Source: Frigoribacterium sp. Leaf8
GTDB lineage: Bacteria; Actinomycetota; Actinomycetes; Actinomycetales; Microbacteriaceae
DNA: 35,939 nt
Assembly (NCBI RefSeq): GCF_001421165.1
Contig: NZ_LMKB01000005.1
Location: 1,178,941 to 1,214,879, forward strand
Reading direction: 5' to 3'
Shown here in pieces: positions 1 through 35,939 of this stretch. The notes under the pieces are model-generated. The model saw only the letters and a list, made by a program, of their open reading frames with translations. It was not told the DNA's origin and did no database searches. Position numbers and translations under genes: made by a program. How positions within the stretch are numbered: the first letter of the stretch is position 1; each line of letters starts with the position of its first letter.

Positions 1-192
1 GCCCGCACCCGTCCCGCGCCGATCCTCGCACCCCATCGCAGCACCAGCCAGGAATTGCCGACACCGACATAGACACCGCCAACGACCCAGGCCCCGGCCC
101 CGGCACGCCCGTCGAGACGTCCGTGGACGTCGGGCCGTCGGACCGTCGGCCGCGAAAGGACGATCCCCATCCGCCCGGCCGCGATGCCGGCC

Positions 193-240
193 GGACCCGC
201 GTGCCGCCGAGCCCGCGTGCCGCCGGACCCGCGTGCCGTC
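193..240. repeat. Three 16-bp tandem repeats
   Basis: Three consecutive 16-bp units of the form GGACCCGCGTGCCGCC start at 193, 209 and 225. A further copy of the core GACCCGCGTGCCGCC lies at 6152-6166, between two other genes. The first 238 bases of the window otherwise show no gene I can support; an open frame entering from the left edge ends at a TAG at 70-72 and is too short to identify. Confidence 0.6.
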
Positions 241-370
241 AAAAGGTGGCCAGAGCGCTCACCCTCATCTGCTGCACTCGGGCGTTCGCACACGCCCAGC
301 CCGAGAGCACGACGGCGAAGGACGCCACGACGACCGCGGCGGGGACGAGGGAACCGAACGGACGCTTCAT
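239..370 (-). CDS. Small hydrophobic protein, 43 aa
   Basis: Possible small membrane or secreted protein. It starts MKRPFGSLVP and continues with one hydrophobic stretch (about residues 8-24), so it could be a signal anchor. A Cys follows at about residue 27, but the preceding SGWA is not a good lipobox. A GGTGGAG sequence precedes the ATG very closely. A direct repeat (TGCAC twice, 9 bp apart) lies 30-45 bp upstream and may control it. It stands alone between the CsbD terminator and the left end. I do not recognise a family; the call rests on the hydrophobic pattern and start context only. Confidence 0.45.
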   Translation of the reverse strand: MKRPFGSLVPAAVVVASFAVVLSGWACANARVQQMRVSALATF

Positions 371-400
371 GTCTCCACCGAAGCACGCTCGGCCAGGTTC

Positions 401-415
401 TTGCACACCCTGCAC
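401..415 (-). promoter_or_regulatory. TGCAC direct repeat, 9-bp period
   Basis: TTGCAC and TGCAC sit exactly 9 bp apart just upstream of the 43-aa gene. The same arrangement recurs at 11505-11519 and 14792-14806, all outside confident genes. It may be a binding site for a protein that binds head-to-tail; the protein is unknown. Confidence 0.4.
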
Positions 416-450
416 CTTTACCCGCTCGTTCCCCGGTCCTCGCCGGGACG

Positions 451-488
451 ACGAAGGGCCCGACATCCGCGGATGCCGGGCCCTTCGT
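451..488 (-). terminator. Rho-independent-type hairpin after the CsbD-like gene
   Basis: Eighteen-base arms (451-468 and 471-488) pair around a 2-nt GC centre. The one imperfect pair is G-U in the minus-strand RNA but A-C in the plus-strand RNA, so it folds better as the end of the minus-strand transcript from 515-691. There is no clear U-tract, which is common for actinobacterial terminators. Confidence 0.8.
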
Positions 489-514
489 GGTGCCGACCGG
501 GGTCGGTGGGACGA

Positions 515-691
515 TCAGTTCTTGCCGAGGTCGTCCTTGGCCTTCTCGGTCTCGAGACGCTCGTCGCTCATGTGCTGGTCCTTGTGACCCTGCTTCGTGA
601 GCTCTTCGTCGTCCGTGCGCTTGCCGACGGCCTCTTCGGCCTTGCCGGCGGCCTTCTGGACGAAATCTTTTGCCTTGTCACCAACGGACAT
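515..691 (-). CDS. CsbD family stress protein, 58 aa
   Basis: Small, highly charged, hydrophilic protein of the CsbD type (MSVGDKAKDFVQKAAGKAEE...), a family induced by general stress in many bacteria and of unknown biochemical role. The alternating Lys/Glu/Ala pattern with a GKAEEAVGK segment around residues 16-24 is typical, and the length matches the family. A strong Shine-Dalgarno AGGAGGT is well placed before the ATG at 691. It is monocistronic: a hairpin follows 26 bases after the stop. It should be cytoplasmic and without membrane segments. The family call is fairly safe; the function is not known. Confidence 0.85.
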   Translation of the reverse strand: MSVGDKAKDFVQKAAGKAEEAVGKRTDDEELTKQGHKDQHMSDERLETEKAKDDLGKN

Positions 692-871
692 GACGTACCT
701 CCTGGTTGTCGGTCGACCGGACTGACCCGGTACACCCGTGACGGTAGGCCGGGTGTCCGCGGGCCGTCGGGGTTCACAGGCTGTTCCAGGTTCGTACCCG
801 GACCGGGACCCGACCGATCGGTCTCGACCCGGTCCACGCCGTCGCCTAGGATCGTCGCCGAGGGGGGCACC

Positions 872-2047
872 ATGGCACGACACACACCGGGGGCGGGCGA
901 CGACGAGGGAGTCACGCCCGGTCACGAACCCTTCGCGCCCCCCGCGTCCGACACCGACGACGACGCCGTCACGGTCGACGCGTCGGACGCTGCCGGACCC
1001 CGACTCGTCGCCTGGTCGCACCCCGGCACCGCGGGTTCGGCCACCACCGTCGGCACGGCCAGCGCTGCCTCGGCCGACCCGGTCGGCGCGACCGACGACG
1101 ACGAGGACGGCGAACCCGCCCCCCGGTCCCGCCGTCGCCGCCTCGCCGTCATCGGCGGCGTCGTCGCCGCCGCGGCCCTCGTCGCCGTGGTCGTGAGCGC
1201 GGTCCTGTCCACGAACGGCTCCGCCCCGCTCGCGGCCGGGGCACCGACCGGGTCCGCGAGCCCGACCACGATCGCCCGCACCTCGACACCCACCCCGAGT
1301 GCCTCCCCGTCGCCGATGCCGACCGCCCCCGCCACGCCCTCGCCCCGGGCGGCCACCCCGCCGCCCGAGGACGCTGCAGTGCCGGCGCCGTTCATCACCC
1401 CGGTGCCCGCGGGCACGGTCGTCGCCGAGTCCGACGTGGCGTCCCCCAAGGGCAGCATCCACTTCCACTACCGGGTGGTCGCCACCGGCGACGGCACCTA
1501 CACGACCGACGTGACCGACTTCACCTCGAGCCTGCCCGTGCCGGTGGGGGTGTCGTTCTACCAGGTCGCTCCGTCCGTCGGCGACGGCATCACCTTCGGA
1601 GGCGACGGGGGTTCCGAGATCGGGGGGCCCACCGCGACCCCGGCATCGGCGTCCTGGAGCTTCGGAGCCGTCACCCAGCCGTCGTACCTCTCGACCCTCG
1701 TCGTCCACTCGACCAGCACCTCCCCGGACGTCCCCGTCGAGATCTCGGCCGGGAAGGTGCTCGCCGTCGCCCCGGTCGCCTGGTCGGTGCCGCCGCGTGG
1801 GACGAACATCGCCCCGGTCGACTCGGGTGCGGTGGCCTTCGCCACGGGAGCGCTCGAGGCGACCACGGCGTCCGGTTCGCCCAAGCGGTACACCGTCGCG
1901 CCCGACGACCTCATCGACGCCGTCGCCCGGCGCTTCGGCATCTCGGTCTCGGCGCTCCTCTACATGAACCAGGGCCTCCAGGTCATCGACGACGCGCAGC
2001 ACCTGTTCGCGGGCACGACGCTCGTCCTCGACCCCGACAGCGTCTGA
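872..2047 (+). CDS. Membrane-anchored protein with C-terminal LysM domain
   Basis: 391 residues. The N-terminal 85 residues are acidic and disordered, followed by an Arg-rich stop (RSRRRR, 85-90), one membrane segment (about 91-113), a Pro/Thr/Ser-rich linker (about 120-165), a beta-rich region of unknown fold, and a LysM-like module at about 341-390 (RYTVAPDDLIDAVARRFGIS... LLYMNQG). This predicts a cytoplasmic N-terminus, one membrane span and an outside part that binds peptidoglycan. The middle domain (HFHYRVVATGDGTYTTDVTDF) is not one I recognise. The start was chosen because a GAGGGGGG ribosome site precedes the ATG at 872; frames reading from further upstream cross intergenic sequence. 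Confidence 0.8.
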   Translation: MARHTPGAGDDEGVTPGHEPFAPPASDTDDDAVTVDASDAAGPRLVAWSHPGTAGSATTVGTASAASADPVGATDDDEDGEPAPRSRRRRLAVIGGVVAAAALVAVVVSAVLSTNGSAPLAAGAPTGSASPTTIARTSTPTPSASPSPMPTAPATPSPRAATPPPEDAAVPAPFITPVPAGTVVAESDVASPKGSIHFHYRVVATGDGTYTTDVTDFTSSLPVPVGVSFYQVAPSVGDGITFGGDGGSEIGGPTATPASASWSFGAVTQPSYLSTLVVHSTSTSPDVPVEISAGKVLAVAPVAWSVPPRGTNIAPVDSGAVAFATGALEATTASGSPKRYTVAPDDLIDAVARRFGISVSALLYMNQGLQVIDDAQHLFAGTTLVLDPDSV

Positions 2048-2073
2048 GCCGGGACGTCCCGCACGACGACGCC

Positions 2074-2079
2074 TAGGGT
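2074..2079 (+). promoter_or_regulatory. -10 box TAGGGT, leaderless
   Basis: TAGGGT followed by 7 nt and GTG at 2087. There is no ribosome site, so transcript and protein probably begin together. Confidence 0.45.
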
Positions 2080-2086
2080 CGGGGTG

Positions 2087-2800
2087 GTGCCCCGCCTCCC
2101 CGTGCTCGTCCGTCACGCCGTGTGGTGGGTGCAGGACTACGCCTACGCCGCCGTCTGGCAGGTGAGGGCCGTCACGAGTCCGCGCGACCCGGAGCGCTAC
2201 CTCGGCGGCACCGGTCGGCCCGTGCTCGTCGTCCCCGGCGTGTGGGAGACCTGGGCCTTCCTCCGACCGATGATCGAACGCCTGCACGCCGAGGGCCACC
2301 CCGTGCACGTGCTCGACGACCTGCGATGGAACAGCCGTCCGGTCGAGGCCACCGCCCGCGACGTCGCCGCCCACCTGCTCGCACACGGACTCACCGACGT
2401 CGTGATCGTCGCCCACAGCAAGGGCGGCCTGATCGGCAAGTACGTCATGGCGCTGCTCGACGAGACCCGCCGCGTGCGGTCGATGGTCGCCGTCTGCTCG
2501 CCGTTCTCGGGGTCGCGCTACGCCACCTGGCTGGTGCTGCCCGCCCTCCGGGCCTTCTCCCCCCGCGACGCGACGACGATGCGGCTCGCACGGGACGAGT
2601 CGGTCAACGGCCGCATCACCTCGGTCTTCGGCGAGTTCGACCCCCACATCCCCGAGGGCAGCGAACTGCCCGGCGCCGTCAACGTGCGCCTCCACGCGGG
2701 CGGGCACTTCCGGGTGCTGGCCCACCCCCGGACGATCGCCACCGTCCTCGCCGCCGCCGGCGAGCCCGTCGAGCCGGTCGAGCCGGTCAGGCCGGCGTGA
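2087..2800 (+). CDS. Alpha/beta hydrolase, triacylglycerol-lipase-like
   Basis: 237-residue serine hydrolase. Visible features are the strand and oxyanion region RPVLVVPGVWETW (44-56), the nucleophile elbow AHSKGG with Ser111, and a late His in the AGGHFRVL segment. The AHSxGG elbow preceded by VVIV resembles the lipase/PGAP1-like group, which hydrolyses esters; the substrate cannot be told. No signal peptide is obvious, although residues 9-25 are aromatic and hydrophobic. The start is set at the second of two adjacent GTG codons because that gives 7 nt from the TAGGGT box. The 3' end overlaps the convergent recQ gene by 14 bp. Confidence 0.8.
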   Translation: MPRLPVLVRHAVWWVQDYAYAAVWQVRAVTSPRDPERYLGGTGRPVLVVPGVWETWAFLRPMIERLHAEGHPVHVLDDLRWNSRPVEATARDVAAHLLAHGLTDVVIVAHSKGGLIGKYVMALLDETRRVRSMVAVCSPFSGSRYATWLVLPALRAFSPRDATTMRLARDESVNGRITSVFGEFDPHIPEGSELPGAVNVRLHAGGHFRVLAHPRTIATVLAAAGEPVEPVEPVRPA

Positions 2801-4535
2801 GCAGGTCGTGCGCGAGCACGTCGGCGACGGCCAGCACCTTGTAGCCCTCGCTCTCGAAGAACACCGTCATGCGGTCGGCGTCCGTGCTCATCACGGTGCC
2901 CTCGCCCCAGGTCGCGTGCACGACGCGGGCGTCGGGCGCGAACGCAGGAGGCGCGGTGTCGGTGACGTCGTCCTGCTCGCCTCCGCGCGCCTCCCGGGGG
3001 TCGCCTGCCCTCTCGGCGGCCCGGCAGCCGTCGCAGTTGCCGCACCGCTCGGGCGAGTCCTCGCCGAAGTAGCCGAGCAGGAAGTGCCGACGGCAGCCGG
3101 GCGCCTCGGCGAAGGTGCGCATCATCTCGATGCGCGAGCGCTCGACCCGGTCGCGGGTCTCGGCGACCCCGCGCGCCGCCTCGGCGGCACTGCGGGCGTC
3201 GAAGCCGTCCACCGGCTCGAACCCCTTGGTCGACTCGGACAGGGCACCGCCCTCGAGCAGCAGGTCGATGAGGCGCGAGACCGTGCGCGCGCCGAGGGCC
3301 AGCTGGTCCGACACCTCCGATCGCCGGACGGGCCGACCCGCCGCCGAGAGCGCGGTGAAGACCCCCCGAAGGTCTGCTCGCCCGGGGAGGCCGGAGGCGA
3401 AGAACGAGCGAAGCGAGAGGTCTTCGGGGCGGTAGTGAAGCGTCGCGGTGGCGGGGTCGCCGTCGCGCCCGGCCCGGCCGATCTCCTGGTAATACGAGTC
3501 GAGCGAGTCGGGCACGTCGGCGTGCACGACGAACCGGACGTCGGGCTTGTCGATGCCCATGCCGAACGCACTCGTCGCCACGACCACATCGACCTCGCCC
3601 GCGTGGAACCGCTCGTGCAGTTCGCCCCGCTCGGCCGAGCGCTGGCCGCCGTGGTAGCCGACGACGGTGCGGTCGGGGCAGCGCTCGGCGATCGCGGCGG
3701 CGTAGTGCTCGGTCGCCTTGCGGGTGGCGACGTAGACGATGCCCGGCGTCGTCGAGGCGGCCACCTGCTCGACCACGGCGCGGGCCTTCTCGTCGTCGTC
3801 CTCATGCCGCACAACCTCGAGGGAGAGGGTGGGCCGGTCGAAGCCGTGGCTCAGCACGAGCGGGTCGTCGAGGCGGAGGCGTTCGACGATCTCGTCCCGC
3901 ACCGGGCCCGACCCGGTCGCCGTGAGGGCCAGCACGGTGGGTCCCCCGAGACGCTCGACGACCTCGCCGAGGTGCAGGTAGTCGGGCCGGAAGTCGTGCC
4001 CCCACGACGACACGCAGTGCGCCTCATCGACGACGAAGAGGGCGACCCCGGCGTCGCTCAGGCGGTCGACGGTCTCGTCGCGGGCGAGCTGCTCGGGGGC
4101 GAGGAAGACGTAGGTGACCTCTCCGGCGGCGAGGCGCTCCCAGCCCTCGTCGTTCTCGGCGTCGGTGTGGCCCGAGTTGATCGCGACGGCGGGCGGGGCG
4201 TCGGGGCGTCCGACGAGTCCCGCGACCTGGTCCGCCTGCAAGGCGATCAACGGCGAGACGACGACCGTGGGCCCGTCGAGCACGGCGCCGGCCACCTGGT
4301 AGATCGCCGATTTGCCGAATCCCGTGGGCATGACCGCGAGGGTGTCCCGGCCGGCGACCACCGCCTCCAGGGCCTCGAGCTGGGCGGGGTGCAGGTCGGT
4401 CCAACCGAAGAGGTCGGCGGCGGCACGGGTGATGTCGTCGGTGCGGGGGGTGCTCGTGCGGGGGGTGCTCGTGCGGGCGGTGCTCGTGCGGCCGGTGCTC
4501 GTGCGGGTGTGTGCGGGGCGCGTCGTCGTGCTCAT
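2787..4535 (-). CDS. recQ: ATP-dependent DNA helicase RecQ
   Basis: 582 residues. RecQ is a 3'-5' helicase of recombination and fork repair. The order is a repetitive Thr/Arg/Ser leader (10-32), Walker A TGFGKS (Lys75), DEAH box VVDEAHC (Asp170), the aromatic-rich loop SSWGHDFRPDY, motif VI GRAGRDGDP, then a winged helix and Cys zinc site in CRRHFLLGYFGE...CGNCDGC. There is no HRDC domain. The last 50 residues (HATWGEGTVMS...FESEGYKVL) look like a small beta barrel instead. The ATG at 4535 has GAGGAC as ribosome site. The N-terminal leader is encoded by a 15-bp tandem repeat and is probably variable between strains. Confidence 0.95.
   Translation of the reverse strand: MSTTTRPAHTRTSTGRTSTARTSTPRTSTPRTDDITRAAADLFGWTDLHPAQLEALEAVVAGRDTLAVMPTGFGKSAIYQVAGAVLDGPTVVVSPLIALQADQVAGLVGRPDAPPAVAINSGHTDAENDEGWERLAAGEVTYVFLAPEQLARDETVDRLSDAGVALFVVDEAHCVSSWGHDFRPDYLHLGEVVERLGGPTVLALTATGSGPVRDEIVERLRLDDPLVLSHGFDRPTLSLEVVRHEDDDEKARAVVEQVAASTTPGIVYVATRKATEHYAAAIAERCPDRTVVGYHGGQRSAERGELHERFHAGEVDVVVATSAFGMGIDKPDVRFVVHADVPDSLDSYYQEIGRAGRDGDPATATLHYRPEDLSLRSFFASGLPGRADLRGVFTALSAAGRPVRRSEVSDQLALGARTVSRLIDLLLEGGALSESTKGFEPVDGFDARSAAEAARGVAETRDRVERSRIEMMRTFAEAPGCRRHFLLGYFGEDSPERCGNCDGCRAAERAGDPREARGGEQDDVTDTAPPAFAPDARVVHATWGEGTVMSTDADRMTVFFESEGYKVLAVADVLAHDLLTPA
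4441..4510. repeat. 15-bp tandem repeat in the recQ 5' end
   Basis: TGCTCGTGCGG-type units recur with a 15-bp period at 4451, 4466, 4481 and 4496, with a partial unit before them. They encode the in-frame RTSTP repeat of the RecQ leader. Confidence 0.85.
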
Positions 4536-4669
4536 GTGGTCCTCGTTCCGGTGGGGCAGAGGTCCATCCCAGGCACGTGCGGGGCGACACGCGCAGGGCT
4601 GCCAGGCGATGCCCGGCCCTGCGTACCCCACCCGCCGCGGGTCGCGCATGCTACCCCTCGGTGGGCCCG

Positions 4670-4724
4670 CCGCGCCTCCCGCGCACCGGCCCCGCGCCGC
4701 CCGCCACGGGCGGAGGCGCGGGTC
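4670..4724. repeat. Inverted pair of the dispersed 10-mer
   Basis: CCGCGCCTCC at 4670-4679 and GGAGGCGCGGGTC at 4712-4724 are opposite copies of the motif found 19 times in the window. They lie between recQ and the 65-aa gene and could form a stem with a 32-nt loop. Confidence 0.75.
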
Positions 4725-4748
4725 CAGCCGTCGCGGACCCCGTGGGCG

Positions 4749-4754
4749 TAGCGT
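4749..4754 (+). promoter_or_regulatory. -10 box TAGCGT, leaderless
   Basis: TAGCGT followed by 7 nt and ATG at 4762, with no ribosome site. Confidence 0.5.
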
Positions 4755-4761
4755 CCGGTGC

Positions 4762-4959
4762 ATGAGCGACGAGAAGCAGACCGAACCCGTCATGGACGGG
4801 GCCACCGAGGCGACCGACCACGAGAAGCTGAGCGGCCTGATCGAACAGGTCGAGGCCGACCACGGCGACGAGGGCGCGGCCTCGATGGCCGACCACCTCC
4901 GCGACCGCATGGACGAGACCGCGCAGGCCGACGAGAGCCCAGCAGACGTCGAGGAGTGA
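4762..4959 (+). CDS. Small acidic protein, 65 aa
   Basis: Hydrophilic, acidic protein (MSDEKQTEPVMDG...), probably helical in the middle (LSGLIEQVEADHGDEGAASMADHLRDRM) and without membrane segments. I do not recognise a named family. It appears to be leaderless, with TAGCGT 7 nt before the ATG; this decides the start over longer in-frame extensions that run back through the recQ promoter region. A hairpin follows 6 bases after the stop, so it is a single-gene unit. Confidence 0.65.
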   Translation: MSDEKQTEPVMDGATEATDHEKLSGLIEQVEADHGDEGAASMADHLRDRMDETAQADESPADVEE

Positions 4960-4965
4960 GTCCCG

Positions 4966-4989
4966 GGGCTCCACCGCGAGGTGGAGCCC
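4966..4989 (+). terminator. Hairpin after the 65-aa gene
   Basis: Perfect 10-bp stem GGGCTCCACC / GGTGGAGCCC with a GCGA tetraloop, close behind the stop at 4959. Confidence 0.75.
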
Positions 4990-5008
4990 TCCGGCCCCGG
5001 TCGTGACC

Positions 5009-5014
5009 TAGCGT
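5009..5014 (+). promoter_or_regulatory. -10 box TAGCGT, leaderless
   Basis: TAGCGT followed by 6 nt (CGAGGG) and ATG at 5021. GAGGG could also act as a weak ribosome site, so leaderless status is likely but not certain. Confidence 0.45.
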
Positions 5015-5020
5015 CGAGGG

Positions 5021-5245
5021 ATGTACTCCAACGGCTTCTCCCTCGTCGGTGTCCTCTACCCCGTCTTCTTCGTGGTGGTGTTCGCCTTGGCCGTCACGCT
5101 GGCCGTGCTCCTGATCAGGACCATGCTCTGGGTGATCCGGGCACTGACGGCCTACACGCGAGAACGAGAACTCCGCATCGACCTGCTGCTCGCCGGTGAC
5201 GACGACCCGGCCGGCCCGCCGGCACCCGGGGGTCCCGTGATCTGA
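5021..5245 (+). CDS. Small single-pass membrane protein, 74 aa
   Basis: One long hydrophobic segment (about residues 8-40, PVFFVVVFALAVTLAVLLIRT) is followed by a charged cytoplasmic tail (TRERELRIDLLLAGDDD) ending in a Pro/Gly-rich stretch. It resembles many unnamed small actinobacterial membrane proteins. It is transcribed toward the convergent hydrolase gene; a copy of the dispersed 10-mer sits exactly in the 18 bp between the two stop codons. Confidence 0.65.
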   Translation: MYSNGFSLVGVLYPVFFVVVFALAVTLAVLLIRTMLWVIRALTAYTRERELRIDLLLAGDDDPAGPPAPGGPVI

Positions 5246-5250
5246 CGACC

Positions 5251-5262
5251 AGGAGGCGCGGG
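5251..5262 (+). repeat. Dispersed 10-mer between convergent stops
   Basis: AGGAGGCGCGGG fills most of the 18-bp gap between the stop codons of the genes ending at 5245 and 5264. Confidence 0.8.
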
Positions 5263-5263
5263 T

Positions 5264-6115
5264 TCAGTTCCCGACGCCCGCGACGACCTCGCGGACGAGG
5301 TCGGCCACCAGCCCGGGCCGTTCGAGTCCCGGCAGATGGGCGACGTCGGGCAGCACCCGACCCGGTCCCTGCCCGAGACGTCGAGCCGTCTCCGCGTAGA
5401 ACGGCTCGTCGGCGGGGATGTCGAGCGCGCCCCAGGTCGCCAGGACCGGCGTCGCGACCTCGCCGAGGCGGCTCCACGTGTCGAGCCCGGCGTCTCCGGC
5501 CCCGTCCGGTGCGGCGACCTCGAGGATGCGGGCGTTCATCCGCTCGAAGAGTTCGCGGGGGGCACCCGTGACTCGGCCGCTCCGTGCCGCAGGGCCGTCG
5601 AGCCACAGGTGGGCCAGCAGACGGACCTGCGCCTCGACGTCGCCGCTGCCGGACGCCTCGTCGAGGGCCTCCATCAGCGGGCCCGACGCCGGGTCGGGGG
5701 TCCAGTCGAACGGGGTGTCGTCGTCGGTCATGCCGCTGACCGCGGCACCGATCAGCAGCACGCCCGCCACGCGCTCGGGTGCGGTCACGGCCAGGTCGAG
5801 GGCGAGCGCACCACCCATCGAGTTGCCGACGACGAACGCCCGCCCGACGCCCAGCCGGTCGAGCAGCTCCACGAGGTCGGCCAGGTGCGTGGCGCCGCCG
5901 TCGGCCGCGGAGGCCGGGCTCTCGCCGAACCCCCGGCGGTCGTGGGCCACCAGGTCGAGCCCGTCGGCCGCGAGTTCGTCGGCGACGCCCGTCCAGCTCC
6001 GGCGGTCGGCGACGCCGGCGTGCAACAGCACCACGGTCGGGCCGTCGCCCCGCCACCGGGTGGCCGCCAGGGCGGCACCGTCCGACAGGGTCACGTCCAC
6101 GCGTTCGCCGCTCAT
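5264..6115 (-). CDS. Alpha/beta hydrolase
   Basis: 283 residues. Typical fold markers are HAG oxyanion residues (32-34), HDRRGFGES (59-66), nucleophile elbow GNSMGG with Ser99, the acid strand PVLATWGALDIPAD, and the catalytic His260 in VAHLPGLE. This class includes haloperoxidase-like, esterase and C-C hydrolases; the substrate is not predictable. No export signal. The start at 6115 is set by a TACCGT box 7 nt upstream, without a ribosome site, so the gene is probably leaderless. Monocistronic, downstream of the separately transcribed AI-2E family gene. Confidence 0.85.
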   Translation of the reverse strand: MSGERVDVTLSDGAALAATRWRGDGPTVVLLHAGVADRRSWTGVADELAADGLDLVAHDRRGFGESPASAADGGATHLADLVELLDRLGVGRAFVVGNSMGGALALDLAVTAPERVAGVLLIGAAVSGMTDDDTPFDWTPDPASGPLMEALDEASGSGDVEAQVRLLAHLWLDGPAARSGRVTGAPRELFERMNARILEVAAPDGAGDAGLDTWSRLGEVATPVLATWGALDIPADEPFYAETARRLGQGPGRVLPDVAHLPGLERPGLVADLVREVVAGVGN

Positions 6116-6122
6116 GTCGGCC

Positions 6123-6128
6123 ACGGTA
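6123..6128 (-). promoter_or_regulatory. -10 box TACCGT, leaderless
   Basis: On the minus strand TACCGT is followed by 7 nt and the ATG at 6115. Confidence 0.45.
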
Positions 6129-6225
6129 GCGCTCCGCCGTGCCCTTGCCCAGACCCGCGTGCCGCCGCTCGGACGACCTGACGGCCCGACGGCCCGGACG
6201 ACCCGACGGTCTGGACCCGGACCGT

Positions 6226-7350
6226 CTAGACCCGCTGCTGGCGCGGCACGACGACCCGCTCGAAGACGACCACTCCGGCCGTCGCGATCGGGATCGCCAC
6301 GAGGGCACCGAGGATGCCGCCGAGCGCCCCTCCCCCGAAGGCCGCCACGATGACGAGGGCGCCGGGCACCGCCACGGCCTTGGACATCACCCGTGGGGTC
6401 AGCACGTAGGCCTCGACCTGGGCGTAGACGAGCAGCACGATGCCGACGACGATCGCGGTGACCGGCGAGACGGTGATCGTGGCGGCGATGATGATCGCAT
6501 AGGCCACGACCGTGCCGACCACGGGGATCAGTGCGCCCAGGAACGCGAGGGTGGCGAAGAGCACCGGCACCGGTCCGCCGGCGATCGTCAGCACGATGAA
6601 GACGAACACGGCGTTGACGGCGGCGAGCGCCACCTGCCCGGCGACGTAGCGGCCGACCGACAGGAAGATCTCGTCCGAGATGCTCATGACGTTCTCGCGG
6701 TGGCTGCGGGGCACGGCGCGACTGAGCGAGCGCAGCATCTGCGGGAGGGTGATCGCGAAGTAGAGGGTGAGGATCGCGACCACGATCACCGCGGTGATGG
6801 CGTTGGTGATCCCCTGGCCGACGGCGAGCAGGCCTCCGCCGAGGGCGAGCAACTGGTCGGGGTCGAGCAGGTACGAGGTGACGGCGCCGACCGCGTCGTC
6901 GACGTCGACGTCGAACCCGACGGTCTCGACGGCCTGCTGCACCCAGGGCTGGCGCGAGAGCTCCTGCAGGGCGGCGGGGGCCGTCTGCACGACGTGCCCG
7001 ATCTGCTCGATCAGCGCGGGCACGACGGCCGCGACGATGCCCACGACGACCCCGACGACCAGCACGACGGCGACGACGACGCCGACCCAGCGCGGGGCGC
7101 CGGCGCGCGCGAGGCGTCGGACGACCGGTTCGAAGGCGAGCGCGAGGAAGAACGCGAGGCCGATGTAGACGAGGATCGTCGACAGGGCCATGAGGGCGAC
7201 GATGATGCCGACGCCGAGCCCTCCGCCGAGGGTCGCGATGAGGCCGAACCGGAAGGCGCCGGGGCGCTGCATCGGGCTGGGGGGTGTGGCGGTCTGCGTG
7301 GCCGTACCGGCCGATCGACGCACGAGACGGGCGCGGGGTGACGAGGGCAT
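6226..7350 (-). CDS. AI-2E family transporter
   Basis: 374-residue integral membrane protein of the AI-2E/UPF0118 family. Two N-terminal hydrophobic hairpins (about 35-110) are followed by a soluble helical region (about 112-185) and a C-terminal bundle of about four spans, including the conserved PVVGTVVAYAI and a long Gly/Ala-rich helix near the end (GGGALGGILGALVAIPIA). Despite the name, members carry out varied transport such as Na+/H+ exchange and autoinducer export, so the substrate is unknown. The start is the ATG at 7350; the first 28 residues are Arg/Thr-rich and disordered. Confidence 0.85.
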   Translation of the reverse strand: MPSSPRARLVRRSAGTATQTATPPSPMQRPGAFRFGLIATLGGGLGVGIIVALMALSTILVYIGLAFFLALAFEPVVRRLARAGAPRWVGVVVAVVLVVGVVVGIVAAVVPALIEQIGHVVQTAPAALQELSRQPWVQQAVETVGFDVDVDDAVGAVTSYLLDPDQLLALGGGLLAVGQGITNAITAVIVVAILTLYFAITLPQMLRSLSRAVPRSHRENVMSISDEIFLSVGRYVAGQVALAAVNAVFVFIVLTIAGGPVPVLFATLAFLGALIPVVGTVVAYAIIIAATITVSPVTAIVVGIVLLVYAQVEAYVLTPRVMSKAVAVPGALVIVAAFGGGALGGILGALVAIPIATAGVVVFERVVVPRQQRV

Positions 7351-7464
7351 CCGACCATCCTGACCTGCTCGAGCCGATCGAGGCCACGCCGACCCCGGTC
7401 GGCCGGGGTCCGAGTCGCACGATCACTCCATCGGCAGGGAGCTCCTCCGCCCGGTCACGTGCGA

Positions 7465-7496
7465 AGGCCCGCCCCGACTCTCGTCGGGACGGGCCT
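7465..7496 (-). terminator. Hairpin after the DUF3618 operon
   Basis: Fourteen-base arms 7465-7478 and 7483-7496 around TCTC. The single imperfect pair is G-U only in the minus-strand RNA, as expected for the end of the operon running from 9524 to 7529. Confidence 0.75.
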
Positions 7497-7528
7497 GTCT
7501 GCGTCCGTCGGGACGCGGGCCCGAGGGG

Positions 7529-8128
7529 TCAGGCCCCCTGCACGTTCTCCTTCGACTGCTGGGCGCTGTCCTTCACGTCGCCCGCGGCGCTCGAGGCGTC
7601 GTCCTTCACGGTCGAGGCGGCGTCCTGCGCCGTGCCCTTGACCGAGGCGAACGCCTCCTGGGCGGGCTCCTTCAGGTTCGACGCCACGTCCTGCGCCGCA
7701 CCCTTCACCGAGTCGAGTGCCGGGCCCGCTGCGTCCTTGGCGTCGGAGACGAGCTCCTTCTCCTTGTCCGAGGCGGGGATCAGCGACGACACGAGCCAGC
7801 CGGCTCCGAAGGCGATGAGGCCGACGGCGAGCGGGTTGCCCTTCGCCTTGCGCACGGCCGCCGACGAGGCGTCCGAGACGCTGCCCGCGGCGTCGTGACC
7901 GGCACCCGAGGTCGACGAGGCCGCATCGTGCGCCGCACCCATGACCGACTCCTTGACGCCCGAGAAGCGGCTCTTCACCTTCTCGGTCTGACGATGCGCG
8001 ATGCTCGACGGGTTCACCTTGTCGGCGAGCGCGTCGACGTCGTTGCCGAGTCCGGCGCGCGTGCGCTCGATCTCGGCGCGGATCTCGTCGGGCGTGCGGC
8101 TGCTGCCGTTCTGGTCGGTGGTGCTCAT
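7529..8128 (-). CDS. DUF3618 family protein
   Basis: 199 residues. The N-terminal 45 residues (TPDEIRAEIERTRAGLGNDVDALADKVNP) are the DUF3618 signature. A membrane helix follows at about 100-118 (NPLAVGLIAFGAGWLVSSLIP), then an Ala/Lys/Asp/Ser-rich tail of repeated amphipathic segments (VKGAAQDVAS, VKGTAQDAAS), as in LEA or apolipoprotein-like proteins. Function unknown. It overlaps the upstream gene by ATGA, so it is the last gene of a coupled three-gene unit, and a terminator follows. Confidence 0.85.
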   Translation of the reverse strand: MSTTDQNGSSRTPDEIRAEIERTRAGLGNDVDALADKVNPSSIAHRQTEKVKSRFSGVKESVMGAAHDAASSTSGAGHDAAGSVSDASSAAVRKAKGNPLAVGLIAFGAGWLVSSLIPASDKEKELVSDAKDAAGPALDSVKGAAQDVASNLKEPAQEAFASVKGTAQDAASTVKDDASSAAGDVKDSAQQSKENVQGA

Positions 8129-8559
8129 GCGGTGCCTCCAGGCGTGACGGTCTCGGGGATCTTCTTGAGGGAGTCGACCGTCTTCGGTGCCCCCTTGATG
8201 CTCTTCAGTTCTTTCCTCCCGCGCAGGAACAGCACGAGGGCGACGATCGCGTAGACGACCGCGATGATCAGCGACGACCAGCCGAGGCCGATCAGCACGC
8301 CGAGGCCCCACATGGCGGCCAGCGAGACGAACAGCAGGGCGAAGAGGGCGGTGAGACCCGCTCCGCCGAACATGCCCGCACCCTTGCCGGCTTTCTTGGC
8401 CGACTCGGTGAGCTCGGCCTTGGCCAGCTCGACCTCTTGACGGAAGAGGGTCGAGATGTCACCGGTCACGCCGGAGAGCAGGTCGCCGAGCGACGTGGTC
8501 GCGGCCTTGTCCTCCGGGGCGGGAGGCGTCGCCACGGGCTCGCGGAACGGGTCGCTCAC
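8125..8559 (-). CDS. Actinobacterial Holin-X (phage holin family) protein
   Basis: 144 residues. A helix rich in Glu and Lys (LFRQEVELAKAELTESAKKAG, about 46-66) precedes two hydrophobic spans (about 74-95 and 99-118), the standard layout of Pfam 'putative actinobacterial Holin-X, holin superfamily III'. The name is historical: these are chromosomal membrane proteins, here between two other membrane-stress genes and with no phage genes near. The GTG start at 8559 is chosen because it overlaps the preceding stop (GTGA). It probably interacts with its operon partners at the membrane (inference). Confidence 0.85.
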   Translation of the reverse strand: MSDPFREPVATPPAPEDKAATTSLGDLLSGVTGDISTLFRQEVELAKAELTESAKKAGKGAGMFGGAGLTALFALLFVSLAAMWGLGVLIGLGWSSLIIAVVYAIVALVLFLRGRKELKSIKGAPKTVDSLKKIPETVTPGGTA

Positions 8560-9524
8560 GCGCGCGTCCCCGAGGTGCCGGGCCACGTCGTGGGCACGCT
8601 GGAGTCGGGCGTCGACGTGCCGACGCCGGGGACGTCGCCCTCGGTGACGACGTCGTACTCACCGGCCACGGGGCCGACGTCACCGACGAGACGGCTCGGC
8701 GCGGTGGCGGACGCAGGAGGCGCGGGCCGGCTCGCCGCACCTCCGGCGTCTCCGGTCGTGGCGGCGTGCTCGTCCCCGGCCTCCGCCGTCAGCGACTTGA
8801 CGACGCGTCCGGCGAGCAGGCCGGAGACCGCCGCGATGGCGATGAACGTGCCGGGCTTGCGCGCCGCGTACGACTTCACGTCGTCCAGCAGGCTGCCCGG
8901 GTCGCGACCCTCGAGCCAACCGGCGACGCCGTGGGCGCGACCGGACAGGTTGCGGACCAGCTCGCCCGCGATGCCGCTGTCGGCGGAGTCGGCCATCGAG
9001 CCGAGCTGGTCGCCGACCTGGCGGAGGCCGGCCGCGGCCTTCTCCTGCTGGGCGCCGGCCTGCTCCTTGAGCTCGCCCGTCGCCTGGCCGAAGAGCTGCT
9101 TGGCCTGGCCGCCGGCCTCGGAAGCGACCTTGGAGACCTGCTCCTTGACACTGCCGGCGACGTCGGAGGCCGCGGACTTCGCGTCGTCCGCGACGCCGGC
9201 CGCCTCGTCCTTCGCGGCACCGGCCTTGGCCTTCGCGGTGTCGGCGGCGCCGGTGCCGGTGCCGGAATCGGCGTCGGTGCCGGTGTGGTCGTGCCCGAGG
9301 TGCTCCTCGACGACCGGGGCCGCGGTCGCGCTGAAGTCGCTCGCCGTCGCGTCGGGGTCGGTGATGTCGGCGTACGCGCCGACCTGGTCGCCCAGGTCGG
9401 TCACGGCGTCGTCGCGGCGCAGGTGGTCGTGTCCGGAGGCGGCGCCGCGAAGCGGCTGCCCCTCGGAGGTGGTGTCGTAGACCGGGGTGGACGGGTCTCC
9501 GTCGTAGCGTTCGTCGTCGCTCAT
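8556..9524 (-). CDS. Membrane-associated helical protein, first gene of Holin-X operon
   Basis: 322 residues. The N-terminus is acidic and His/Asp-rich. Residues about 118-190 form an Ala/Lys/Glu/Asp amphipathic region (DTAKAKAGAAKDEAAG, ASDVAGSVKEQVSKV) like LEA or apolipoprotein helices. A short membrane segment lies near 258-275 (GTFIAIAAVSGLLAGRVV) and the tail is Pro/Ala/Thr-rich. It is the usual first gene before Holin-X and DUF3618 genes in actinobacteria, as I remember the arrangement. GAGAGG precedes the ATG at 9524. It ends in a GTGA overlap. A copy of the dispersed 10-mer (8716-8725) lies in its coding sequence. Function unknown. Confidence 0.75.
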   Translation of the reverse strand: MSDDERYDGDPSTPVYDTTSEGQPLRGAASGHDHLRRDDAVTDLGDQVGAYADITDPDATASDFSATAAPVVEEHLGHDHTGTDADSGTGTGAADTAKAKAGAAKDEAAGVADDAKSAASDVAGSVKEQVSKVASEAGGQAKQLFGQATGELKEQAGAQQEKAAAGLRQVGDQLGSMADSADSGIAGELVRNLSGRAHGVAGWLEGRDPGSLLDDVKSYAARKPGTFIAIAAVSGLLAGRVVKSLTAEAGDEHAATTGDAGGAASRPAPPASATAPSRLVGDVGPVAGEYDVVTEGDVPGVGTSTPDSSVPTTWPGTSGTRA

Positions 9525-9698
9525 GTCGTGCCTCTCGGATCGTCGGCGACCGTCCGGGTGACGGTCGTGATCGGGGTAGGACCTGTCACTCTGTCCCTCT
9601 CCCGGGGGGCGGTGACCGCACATGGTGAAAACGCGACGGGGGGTTGACACGGGCCGGCCGGAAGGGTCGTGGTCGGGACGGATCGTGTCGGGGAAACG

Positions 9699-9736
9699 CG
9701 ACATGCCGCCCACGTTCGCACGTGAGCGGCATGTCG
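9699..9736 (-). terminator. Hairpin after the 51-aa acidic gene
   Basis: Perfect 11-bp arms CGACATGCCGC / GCGGCATGTCG with a 16-nt loop, starting 28 nt beyond the stop of the minus-strand gene 9765-9920. Confidence 0.6.
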
Positions 9737-9764
9737 TGACCTGCCGGGGCCGGAGCCCGGGCGA

Positions 9765-9920
9765 CTAGCTGTCCTTGCCGTCCGAGACCTCGCTGTCGTC
9801 GCTCTGCTCGGAGTCGTCGACGAGGCCCTGCTTCGACCCGTCGGCCAGGTCTTCGGTGTACTTCTTGTCGTCTTCGGTCATGTCGGTCGAACCGTCGGGG
9901 ATGCCGTTGTCGTTGGTCAT
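9765..9920 (-). CDS. Small acidic protein, 51 aa
   Basis: MTNDNGIPDGSTDMTEDDKK and on to an Asp/Ser-rich tail ending in DGKDS. It is strongly acidic, lacks hydrophobic segments and is probably disordered. Codon use fits coding sequence, with G or C at most third positions. A TATCGT box 6 nt before the ATG suggests a leaderless gene, and a hairpin lies behind it. It sits 36 bp after the Pit partner gene on the same strand and could also be read through from it. No family recognised. Confidence 0.65.
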   Translation of the reverse strand: MTNDNGIPDGSTDMTEDDKKYTEDLADGSKQGLVDDSEQSDDSEVSDGKDS

Positions 9921-9926
9921 GCCCGC

Positions 9927-9932
9927 ACGATA
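9927..9932 (-). promoter_or_regulatory. -10 box TATCGT, leaderless
   Basis: On the minus strand TATCGT is followed by 6 nt and the ATG at 9920. Confidence 0.45.
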
Positions 9933-9956
9933 CTCGCCGGCCCGCCGACCGGGCCG

Positions 9957-10229
9957 TCAGTGGAACTGGGGGACGATCAGCCACAGTCCGACGAGCACGG
10001 CAGCGATCCCCACGGCGAAGCACAGCCCGCCGGCGACCGTGGCGCCCAGCGGTCTCGACTGCGACGGTCCCCCGCTCGGGACGGCGGCACCGGCCCCGCC
10101 GTCGGACTCGACGGCACCGTCCGCGAACAGACGGACCCCCGTCGCGAACGTGGTCACGATGACGGCGGTGGCGGCGAGCGCGGTCGCGAAGACCACGACG
10201 AAGGCGCCCCAGTCGACTCCCAAGAACAT
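9957..10229 (-). CDS. Small two-span membrane protein, Pit partner
   Basis: 90 residues. Hydrophobic segments at about 9-32 (AFVVVFATALAATAVIVTTFATGV) and 66-86 (GGLCFAVGIAAVLVGLWLIV) are joined by a Gly/Ser/Pro loop. It lies directly after pit with an essentially overlapping junction, so it is co-transcribed and perhaps a small subunit or regulator of the transporter (inference from position). A GTG at 10235 overlapping the pit stop is an alternative start; the ATG at 10229 is better spaced from GGGGAG. Confidence 0.7.
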   Translation of the reverse strand: MFLGVDWGAFVVVFATALAATAVIVTTFATGVRLFADGAVESDGGAGAAVPSGGPSQSRPLGATVAGGLCFAVGIAAVLVGLWLIVPQFH

Positions 10230-10231
10230 GG

Positions 10232-11392
10232 TCACTCCCCTCGTCCGCGGCTCGCGCCGACCCGTTCGGCGGCCGGGGCCTCGTCGCTGTCGTTGACGGT
10301 CTCGTGGGTCACCGGGTGCCGTCGGGCGAGGAGGGCGAAGGCGAGCCCACCGCCCAGGGCGAGCACCGCGACCACCACCAGGCCCGCCGTGCTCGAACTG
10401 GCCAGCCAGGCCGAGAGCCCCCCGACCAGCGCGGCGGCCGGCAGGGTCACCACCCAGGCCGACGCGATCCTGCCGACGACGCCCCAGTGCACCGTGGCGA
10501 GTTTCTTGCCCAGCCCTGCCCCGACGATGGACCCCGACGTCACCTGGGTCGTCGACAGGGCGAACCCGAGGTGGGACGAGATCAGGATGGTCGCGGCCGA
10601 GCTCGTCTCGGCCGCGAACCCCTGCGGGGCCTGGACGTCGGTGATGCGCTTGCCCACGGTGCGCATGATGCGCCAGCCCCCGAGGTAGGTGCCGAGCGCG
10701 ATGGCGAGGCCACAGGCGAGGACCACCCAGAGCTGCGGGGCGCTGCCGGCGCCCTGGTAGCCGGCGGCGATCAGGGTCAACGTGATGATGCCCATCGTCT
10801 TCTGGGCGTCGTTCGTGCCGTGGGCGAGCGAGACCAGGGAGGCGCTGATCGTCTGCCCGTGCCGGAAGCCGGCGGTGGACCCCCGCAGGGTGGCCTGCCG
10901 CGTGATCCGGTAGGCCACGTAGGTGGCGACGAGGGCGACCACGCCCGCCACGACGGGCGAGATCAGGGCCGGCAGCACGACCTTCGACAGGACCACGCCG
11001 AAGTCGACGGCCCCCACGCCGGCACCGATGACCGCGGCCCCGATCAGGCCGCCGAAGAGGGCGTGCGACGAGCTGGACGGCAGCCCGAGGTACCAGGTGG
11101 CGAGGTTCCAGATGACGGCTCCCACGAGACCGGCGAAGATCATGACCGGTGTCACCTGCACCCCGCCGTCTCCCTCGCGGATGATGCCGTTCGAGACGGT
11201 GCTCGCGACCTCGGTCGAGAGGAACGCACCCACCAGGTTGAGGACGGCCGAGATGAGGACGGCGACCTTCGGCTTGAGGGCGCCGGTGGCGACCGAGGTC
11301 GCCATGGCGTTGGCCGTGTCGTGGAAGCCGTTCGTGAAGTCGAAGACCAGCGCGATCACGACCACGAGCACCACGGTGACGAACACGTCCAT
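10232..11392 (-). CDS. pit: Low-affinity inorganic phosphate transporter Pit
   Basis: 386-residue integral membrane protein of the PiT family, which takes up metal-phosphate with protons. Both inverted signature repeats are present: GFHDTANAMA (22-31) near the N-terminus and AHGTNDAQKTMG in the second half. About ten hydrophobic spans are visible. The C-terminal tail is charged. The ATG at 11392 has GGAGGG upstream; an extension to 11443 would add an Arg-rich stretch that does not fit the family. It is followed at once by a small membrane protein gene. No Pho-box is evident in the upstream region. Confidence 0.92.
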   Translation of the reverse strand: MDVFVTVVLVVVIALVFDFTNGFHDTANAMATSVATGALKPKVAVLISAVLNLVGAFLSTEVASTVSNGIIREGDGGVQVTPVMIFAGLVGAVIWNLATWYLGLPSSSSHALFGGLIGAAVIGAGVGAVDFGVVLSKVVLPALISPVVAGVVALVATYVAYRITRQATLRGSTAGFRHGQTISASLVSLAHGTNDAQKTMGIITLTLIAAGYQGAGSAPQLWVVLACGLAIALGTYLGGWRIMRTVGKRITDVQAPQGFAAETSSAATILISSHLGFALSTTQVTSGSIVGAGLGKKLATVHWGVVGRIASAWVVTLPAAALVGGLSAWLASSSTAGLVVVAVLALGGGLAFALLARRHPVTHETVNDSDEAPAAERVGASRGRGE

Positions 11393-11504
11393 CGGTACCG
11401 CCCTCCGGGACCCTCGCCGGTCACCGACCGATGACCGCGGCACGATGGCCCCGGTGCGACGCTAGGCCTCGTGGACGCGCTCGAAGATGAACGCCGAAGG
11501 AATC

Positions 11505-11519
11505 TTGCACATCATGCAA
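11505..11519. promoter_or_regulatory. TGCAC/TGCAA direct repeat, 9-bp period
   Basis: TTGCAC and TGCAA with the same 9-bp step as the sites at 401-415 and 14792-14806. Confidence 0.4.
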
Positions 11520-11691
11520 ATGGACCGGAGGGCTCGGTGCTCACCACCGTCGGGACCGGCCGTTCCGCTAGGCGCAGCCCCGCGAGGCGCGTACGGTGGG
11601 CGGAGGCAGCCCCAGCTCCCGGTCGCCGTCCTCCCGCACCTCGGGAGGTGGTCCGACCGGAGGCACCGAGCACCCCGACCCGACGGACCCC

Positions 11692-11790
11692 ATGGCACGC
11701 ACCACCCTCCCCGAGACCGCACCCGAGCAACTGACCGAATGGCCGTCGCTCGACAGCGACGACCACTTCACGGACGATCCCGCCCTGTAA
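11692..11790 (+). CDS. Possible small acidic protein, 32 aa
   Basis: MARTTLPETAPEQLTEWPSL followed by an Asp-rich end (DSDDHFTDDPAL). The reading frame keeps G/C-rich third positions and ends with TAA, which is rare in this genome. No clear ribosome site is seen before the ATG, and the frame stays open upstream to 11596. It could be a real small peptide gene with a structured leader, or chance. No family recognised. Confidence 0.3.
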   Translation: MARTTLPETAPEQLTEWPSLDSDDHFTDDPAL

Positions 11791-11829
11791 GGAGCGATCC
11801 CCCACGGGGCGTCCCGTGCCTCCTCGGCG

Positions 11830-13419
11830 TCAGGCCGCCGTGCGTGACCGACGTGAGCGGGCCAGCACGAACGGCAACTGCGTCTCGTCGACCACGGGCA
11901 CCCCGTAACGGAGGGCCTTGCGGACCTTGCCCGATGCGCAGGCGACGTCCGCGGCGACGACCAGCGACGTCTCGGTCGTGACCGCCGGCCAGACGACCAA
12001 CCCGGCACGCTCGAGCGTCCGCACGAGGGCGTCCCTCTCCTGGCTGAGCGATCCGGTCAGGGCGACGTGCGCGCCGGGTGCCAGCGGCCCGACGTCGGGC
12101 CGGGCCAGGGACGGCGTCCGGGGCTCCGGTGCCGCTCCGAGGGACTCGTCGAGCCCCTCGATGACCTCGAACTCGTCGAGCTCGTCGTCCTCCGCCGGAC
12201 GGGGCGCGCGCTCGAGCACCGACGGCACGAGAGCCGCGTCGCGCCGGTGCGGGGCGATGCCGAGCATCTCGGCGACCGCGTCCACCTGCCGCCGTTCGTC
12301 GTCCGAGAGCACGTCGTGCGCCCAGACGGTCGAGACGAGTGAGGCGAAGTAGCGGTCGTGCACGAGCGCACGGGACAGGTCGTCGAGGTCGAGCTCGACG
12401 GCGAGGGTCGCGAGGTTCCCGGCCTCGTCCCGCGAGAGGTAGCCGTCGGACAGTGCCTTGTCGAGCATCGCCGCGTACTGGTCCTGACGACGGTCGAGGC
12501 CGAGCTGGGGCAGCAGCTCGGTCGCCCGCTCGAGAAAGCGGGGCTCGGTGGGCGCCGGCTCGACGGACAGGCCGTAGACGTCGCGATCGAGGTCGAGGTC
12601 GACGGGACCCGCGAGGTGCGTGCCGCCCGCGGGGCTCGCCGGGGGCACCGCCGCCGGAGCCGTGGGCCCCACGGCGCCGGACGCCAAGAGGACGGCGGAG
12701 GGGGCGGGCGCGAGGTCGCGCACCCGGGCGACACGGCGCCGGGCCCGCCAGGCCGCGCGGCCGGGGACGTGGCCTCCGTCGTCGGCGCCACCCGCGCCTC
12801 CTGCGTACCGGGGGTGCGGCGTGGACCGCGGGGTCTCGGCCGTCGGCCACTGCTGCAGGGCGGCGTAGCGGCCCCAGTCCTGCCACCAGGCCGACTGGGC
12901 GTCACCCATGCGCAGGTAGGCGGACAGCAGCTGGGCGGTCGCCGCCGCGTCGCCGAGCGACTCGTGGGCGACGGAGAGGTCGACGTCGATGGCCGCGCAG
13001 CAGTCGGCGAGCGTGCGGCCGGCGCCGGGCAGGTACGTGGGGGCGAGCTTCATCGTGCAGAGTGCGCCCGACCCGTCGGTCCCGAGCGGCGACACCAACC
13101 CGAGGCGCGCGAACTCGGCGGCCAGGAACTGCGCCTCGAAGCGGGCGTTGTGCGCGACGACGACGCGTCCGCGCAGGCGGTCGCAGAGGTCGTCGACGAC
13201 GTGCTCGAACCGGGGTGCCCCGCGGACGTCCGCGCTGCGGAGCCCGTGGACGTGGATGGGCCCGAGGTCCCGCGAGGGGTCGACGACGGTCTCGAACGAC
13301 GCCTCGACCTCACCGTGGACGTCGAGGTGCACGATGCCGATCTCGATCACCCGATGGTGTCGCCCGGGCCAGAGACCCGTCGTCTCGACGTCGATGACCG
13401 CGTAGCCGCCGTGAACCAT
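11830..13419 (-). CDS. DEDDh 3'-5' exonuclease with C-terminal BRCT domain
   Basis: 529 residues. The N-terminal exonuclease domain (about 5-175) has ExoI VIDVETTG (Asp10, Glu12), ExoII AHNARFEAQFL and ExoIII AHESLGDAAAT, the DnaQ-type DEDDh set. After a low-complexity linker (about 190-270) comes a helical domain (about 290-370, DGYLSRDEAGNLATLAVELD...VLSDDERRQVDAVAEMLGI) that resembles a TerB-like fold; that is only a guess. The last ~100 residues (HVALTGSLSQERDAL...SLVVAADVACASGKVRKA) form a BRCT domain as in NAD+-dependent ligase. It probably works in DNA repair or replication editing. Start: AAAGGGA ribosome site before ATG at 13419. Confidence 0.85.
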   Translation of the reverse strand: MVHGGYAVIDVETTGLWPGRHHRVIEIGIVHLDVHGEVEASFETVVDPSRDLGPIHVHGLRSADVRGAPRFEHVVDDLCDRLRGRVVVAHNARFEAQFLAAEFARLGLVSPLGTDGSGALCTMKLAPTYLPGAGRTLADCCAAIDVDLSVAHESLGDAAATAQLLSAYLRMGDAQSAWWQDWGRYAALQQWPTAETPRSTPHPRYAGGAGGADDGGHVPGRAAWRARRRVARVRDLAPAPSAVLLASGAVGPTAPAAVPPASPAGGTHLAGPVDLDLDRDVYGLSVEPAPTEPRFLERATELLPQLGLDRRQDQYAAMLDKALSDGYLSRDEAGNLATLAVELDLDDLSRALVHDRYFASLVSTVWAHDVLSDDERRQVDAVAEMLGIAPHRRDAALVPSVLERAPRPAEDDELDEFEVIEGLDESLGAAPEPRTPSLARPDVGPLAPGAHVALTGSLSQERDALVRTLERAGLVVWPAVTTETSLVVAADVACASGKVRKALRYGVPVVDETQLPFVLARSRRSRTAA

Positions 13420-13518
13420 GTCATCCCTTTCGTCGGGGCGAGCCTGGCAGGTTGCCCGATGGGCATCCAGCCCGCAATCGGGTGACACCCGTCGTGGGGC
13501 GGTGGGGGGACGCGGGGT

Positions 13519-13530
13519 CAGGAGGCGCGG
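13519..13530 (+). repeat. Dispersed 10-mer in the divergent exonuclease/MOSC spacer
   Basis: CAGGAGGCGCGG lies between the start codons of two divergent genes, 43 bp before the MOSC start. Confidence 0.75.
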
Positions 13531-13573
13531 CTCGGTGCTTCCCGTCGGTCCCGTCGTCCGCCACGATGGGGGC

Positions 13574-14281
13574 ATGACCGCCGCCCCCGCCTCCGTCATC
13601 GCCGCGACCGCCTCCGTCACGGCCCCGACCGCGTCCGTCACGGCCGTCTGCCGGGTGTCGGCCCTGCTGCCCGACTCGGGCACGATCGGCGTGACCGCCA
13701 TCGACAAGCGCCCCGTGGACGGGCCCGTCCACGTGCGCCCCCTCGGCCTCCGTGCCGACGTGCAGGCCGACCGCAAGCACCACGGCGGGATCGACCAGGC
13801 GGTGTACGCCTTCGCCGACGAGGACGCCGCCCACTTCGCCGAGCTGCTCGGCCGCGAGGTGGTGCCGGGGCTGTTCGGCGAGAACCTGCGGACGTCCGGG
13901 ATCGACGTCACCGGCGCGGTGATCGGCGAACGCTGGGCCGTGGGCGGCACCCTCGTGCTCGAGGTCACGAAGCCTCGCGTCCCGTGCGGCACGTTCGCCC
14001 GCCGACTCGGCGAGGCCATGTGGGTCAAGCGGTTCTACGCCGAGGGTCGCCCCGGCACCTACCTGCGGGTGGTGAAGGCGGGGCCCGTCCAGGCGGGTGA
14101 CGGCGTCACGGTGCTGTCACGACCGTCGCACGGGGTGACGATCGGCGAGTCCTTCACGGGGCTCCGGCCCGACCGGGCCGAGGCCCTCCTCGCAGCCGTC
14201 GACGGACCCGACCGCCTGAGGCTCACCGACGAGGTCCGGGGCTTCGCCGAGAAGGCCCTGCGAGGGCGCGTCCCCGCCTGA
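13574..14281 (+). CDS. MOSC domain-containing protein (YiiM-like)
   Basis: 235 residues. The MOSC core includes RKHHGGIDQAVYAF (68-80), GLFGENLRTSG, and the conserved Cys138 in KPRVPCGTFARR that in the family handles sulfur or molybdenum cofactor. YiiM-type proteins reduce N-hydroxylated compounds with Moco; that role is possible here, but the C-terminal helical region (about 195-235) is the only extra feature. The first 26 residues are a 7-residue repeat (ASVxAxT) made by a 21-bp tandem repeat, so the true start could be slightly later. No strong ribosome site precedes the ATG at 13574. Confidence 0.85.
   Translation: MTAAPASVIAATASVTAPTASVTAVCRVSALLPDSGTIGVTAIDKRPVDGPVHVRPLGLRADVQADRKHHGGIDQAVYAFADEDAAHFAELLGREVVPGLFGENLRTSGIDVTGAVIGERWAVGGTLVLEVTKPRVPCGTFARRLGEAMWVKRFYAEGRPGTYLRVVKAGPVQAGDGVTVLSRPSHGVTIGESFTGLRPDRAEALLAAVDGPDRLRLTDEVRGFAEKALRGRVPA
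13589..13651. repeat. 21-bp tandem repeat in the MOSC 5' end
   Basis: Three in-frame 21-bp units beginning GCCTCCGTCA or GCGTCCGTCA start at 13589, 13610 and 13631. Confidence 0.75.
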
Positions 14282-14352
14282 GCGCCGGCACGCACGCTCC
14301 ACTAGCCTCGACCGAGAGGGCCCGGACGGGGCCCGCGCCAGAGGAGGCACCC

Positions 14353-14709
14353 ATGTTCGAAGCCGAGAACATCCGCGACTGGATCGGCATGCCGGTCGTC
14401 GACCCCGACGGCGACAAGGTCGGCTCGCTCGAGAGCATCTACTTCGACACCGCCGCCGACCAGCCCGCCTTCGCCACCGTGACCGCCGGACTGCTCGGCC
14501 GCTCGCGCCTGGTCTTCGTGCCGCTGCAGGGTGCCGTCGTCGCCCCCAAGCACCTCAAGGTGCAGTTCGCGAAGAAGCTCGTCAAGGACGCCCCGTCGAT
14601 CGAGACCGACGGCGAGCTCGAGGCAGCCCGCGAGCCCGCCGTGTTCGAGCACTACGGCCTCGTGTACCAGACCGGCGCGGCCGGCGAACGCCGCCTCGGC
14701 CGCCGCTGA
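14353..14709 (+). CDS. PRC-barrel domain protein
   Basis: 118 residues. The N-terminal 80 residues fit a PRC-barrel (IRDWIGMPVVDPDGDKVGSLESIYFD...RSRLVFVPLQGAVVAPKHLKV). PRC-barrels are small beta domains found in photosynthetic reaction centre H subunits and RimM, and in many stand-alone stress-related actinobacterial proteins. No membrane segment. The tail (VFEHYGLVYQTG) is typical of these single-domain forms. AGAGGAGG before the ATG is a strong ribosome site. A perfect 15-bp hairpin ends the unit. Confidence 0.85.
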   Translation: MFEAENIRDWIGMPVVDPDGDKVGSLESIYFDTAADQPAFATVTAGLLGRSRLVFVPLQGAVVAPKHLKVQFAKKLVKDAPSIETDGELEAAREPAVFEHYGLVYQTGAAGERRLGRR

Positions 14710-14728
14710 CCGCCGCCGCTCCCGACCG

Positions 14729-14761
14729 CGAAGGGCCCCGCCGCATCGGCGGGGCCCTTCG
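14729..14761 (+). terminator. Strong hairpin after the PRC-barrel gene
   Basis: Perfect 15-bp arms beginning CGAAGGGCCCCGCCG with a CAT loop, 20 nt after the stop at 14709. There is no T-tract. Confidence 0.85.
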
Positions 14762-14791
14762 GCGTCCGCTCCGGCGATGGTGCGCGGACGA

Positions 14792-14806
14792 GTGCAGAAC
14801 GTGCAA
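14792..14806. promoter_or_regulatory. GTGCA direct repeat, 9-bp period
   Basis: GTGCA at 14792 and GTGCAA at 14801, the third copy of the 9-bp stepped repeat. It directly abuts the inverted repeat of the dispersed 10-mer. Confidence 0.4.
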
Positions 14807-14810
14807 AAAT

Positions 14811-14843
14811 CAGGAGGCGCGGGTCGGTGACCCGCGCCTCCTG
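14811..14843 (-). terminator. Perfect 15-bp inverted repeat built from two dispersed motifs
   Basis: CAGGAGGCGCGGGTC, a 3-nt loop, then its exact complement. On the minus strand the stem is followed by ATTTTT, so it looks like a minus-strand terminator, yet the next genes on both sides are on the plus strand. It is made of two head-to-head copies of the window-wide 10-mer. Confidence 0.7.
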
Positions 14844-14929
14844 CGTCGTGCGCCCGCCCCGACGCCGCCGCCACGTGCTCCGGCCTCGTGCCGCCCCTCC
14901 CCCCTCGCCTCGCCCCCGTCGCCTCGCCC

Positions 14930-14971
14930 CACGCCCCCTTCGCCTCGCCTCACGCCCCCTTCGCCTCGCCT
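14930..14971. repeat. 21-bp tandem repeat before the MFS gene
   Basis: Two perfect 21-bp units starting CACGCCCCCTTCG, with partial copies on each side, lie just before the ribosome site of the gene at 15005. Confidence 0.8.
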
Positions 14972-15004
14972 CACGGCCCGTGCCGCTGCCCGAAAGGCCA
15001 CCCC

Positions 15005-16513
15005 ATGACCCACGCCCCCGCCCCGACCGGCGCCACATCGCCGTCCTCCCCCGGAGCGGGCCCCGGCCAGCCCGCCGGGGTGCCGCGTCACGCCTGGTAC
15101 GCCCTCGTCGCCCTTCTCCTCGGCATGTTCATCGCCCTGCTCGACACCACGATCGTCAACGTCGCCCTGCCGACGATCCGCACGACTCTCGACGCCTCGG
15201 AGTCGACCCTGTCGTGGATCATCTCGGGGTACGCCCTCGCCTTCGGCCTCGCGTTGATCCCCGCCGGGCGCATCGGCGACCGCATCGGCCACAAGTGGGT
15301 CTACTTCACGGGAGTCCTGCTCTTCACGCTGGCGTCGCTCGCCTGTGGCCTCGCCCAGGACGACACCCAGCTCGTGGTGTTCCGCGTCGTGCAGGGCCTC
15401 GCCGGCGGCATCTTCGTGCCGGCCGTCACGGCGTTCATCCAGTTGCTGTTCCCCGGTCGCTCGCGGGGCAAGGCCTTCGCCATCATGGGCGCCGTCATCG
15501 GCGTCTCGTCGGCGCTCGGTCCGATCATCGGCGGCCTGATCATCCAGGCCTTCGGCGACGAGAACGGGTGGCGTCTCGTCTTCTACGTCAACCTGCCGTT
15601 CGGCATCATCACCCTCGTCGCCGCCGCCGTCCTGCTGCCCAAGCGCGACGAGTCGGTGCCCCGTCCCGACCGCGGGCTCGACTGGATCGGCCTCGTGCTG
15701 GTCTCGGGCGCCTTCGTCGCCCTGCTCGTCCCGCTGATCCAGGGGCAGGACGAGGGCTGGCCGCTCTGGACCTACCTGACCATCGCCGCCGGCGTCGTGC
15801 TGCTCGCCCTGTTCGGCCTGTGGGAGGTCGCGTACACGAAGCGCGGCAAGACCCCCCTCGTCCCGCCGAAGCTGTTCGCGCACCCGTCGTTCACCGGTGG
15901 CGTCGTCCTCGCGCTCGTCTACTTCGCGGCCTTCACGAGCATCTTCTTCACGATCTCGCTACTCTGGCAGTCGGGGCTCGGCCACAGTGCGTTGGCCTCG
16001 GGCGCCGTGGCGATCCCGTTCGCGGTGGGCAGCATCATCAGCTCGTCGCAGAGCAACCGCATCGCCGCCCGGCTCGGTCGCGGCGTGCTGATCCTCGGCA
16101 CGGCCCTCGTCACCATCGGCCTCACCTGGATGTGGCTCGTGCTCGTCACGGTCGACGCCTCCGACCTGACCAACTGGATGCTGCTGGTCCCTCTGCTGCT
16201 CGCCGGCCTCGGCAACGGCTTCTTCATCGCGCCGAACGTCCAGTTCATCGTCGCGACGGTCGACCGGCAGGACGCCGGCTCGGCCAGCGCCGTCATCTCG
16301 GCGATCCAGCGCATCGGGTCGGCCGTGGGCATCGCGATCATCGGCAGCGTGCTCTTCGGCACGCTGACCATCTCGGGCCGCACGCCGGCCGACGTCGCCA
16401 CCGGCTTCACCGACGCGGCGGCCCACGCCATGCTCGTCAGCGCGATCTTCGCCCTGGCCTCGTTCGTGCTCGTGTTCGCCCTGCCGCGTCGCGTCCCGCA
16501 GCAGCGCGGATAG
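15005..16513 (+). CDS. MFS multidrug exporter, DHA2 (EmrB/QacA) type
   Basis: 502 residues with about 14 membrane spans. Family marks are LLDTTIVNVALPTI near residue 45 (motif D1), GRIGDRIGHKW in the first cytoplasmic loop (motif A) and a Gly/Ser/Ala-rich span 5 (AFAIMGAVIGVSSALGPIIGG, motif C of antiporters). It should export hydrophobic or cationic compounds with proton exchange; the substrate is unknown and no adjacent TetR or MarR regulator is seen. The start is the ATG at 15005 behind GAAAGG; an in-frame extension upstream runs through the 21-bp repeat and is rejected. Confidence 0.9.
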   Translation: MTHAPAPTGATSPSSPGAGPGQPAGVPRHAWYALVALLLGMFIALLDTTIVNVALPTIRTTLDASESTLSWIISGYALAFGLALIPAGRIGDRIGHKWVYFTGVLLFTLASLACGLAQDDTQLVVFRVVQGLAGGIFVPAVTAFIQLLFPGRSRGKAFAIMGAVIGVSSALGPIIGGLIIQAFGDENGWRLVFYVNLPFGIITLVAAAVLLPKRDESVPRPDRGLDWIGLVLVSGAFVALLVPLIQGQDEGWPLWTYLTIAAGVVLLALFGLWEVAYTKRGKTPLVPPKLFAHPSFTGGVVLALVYFAAFTSIFFTISLLWQSGLGHSALASGAVAIPFAVGSIISSSQSNRIAARLGRGVLILGTALVTIGLTWMWLVLVTVDASDLTNWMLLVPLLLAGLGNGFFIAPNVQFIVATVDRQDAGSASAVISAIQRIGSAVGIAIIGSVLFGTLTISGRTPADVATGFTDAAAHAMLVSAIFALASFVLVFALPRRVPQQRG

Positions 16514-16541
16514 CGCCGTCCGGGCGCCGCCACGCGCGGGT

Positions 16542-16566
16542 GGGGCCGGGATGCGAACCCGGCCCC
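16542..16566 (+). terminator. Hairpin after the MFS gene
   Basis: Perfect 9-bp stem GGGGCCGGG / CCCGGCCCC with a 7-nt loop, 28 nt after the stop. Confidence 0.65.
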
Positions 16567-16608
16567 CTCGTTCGGGCGGCACCAAGGAAGGTGAGGCACA
16601 CTGCAACG

Positions 16609-17778
16609 ATGCCCTCAGCCCTGCCGACCACAGAGCCGACCGTCCGCCCCGTCTCGACGACCCGTCGAGACCGGGTGCTGCCGCTCGACGGCCTGCGCAC
16701 GCTGGCCATCGCCCTCGTCGTGCTCTACCACCTGCACGTGCCGGGCTTCGGCAGCGGTTTCGTGGGCGTCAACGTCTTCTTCGTGCTGTCGGGCTACCTG
16801 ATCACCACGTTGCTGCTGCGCGAGCACGCGTCGACGGGACGCATCCGGCTCGGCCGGTTCTGGGTCCGCCGCCTGCTGCGGCTCTACCCGACGCTGCTCG
16901 CCGTCGTCGTGGTGGGCGTCTCGCTGTGGTGGCTCGTGGGTGACTACCAGGGCTCGACCCTCGGCCCGGTCGGTGCCGCCCTGATCGCCCTCACCTACAC
17001 CGGCAACGTCGCCCGGGCGTTCTTCGACACCTCGCAGGGCGTCTTCGCGCCGATGTGGAGCCTGTCGATGGAAGAGCAGTTCTACCTCGTCTGGCCGCCG
17101 GTGCTGGTGCTGCTGCTCGCCGTCGCGGTCAGGCGCAAGGCCCTGGTCGCCGGCCTCTCGGTGGTCGTGGTCGCCTCGGCCGTCGCCACCTGGTTCCTCT
17201 ACGACCGCCCCTCGGGCGGTGCGACCCCCGACATCTACTTCAGCCCCGTCCTCAACGTGGCCCCCCTGCTGATGGGCTGCGTGCTCGCGGTCGTCCTGCG
17301 GTCCGACCGCGTGCGGGCAGCCCTCGCCGGCCGCTGGGGAGCCCTCGCCACCTGGCTCGGATTCGCCGGGGTCGTGGGGTCGCTCTTCGTCATCGGAGCG
17401 GGGTGGCAGCAGAGCGTCCTCACCTTCGCGGTCGCGTTGCCCGCCGTGGGCCTGGCCTCGATGCTCCTGATCGGTGGTCTCGTCACGGCGTCGTCCCCCG
17501 TCGCCTGGGTGCTGTCCCTGGCACCGGTCGCCTGGTTCGGACGGGCCGTCTCGTACCCGCTCTACCTCTGGCACGTCGTCTTCATCGCGCTGGTCGAACC
17601 GTACGTGCAGGGTGCGCTCGGCATCGTCCTCGTGCTCGCGGCGGCGATCGGCACGTCCGTTCTCTCGCACCACTTCGTGGAGAAGCCGGCCCTCGCGCTG
17701 AAGGGCCGTTTCGAGCCCCGGGAGCCTCGCCGCGCCTCCTCGACCGTCTCACGCGACCGCGAGCTCACGAACGCCTGA
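16609..17778 (+). CDS. Acyltransferase 3 family (OafA-like) membrane protein
   Basis: 389 residues with about ten spans. Signatures are PLDGLRTLAIALVVLYHL (22-39), NVFFVLSGYLITTLLLR, RLYPTL, SMEEQFYLVWP and YPLYLWHVVF. These proteins O-acylate sugars, peptidoglycan, lipids or antibiotics; no SGNH domain is attached. The acceptor is unknown. The start is the ATG at 16609; an AAGGAAGGTGAGG stretch lies rather far upstream, so it may be leaderless from CACACT. The C-terminal tail (PREPRRASSTVSRDREL) is charged; a copy of the dispersed 10-mer (17730-17739) lies in it and a 14-bp repeat covers the stop. Confidence 0.88.
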   Translation: MPSALPTTEPTVRPVSTTRRDRVLPLDGLRTLAIALVVLYHLHVPGFGSGFVGVNVFFVLSGYLITTLLLREHASTGRIRLGRFWVRRLLRLYPTLLAVVVVGVSLWWLVGDYQGSTLGPVGAALIALTYTGNVARAFFDTSQGVFAPMWSLSMEEQFYLVWPPVLVLLLAVAVRRKALVAGLSVVVVASAVATWFLYDRPSGGATPDIYFSPVLNVAPLLMGCVLAVVLRSDRVRAALAGRWGALATWLGFAGVVGSLFVIGAGWQQSVLTFAVALPAVGLASMLLIGGLVTASSPVAWVLSLAPVAWFGRAVSYPLYLWHVVFIALVEPYVQGALGIVLVLAAAIGTSVLSHHFVEKPALALKGRFEPREPRRASSTVSRDRELTNA

Positions 17779-17833
17779 CGCCGGGCGCCTGACGCCGGGT
17801 GCGGGCGCCTGACGCATGGCGCCTGACGCCGGG
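17772..17833. repeat. 14-bp repeats over the acyltransferase stop
   Basis: CGCCTGACGCCGGG occurs at 17772, 17786 and 17820, with a variant between. The first copy contains the TGA stop of the acyltransferase gene. Confidence 0.75.
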
Positions 17834-17843
17834 CGGACCGGGG

Positions 17844-18446
17844 TCAGAGCCAGCCGCGCTCGCGCGCGACCCGGGCGGCGGCGTGCCGCGACGAACTGCC
17901 GGTCTTCTGCATCGCCGACGACAGGTAGTTGCGCACCGTGCCGGACGCGAGGTGCAGCCGGGCGCTGATCTCACGCACCGAGAAGCCGTCGGTCGTCAGT
18001 CGCAACGTGTCGAGCTCGCGCTCGGTCAGCGGACAGTCGTCCATCATCGCCGAGGCCGAGATGTCGGCGTCGATGTAACGGCGGCCGTCGTGCACCTGCA
18101 CGATCACCCGTTCGAGCTCGTCGGGATCGACCGACTTCGGCAGGAACCCTCGCACCCCGGCACGGAGGGCACGACGGAGCACGCCGGGGCGGCCGTGACG
18201 GGTCAGCAGCACGACCGCCTGCTCGGGTCGTCGACCCAGGATCGCGATCGCCGCGTCGATGCCGTCCATGCCGGGCATCTCGAGGTCGAGCAGCACGACG
18301 TCGGGCTCGTGAAGCGCGGCGAGGGCCACGGCCTCGGCACCGTCGGCGGCCTGGGCGACGACGGTGATCGTGTCGCTCAGGTCGAGCAGGGCGGCGATCG
18401 ATCGACGCAGCAGGGTCTCGTCGTCGGCGAGCAGCACGCGGATCAT
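17844..18446 (-). CDS. NarL/LuxR-family response regulator (DesR-like)
   Basis: 200 residues. The receiver domain has Asp8/Asp9, phospho-acceptor Asp54 in VVLLDLEMPG, Thr82 and Lys104. A C-terminal LuxR-type helix-turn-helix follows (LTERELDTLRLTTDGFSVREISARLHLASGTVRNYLSSAMQKTG). It is the partner of the histidine kinase, with which it overlaps by ATGA. It probably activates the divergent ABC exporter through the direct repeats at 19721-19752 (inference). The order kinase then regulator, beside a drug-type ABC transporter, is common in Gram-positive bacteria. Confidence 0.9.
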   Translation of the reverse strand: MIRVLLADDETLLRRSIAALLDLSDTITVVAQAADGAEAVALAALHEPDVVLLDLEMPGMDGIDAAIAILGRRPEQAVVLLTRHGRPGVLRRALRAGVRGFLPKSVDPDELERVIVQVHDGRRYIDADISASAMMDDCPLTERELDTLRLTTDGFSVREISARLHLASGTVRNYLSSAMQKTGSSSRHAAARVARERGWL

Positions 18447-19681
18447 GCGGGCCCCGTGCCGGTCGACGCCGCGGTCGACGCCCCGGTCGACGCCCCGGTC
18501 GATGCCGCGGGGGCCGCCCCGGCCCGTGTCGCCGTCGGCCGGGATGCTCCGCCGGCTCCCGTCGCCGTCGCCCTCGCCTCGACCCGGAACCGGCCGTTCT
18601 CGAGCCGGGTGGTCACCGTGCCGCCGACCGCGGCGAACCTCTCGCCGAGACGGGCGAGGCCGCTGAGTCCGCGCAGGGGCTCGGGGGCACCGTCGTTGAC
18701 GACCTCGACCGACTCGGGGCCGAGCACGATGGAGACCCGCTCCGCCTGGGCGTGACGCAGCACGTTCGTCGTGGCCTCACGCACGACGTGGCCGAAGAGG
18801 TCGTCGGCAGGGTGACCGACGGGAGGGACGCCCGTGACCTCGAGCTCGATGCCCGCCGCCCGGATCAATTCGGCCGAGTTGGCCAGTTCGCCGGCGAGCG
18901 TGAGCGTGCGTTCGCCGTAGGCCAGCCGACGGGTCTCGGCGATGGTCTGCACGATCAGCTGCTCGGCCTCGCGGAGGTGCCGTCGCGCGGCGGCGGGGTC
19001 GCGGTCCAGGGTCTTGTCGGCCAACTGCAGCTGCAGGCGACCGACGTGCAGGGCCTGCCCTTGGATGTCGTGCAGGTCGACCGAGAACCGGTACCGCTCG
19101 CGCATCACGGCGAGCTCGGACTGGGTCTCGCGGGCCGCGTCGATCTCGAGGTACAGGTCGAACCCGTACCGGTTCAGCCGACAGATCCCGTAGAGCGACA
19201 GCAGGCCGATCACGACCACCGTCGACAGCCCCACGAGCGGTGCGGCCGCGTCGACCTCGACGACCACCACGGGCACGAGCGCCGCGACCACGGCGGCGAC
19301 GACCCATCGCCAGGAGGCGGACGGGGGCGTCGTCGCCAGGTACCCGACGGTGAGGCCGAAGGGGAAGAGCAGCAGGGCGTTGTGCCCGCCGAGCGGGACC
19401 GCCAGCCAGACGAGGTACGAGACGACGAGACCGGCGACGGCCAACGGCACGGGTGGGCGGCGTTCCCAGAAGAACGAGTGGGCCGTGACGAGAGCCCCCG
19501 CGGCGCCGGAGGCCGCCACCAACCACCAGGAGGTGCCCTCGGCCACCAGCGTCACGACCAGGACGAGGGTGGTGAAGAGCGCGAGCGCCACGAACGACCA
19601 CGTGACGTACCGCCGCATGCGCGCGAGCGGGGGCAGGTGGCCGCCCGGTCGAGGACGCACGGCCAGCGGGAGGTGGGGCAT
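18443..19681 (-). CDS. DesK/NarL-type sensor histidine kinase
   Basis: 412 residues. About five or six membrane spans cover residues 25-165 with little outside loop, so it probably senses membrane state or a ligand in the membrane. Next come a coiled linker, the HisKA_3 dimerisation helix with His204 in VDLHDIQGQAL, and the ATPase domain with the N-box REATTNVLRHA (Asn306). A C-terminal low-complexity tail (STGA repeats) is encoded by four 12-bp units. TAGCGT lies 6 nt before the ATG, so the transcript is likely leaderless. Operon with the response regulator; divergent from the ABC exporter. Confidence 0.9.
   Translation of the reverse strand: MPHLPLAVRPRPGGHLPPLARMRRYVTWSFVALALFTTLVLVVTLVAEGTSWWLVAASGAAGALVTAHSFFWERRPPVPLAVAGLVVSYLVWLAVPLGGHNALLLFPFGLTVGYLATTPPSASWRWVVAAVVAALVPVVVVEVDAAAPLVGLSTVVVIGLLSLYGICRLNRYGFDLYLEIDAARETQSELAVMRERYRFSVDLHDIQGQALHVGRLQLQLADKTLDRDPAAARRHLREAEQLIVQTIAETRRLAYGERTLTLAGELANSAELIRAAGIELEVTGVPPVGHPADDLFGHVVREATTNVLRHAQAERVSIVLGPESVEVVNDGAPEPLRGLSGLARLGERFAAVGGTVTTRLENGRFRVEARATATGAGGASRPTATRAGAAPAASTGASTGASTAASTGTGPA
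18461..18508. repeat. 12-bp tandem repeat in the kinase 3' end
   Basis: Four GGTCGACGCCCC-like units start at 18461, 18473, 18485 and 18497, in frame in the kinase tail. Confidence 0.8.
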
Positions 19682-19687
19682 GCGACC

Positions 19688-19693
19688 ACGCTA
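19688..19693 (-). promoter_or_regulatory. -10 box TAGCGT of the kinase operon
   Basis: On the minus strand TAGCGT is followed by 6 nt and the ATG at 19681. Confidence 0.45.
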
Positions 19694-19720
19694 ACGGAGG
19701 CCGCCGACGCACGGAGGTGC

Positions 19721-19752
19721 CCGATGTCACGGCCGAGCATGACCGATGTCAC
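19721..19752. promoter_or_regulatory. Direct repeat CCGATGTCAC, candidate regulator operator
   Basis: CCGATGTCAC occurs exactly at 19721-19730 and 19743-19752, 22 bp apart (about two helical turns), in the divergent space between the kinase and the ABC genes. That placement suits a NarL/DesR-type dimer pair. Confidence 0.5.
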
Positions 19753-19812
19753 ACGGCACGGGTGGCACGCCGGCACTACCCGTCGTCCGCCCGGCACGAG
19801 ATCGTCGAGGTC

Positions 19813-20754
19813 ATGACGAACTCCACCGACACCACGCCCCGACCGGCCGTCGCGCCCGGCTCCGCCGAGCGCGGCGACGCCGTCATCTCGACGCACGGCC
19901 TCCGCTGTTCGTACGGCTCGTTCACCGCCGTCGACGGCCTCGACCTGACCGTCCACCGCGGCGAGCTGTACGCGCTCCTCGGCACGAACGGTGCCGGCAA
20001 GACCACCACGCTCGAGGTGCTCGAAGGGCAACGCACGGCCGACGCGGGCCGGGTCGAGGTGCTCGGCGGTGATCCGACCGACCGGGGGCGCATCCGACCG
20101 CGCATCGGCACGATGTTGCAGGACTCGGGCCTCGCCCCCGAGCTCACCGTGCGCGAGAGCGTCCAGCTGTCGGGCGCCGTCTCGGGTCGCGACGACGACG
20201 TCGACCGCGTGCTCGGCCTCGTCGGCGTGGACCACAAGGCCTCGGCCCGGGTCGCACGGCTCTCGGGCGGCGAGCGGCGGCGGGTCGACTTCGCCGCGGC
20301 CGTCTGGGGCACGCCCGAGCTGGTCTTCCTCGACGAACCCACCACGGGCCTCGACCCCGCGGCACGGGACGCGCTCTGGGCCGTGGTCGCCGGACTCCGG
20401 GAGGCGGGGGTCACCTTCGTCCTGACCACCCACTACCTCGAGGAAGCCGCCGAGAACGCCGACCGCATCGGTCTGATGCACCGCGGGCGCATCCGCCGCG
20501 AAGGGACCGTCGCCGACCTCACCGCCGGCAGCACGACCTCCATCCGCTTCGTCGCCCCCGGCCCGCTGGACGGCCTCCCGCTGCAGGTCGCCCGGACCGA
20601 GAACGACCTCGTCGTGATCGAGACCGACGACGCCCAGCGCGACCTCGGGGCGTTGCTCGGCTGGGCGGCCGACGCCGATCGCCCGTTGGCCCGTCTCACG
20701 GTGCACGAGTCGGGACTCGACGACGTGTTCCGCGACCTCGGCCGCGCCTCCTGA
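19813..20754 (+). CDS. ABC transporter ATP-binding protein (drug-exporter type)
   Basis: 313 residues. Walker A GTNGAGKTTT, Q-loop MLQDSG, signature LSGGERRRVDF, Walker B LVFLDEPTTGLD and H-loop TTHYLEEA are all intact. The extended C-terminal part (after about residue 230) with ESGLDDVFRDLGR is typical of DrrA/CcmA-like exporter subunits that pair with ABC-2 permeases, here the next gene 53 bp downstream. The start at 19813 is chosen to keep the usual length; a strong ribosome site is missing. The final codons and stop overlap a copy of the dispersed 10-mer (20742-20751). Confidence 0.92.
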   Translation: MTNSTDTTPRPAVAPGSAERGDAVISTHGLRCSYGSFTAVDGLDLTVHRGELYALLGTNGAGKTTTLEVLEGQRTADAGRVEVLGGDPTDRGRIRPRIGTMLQDSGLAPELTVRESVQLSGAVSGRDDDVDRVLGLVGVDHKASARVARLSGGERRRVDFAAAVWGTPELVFLDEPTTGLDPAARDALWAVVAGLREAGVTFVLTTHYLEEAAENADRIGLMHRGRIRREGTVADLTAGSTTSIRFVAPGPLDGLPLQVARTENDLVVIETDDAQRDLGALLGWAADADRPLARLTVHESGLDDVFRDLGRAS

Positions 20755-20807
20755 CCGTCGACCGTCGCCGACTCCGCTCCCCACGCGCATCCCCGAAAGG
20801 ACATCCC

Positions 20808-21569
20808 ATGACCACCGTGACCCGTCCCTCCCCCACCCGGTCGGCAGGCTCGCGACGTCGTTCCGGCCCGCTCGCCATCGCCCTCGCCGAACTGCGCATG
20901 CTCGTGCGCAACCGCACCGTCGCCCTCTGCGCCCTGCTGCTGCCCCTCGGCTTCGGGGCCCTCACCTACGCCTTCGACTCGTACGGCACGGCCGGCATGC
21001 TCGCCGGCGTGCAGATCATCGGCATGGTGGGCCTCGGCGTCTACGTCACCGCGACGACCACCCTCGCGGCCCGTCGTCAGTCCCTGTACCTGAAGCGGTT
21101 GCGCAGCGGGTCCGTCGGCGACGCGGGCATCATCGCCGGGCTCGTGCTGCCCGTCGTGGCGGTCAGCGTCGCGCAACTCGTCGTCGTGCTCGGCGTGCTC
21201 GCGCTCCGCGAGCCCCCGGTGCACGCCGGGCTGCTGATCGTGGCCGTCCTGGTCGCCGAGGCCATGTTCGCCGGCTTCGCCCTGGCCACGGCCGGGTTCA
21301 GCACCTCGCCCGAGCACGCTCAGTACACGACCATGCCGCTCTACCTGATCACGCTCGGGGTGGCGATCTGGTGGACGGTCACGGGTGCCGACGACCTGCT
21401 CTGGCTCAAGCGCATCCTGCCCGGGGGCGGACTGATGGAACTGATCACCCTCGCCTGGAACGGCGGCGACCTGTCACTCGTGTCCGTGCTGCTGACTCCG
21501 ACGCTGGTCTGGGCCGCCCTCGGGGCCCTCGCGGCCACGAAAGCCTTCCGGTGGGAACCCCGGCACTGA
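20808..21569 (+). CDS. ABC-2 type transporter permease
   Basis: 253 residues with six membrane spans: two in the first 110 residues, then PVVAVSVAQLVVVLGVLAL, LLIVAVLVAEAMFAGFALA, MPLYLITLGVAIWWTV and LLTPTLVWAALGALAA. A positively charged N-terminus precedes span 1. It is the membrane partner of the preceding ATPase. The exported substrate may be an antimicrobial or lipid, judged only from the two-component context. GAAAGGA precedes the ATG at a good distance. Confidence 0.9.
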   Translation: MTTVTRPSPTRSAGSRRRSGPLAIALAELRMLVRNRTVALCALLLPLGFGALTYAFDSYGTAGMLAGVQIIGMVGLGVYVTATTTLAARRQSLYLKRLRSGSVGDAGIIAGLVLPVVAVSVAQLVVVLGVLALREPPVHAGLLIVAVLVAEAMFAGFALATAGFSTSPEHAQYTTMPLYLITLGVAIWWTVTGADDLLWLKRILPGGGLMELITLAWNGGDLSLVSVLLTPTLVWAALGALAATKAFRWEPRH

Positions 21570-21590
21570 GCGGCCCCGACCTCGTCCCGA

Positions 21591-21690
21591 GGGCCGATGC
21601 GGCCTCGTCAGGGTCGATGCGGCTTCGTCAGGGCCGGCGCGGCTTCGTCAGGGTCGACGCGGCTTCGTCAGGGCCGACGCGGTAGGTCAA
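21591..21690. repeat. 20-bp tandem repeat downstream of the ABC permease
   Basis: Units of the form GGGTCGATGCGGCTTCGTCA start every 20 bp at 21591, 21611, 21631 and 21651, with a degenerate unit at 21671 that runs into the 3' end of cysE. The region lies between convergent genes. Confidence 0.9.
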
Positions 21691-22238
21691 GGCCGACGCG
21701 GCCGGGCGACGGCGGGCACGCCCACCGCGACCGACCCGGCCGGAACGTCCTTGGTCACGACCGCGTTGGCCCCGACGACGCTGCCGCTGCCCACGGTGAC
21801 GCCGCCGAGCACGGCGGCCCCGGCACCGATCATCACGCCGTCACCGACGGTGGGGTGCCGGCGGCCGAGCGCGCCTCCGCGTCCCTTGCCCCCGAGGGTC
21901 ACTCCGTGGAAGATCGTGCAGTCGTCACCGACGACCGCGGTCTCGCCGATCACGACGCCCATGCCGTGGTCGATGAACAGACGGGCCCCGAGGCGAGCCC
22001 CGGGGTGGATCTCGACGCCGGTCAGCGATCGGACCGCCTGCGACAGCAGGCGGGCGGCGAACCGCGACCCGAGGAGGCGCGGTGCCGGCCCCGCACGCCA
22101 CAGTCTCGAGGTCACGCGGTGCGCCCACACCGCGTGCAGGCCCGAGTAGACGAGGGCGGTCTCGAGGCGTCCTCGGGCAGCCGGGTCGCGCCTCCGGACG
22201 GTGTCGAGGTCCTCGCGGAGGCGCGCGACCAACCGCAC
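21687..22238 (-). CDS. cysE: Serine O-acetyltransferase
   Basis: 183 residues, the short bacterial form. It makes O-acetylserine from serine and acetyl-CoA. The N-terminal helices are followed by a left-handed beta-helix with hexapeptide repeats ([57 protein letters not shown]). The catalytic His in DHGMG and the family HP residues are in place. It is in an operon with cysK: its GTG start follows the cysK stop by 1 bp. The product feeds directly to CysK. Confidence 0.93.
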
Positions 22239-22239
22239 C

Positions 22240-23178
22240 CTAGGCGTCCGCGAGGTCCTGGAACAGCACGGTCGACAGGTAACGCTCTCCGGTGTCGCAG
22301 ACGATGGCGACGATGCGCTTGCCGGCGTTCTCGGGTCGCTTCGCGATCTCGAGTGCGGCGTGGATGATCGCCCCCGACGAGATGCCCGAGAGGATGCCTT
22401 CCTTCGTGGCGAGGTCGCGCGCGACGCGCAGGGCGTCGTCGAGCTGCACGGGGAACACCTCGTCGATCTGCGAGCGGTCGAGCACCTCGGGCACGAAGTT
22501 CGCCCCGATGCCCTGGATCTTGTGCGGGCCGGCCTTGCCCTCGCTCAGCAGGGGCGAGTCGGCGGGCTCGACCGCGACGACCTTCACACCGGGGACCTTC
22601 TCGTGCAGCACCTGACCGACGCCCGTGATGGTGCCGCCGGTCCCGACGCCCGCCACGAAGAAGTCGATCTTCCCGTCGGTGTCGCGCAGGATCTCGGGCG
22701 CGGTCGTGCGGCGGTGGATCTCGGCGTTGGCCTGCGTCTCGAACTGCTGGGCCCAGATCGCGTTCTCGGTCTCGGCCGCGATCTGCTTGGCGCGTTCGAC
22801 GGCGCCCTTCATGCCCTCGGGTCCGGGGGTCAGCACGATCGTCGCGCCGTAGGCCTTCATGACGGTGCGTCGTTCGACGCTCATCGTCTCGGGCATCGTG
22901 ACGATCACCCGGTAGCCGCGGGCGGCTCCGACCAGGGCCAGCGAGATGCCCGTGTTGCCACTCGAGCCCTCGACGATCGTGCCGCCGGGCTTCAGGTCGC
23001 CGGAGGCCTCGGCCGCGTCGACGATGGCGACGCCGAGACGGTCCTTCACGCTGGCCCCCGGGTTGTAGAACTCGAGCTTGGCCAGCACCTCGGCCCCGCC
23101 CTCGGCGGGCAGCGAGTTGAGCTTGACGAGCGGGGTGTTGCCGAAGGCCGAGGTGATGTCGGCGTGGATTCCGGGCAT
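22240..23178 (-). CDS. cysK: Cysteine synthase A (O-acetylserine sulfhydrylase)
   Basis: 312 residues, PLP enzyme making cysteine from O-acetylserine and sulfide. PLP Lys45 lies in [11 protein letters not shown], the substrate loop is EGSSGNTGI, the phosphate loop [10 protein letters not shown], and the Ser near the end is in GISSGAI. Length is normal. The start [18 protein letters not shown] at 23178 matches the family and has GGAAGAG upstream; an in-frame ATG at 23229 is a less likely alternative. First gene of cysK-cysE. Confidence 0.95.
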
Positions 23179-23324
23179 GCGCGGGTCTCTTCCGTGAACG
23201 GGGGTCTGTGCGGACGGATCGATGCTCATCTTAGGCAGCCGTCCTGCACCGTCCCCCTGTGTGTCCCCGAGCGACGTGTGCGTCCCCCGCCAGCCCTGCC
23301 ACCCCGCCGCCGCCGTCCTGCCGC

Positions 23325-23377
23325 GCCACCCCGCCACCCCGCCACCCCGCCACCCCGCCACCCCGCCACCCCGCCAC
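23325..23377. repeat. 8-bp tandem repeat (GCCACCCC)
   Basis: Six perfect GCCACCCC units from 23325 to 23372 and a partial seventh that merges into the left 26-bp inverted repeat at 23369. Confidence 0.9.
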
Positions 23378-23394
23378 GAAGTGGTCACAGCACC
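23369..23394 (+). repeat. Left copy of a 26-bp inverted repeat
   Basis: Begins CCCCGCCACGA and ends TGGTCACAGCACC. It matches the copy at 24591-24616 in opposite orientation at 24 of 26 positions. It ends 4 bp from the stop of the AbiEi-like gene. Confidence 0.85.
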
Positions 23395-23398
23395 ATGC

Positions 23399-24448
23399 CT
23401 AGATCTGGCGGTGTGGCCACATCCTGGCGTTCTGCCGTGGCCTGAGCTCGACCTCGAGGTCTCGGAGAACCCTGGCGAGCGGTAGGCGGAGCGCAACGTC
23501 CTCGGCGTCGCATCGACCGATCGCCGTGATCGCACCCGATCGCACGAGTCGCCGCTCACGGGCCTTCTCGGCCTTCACCACCGCCGACGGCACCCGTCCC
23601 GCACGCATCGCCGCGTCGTCGTACTTGGCCTTGCCGTCGAACTCGAGCGCCACGTCACCCATCACGAAGTCGCAACGTCCCGCCAGCCCTGCGCCGTCGA
23701 AGATCTCGACCTGCATCACGGGCTCGGGAGCACCGAGCTCGAGGAGCGCGAGCCGACAGAGCGATTCGCCGCCGTTCTCCGTCCAGGGCGTGCCGAACGC
23801 CGTGACCTGACGAGCCGTCGCGAGTCCTCGGGCACCGGGTTCGCGGTCCAGGCGCTCGAACAGCAGACGGCGCATGGCGTCTGCCGCCGCGTCCACGCCC
23901 GACCGGTGACCGGCGGACGGATGCGGGCCGCGTCGCGCGGGCGCGTCGAAACATCCCGCCCGGGCGGCGGCGCGGCGAAGGACGGCGTCGACACAGAGCA
24001 CTCCGTCGGCGAACGACGCCGTCCGCGACCTGTCGACCGCCGTACGCCCCTCGCTCGTCAGGACGAGCCCGTCGACCGTGACCGTGTCGCGGGCATCGAT
24101 CGGACCCGGGTGGCGAACGACTCGTGCGGTCGCCTGCGTCCGGTCCCGACCGGGATCGATGACGTGGATGGGCCCCCGCGGCCAGTCGACGCTCGGCAGC
24201 CCGTGGAGGGCGACGGCGGAGCCGTGCGACACGACGACCCGAGGCGACAGGCCTGCCATGACCGCTCTCGTCGTCAGGACGTGCCGTCGACGTCCGTCGA
24301 GACACGCCCAGTCGGCCGCGTCGACGTAGGCCCCGGGGTGCACCCGATGCAGAAGGCCGCGACTCGCGTCACGTCGCAGGACGGTGCCGTGCCTGGTCTG
24401 AGAACCGTAGGTGGCGGCGAAGACGAGGGGTGGAAGCGCGTCGGTCAC
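23399..24448 (-). CDS. AbiEi-like protein with C-terminal PD-(D/E)XK-type nuclease domain
   Basis: 349 residues. The N-terminal part (GTVLRRDASRGLLHRVHPGAYVD) resembles the winged-helix region of AbiEi-type antitoxins, followed by the VVSHGSAVALHGLP segment seen in that family. The C-terminal part (GRCDFVMGDVALEFDGKAKY) resembles a Vsr/DUF559-like PD-(D/E)XK nuclease with D and ExDGK residues. Such fusions are common in actinobacteria, often without a toxin partner, and here too no AbiEii gene is near. The GTG start at 24448 is chosen because TDALPPLVFAATYG is followed by the known domain and a CACTCT box lies 7 nt upstream. The gene sits between 26-bp inverted repeats. Confidence 0.75.
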   Translation of the reverse strand: MTDALPPLVFAATYGSQTRHGTVLRRDASRGLLHRVHPGAYVDAADWACLDGRRRHVLTTRAVMAGLSPRVVVSHGSAVALHGLPSVDWPRGPIHVIDPGRDRTQATARVVRHPGPIDARDTVTVDGLVLTSEGRTAVDRSRTASFADGVLCVDAVLRRAAARAGCFDAPARRGPHPSAGHRSGVDAAADAMRRLLFERLDREPGARGLATARQVTAFGTPWTENGGESLCRLALLELGAPEPVMQVEIFDGAGLAGRCDFVMGDVALEFDGKAKYDDAAMRAGRVPSAVVKAEKARERRLVRSGAITAIGRCDAEDVALRLPLARVLRDLEVELRPRQNARMWPHRQI

Positions 24449-24564
24449 GCACCCGAGAGTGTCCCCGCAGCCCACCCTCGAGAGCCGAGCTGCGCCTCCT
24501 TGTGGACGGCCTCCACGCAGCCATCGCTGTGTGCGAGACGCGCACTGTCGCACAACACCGAGAA

Positions 24565-24604
24565 ATGGTCACAGCACCCGGATTAATCGGGGTGCTGTGA
24601 CCAT
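24565..24604. repeat. 40-bp near-perfect palindrome
   Basis: Two 20-base halves, starting ATGGTCACAGCACC, mirror each other with one mismatched pair. It consists of two head-to-head copies of TGGTCACAGCACC, the core of the flanking inverted repeats, and lies between the divergent-facing AbiEi start and the AGPS 3' end. Confidence 0.9.
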
Positions 24605-24616
24605 CTCGTGGCGGGG
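24591..24616 (-). repeat. Right copy of the 26-bp inverted repeat
   Basis: Reverse complement of the copy at 23369-23394, with 2 differences. Its inner half is the right arm of the 40-bp palindrome. Confidence 0.85.
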
Positions 24617-24654
24617 TGCGGCAGCGGCGCGGCGGCGGCGGCGCGGCGGAAGCG

Positions 24655-24666
24655 CAGGAGGCGCGG
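24655..24666 (+). repeat. Dispersed 10-mer just beyond the AGPS gene
   Basis: CAGGAGGCGCGG lies 7 bp past the stop of the gene at 24674-26371. Confidence 0.75.
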
Positions 24667-24673
24667 TGCGGGA

Positions 24674-26371
24674 CTACGCGCCCGTCACCTTCCCGGGGTT
24701 GAACACGCGCCCCGGGTCGGCCGAGTCGAACAGCCCCTGCATGACGGCCACGCCCTCGGGCGAGACGTCCTGCGCGAGCCACGGCTGGTGCTCGAGCCCG
24801 ACGCCGTGGTGGTGCGAGACGGTCGCCCCGGTGTCGATGAACGCCTGCTGGATGGCGTGCTTGACCACGTCGTACTCGGCCTCGGCGTCGTCACCGTGCT
24901 CGAAGGCGAAGGTGAAGTACAGGCACGCGCCCGAGTGGTACGAGTGCGACAGGTGGCCCATGATCCAGCCCTGCTTGCCGATGCTGTCGAAGGCCTGGTT
25001 CGCCGCGGCGTAGACGCGCGACGACACGAGGCGCAGCTTCGACCAGGGGGCGGCGGTCTCGGAGACGTCCGCCGCGCCTCCGTGGTCCATGAAGAAGTCG
25101 CGCAGGTAGGGCGTGTCGAACTTCTTCTGGTCGTAGAGCTTGCCCGGTCCCTTGCCGACGCTCATGCCCTTGTTCGCCTTGACGATCTTGGCGACGGCCT
25201 TCTGGGTGTGGGCGACGTGCTCGGGGCTGCCCTCGTAGCCGATGAACGACAGGCACATCGCGTCGACGTCCCAGCCCTTGGCCTTCAGGATGGTCGGCAG
25301 CAGGTCGGTGACCTTCTGCGAGATGCCCTTGCCCGGCTTCGACGTGGCGAACGAGAAGGCGGTCTCGTGTGCGTCGCTGACGCGGGTGACCGACGGGCTC
25401 ACGTCGCTCTCGGCGATGGCCTGCATGGCGGCGAGGCCGTCGTGCCACGACGGGAACAGGTAGGCGAGGATCTCGCGCTTCTCGGGCAGGCGGTGCACCT
25501 GGGCGGTGACCTCGGTGATGACGCCGAGACGTCCCTCGCTGCCGATGATCATCTCGCGCAGCGACGGACCCGTCGACGCGCTCGGCACGGCGCGGATCGA
25601 GAGCACGCCGCCGGGGCGCACGACCCGCAGCCCCTTGGTGATGTCGGCGATGTCGCCGTACTTGTCGCTCTGCATGCCCGACGAGCGGGTGGCGACCCAG
25701 CCGCCCATGGTCGAGTGGGTGAAGCTGTCCGGGAAGTGTCCGAGGGTCCACCCGCGGGCGTTGAGCTGCTCCTCGAGGTCTGGGCCCTGACCGCCGGCCT
25801 GGATGCGCGCCAGTCCGCCGTCCTCGTCGATGCCGAGCACCTTGTCGAGCCGGCCCATGTCGAGCGAGACGATCGTGCGCTCCTCCGCGGGCAGCGGTTC
25901 GAGGCTGCCGACGATGTTGCTGCCGCCGCCGAAGGGGATGAGGACGAGGTCGCTCGCGACGGCCAGGTCGACGATGCGCTGGATCTCGTCCTCGTCGGCC
26001 GGGTACACGACGACGTCGGGCACCCGGTCGAGACGTCCGGCGCGGATGCGGATCAGGTCGCGGATGCTCTTGCCGTAGGTGTGGACGACCCGGTCGTGGT
26101 CGTCGGTGACGACCTGGCCGTCGCCCACGATCTGCACGAGCGAGTCGAGCACCTCGGTGCCGACCCGGGACGAGGGGACGTCGAGGTCGTCGAACGAGAG
26201 GCCGGTGTCGTGCCCCTGGGACAGCTCGACGCCCACGATCTTCTTGACGAAGGGGGCGAAGGCGGGCTTGTCGTCGTGGTGGAAGGCGACGCCCTCGACG
26301 CCCCAGCCCCACCACTTCATGTGCTTGACGCCGTCGACGGCAGGACTCTTCTTCTGTTGGACGTCGGTCAC
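24674..26371 (-). CDS. agpS: Alkyldihydroxyacetonephosphate synthase (AGPS) homologue
   Basis: 565 residues, a flavoprotein of the VAO/FAD-PCMH family. AGPS exchanges the acyl chain of acyl-DHAP for a fatty alcohol and so forms the glycerol ether bond. Family marks include HMKWWGWG near the N-terminus (17-24), FAD loop PFGGGSNIVGS (146-156), GHFPDSFTHSTMGGWVATRS SGMQ-like segment, EMIIGSEGRLGVITE, the tyrosine region SHSYHSGACLYF (Tyr478) equal to the proposed catalytic Tyr of mammalian AGPS, and the triple His SHHHGVG (520-522). These last two separate it from D-lactate and glycolate oxidases. GTG start behind AAGGAG, overlapping the PlsC stop (GTGA). Third gene of the SDR-PlsC-AGPS unit. 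Confidence 0.88.
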   Translation of the reverse strand: MTDVQQKKSPAVDGVKHMKWWGWGVEGVAFHHDDKPAFAPFVKKIVGVELSQGHDTGLSFDDLDVPSSRVGTEVLDSLVQIVGDGQVVTDDHDRVVHTYGKSIRDLIRIRAGRLDRVPDVVVYPADEDEIQRIVDLAVASDLVLIPFGGGSNIVGSLEPLPAEERTIVSLDMGRLDKVLGIDEDGGLARIQAGGQGPDLEEQLNARGWTLGHFPDSFTHSTMGGWVATRSSGMQSDKYGDIADITKGLRVVRPGGVLSIRAVPSASTGPSLREMIIGSEGRLGVITEVTAQVHRLPEKREILAYLFPSWHDGLAAMQAIAESDVSPSVTRVSDAHETAFSFATSKPGKGISQKVTDLLPTILKAKGWDVDAMCLSFIGYEGSPEHVAHTQKAVAKIVKANKGMSVGKGPGKLYDQKKFDTPYLRDFFMDHGGAADVSETAAPWSKLRLVSSRVYAAANQAFDSIGKQGWIMGHLSHSYHSGACLYFTFAFEHGDDAEAEYDVVKHAIQQAFIDTGATVSHHHGVGLEHQPWLAQDVSPEGVAVMQGLFDSADPGRVFNPGKVTGA

Positions 26372-27348
26372 GGGCGTTCTCCTTCGAGCGGGTCTGACGG
26401 GCCCAGGATGCGGGCGGTGTTGGCGTCCTTCAGACGCAGGATCTCGGTGCGCACGCGCGTCGAGAAGTCGGTGACGGACTCGCCGTCGTGGGGCCGCATC
26501 GGGTCGCCGAACGCGACTCCGACGGGCAGTCGGCCGGGCCGGGGCCAGCTGCGGCCGCGCGGTTGGGCGATGTTGGCCCCGATCAGCGCGAGCGGCACGA
26601 CCGGCACGCCGCAGGCCGAGGCGAGGGCGGCGGCGCCGGGCTTGAAGGCGGCGACGGTGCCGTCCTTCGAGCGGGTGCCCTCGGGGAACACCAGCACGGG
26701 GTAGCCGCGCTGCAGCAGCGATCGAGCACTGACCGTGGGCTGCCCCTGGCGCCCGCGGGCGGCCGCCTTGGCCGCGGCGCGTCGGCGGGCCGAGCTCTGC
26801 GGCGTCGACCCCGCCGACGCACCGGACGAGGAGGCGCGGGTCGCGTCGACCGCGGAGGCCGGGGTCCCCGAGCCCCGCTGCACCGGGAACGCGTTGAAGA
26901 ACAGTTCGGTCAGCTGACGCCGCCAGGGCACGTCGAAGAAGTAGTCGGCCGCGGCGCCCGTGGCCAGGTAGCGCGCGAGCTTGCGCGGCAGGGCACCGAG
27001 GATGAGCGGCGCGTCCAGGTGGCTCGAGTGGTTCGCGACGACGATGAAGCCCCCGGTGAGGCCCTCGACCCGGTCGCGGTCGATGACCGTCACGTCGGTG
27101 ATCGACCAGATCGTCGGCTTGAGCACCATGCGCTGCGCGACGTAGCGGGCCATCGCGTGTCGCCGCGAGCTGAAGCGGTCGCGGACGTCGCTCGCGACGT
27201 CACCGGCACGCTGGGCGACTCCACCAGCACGCTGGGCGACGTCCCCGGCTCGCTGGGCGACGTCGGCCCTGACGTCGTCGACCCGCTGGGCCACGGCGTC
27301 GAGGCGGGCGTGGTCGCGGCGTCGTTCTCCGTCGTCCTTCACGCTCAC
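26368..27348 (-). CDS. PlsC-type glycerolipid acyltransferase with N-terminal amphipathic repeats
   Basis: 326 residues. The catalytic NHSSHLD (HX4D) lies near residue 93, with FPEGTRSKDG and VPLALIG following, as in 1-acyl-glycerol-3-phosphate acyltransferases. Two oddities: the N-terminus has three copies of a 7-residue VAQRAGD unit likely to form an amphipathic helix, and an Ala/Ser/Arg-rich insert of about 50 residues separates the first two acyltransferase blocks. A dispersed 10-mer (26830-26839) lies in that insert. In this operon it could acylate DHAP or the alkyl-glycerol-3-phosphate. GTG start at 27348 overlaps the SDR stop (GTGA). Not linked to a classical plsX/plsY locus. Confidence 0.85.
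   Translation of the reverse strand: MSVKDDGERRRDHARLDAVAQRVDDVRADVAQRAGDVAQRAGGVAQRAGDVASDVRDRFSSRRHAMARYVAQRMVLKPTIWSITDVTVIDRDRVEGLTGGFIVVANHSSHLDAPLILGALPRKLARYLATGAAADYFFDVPWRRQLTELFFNAFPVQRGSGTPASAVDATRASSSGASAGSTPQSSARRRAAAKAAARGRQGQPTVSARSLLQRGYPVLVFPEGTRSKDGTVAAFKPGAAALASACGVPVVPLALIGANIAQPRGRSWPRPGRLPVGVAFGDPMRPHDGESVTDFSTRVRTEILRLKDANTARILGPSDPLEGERP
27202..27264. repeat. 21-bp tandem repeat in the PlsC 5' end
   Basis: Three 21-bp units, each containing GCTGGGCGAC, start at 27202, 27223 and 27244, and encode the VAQRAGD repeats. Confidence 0.8.
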
Positions 27349-28124
27349 TGCCCCACCGGCTTGCGGCGGCTCGACGAGATCGCGCCGGACGCGGCCCGGA
27401 CGGCGCCCTTGGGGGCGTGCCGGACCAATCCCATCAGCACCTTGTACCGAAGCGTGGGCATGGAGATCACCTTGCCTTTGTCGACGTCGCGCAGACAGGC
27501 GACCACGAGTTGTTCGGTGCTGAGCCACAGGGCGTTGGGTATGGACGACGACTTTATGCCGGCACGCTGATGGAACTCCGTCCGCACCCAGCCCGGCAGG
27601 AGGGCCGTGACGCCCACGCCGGTGCCCTTGAGCTCGACCGAGAGACCCTCGCTGTACGAGGTCACCCACGCCTTGATCGCCGAGTAGCTGCCCATGGCCA
27701 TCAGCCCCGCGGTGCTCGACACGTTGACGATGCGACCGCGGCCGCGCTCGCGCATGGACCTCGCCGCCGCACCCGAGAGCACGAGCACGGCCCGGCACAT
27801 GACCTCGAACGCGAGGTCGTGCGCGGCGACGTCGGTGGAGGTCAGCGGGGTGTGCATGCCGAAACCGGCATTGTTCACCAGCAGGTCGACGGGGCGGGTC
27901 GGATCGGCCAGCCGCTCGGCCACCCGGTCGACGTCGCGACGGTCCCCGAGGTCGGCCGCGAGCACCTCGACGTCACGGCCGAGCGCGCGCAGGGCGGTCG
28001 CCGTCTCGTCGAGTCGGGTGAGGTCACGAGCGACCAGGACGATGTCCCAGCCGCGCATGGAGAGTTGGCGGGCGAATTCGGCTCCGATGCCGGACGTGCC
28101 CCCGGTGACGAGCGCTACAGCCAT
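27345..28124 (-). CDS. Short-chain dehydrogenase/reductase, candidate acyl/alkyl-DHAP reductase
   Basis: 259 residues, classical SDR. TGGTSGIG (8-15) binds NADP(H), NNAG follows, the catalytic Ser is in NVSSTAG and the YxxxK is YSAIK. The fold and the C-terminal basic tail fit Ayr1/DHRS7B-type acyl-DHAP reductases, and its position first in the SDR-PlsC-AGPS unit supports that role, though the substrate is inferred. The ATG at 28124 is chosen because TATCGT lies 7 nt upstream; a longer form from 28163 would run across that box. Likely leaderless. Divergent from the ferritin-like operon. Confidence 0.82.
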   Translation of the reverse strand: MAVALVTGGTSGIGAEFARQLSMRGWDIVLVARDLTRLDETATALRALGRDVEVLAADLGDRRDVDRVAERLADPTRPVDLLVNNAGFGMHTPLTSTDVAAHDLAFEVMCRAVLVLSGAAARSMRERGRGRIVNVSSTAGLMAMGSYSAIKAWVTSYSEGLSVELKGTGVGVTALLPGWVRTEFHQRAGIKSSSIPNALWLSTEQLVVACLRDVDKGKVISMPTLRYKVLMGLVRHAPKGAVRAASGAISSSRRKPVGQ

Positions 28125-28131
28125 GCCGCTT

Positions 28132-28137
28132 ACGATA
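28132..28137 (-). promoter_or_regulatory. -10 box TATCGT of the SDR-PlsC-AGPS operon
   Basis: On the minus strand TATCGT is followed by 7 nt and the ATG at 28124. It lies within the 98-bp space shared with the rightward operon. Confidence 0.5.
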
Positions 28138-28222
28138 CGGTGCTGAGAGCAGACTGCGCGCATCGAGACACGTTCGAGGCCCTTCTCGCCTCGTCCACTT
28201 CTGCCCCGGAGGACCCCCTGTC

Positions 28223-29044
28223 ATGACGACCAGAGATGCCCCGCGCGCCGACCCCGACTTCGACATCCGCGAGTTCACCAAGACGGCCCAGGGCAACTGG
28301 CGCCCCGACCTCGACCTGTCCGGCTTCGCCGAGCGCCCCCTGGGCCCCGACGCCCTGCGCCTCGTCCGCCATCTCGGCCGTCTCGAGAGCGCCACGATGG
28401 AGAACCTGCGCAACCTCCTGGTGACGGCCACCCACAAGGACACTCGGGTCACCGCGTTCCTCGTGACGTGGGCGTTCGAGAAGTTCTGGCTGGCCGACGC
28501 CCTCGACGCCGTCCTCGAGGCCCACGGCGAGCCCCGCAACCGCGACGTGACCGAGGGGCCCAAGCGTCACGCCGCCTCCGAGGCCGTCGAGCGCCGTGGC
28601 CCGATCACCCGGGCCCTCCAGGCCATCACCGTCGGGTCCCCCATCGTCGCCGTGCACACGACGACGGGAGCCGTCGACGAATGGGTGCTCCGAGAGGCAT
28701 ACGACCGCCTCGACGAGCTCGCGGCACACCCCACGCTGACCACCGTGATCGACCGGGCGAGGGTCGTCAAGGGTCGTCACGAGCAGTTCTTCGCGAGCGA
28801 GGCCGACTGGCGCCTGCGCGACTCGCGCCGGTCGGTGAAGATGACCCGCGCCTCCTTGCTGACGGCCGTCTGGCCGATCGGCGCCGTCGAGCGCGCCGAC
28901 TCCGAGCGCACCTTCTTCGACGCCACCGTCTTCGGCGGGGCCGAGGGCCACCTGCGCGCCGACCGCGTGGGCGCGCAGGTCGCCGACCTGCCGGGCCTGG
29001 ACGCCTCCGTCGGGGCGGCCGTGACCAGAAAGCTGACCGCATGA
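28223..29044 (+). CDS. Ferritin-like protein with degenerate di-iron site
   Basis: 273 residues, all-helical. It aligns without gaps over its first ~65 core residues with the intact paralogue at 31414-32250 (for example LRLVRHLGRLESATMENLRNLL against LRTLRYMADVEYHTVCYTRDLL, written here in parts only). Of the six expected metal ligands it keeps Glu55, Glu153 and His186 but has Lys87 and Leu90 in place of the first ExxH and Lys183 in place of the Glu of the second. It is therefore unlikely to bind two irons and may be a scaffold or partner subunit. GGAGGAC lies before the ATG. It overlaps the next gene by ATGA. Confidence 0.7.
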   Translation: MTTRDAPRADPDFDIREFTKTAQGNWRPDLDLSGFAERPLGPDALRLVRHLGRLESATMENLRNLLVTATHKDTRVTAFLVTWAFEKFWLADALDAVLEAHGEPRNRDVTEGPKRHAASEAVERRGPITRALQAITVGSPIVAVHTTTGAVDEWVLREAYDRLDELAAHPTLTTVIDRARVVKGRHEQFFASEADWRLRDSRRSVKMTRASLLTAVWPIGAVERADSERTFFDATVFGGAEGHLRADRVGAQVADLPGLDASVGAAVTRKLTA

Positions 29045-31392
29045 GCTCCACCCCCGGCCTCGCGCTGCCCGACCAGACCCCGGGTGCCACCCGAATCGAC
29101 CTCGGCGGCTCGCACGTCCTGCTCACCGGCGGCACCGGCTTCGTCGGCCAGGCGATCCTCGAGCGTCTGCTCTCGTCGCACCCCGGCACGACGGTCACGC
29201 TCCTCATCCGACCGAAGGCCGGCACCTCGGCCGAGGGGCGTCTGCGGCACCTGCTGAAGAAGCCGGTCTTCGCCTCGTGGCGCGAGGCCGTCGGGGCCGA
29301 GGGCGTCGAGAAGGCCCTCGCCGAGCGGCTCCGGGTGATCGAGAGCGGTCTGGGCGACCTGCCCGACCTGCCCGACGACCTCGACGTCGTCATCCACAGC
29401 GCGTCCACGGTGTCGTTCGACCCGCCGATCGACCAGGCCTTCGAGACCAACGTCGGCGGGGCGGTCGGGCTCTACGAGGCCCTGCGGAAGACGGGCACCG
29501 ACCCGCACGTCGTGCACGTGTCGACCGCCTACGTCGGCGGCATCCGCAAGGGCGTGTTCCCCGAGGCGTCGCTCGGCCACACCGTCGACTGGCGTGTCGA
29601 GCGTGCCGCCGCCGCCGACGCCCGCGCCCGGGTCGAGGCCGCCTCCCGCCAGCCCGAGACGCTGCGCACCTTCCTCGCCCAGGGTCGTGCGGCGCACGGC
29701 AAGACCGGCCCGCAGGCGGTCGCCACGGCCGCGGAAGACGCCCGCGTCGCCTGGGTCAAGGCCCGCCTCGTCGACTACGGACGCACCCGGGCCGAGACGC
29801 TCGGCTGGACCGACGTCTACACGCTGACCAAGGCCTTCGCCGAGCGCGCCGCCGAAGAGCTCTGGGCCGAGGCCGGGCACCGCCTGTCGGTCGTCCGACC
29901 GGCGATCGTCGAGAGCGCCCACCGGCACCCCTACCCCGGCTGGATCGACGGCTTCAAGGTCGCCGACCCGCTGATCATGTCGTACGCCCGTGGGCTGCTG
30001 CCCGAGTTCCCCGGCGTGCCCGACAGCGTGCTCGACGTGATCCCGGTCGACTACGTCGTCAACGTCATCCTCACCGTCGCGGCGAACCCGGTCGAGGCCG
30101 GCAGCCCCCAGTACTTCCACGCCAGCTCGGGCGGCAGCAACCCGTTCTCGATCCTGCGCATGTTCGAGAACCTCAAGGCGTTCTTCACGGCCAACCCGCT
30201 GCCCCGCGACGAGCACTCGTCGATCGAGGCGCCGCACTGGAACTTCCCGGGCGTGCGCAAGGTCGAGGGCGCCATCCGCACCGCGAACCGCGTCAACGAC
30301 GTCCGCGAGGCCGTGCTCACGCGACTGCCGAGCACGCTGCGCACCCGGACGGCGCTGGCCGGGGTCCAGACGCGGCGCGCCGACCTCGAGTCGCTGCAGA
30401 GCCTCACCGACCTCTACCGCCACTACGTGCAGTCCGAGATCATCTTCGACGACCGACGCACCCGGGCCCTGCACGCCGGACTCCCCGCGGGCTCGCCCGC
30501 CGACATCGGCTTCGACGTGACCGACGTCGACTGGGAGGCCTACTTCCAAGAGGTGCACTTCCCGTCCATCACCTCGATGACCCGGGCGTTCTCGGTGCGA
30601 CCCGCCGCGTCGGCCGTCGTCGCCGACACGCGGGCCCTGCCGCCGCGCGACGACGTCGTGGCCGTGTTCGACCTCGAGGGCACGGTGCTCGACAGCAACA
30701 TCGTCGAGCAGTACCTCTGGGTGCGCTCGGCCGGGTTCCGCAAGGCCGCCTGGCCCGGCGAGGTCGCCAGCCTGCTCACCTCGCTGCCGCGCTACCTCCG
30801 GGCCGAGGGTCGCGACCGCGGCGAGTTCATCCGCACGTTCTCCCGACGGTACGAGGGCATGCCCGTCGCGCGGCTCTCGGGCGTGGTCCGGTCACGCGGC
30901 TACGCCGACACGGTCCTGCGCCACACCCTCCCCGACGCGCTCGCCCGACTGGCCGAGCACCGTGCCGCCGGGCACCGCACGGTACTGGTCACGGGCTCGA
31001 TCGACACCCTGACGACTCCCCTGGCACACCTCTTCGACGACGTCGTCGCCAGCACGATGCACCAGCGCAGCGGCGTCTACACGGGTTACCTCGCACAGCC
31101 TCCGCTGGTCGACGAGGCCCGTGCCGCCTGGCTGCGCCAGTACGCCCAGGCGAACGACATCGATCTCTCGGGGTCGTACGGTTATGGTGACTCGTTCGCC
31201 GACCTCGCCTGGCTCGAGATGGTCGGCCACCCGAACGCGGTCAACCCCGACAGCAATCTGGCACGCGAGGCGCTCCGAAGAAGATGGAGCATCCGCGATT
31301 GGACTCGCAGCGGCCCCCACGGCAGAAGCGGCACCAGCACCACGAGCGGCACCAGCAGCACCACAGCGAAAGGAGACGGAGGCAGGGCCTGA
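29041..31392 (+). CDS. Fatty acyl-CoA/ACP reductase fused to a HAD-IB phosphatase
   Basis: 783 residues. The N-terminal ~500 residues are an NAD_binding_4-type extended reductase: TGGTGFVG (29-36), then the active-site YTLTK (Tyr260, Lys264), as in alcohol-forming fatty acyl reductases. The C-terminal domain (about 538-740) is a HAD-IB phosphatase: VFDLEGTVLDSN (Asp544; the usual second Asp is Glu546), TGS (651-653), then GYGDSFADLAWLE (Asp717, Asp721) and a PSP-like NPD. Alternative roles are aldehyde or alcohol production plus removal of a phosphate from a glycerol ether intermediate. The final 30 residues are Ser/Thr/Gly-rich. The ATG overlaps the upstream stop. Middle gene between the two ferritin-like genes. 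Confidence 0.85.
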   Translation: MSSTPGLALPDQTPGATRIDLGGSHVLLTGGTGFVGQAILERLLSSHPGTTVTLLIRPKAGTSAEGRLRHLLKKPVFASWREAVGAEGVEKALAERLRVIESGLGDLPDLPDDLDVVIHSASTVSFDPPIDQAFETNVGGAVGLYEALRKTGTDPHVVHVSTAYVGGIRKGVFPEASLGHTVDWRVERAAAADARARVEAASRQPETLRTFLAQGRAAHGKTGPQAVATAAEDARVAWVKARLVDYGRTRAETLGWTDVYTLTKAFAERAAEELWAEAGHRLSVVRPAIVESAHRHPYPGWIDGFKVADPLIMSYARGLLPEFPGVPDSVLDVIPVDYVVNVILTVAANPVEAGSPQYFHASSGGSNPFSILRMFENLKAFFTANPLPRDEHSSIEAPHWNFPGVRKVEGAIRTANRVNDVREAVLTRLPSTLRTRTALAGVQTRRADLESLQSLTDLYRHYVQSEIIFDDRRTRALHAGLPAGSPADIGFDVTDVDWEAYFQEVHFPSITSMTRAFSVRPAASAVVADTRALPPRDDVVAVFDLEGTVLDSNIVEQYLWVRSAGFRKAAWPGEVASLLTSLPRYLRAEGRDRGEFIRTFSRRYEGMPVARLSGVVRSRGYADTVLRHTLPDALARLAEHRAAGHRTVLVTGSIDTLTTPLAHLFDDVVASTMHQRSGVYTGYLAQPPLVDEARAAWLRQYAQANDIDLSGSYGYGDSFADLAWLEMVGHPNAVNPDSNLAREALRRRWSIRDWTRSGPHGRSGTSTTSGTSSTTAKGDGGRA

Positions 31393-31404
31393 GCCCGCGC
31401 CTCC
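31378..31404 (+). promoter_or_regulatory. Intra-operon hairpin at the reductase/ferritin-like junction
   Basis: GGAGGC-A-GGGC (31378-31388) pairs with GCCC and GCCTCC (31393-31404) around CTGA, which holds the stop codon. The right arm is a copy of the dispersed 10-mer. The following ATG at 31414 lacks a good ribosome site, and AGGAG-like sequence lies inside or before the stem. Confidence 0.5.
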
Positions 31405-31407
31405 TGA
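31393..31407 (-). repeat. Dispersed 10-mer between reductase and ferritin-like genes
   Basis: GCCCGCGCCTCCTGA, a minus-orientation copy in the 21-bp intergenic space. Confidence 0.75.
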
Positions 31408-31413
31408 CAACAC

Positions 31414-32250
31414 ATGGCCTTCGACATCGACAAGTTCGCCGCGACCTCCGAACGCCTGAGCTGGGACGACCTCGACCTCGACCACTTCCGGAAGAACCCG
31501 CTCTCGGCCGACTCGCTGCGGACGCTGCGCTACATGGCCGACGTCGAGTACCACACGGTCTGCTACACCCGTGACCTCCTCACGACTCCTTCTCACAAAG
31601 AGAACGAGATGACCACGTTCATGACGATGTGGAACCGCGAGGAGTTCTGGCACGGCGAGGCCCTGGCCGCGATCCTCGAGGTCCACGGCATCACGGTCGA
31701 CTACGACCAGCTCCGCGCGAACCGGCTCAAGCTCGGCTGGCGTGAGCGCCTCGACCCGGTCAAGCAGGGTCTGCTCGGCAAGATCGTCGGCTCGGACTTC
31801 GTCGCCGTCCACATGTCGTGGGGCGCGGCCAACGAGTACTCGGCCGTGTCGGCGTACAAGCGCATGGCCGAGCTCGAGCAGGACCCGGTCCTCGCCGAGC
31901 TGCTGAAGCGCATCGCCAAGCAAGAGGCCCGCCACGTGGCGTTCTACGTCTCGCAGGCCCGTGAGCGTCTGCTCGCGAGCAAGAAGGCGCAGAAGCTGAC
32001 GCGGTTCCTGCTGTCGAAGGTCTGGGCCCCGGTCGGCTCGTCCATCATGGAGGTCGACGACGTCAAGTTCGTCTTCGGCCAGCTGATGAGCGGCGAAGAG
32101 GGCCGCAAGGCGGCCGTCAAGCTCGACCAGAACATCTCGAACCTGCCGGGCATGAGCGGTCTGACGATCTTCCAGAAGGCCCTCGACGGCCTGGGCATCC
32201 GCGCGGACTCGGTCGGCGGCTCCTCCGCCGGTTCGGTCGCCACGGCGTGA
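31414..32250 (+). CDS. Ferritin-like di-iron protein (acyl desaturase/oxygenase-like)
   Basis: 278 residues, helical. It has a full carboxylate-bridged di-iron set: Glu45, then ExxH at Glu77/His80 (EEFWH), Glu141, and a second ExxH at Glu171/His174 (EARH). This E, ExxH, E, ExxH order is shared by acyl-ACP desaturases, aldehyde-deformylating oxygenase and related enzymes. Two Lys-rich helices and a Ser/Gly tail follow. In this operon the likely substrate is an acyl or alkyl chain: candidate roles are formation of a vinyl ether, desaturation of the fatty chain, or aldehyde oxygenation. Which one is unknown. The ATG at 31414 has no good ribosome site, but a hairpin and translational read-on from the reductase could serve. 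Confidence 0.8.
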   Translation: MAFDIDKFAATSERLSWDDLDLDHFRKNPLSADSLRTLRYMADVEYHTVCYTRDLLTTPSHKENEMTTFMTMWNREEFWHGEALAAILEVHGITVDYDQLRANRLKLGWRERLDPVKQGLLGKIVGSDFVAVHMSWGAANEYSAVSAYKRMAELEQDPVLAELLKRIAKQEARHVAFYVSQARERLLASKKAQKLTRFLLSKVWAPVGSSIMEVDDVKFVFGQLMSGEEGRKAAVKLDQNISNLPGMSGLTIFQKALDGLGIRADSVGGSSAGSVATA

Positions 32251-32594
32251 AGACCAGCCACCTGAGGCACTTCCTGGTCGCGGCCGACGTGCTGCACTTC
32301 CCGGTGGCGGCCGACAAGCTCGGCATCTCGCGGCAGAAGCTCGAATCGTCGATCGAGGCCCTCGAGCTCGAGTTCGGTGCGAAGCTGTTCGACCGCGACG
32401 TCACGCCGTACCGGTTGACCAAGGCCGGCAAGGCGGCGGTGGTCGTCGCCGAGGACGAACTGGCGAGTCCTTCCACCCCGACCCCGCCGCCACCCCCGCC
32501 GGCCGGCGGCAAGGCCAAGGCGTCGAAGGGCAAGGGCCGTACGCCCGCCGTCAAGGGCCAGCCCAAGCCGTTCAAGAAGCGCCAGGGCCGCTAG
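32247..32594 (+). CDS. Mini-LysR: HTH_1 domain with basic tail, no effector domain
   Basis: 115 residues. The first 65 are a LysR-type winged helix-turn-helix (LRHFLVAADVLHFPVAADKLGISRQKLESSIEALELEFGAKLFDRD...YRLTKAGKA). Instead of the usual ~200-residue ligand domain, the rest is a Pro-rich stretch and a Lys/Gly-rich basic tail (GGKAKASKGKGR). GTG start overlaps the preceding stop (GTGA-type), so it is made with the di-iron protein and may regulate the shared promoter. Not a frameshift remnant: no LysR effector-domain sequence is seen downstream. Confidence 0.75.
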   Translation: MKTSHLRHFLVAADVLHFPVAADKLGISRQKLESSIEALELEFGAKLFDRDVTPYRLTKAGKAAVVVAEDELASPSTPTPPPPPPAGGKAKASKGKGRTPAVKGQPKPFKKRQGR

Positions 32595-32649
32595 GCCCGG
32601 AGCCCGCCACGAGAGGGACGCTGCGCCATCGGATCGGGTGGTGCGGTGG

Positions 32650-32988
32650 TCACGTCGTGGCGGCGTCGGGCCCGACCGTGGCGAACCAGTCCGCGTACCG
32701 CGTGTTCCGTGCCATGCGGCGGGTCTCGTCGGGGGCGTCGTCGTCCCACCACACCGGGCCGCGTTCACCCAGCGACGTCTTCGCGGCGTCGACCCGGGCC
32801 CGCGCGTCCTCGACGGCGGCGGCGTCGTCGGCGGCCAGCGCCCTCTTCTTCGCGCGCCGCGCCTCCATCAGGTCGTGGACCAAGGAGGCGCGGGTCGCCT
32901 CGTCGAGGCGAGGATCGGTCCGGCGCCACAGCCGGCCGCGGACCACGAGGTACCGGCCGTCGGGCGTGACCAGGGGTTCGGCGCTCAT
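32650..32988 (-). CDS. Conserved hypothetical protein in the HEPN/MNT operon
   Basis: 112 residues. A beta-hairpin-like start (TPDGRYLVVRGRLWRRTDPRLD) is followed by a helix (LVHDLMEARRAKKRALAADDAAAVEDARARVDAAKTSLGERG) and a terminal GPVWWDDDAPDETRRMARNTRYADWF. I recall similar short proteins in diverse bacteria but no named function. The ATG overlaps the HEPN stop (ATGA), so it is the third gene of the toxin-antitoxin transcript. Two opposed dispersed 10-mers lie inside it (32857-32866 and 32884-32893). Convergent with the mini-LysR gene. Confidence 0.75.
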   Translation of the reverse strand: MSAEPLVTPDGRYLVVRGRLWRRTDPRLDEATRASLVHDLMEARRAKKRALAADDAAAVEDARARVDAAKTSLGERGPVWWDDDAPDETRRMARNTRYADWFATVGPDAATT

Positions 32989-33329
32989 CCGTCGCGTCGG
33001 TGACGCTGCACGAGGGAGTGCAGGAGGGGAAAGCTCCGGGTCACGGTCTGCCAGAGGGTCTCACGGTCGAGGCGATCGTAGTGATGGACGACGAAGTCGC
33101 GATTCTTGGCGGCGAGTGAGAACTCGACCTCGTGGAACCTCGTGCCGTCGTACGCGACCAAGCGCTTGCTCAGGTCACCGGCCCGGTTGGCCAGCGCCTC
33201 GAACGCCAACGGAAGCGCAGGGTCGCCGTCGAACGCCTCGCGACCACGGGACACGAGCTCGGCCGAGGCCGCCAGGGTCGCGTCGAGGTCGACCAGCCAA
33301 CGTTCGGCGCGGTCCGGAGAGGGGTTCAC
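32985..33329 (-). CDS. hepT: HEPN-domain toxin of a HEPN/MNT pair
   Basis: 114 residues, all-helical HEPN/DUF86 protein. The active-site motif RX4HXY is complete: Arg77, His82 and Tyr84 in NRDFVVHHYDRL. In the HepT/MntA type, the toxin is an RNase, and the MNT partner AMPylates this Tyr to silence it. GTG start overlapping the antitoxin stop (GTGA) is typical of coupled toxin-antitoxin genes. Function is inferred from the family; the sequence evidence for the pair is strong. Confidence 0.87.
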   Translation of the reverse strand: MNPSPDRAERWLVDLDATLAASAELVSRGREAFDGDPALPLAFEALANRAGDLSKRLVAYDGTRFHEVEFSLAAKNRDFVVHHYDRLDRETLWQTVTRSFPLLHSLVQRHRRDG

Positions 33330-33817
33330 ACGGGCACCGCTTGTGTCAGGATCTCGCGGTCGGCCTCGGGGTCGAGCCCCCGCCGGGACACGACGTCGAC
33401 CGGACGCTGGAACACGGCTTCCATGTCGATCTCGAACTGCGCGAAGTCGAAGTAGGTCGCCTCGGCCCCCGGATCGACCAGGAGGTCGATGTCACTGTCG
33501 TCGGTCTCGGTCCCGCGAGCGACCGACCCGAAGACGCTGACGGCGTCGATGTGGCTCAGGCCCGCGAGGCGCCGGACGAGACCGGCACGCGAGGTGATCT
33601 CGTCCAGCAGCGAAACGCCCTCTCGACCAGACGGGGGACGCTCGGACATCTCGACGAAACGGCTCCACGGCACGATGACGACCTCGGGGCGGCGGTGCGG
33701 CCCCACGGCAACGGCCGGACGGTCGGGGTCGAGCCGGAAGTCCCTCATGAGGCGGCTGAAGCCGCTGCGGGCATCAGCCACGGCGAGGACGTCGGCGCTT
33801 CGGATGGAGGTCTCCAT
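33326..33817 (-). CDS. mntA: Phd/YefM-like N-terminal domain fused to an MNT nucleotidyltransferase antitoxin
   Basis: 163 residues. The first ~60 (SIRSADVLAVADARSGFSRLMRD...AVAVGPHRRPEVVIVPWSRFVEM) match the Phd/YefM antitoxin fold, which binds DNA. The C-terminal part is a minimal nucleotidyltransferase with GSX10DXD (Gly97-Ser98, Asp109, Asp111) in FGSVARGTETDDSDIDLLVD. The MNT part should AMPylate the HEPN toxin, while the Phd part should give autoregulation. The ATG at 33817 has TAGCAT 7 nt upstream and two TGTACA boxes at the -35, which fits YefM operators. A longer start at 33877 would run over these boxes and is rejected. Confidence 0.85.
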   Translation of the reverse strand: METSIRSADVLAVADARSGFSRLMRDFRLDPDRPAVAVGPHRRPEVVIVPWSRFVEMSERPPSGREGVSLLDEITSRAGLVRRLAGLSHIDAVSVFGSVARGTETDDSDIDLLVDPGAEATYFDFAQFEIDMEAVFQRPVDVVSRRGLDPEADREILTQAVPV

Positions 33818-33824
33818 GGAGACG

Positions 33825-33830
33825 ATGCTA
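33825..33830 (-). promoter_or_regulatory. -10 box TAGCAT of the toxin-antitoxin operon
   Basis: On the minus strand TAGCAT is followed by 7 nt and the ATG at 33817. TGTACA lies 18 nt upstream of it, in the -35 position. Confidence 0.55.
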
Positions 33831-33848
33831 GCGCGGAGCCCCTCATCG

Positions 33849-33866
33849 TGTACATCTTTCTGTACA
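33849..33866. promoter_or_regulatory. YefM-type operator: two TGTACA boxes 12 bp apart
   Basis: TGTACA at 33849-33854 and again at 33861-33866, centre-to-centre 12 bp. For YefM-YoeB of E. coli the operator is known to have TGTACA cores with this 12-bp spacing. It overlaps the -35 of the operon whose first gene encodes the Phd/YefM-like fusion. Confidence 0.7.
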
Positions 33867-33873
33867 TCTGCTC

Positions 33874-35082
33874 TCACGCCCGCGCGACGGCCTGCCTCGC
33901 GAGCTCGCGCTGCACGCTGAGGGCGAGTTCGCGCAGCATGACGAGGTCGACGCTCTCGACCGTGCGGGGCTCGGGGTCGGCGACGCAGAGCGCTCCGATG
34001 CGGACGCCGTCGGGGCTCTCGACCGGGTAGCCGGCGTAGAACCGCGCCGGCGCCTCGACGCCGAACCGTTCGTCGGCCCAGGCGTCCTCGACGATGAACG
34101 GCTGGCCGCCGGCGACCGTGTGGGCGCAGAACGAGAGCGCCATCGGCAGCTCGCGGTCACCGCCCCCGGCGAGGGCCTTGTTCCAGTGTCGGTCGGCGGT
34201 GACGAGGGAGAACGCGGCCCCGCTCGCGCCGAGCAGGGTCCGCGCCCGTTCGACGATGTCGTCGAAGCGTTCCTCGGGGTCGGTGTCGAGGAGGCCCAGG
34301 GCCCTGATCGCCTCCACGCGGTCGACCTCGGCCTGAGGGGCGTGCCGGCGCGCCCGGGCCACGCCGCCGCCGGCGGACATCTGCGCGTCGAGCATGGGCG
34401 CGAGCATCTCGGCCTGCGCCTCGCCCCAGCGGGCGTACTTGGCGATCAGCTTGTCCCGGTCGTCGTGGCCCGAGAGCGGCGACGGAGGCATGAGCACGTG
34501 CACGCGGGGGTGGGTCGAGCAGACGTCCCGGATGGTCTCGTTCAGCTCGGCCGCGTGTCGGTCGACGAGGCCCCCGCCGGCGATGCGGAACACCGTCACC
34601 TCGCTGGGCGACTGGACGCCCGTGACGAGCACGGGACTGCTCGCGCCCCCGGTCTCGGTCTCGATGTGCACGAGCAGGTCGACGAACGCGCGCCGCCACT
34701 TCGTGACGTCGGTCATGGCGAGGGCGTCGTTGATGCCCGTCACCACGACCACGGCGTCGTAGCGCGTGAGGTCGCGGTGTCCGAGCACCCGCCGGGCGGA
34801 CACCGTCCCCATCGAGGGATCGGCCACGACGTCGACGTCGACCCCGCGACCCGTGGCCTGCGAGACCGCCCGCGCGAGGTGACCCGCGAGCCCCAGGTCG
34901 TGGCTGCGGACGCCCCACCCGACGGCGGGCCCGCTGCCGAACAGCAGCACGCGATCGGGGCTGACGCCGGGAGCGTGCGTCCGGGCGACGCTCTCGGGCC
35001 TGGGCAGCCCCAGGCGTCGGTCGAACCAGCGGTTGCGCTGGCGGATCATCCCGCGCACGAGCGGGCTGACGAAACGGTTCAT
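33874..35082 (-). CDS. SGNH/GDSL-like domain fused to a GAF domain
   Basis: 402 residues. The N-terminal ~240 residues fit an SGNH hydrolase: block I FGSGPAVGWG (Ser50), block III VVVTGINDA (Asn118), and a Leu-rich helix at the end. The expected DxxH of block V is not seen; RDKLIAKYARWGEAQAEML occupies that place, so the catalytic His may be missing. After a Gly-rich linker the C-terminal ~150 residues are a GAF domain (RFDDIVERARTLLGASGAAFSLV...FCAHTVAGGQPFIVEDAWADERF). A sensor-like role is possible. Start ATG at 35082 behind GGAGGA. The upstream gene on the same strand is separated by 135 bp. Confidence 0.8.
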   Translation of the reverse strand: MNRFVSPLVRGMIRQRNRWFDRRLGLPRPESVARTHAPGVSPDRVLLFGSGPAVGWGVRSHDLGLAGHLARAVSQATGRGVDVDVVADPSMGTVSARRVLGHRDLTRYDAVVVVTGINDALAMTDVTKWRRAFVDLLVHIETETGGASSPVLVTGVQSPSEVTVFRIAGGGLVDRHAAELNETIRDVCSTHPRVHVLMPPSPLSGHDDRDKLIAKYARWGEAQAEMLAPMLDAQMSAGGGVARARRHAPQAEVDRVEAIRALGLLDTDPEERFDDIVERARTLLGASGAAFSLVTADRHWNKALAGGGDRELPMALSFCAHTVAGGQPFIVEDAWADERFGVEAPARFYAGYPVESPDGVRIGALCVADPEPRTVESVDLVMLRELALSVQRELARQAVARA

Positions 35083-35217
35083 GCCGGGTTCCTCCCACAG
35101 CGGTGGCCTGATCGACGAGGGCTCCGCGTGGTGAGGGCCGAGCGGTGTCCCTCCATGCTCTCGCCCGGGTACCGGGCGGGACAGCCCCAGGTCGGGGGCC
35201 GCCGGACGGCGCGTCCG

Positions 35218-35820
35218 TCAGACCGCGCGGGGGACGTCCGGCCCCGGCGGCGGCTGGGCGAGCAACCGCGCGAGGTCCACCTCGACGAGGTCACGGAGGC
35301 GCTGGTCGCGTTCGTCGGGATACGCCGGGTCGACCGCCTCGACGGCCGACACCTTCGTGACGATCGCGGCCCCGACGTCGCTCCAGGCCCGGTCGACCGC
35401 CGCCGCGACGATGTCGCGCACGAAGTCGTCGTCGGACTGCAGCTCGTCCAGCCGGTCGGCCACGGCCGTGTAGGTCTTCTCCCGGAACCAGAGGGTGTCG
35501 TCGTCCCCGCGCCGGTAGTCGTGCTGGTGTCGCGACCGGCCCTTGGCCTTGAGGGCCTTCGCCCGTTCGCCGCCGATCCGTTCGTTCTGCTCGCGTTGTT
35601 CCGCCGCGAGGCGACCGAGGATGGTGCGCACGGCCTCGCGGGTGCGCTCGTGGTCGAAGTGCTCGTCGTCGCGGAGGGCACGGATGACGATCGAGTTGGC
35701 CACCGAGACGACGGCGGCCGCCCGCGAGATGAGCACCCCTTCTGCGACGGCGCGCTCGAGGGCGGCGGGATCGGGCGTCGCCGGCTCGGAGGGGGCCCCG
35801 CGCGTCTTGCCGAACTTCAT
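35218..35820 (-). CDS. Conserved hypothetical helical protein
   Basis: 200 residues, soluble, rich in Asp, Arg and Ala. Starts MKFGKTRGAPSEPATPDPAA with GAGAGAGG as ribosome site. Two features stand out: an amphipathic segment RAAAVVSVANSIVIRAL (about 33-49) and a charged QHDYRRGDDDTLWFREKTY (about 98-116). No catalytic motif is recognised. It could be a DNA- or RNA-linked protein, but there is no firm basis. Its upstream region has an AT-rich TATTTAAT that could be its -10. Confidence 0.7.
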   Translation of the reverse strand: MKFGKTRGAPSEPATPDPAALERAVAEGVLISRAAAVVSVANSIVIRALRDDEHFDHERTREAVRTILGRLAAEQREQNERIGGERAKALKAKGRSRHQHDYRRGDDDTLWFREKTYTAVADRLDELQSDDDFVRDIVAAAVDRAWSDVGAAIVTKVSAVEAVDPAYPDERDQRLRDLVEVDLARLLAQPPPGPDVPRAV

Positions 35821-35904
35821 CGCGCCTCTCTCTCGACCGGGTGGGCGCCGGAGCGCCGGGTGACGGACCGACGATGGCCCGACGTCCCATTAAATACCCA
35901 CGGC

Positions 35905-35939
35905 GGGGTCCGTCGCCCCGGAGTGGGACGACGGACCCC
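35905..35939. terminator. Hairpin at the right edge of the window
   Basis: Perfect 11-bp arms GGGGTCCGTCG / CGACGGACCCC with a 13-nt loop. It probably ends a transcript entering from beyond the window, and sits next to the AT-rich promoter-like sequence at 35889-35897. Confidence 0.65.

Follow-up and report, generated by a model that had tools for sequence, protein, structure and literature searches.

Genes and organization of the locus

The locus lies at positions 24674 to 32594 of the window, by which we mean the whole 35,939-nucleotide stretch of Frigoribacterium sp. Leaf8 DNA that was analysed. All seven genes named in the preliminary description are present there with the identities it gave them, namely an alkyl-dihydroxyacetone phosphate (DHAP) synthase homologue (AGPS), a PlsC-type acyltransferase, a short-chain dehydrogenase (SDR), two ferritin-like proteins (F1 and F2), a fatty acyl reductase fused to a HAD domain (FAR-HAD) and a mini-LysR protein. 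The genes are real, because orthologues in the same order are found across many genera. They form two divergent operons separated by a spacer (28125 to 28222) that is presumed to carry the promoters. Overlaps of 4 bp join SDR to PlsC, PlsC to AGPS, F1 to FAR-HAD and F2 to mini-LysR, and the gap between FAR-HAD and F2 is 21 bp. The overlaps described earlier are therefore real and the spacer is indeed 98 bp long, but no sigma-70-like site was found in the region proposed as a shared promoter.

The AGPS gene (24674 to 26371, minus strand, GTG start) encodes a protein of 565 amino acids with the Pfam domains FAD_binding_4 and FAD-oxidase_C. It matches the sequences of solved alkyl-DHAP synthases, namely that of Dictyostelium (2uuu, E 1.5e-118) and 4bby (E 9.7e-85). 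The Tyr and triple-His signatures noted previously are borne out, as the SHSYH and SHHHG stretches align with those of the Dictyostelium enzyme; we take both motifs to be catalytic. The domains are generic to FAD oxidases and there are GlcD-like NCBIfam matches under the cut-off, as would be expected of a D-lactate or glycolate oxidase with no part in ether-lipid synthesis. This reading is most improbable, because the solved alkyl-DHAP synthases score 400 and 288 bits compared to 84 bits for the best other oxidase, and on these scores a plain FAD oxidase identity was rejected. In addition, the motifs recur across 80 loci, some of which lack AGPS, with 47 matches of the SHHHG type and at least 57 of the SHSYxxG type. 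Over the catalytic domain the protein is closer to solved alkyl-DHAP synthases than to other FAD oxidases, and it would catalyse acyl/alkyl exchange on DHAP.

The adjoining PlsC gene (26368 to 27348, minus strand, GTG start, 326 amino acids) carries an Acyltransferase domain (PF01553, E 4.1e-20) with NHSSHLD and FPEGTRS motifs and is a candidate DHAP (or sn-2) acyltransferase. The SDR gene (27345 to 28124, minus strand, 259 amino acids) matches adh_short (PF00106, E 7.1e-42) and is a candidate acyl/alkyl-DHAP reductase. On the opposite strand, FAR-HAD (29041 to 31392, plus strand, 783 amino acids) combines a fatty acyl reductase domain (NAD_binding_4, PF07993, E 6.8e-46) with a HAD-IB phosphatase-like domain (PF12710, E 1.1e-28). 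It also has a sub-threshold match to PF03015, which together with PF07993 presumably marks alcohol-forming reductases.

The ferritin-like proteins F1 and F2

F2 (31414 to 32250, plus strand, 278 amino acids) is a soluble di-iron ferritin-like protein and a candidate delta-1' desaturase. Acyl-ACP desaturases display the ligand pattern E, ExxH, E, ExxH, and F2 has this pattern of the acyl-ACP desaturase-like di-iron fold in residues E45, E77xxH80, E141 and E171xxH174. In an alignment of 52 hand-picked sequences, H80, E141, E171 and H174 are present in all 52, and E45 and E77 in 51; three loci (L052, L056 and L057) are absent from the F2 alignments, as their reading frame was not found. Pfam matches to F2 are all sub-threshold, including that to the acyl-ACP desaturase family PF03405 (21.0 bits, below the gathering cut-off of 22.7). 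Among the 50 of 280 Foldseek matches listed, acyl-ACP desaturases and R2lox are nearest, although the values are weak (best TM 0.61, best E 2.2e-3, none with E<=0.001) and identities are 13-17%.

F1 (28223 to 29044, plus strand, 273 amino acids) is a degenerate paralogue of F2 and its presumed partner subunit. In an alignment of the window sequence with 39 of the 67 extracted F1 sequences, three of the six metal ligands are gone in 40 of 40, with Lys or Arg at positions 77 and 171 and no His at position 80. Both proteins are ferritin-like as first described, but the ligand losses leave F2 as the only one of the two able to bind iron in a normal di-iron site. No Pfam match was found for F1, and PHROGs gave nothing useful for either protein.

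Conservation of a six-gene unit

A set of 80 loci was kept from 325 F2 relatives. All six genes are present in 60 of these loci and have the same order in 58, with AGPS, PlsC and SDR on one strand and F1, FAR-HAD and F2 on the other. The same six genes are also found on a Streptomyces plasmid. The mini-LysR gene (32247 to 32594, plus strand, 115 amino acids, with HTH_1 as its sole Pfam domain) lies outside this unit. It is present in all three genomes examined from the window's genus (the window, L173 and L174) but not in the single genome examined from another genus (L175). When the 80 titled loci were scanned at a lax setting, only one match exceeded 30 bits; it is 38% identical and located outside the operon (L065, 13584-13772). 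Because mini-LysR was found only in the window's genus, it was dropped as a conserved member, and the system proposed to have seven genes is conserved as a unit of six.

The survey of gene neighbourhoods suggested in the preliminary description also yielded a strong association between AGPS of the operon clade and FAR-HAD. Among 150 genomes of the family, 40 carry both, 109 carry neither, none carries AGPS only, and the one with FAR-HAD only has its locus at a contig edge. This co-conservation, along with the orthology of AGPS, strongly supports the earlier proposal of an ether-lipid pathway. It also bears on the possibility that FAR and F2 form a hydrocarbon route with AGPS as a mere neighbour. 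Cyanobacteria produce hydrocarbons with an acyl-ACP reductase and an aldehyde-deformylating oxygenase, and here too a reductase adjoins a ferritin-like di-iron protein. However, AGPS and FAR-HAD do not part in the family sample except at the contig edge, the FAR carries PF07993 with sub-threshold PF03015, and the 50 of 280 Foldseek matches of F2 listed include none named as an aldehyde-deformylating oxygenase. We therefore consider a hydrocarbon route very unlikely.

The association of F2 with the remaining genes is less strict. In the same 150 genomes, FAR-HAD and F2 occur together in 39, FAR-HAD only in two, F2 only in five and neither in 104. Those five (G102, G079, G025, G142 and G057), out of 44 F2-bearing genomes, carry F1-F2 without FAR-HAD. 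At E 1e-30, AGPS goes unmatched in four of them, and the fifth has only a 36%-identical match. Because close AGPS is also missing, F1-F2 is not strictly tied to the AGPS pathway, and F2 is either used without this AGPS or left over from it. Agromyces terreus, A. salentinus and Leifsonia sp. Leaf264 likewise carry F1-F2 and have no AGPS match at all; FAR-HAD was sought there in the fetched stretch only. Two loci (L157 and L176) have the core without F1-F2 and another (L156) has AGPS-PlsC-SDR alone, and F2 is absent from all three genomes. Over the class, the link between F2 and AGPS is looser than within the family: among 394 genomes, 22 have F2 (>300 bits) with close AGPS (>600 bits), 15 have AGPS only (13 of them in one genus), 11 have F2 only and 346 have neither. 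Jiangella has an F2 match but no F1 match. When lipid genes were sought around the F1-F2-only pairs, a flavin reductase-type gene was found near two, not all, of them (by Pfam at L167, and as a similar ORF at L113).

A role for F2 in this pathway is weakened by the F1-F2 pairs that lack AGPS and by the looser link beyond the family. The pairs also count for an alternative in which the products of the AGPS-PlsC-SDR-FAR core are confined to saturated alkyl-ether lipids, while F1-F2 performs some other di-iron reaction on acyl chains, such as branched acyl-ACP desaturation, and is co-selected. The loci that have the core without F1-F2 are consistent with this alternative, as are the acyl-ACP desaturases and R2lox among the nearest folds listed for F2. 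Against it, F2 is present in 39 of the 41 FAR-HAD genomes of the family sample. In addition, pair-only F2 sequences branch within the operon F2 sequences, which is the pattern that losing the core would leave. Distances between gene trees (34 of 35 hand-picked loci, with L123 dropped because its AGPS is in two pieces) agree moderately, with r of 0.43 to 0.85 and without a housekeeping control, and for this reason only nearest neighbours were used from the trees. On balance, we regard an exclusively alkyl-ether product as unlikely, although it is the likeliest of the alternatives.

Dimethyl acetals and known vinyl-ether families

Dimethyl acetals seen on acid methanolysis are a signature of plasmalogens and are known from few taxa. 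Their record in aerobic actinobacteria goes back to 2000, to Mannisto et al. as cited in subsequent literature. They occur in all four Subtercola species tabulated, and those published for Subtercola vilae DB165 are iso-16:0, anteiso-15:0 and anteiso-17:0. The genome of this strain holds the whole six-gene set (L136), making it the one strain matched here between its own genome with the operon and published dimethyl acetals. Within the genus, F2 and F1 are present in 12 of 12 genomes. Some fatty-acid records count against the favoured reading. Subtercola endophyticus is reported without a 14:0 2-OH peak, although F2 is in all 12 Subtercola genomes. For three other taxa the comparison covers the fatty-acid record: Frondihabitans reportedly has no dimethyl acetals, a Salinibacterium report names none in its list of major acids, and in Lacisediminihabitans profunda 14:0 2-OH reaches a trace at most.

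The preliminary description recorded no CarF/PEDS1 homologue, and the window genome indeed has no match to PF10520. None was found in any of 26 genomes, including S. vilae. Because that set held no control match, the search was widened until the model matched elsewhere, which it did in 18 of 396 Actinomycetota genomes. A CarF homologue was therefore set aside as the vinyl-ether enzyme in the 26 genomes. The PlsA/PlsR route was likewise set aside for the window genome and S. vilae, neither of which matches PF09989 (DUF2229, PlsA-type); control matches were obtained in 4 of 14 genomes, and 1 of the 26 (Ruaniaceae KH17) has a match. An enzyme of the operon is thus the economical source of the dimethyl acetals in S. 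vilae DB165, whereas an alkyl-ether-only product would require that they come from an unrecognised source. The proposal of a plasmalogen product gains independent support from the Subtercola acetals, with F2 as the vinyl-ether enzyme still inferred. In the open-access literature searched, no genes are named for actinobacterial dimethyl acetals, and nothing was found that ties plasmalogen to a ferritin-like desaturase in bacteria or to CarF in aerobic actinobacteria.

A proposed aerobic route to ether lipids

Our favoured reading, which we hold to be somewhat probable as a whole, is that the six genes encode an apparently complete aerobic AGPS-route ether-lipid pathway, probably leading to plasmalogen, in which F2 assisted by F1 is the vinyl-ether desaturase, a soluble di-iron enzyme. 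Support is good for the ether-lipid core. We infer the following reactions and substrates for the window organism, as well as some role for the HAD domain. FAR-HAD would form a fatty alcohol by reducing acyl-CoA or acyl-ACP and PlsC would acylate dihydroxyacetone phosphate, after which AGPS would exchange the acyl group of acyl-DHAP for the fatty alcohol to give alkyl-DHAP. Reduction by the SDR would then produce 1-alkyl-glycerol-3-phosphate, which could enter normal phospholipid synthesis. Finally, F2 would oxidise the alkyl chain at C1'-C2' to create the vinyl ether, with F1 as its metal-less partner subunit.

In F2, the operon would supply a vinyl-ether-forming enzyme of a type not recognised before. 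There is perhaps an even chance that F2 with its dead partner F1 represents a third independent solution, namely a soluble delta-1' desaturase with a carboxylate-ligated di-iron site and no relation to CarF/PEDS1 or PlsA/PlsR, that it occurs widely among aerobic actinobacteria, having spread as a block of six genes, and that some 'C14:0 2-OH' table entries are misread anteiso-15:0 dimethyl acetal. If F2 is the desaturase, vinyl-ether formation evolved once more on an unrelated scaffold, the enzyme, being soluble, would lend itself to study more readily than PEDS1, and plasmalogen capacity would be more readable from actinobacterial genomes. The operon provides a concrete, knock-out-ready genetic candidate for actinobacterial dimethyl acetals in a culturable type strain.

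Comparison with known systems

In their accessible text, two 2022 reviews assign bacterial plasmalogens to anaerobes and facultative anaerobes via PlsA/PlsR and, among aerobes, to myxobacteria via CarF, with a further occurrence in Leptospira; the word Subtercola is absent from the main text of both. The anaerobic PlsA/PlsR system also yields 1-alk-1'-enyl lipids but, as described in the available part of PMC9702350, reduces ester lipids directly, unlike the AGPS route proposed here.

Soluble acyl-ACP desaturases (PF03405) and R2lox share the ligand pattern of F2 and may share its helical di-iron fold (Foldseek TM up to 0.61). F2 differs in its 13-17% identity to them, its score under the Pfam cut-off and its pairing with a dead paralogue.

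The accessible portion of PMC9131029 covers two closer parallels. In animals, peroxisomal FAR1, GNPAT, AGPS and acyl/alkyl-DHAP reductase, with PEDS1, carry out the ether-core steps in the same order as proposed here. However, PEDS1 is a histidine-rich membrane enzyme whereas F2 is a soluble carboxylate-type di-iron candidate, and HAD is fused to FAR in the actinobacterial operon. The aerobic plasmalogen route of Myxococcus xanthus, formed by the MXAN_1676-1674 operon, the elb operon and CarF, shares an AGPS homologue, a FAR-like domain, an acyltransferase, an NAD-dependent dehydrogenase and a HAD protein (elbB) with the actinobacterial operon, and its product is plasmalogen. Gene fusions and order differ between the two, and the vinyl ether in M. 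xanthus comes from the membrane desaturase CarF, with no F1- or F2-like proteins named in that portion of the source (PMC9131029), whereas in the actinobacterial operon this step would fall to F2.

Gene organization and predicted enzyme functions

The preliminary description claimed seven genes at this locus, and seven matching ORFs are present. Those on the minus strand encode AGPS, a homologue of alkyl-DHAP synthase (24674-26371), the acyltransferase PlsC (26368-27348), which carries the motifs NHSSHLD and FPEGTRS, and SDR, a candidate acyl/alkyl-DHAP reductase (27345-28124). The plus strand carries F1 (28223-29044), FAR-HAD (29041-31392), F2 (31414-32250), and a mini-LysR gene (32247-32594). 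F2 is a di-iron ferritin-like protein that matches no family above the cut-off, and F1 is its degenerate paralogue. The 4-bp overlaps that had been described are found at four gene junctions, 21 bp separate FAR-HAD from F2, and the divergent spacer measures 98 bp. The genome spans 3.33 Mb and belongs to the Microbacteriaceae, the family of Subtercola.

The AGPS assignment is based on alignment to solved enzymes, where the Dictyostelium alkyl-DHAP synthase (E 1.5e-118) and the peroxisomal enzyme (E 9.7e-85) rank ahead of the next oxidase (E 9.9e-23). FAR-HAD fuses a fatty-acyl-reductase-type domain to a C-terminal HAD domain (30613-31392, plus strand) with putative phosphatase-like activity. 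HAD motif I usually takes the form DxD, but a simple motif search of 80 loci recovered DxE in 29 of 29 matches. The core, consisting of AGPS, PlsC, SDR, and FAR-HAD, very probably forms an ether-lipid pathway, and a plasmalogen product with F2 as the desaturase is slightly favoured; we infer all biochemical steps of this proposed pathway.

Soluble di-iron desaturases share the ligand pattern E, ExxH, E, ExxH. In a hand-picked alignment of 52 F2 sequences, H80, E141, E171, and H174 are present in all members, and E45 and E77 in 51, a set that matches this pattern. The F1 alignment (n = 40) comprises the protein from the window and 39 of 67 extracted sequences. Lys predominates at positions 77 (38, with Arg in 2) and 171 (37, with Arg in 3), and position 80 is His in none of the 40. 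With these replacements F1 should lack a normal di-iron site; the basic residues are conserved, and we read F1 as a putative structural or regulatory partner. AlphaFold2 models of F2 (pLDDT 85.0) and F1 (pLDDT 92.6) have acyl-ACP desaturases and R2lox as their nearest PDB folds, with weak E values (best 2.2e-3 and 5.0e-3, respectively).

Conservation and separability of the gene set

Titled genome contigs scanned with the F2 alignment yielded 325 relatives, of which the best 80 were kept; these were ranked against a same-family F2 (locus L021) and are therefore a non-random sample. All six genes of the block (the core plus F1 and F2) occur in 60 of these 80 loci, and in the order of the window in 58. 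Four loci at contig ends are incomplete (L068, L088, L092, L129), and one (L139) has FAR-HAD, a PlsC, and F2. At the thresholds applied, four have only F1-F2 and 11 only F2, although one counted among the latter (L115) is a 4.3-kb contig on which an F1-like frame and a fragment of FAR can also be seen. AGPS was sought in the other 14 genomes of these 15 loci. Nine encode a 61-66% identical AGPS elsewhere, L137 has only a 36% identical one, and no match was found in the genomes of L111, L113, L131, and L138.

Among 150 genomes of the family, clade AGPS (over 500 bits) is present in 40, FAR-HAD in 41, and F2 (over 300 bits) in 44. The one disagreement between AGPS and FAR-HAD is G107, in which a contig begins with F2 and FAR. 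FAR-HAD and F2 occur together in 39 genomes, FAR-HAD alone in two, F2 alone in five, and neither in 104 (Fisher p 5e-28, uncorrected for kinship). The two genomes with FAR-HAD alone, G101 and G113, are 85 and 77% complete; the contig of G113 stops within FAR, and the G101 locus is without F1 and F2. Of four tabulated genera with mixed presence and absence, three (g9, g17, g76) show F2 tracking FAR-HAD and one (g22) does not.

In a hand count of 394 genomes of the class (F2 over 300 bits, close AGPS over 600 bits), 22 have both genes, 15 only AGPS (13 from genus g133, plus G168 and G356), 11 only F2, and 346 neither. The link between F2 and AGPS is thus less tight outside the family. For the six-gene block, the suggested co-occurrence holds in most loci sampled and, for the nearly inseparable AGPS and FAR-HAD, in the family, but loosens across the class. 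A second AGPS-like protein, roughly 35-40% identical, is common in the class sample.

The modules are also found apart. The core occurs without F1-F2 at L157 and L176, and AGPS-PlsC-SDR alone at L156. In a Jiangella-type genome (G208), FAR-HAD, SDR, PlsC, and AGPS form one cluster with F2 elsewhere (L160, L161), and F1 has no match in that genome. There are also F1-F2 pairs that lack the core, and in the F2 tree their F2 proteins branch within operon F2, adjoining the clade of the window. It is this mutual separation that a strictly single pathway has most trouble accommodating.

F1-F2 pairs lacking a close AGPS in the genome (L111, L113, L138, L164-L167) also lack FAR-HAD, either from the whole genome (L164-L167) or from the fetched stretch (L111, L113, L138). 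Four loci of family f25, genus g133 (L153-L155, L184), encode a 58-60% identical AGPS homologue with no partner genes within the fetched stretch; that of L153 adjoins a tetrapyrrole-methylase-type gene. Subtercola-type loci have a diacylglycerol-kinase-domain gene after F2 (L136:10879-11982, L179:12709-13824) and a second PlsC-like gene between FAR-HAD and F2, where L136, which was checked for it, also has a LarA-like gene.

The six genes appear to move as a block

The block is also present in Streptomyces, Phytoactinopolyspora, and a Ruaniaceae genome. The F2 tree, whose bootstrap values are incompletely settled, places Streptomyces next to Schumannella, Phytoactinopolyspora next to Naasia, and the Ruaniaceae genome next to Amnibacterium. 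Seven gene segments were also given a tree each. In these, the nearest relative of the Ruaniaceae genome is Amnibacterium or L110 in six, that of Streptomyces is Schumannella in four, and that of Phytoactinopolyspora is Plantibacter in three; for the window, L118, L125, and L132 recur as the three nearest loci in six. Streptomyces sp. NBC_01450 carries the complete set on a 2.35-Mb plasmid typed as mobilizable (L186, NZ_CP109481.1). The stretch of this plasmid with the operon has no genes listed in the source collection.

Correspondence with published lipid data

Dimethyl acetals (DMAs), the signature of plasmalogens, are tabulated for Subtercola vilae DB165, S. frigoramans, S. boreus, and S. 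lobariae (PMC5945732), with iso-16:0 (17.0%), anteiso-15:0 (3.2%), and anteiso-17:0 (1.9%) forms in DB165. DB165 itself carries the complete gene set (L136), and a profile search of its genome gave no match to PF10520 or PF09989, the known vinyl-ether families. F1 and F2 are present in 12 of 12 genomes of this genus.

In the aerobic Kineococcus rubinsiae, GC-MS identified anteiso-15:0 DMA in a peak that the MIDI system had labelled C14:0 2-OH (PMC7472656). Four Subtercola type strains have 3.9-15.6% 2-OH C14:0, and S. endophyticus has none (PMC9287328); the species of these four have DMAs in other reports. Frigoribacterium faeni has 17.0% C14:0 2-OH (PMC7033078). An anteiso-15:0 aldehyde/DMA is given for F. 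adelgis D8 and, citing previous work, for F. faeni, but not for two other species (PMC12823222). That source has a separate entry for C14:0 2-OH, and this is at odds with DMA merely having been relabelled. Other reports count against the plasmalogen link: Frondihabitans has 14:0 2-OH with DMAs said to be absent, Agreia has little DMA (PMC5945732), Lacisediminihabitans profunda has 14:0 2-OH in trace at most, and a Salinibacterium report includes none among the major acids. C14:0 2-OH alone is not diagnostic, since sphingomonads list it as a major acid.

Comparison with known plasmalogen routes

Among open-access papers, we found none on bacterial plasmalogens with a ferritin-like desaturase, and proteins resembling F1 or F2 do not come up in the sections consulted of PMC9702350, PMC9131029, and PMC11868695. 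Of 396 Actinomycetota genomes, 18 have a match to PF10520 (the CarF/PEDS1/FAD4 family; G614, G769, G807, G660, and others; L202, L204-L207). Of these 18, 17 are from one family outside the class of the window, although reviews, in the parts consulted, place true CarF only in Cystobacterineae and Leptospira. These matches may be either CarF-type or FAD4-type, and the four 19.5-kb stretches examined around them contain no AGPS or FAR-HAD. Ruaniaceae bacterium KH17 (L126, L140) combines the operon with a 1511-aa open frame that strongly matches PF09989 (PlsA-type), and this organism possibly has two vinyl-ether routes.

In metagenomes, AGPS homologues have served as an indicator of the capacity for alkenyl ethers (PMC11868695). 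The PlsA/PlsR route is described from anaerobic and facultatively anaerobic bacteria, some actinobacterial orders among them, and CarF from Cystobacterineae and Leptospira; the nearest relatives of the core are the AGPS, FAR, acyltransferase, dehydrogenase, and HAD genes of M. xanthus (PMC9702350, PMC9131029).
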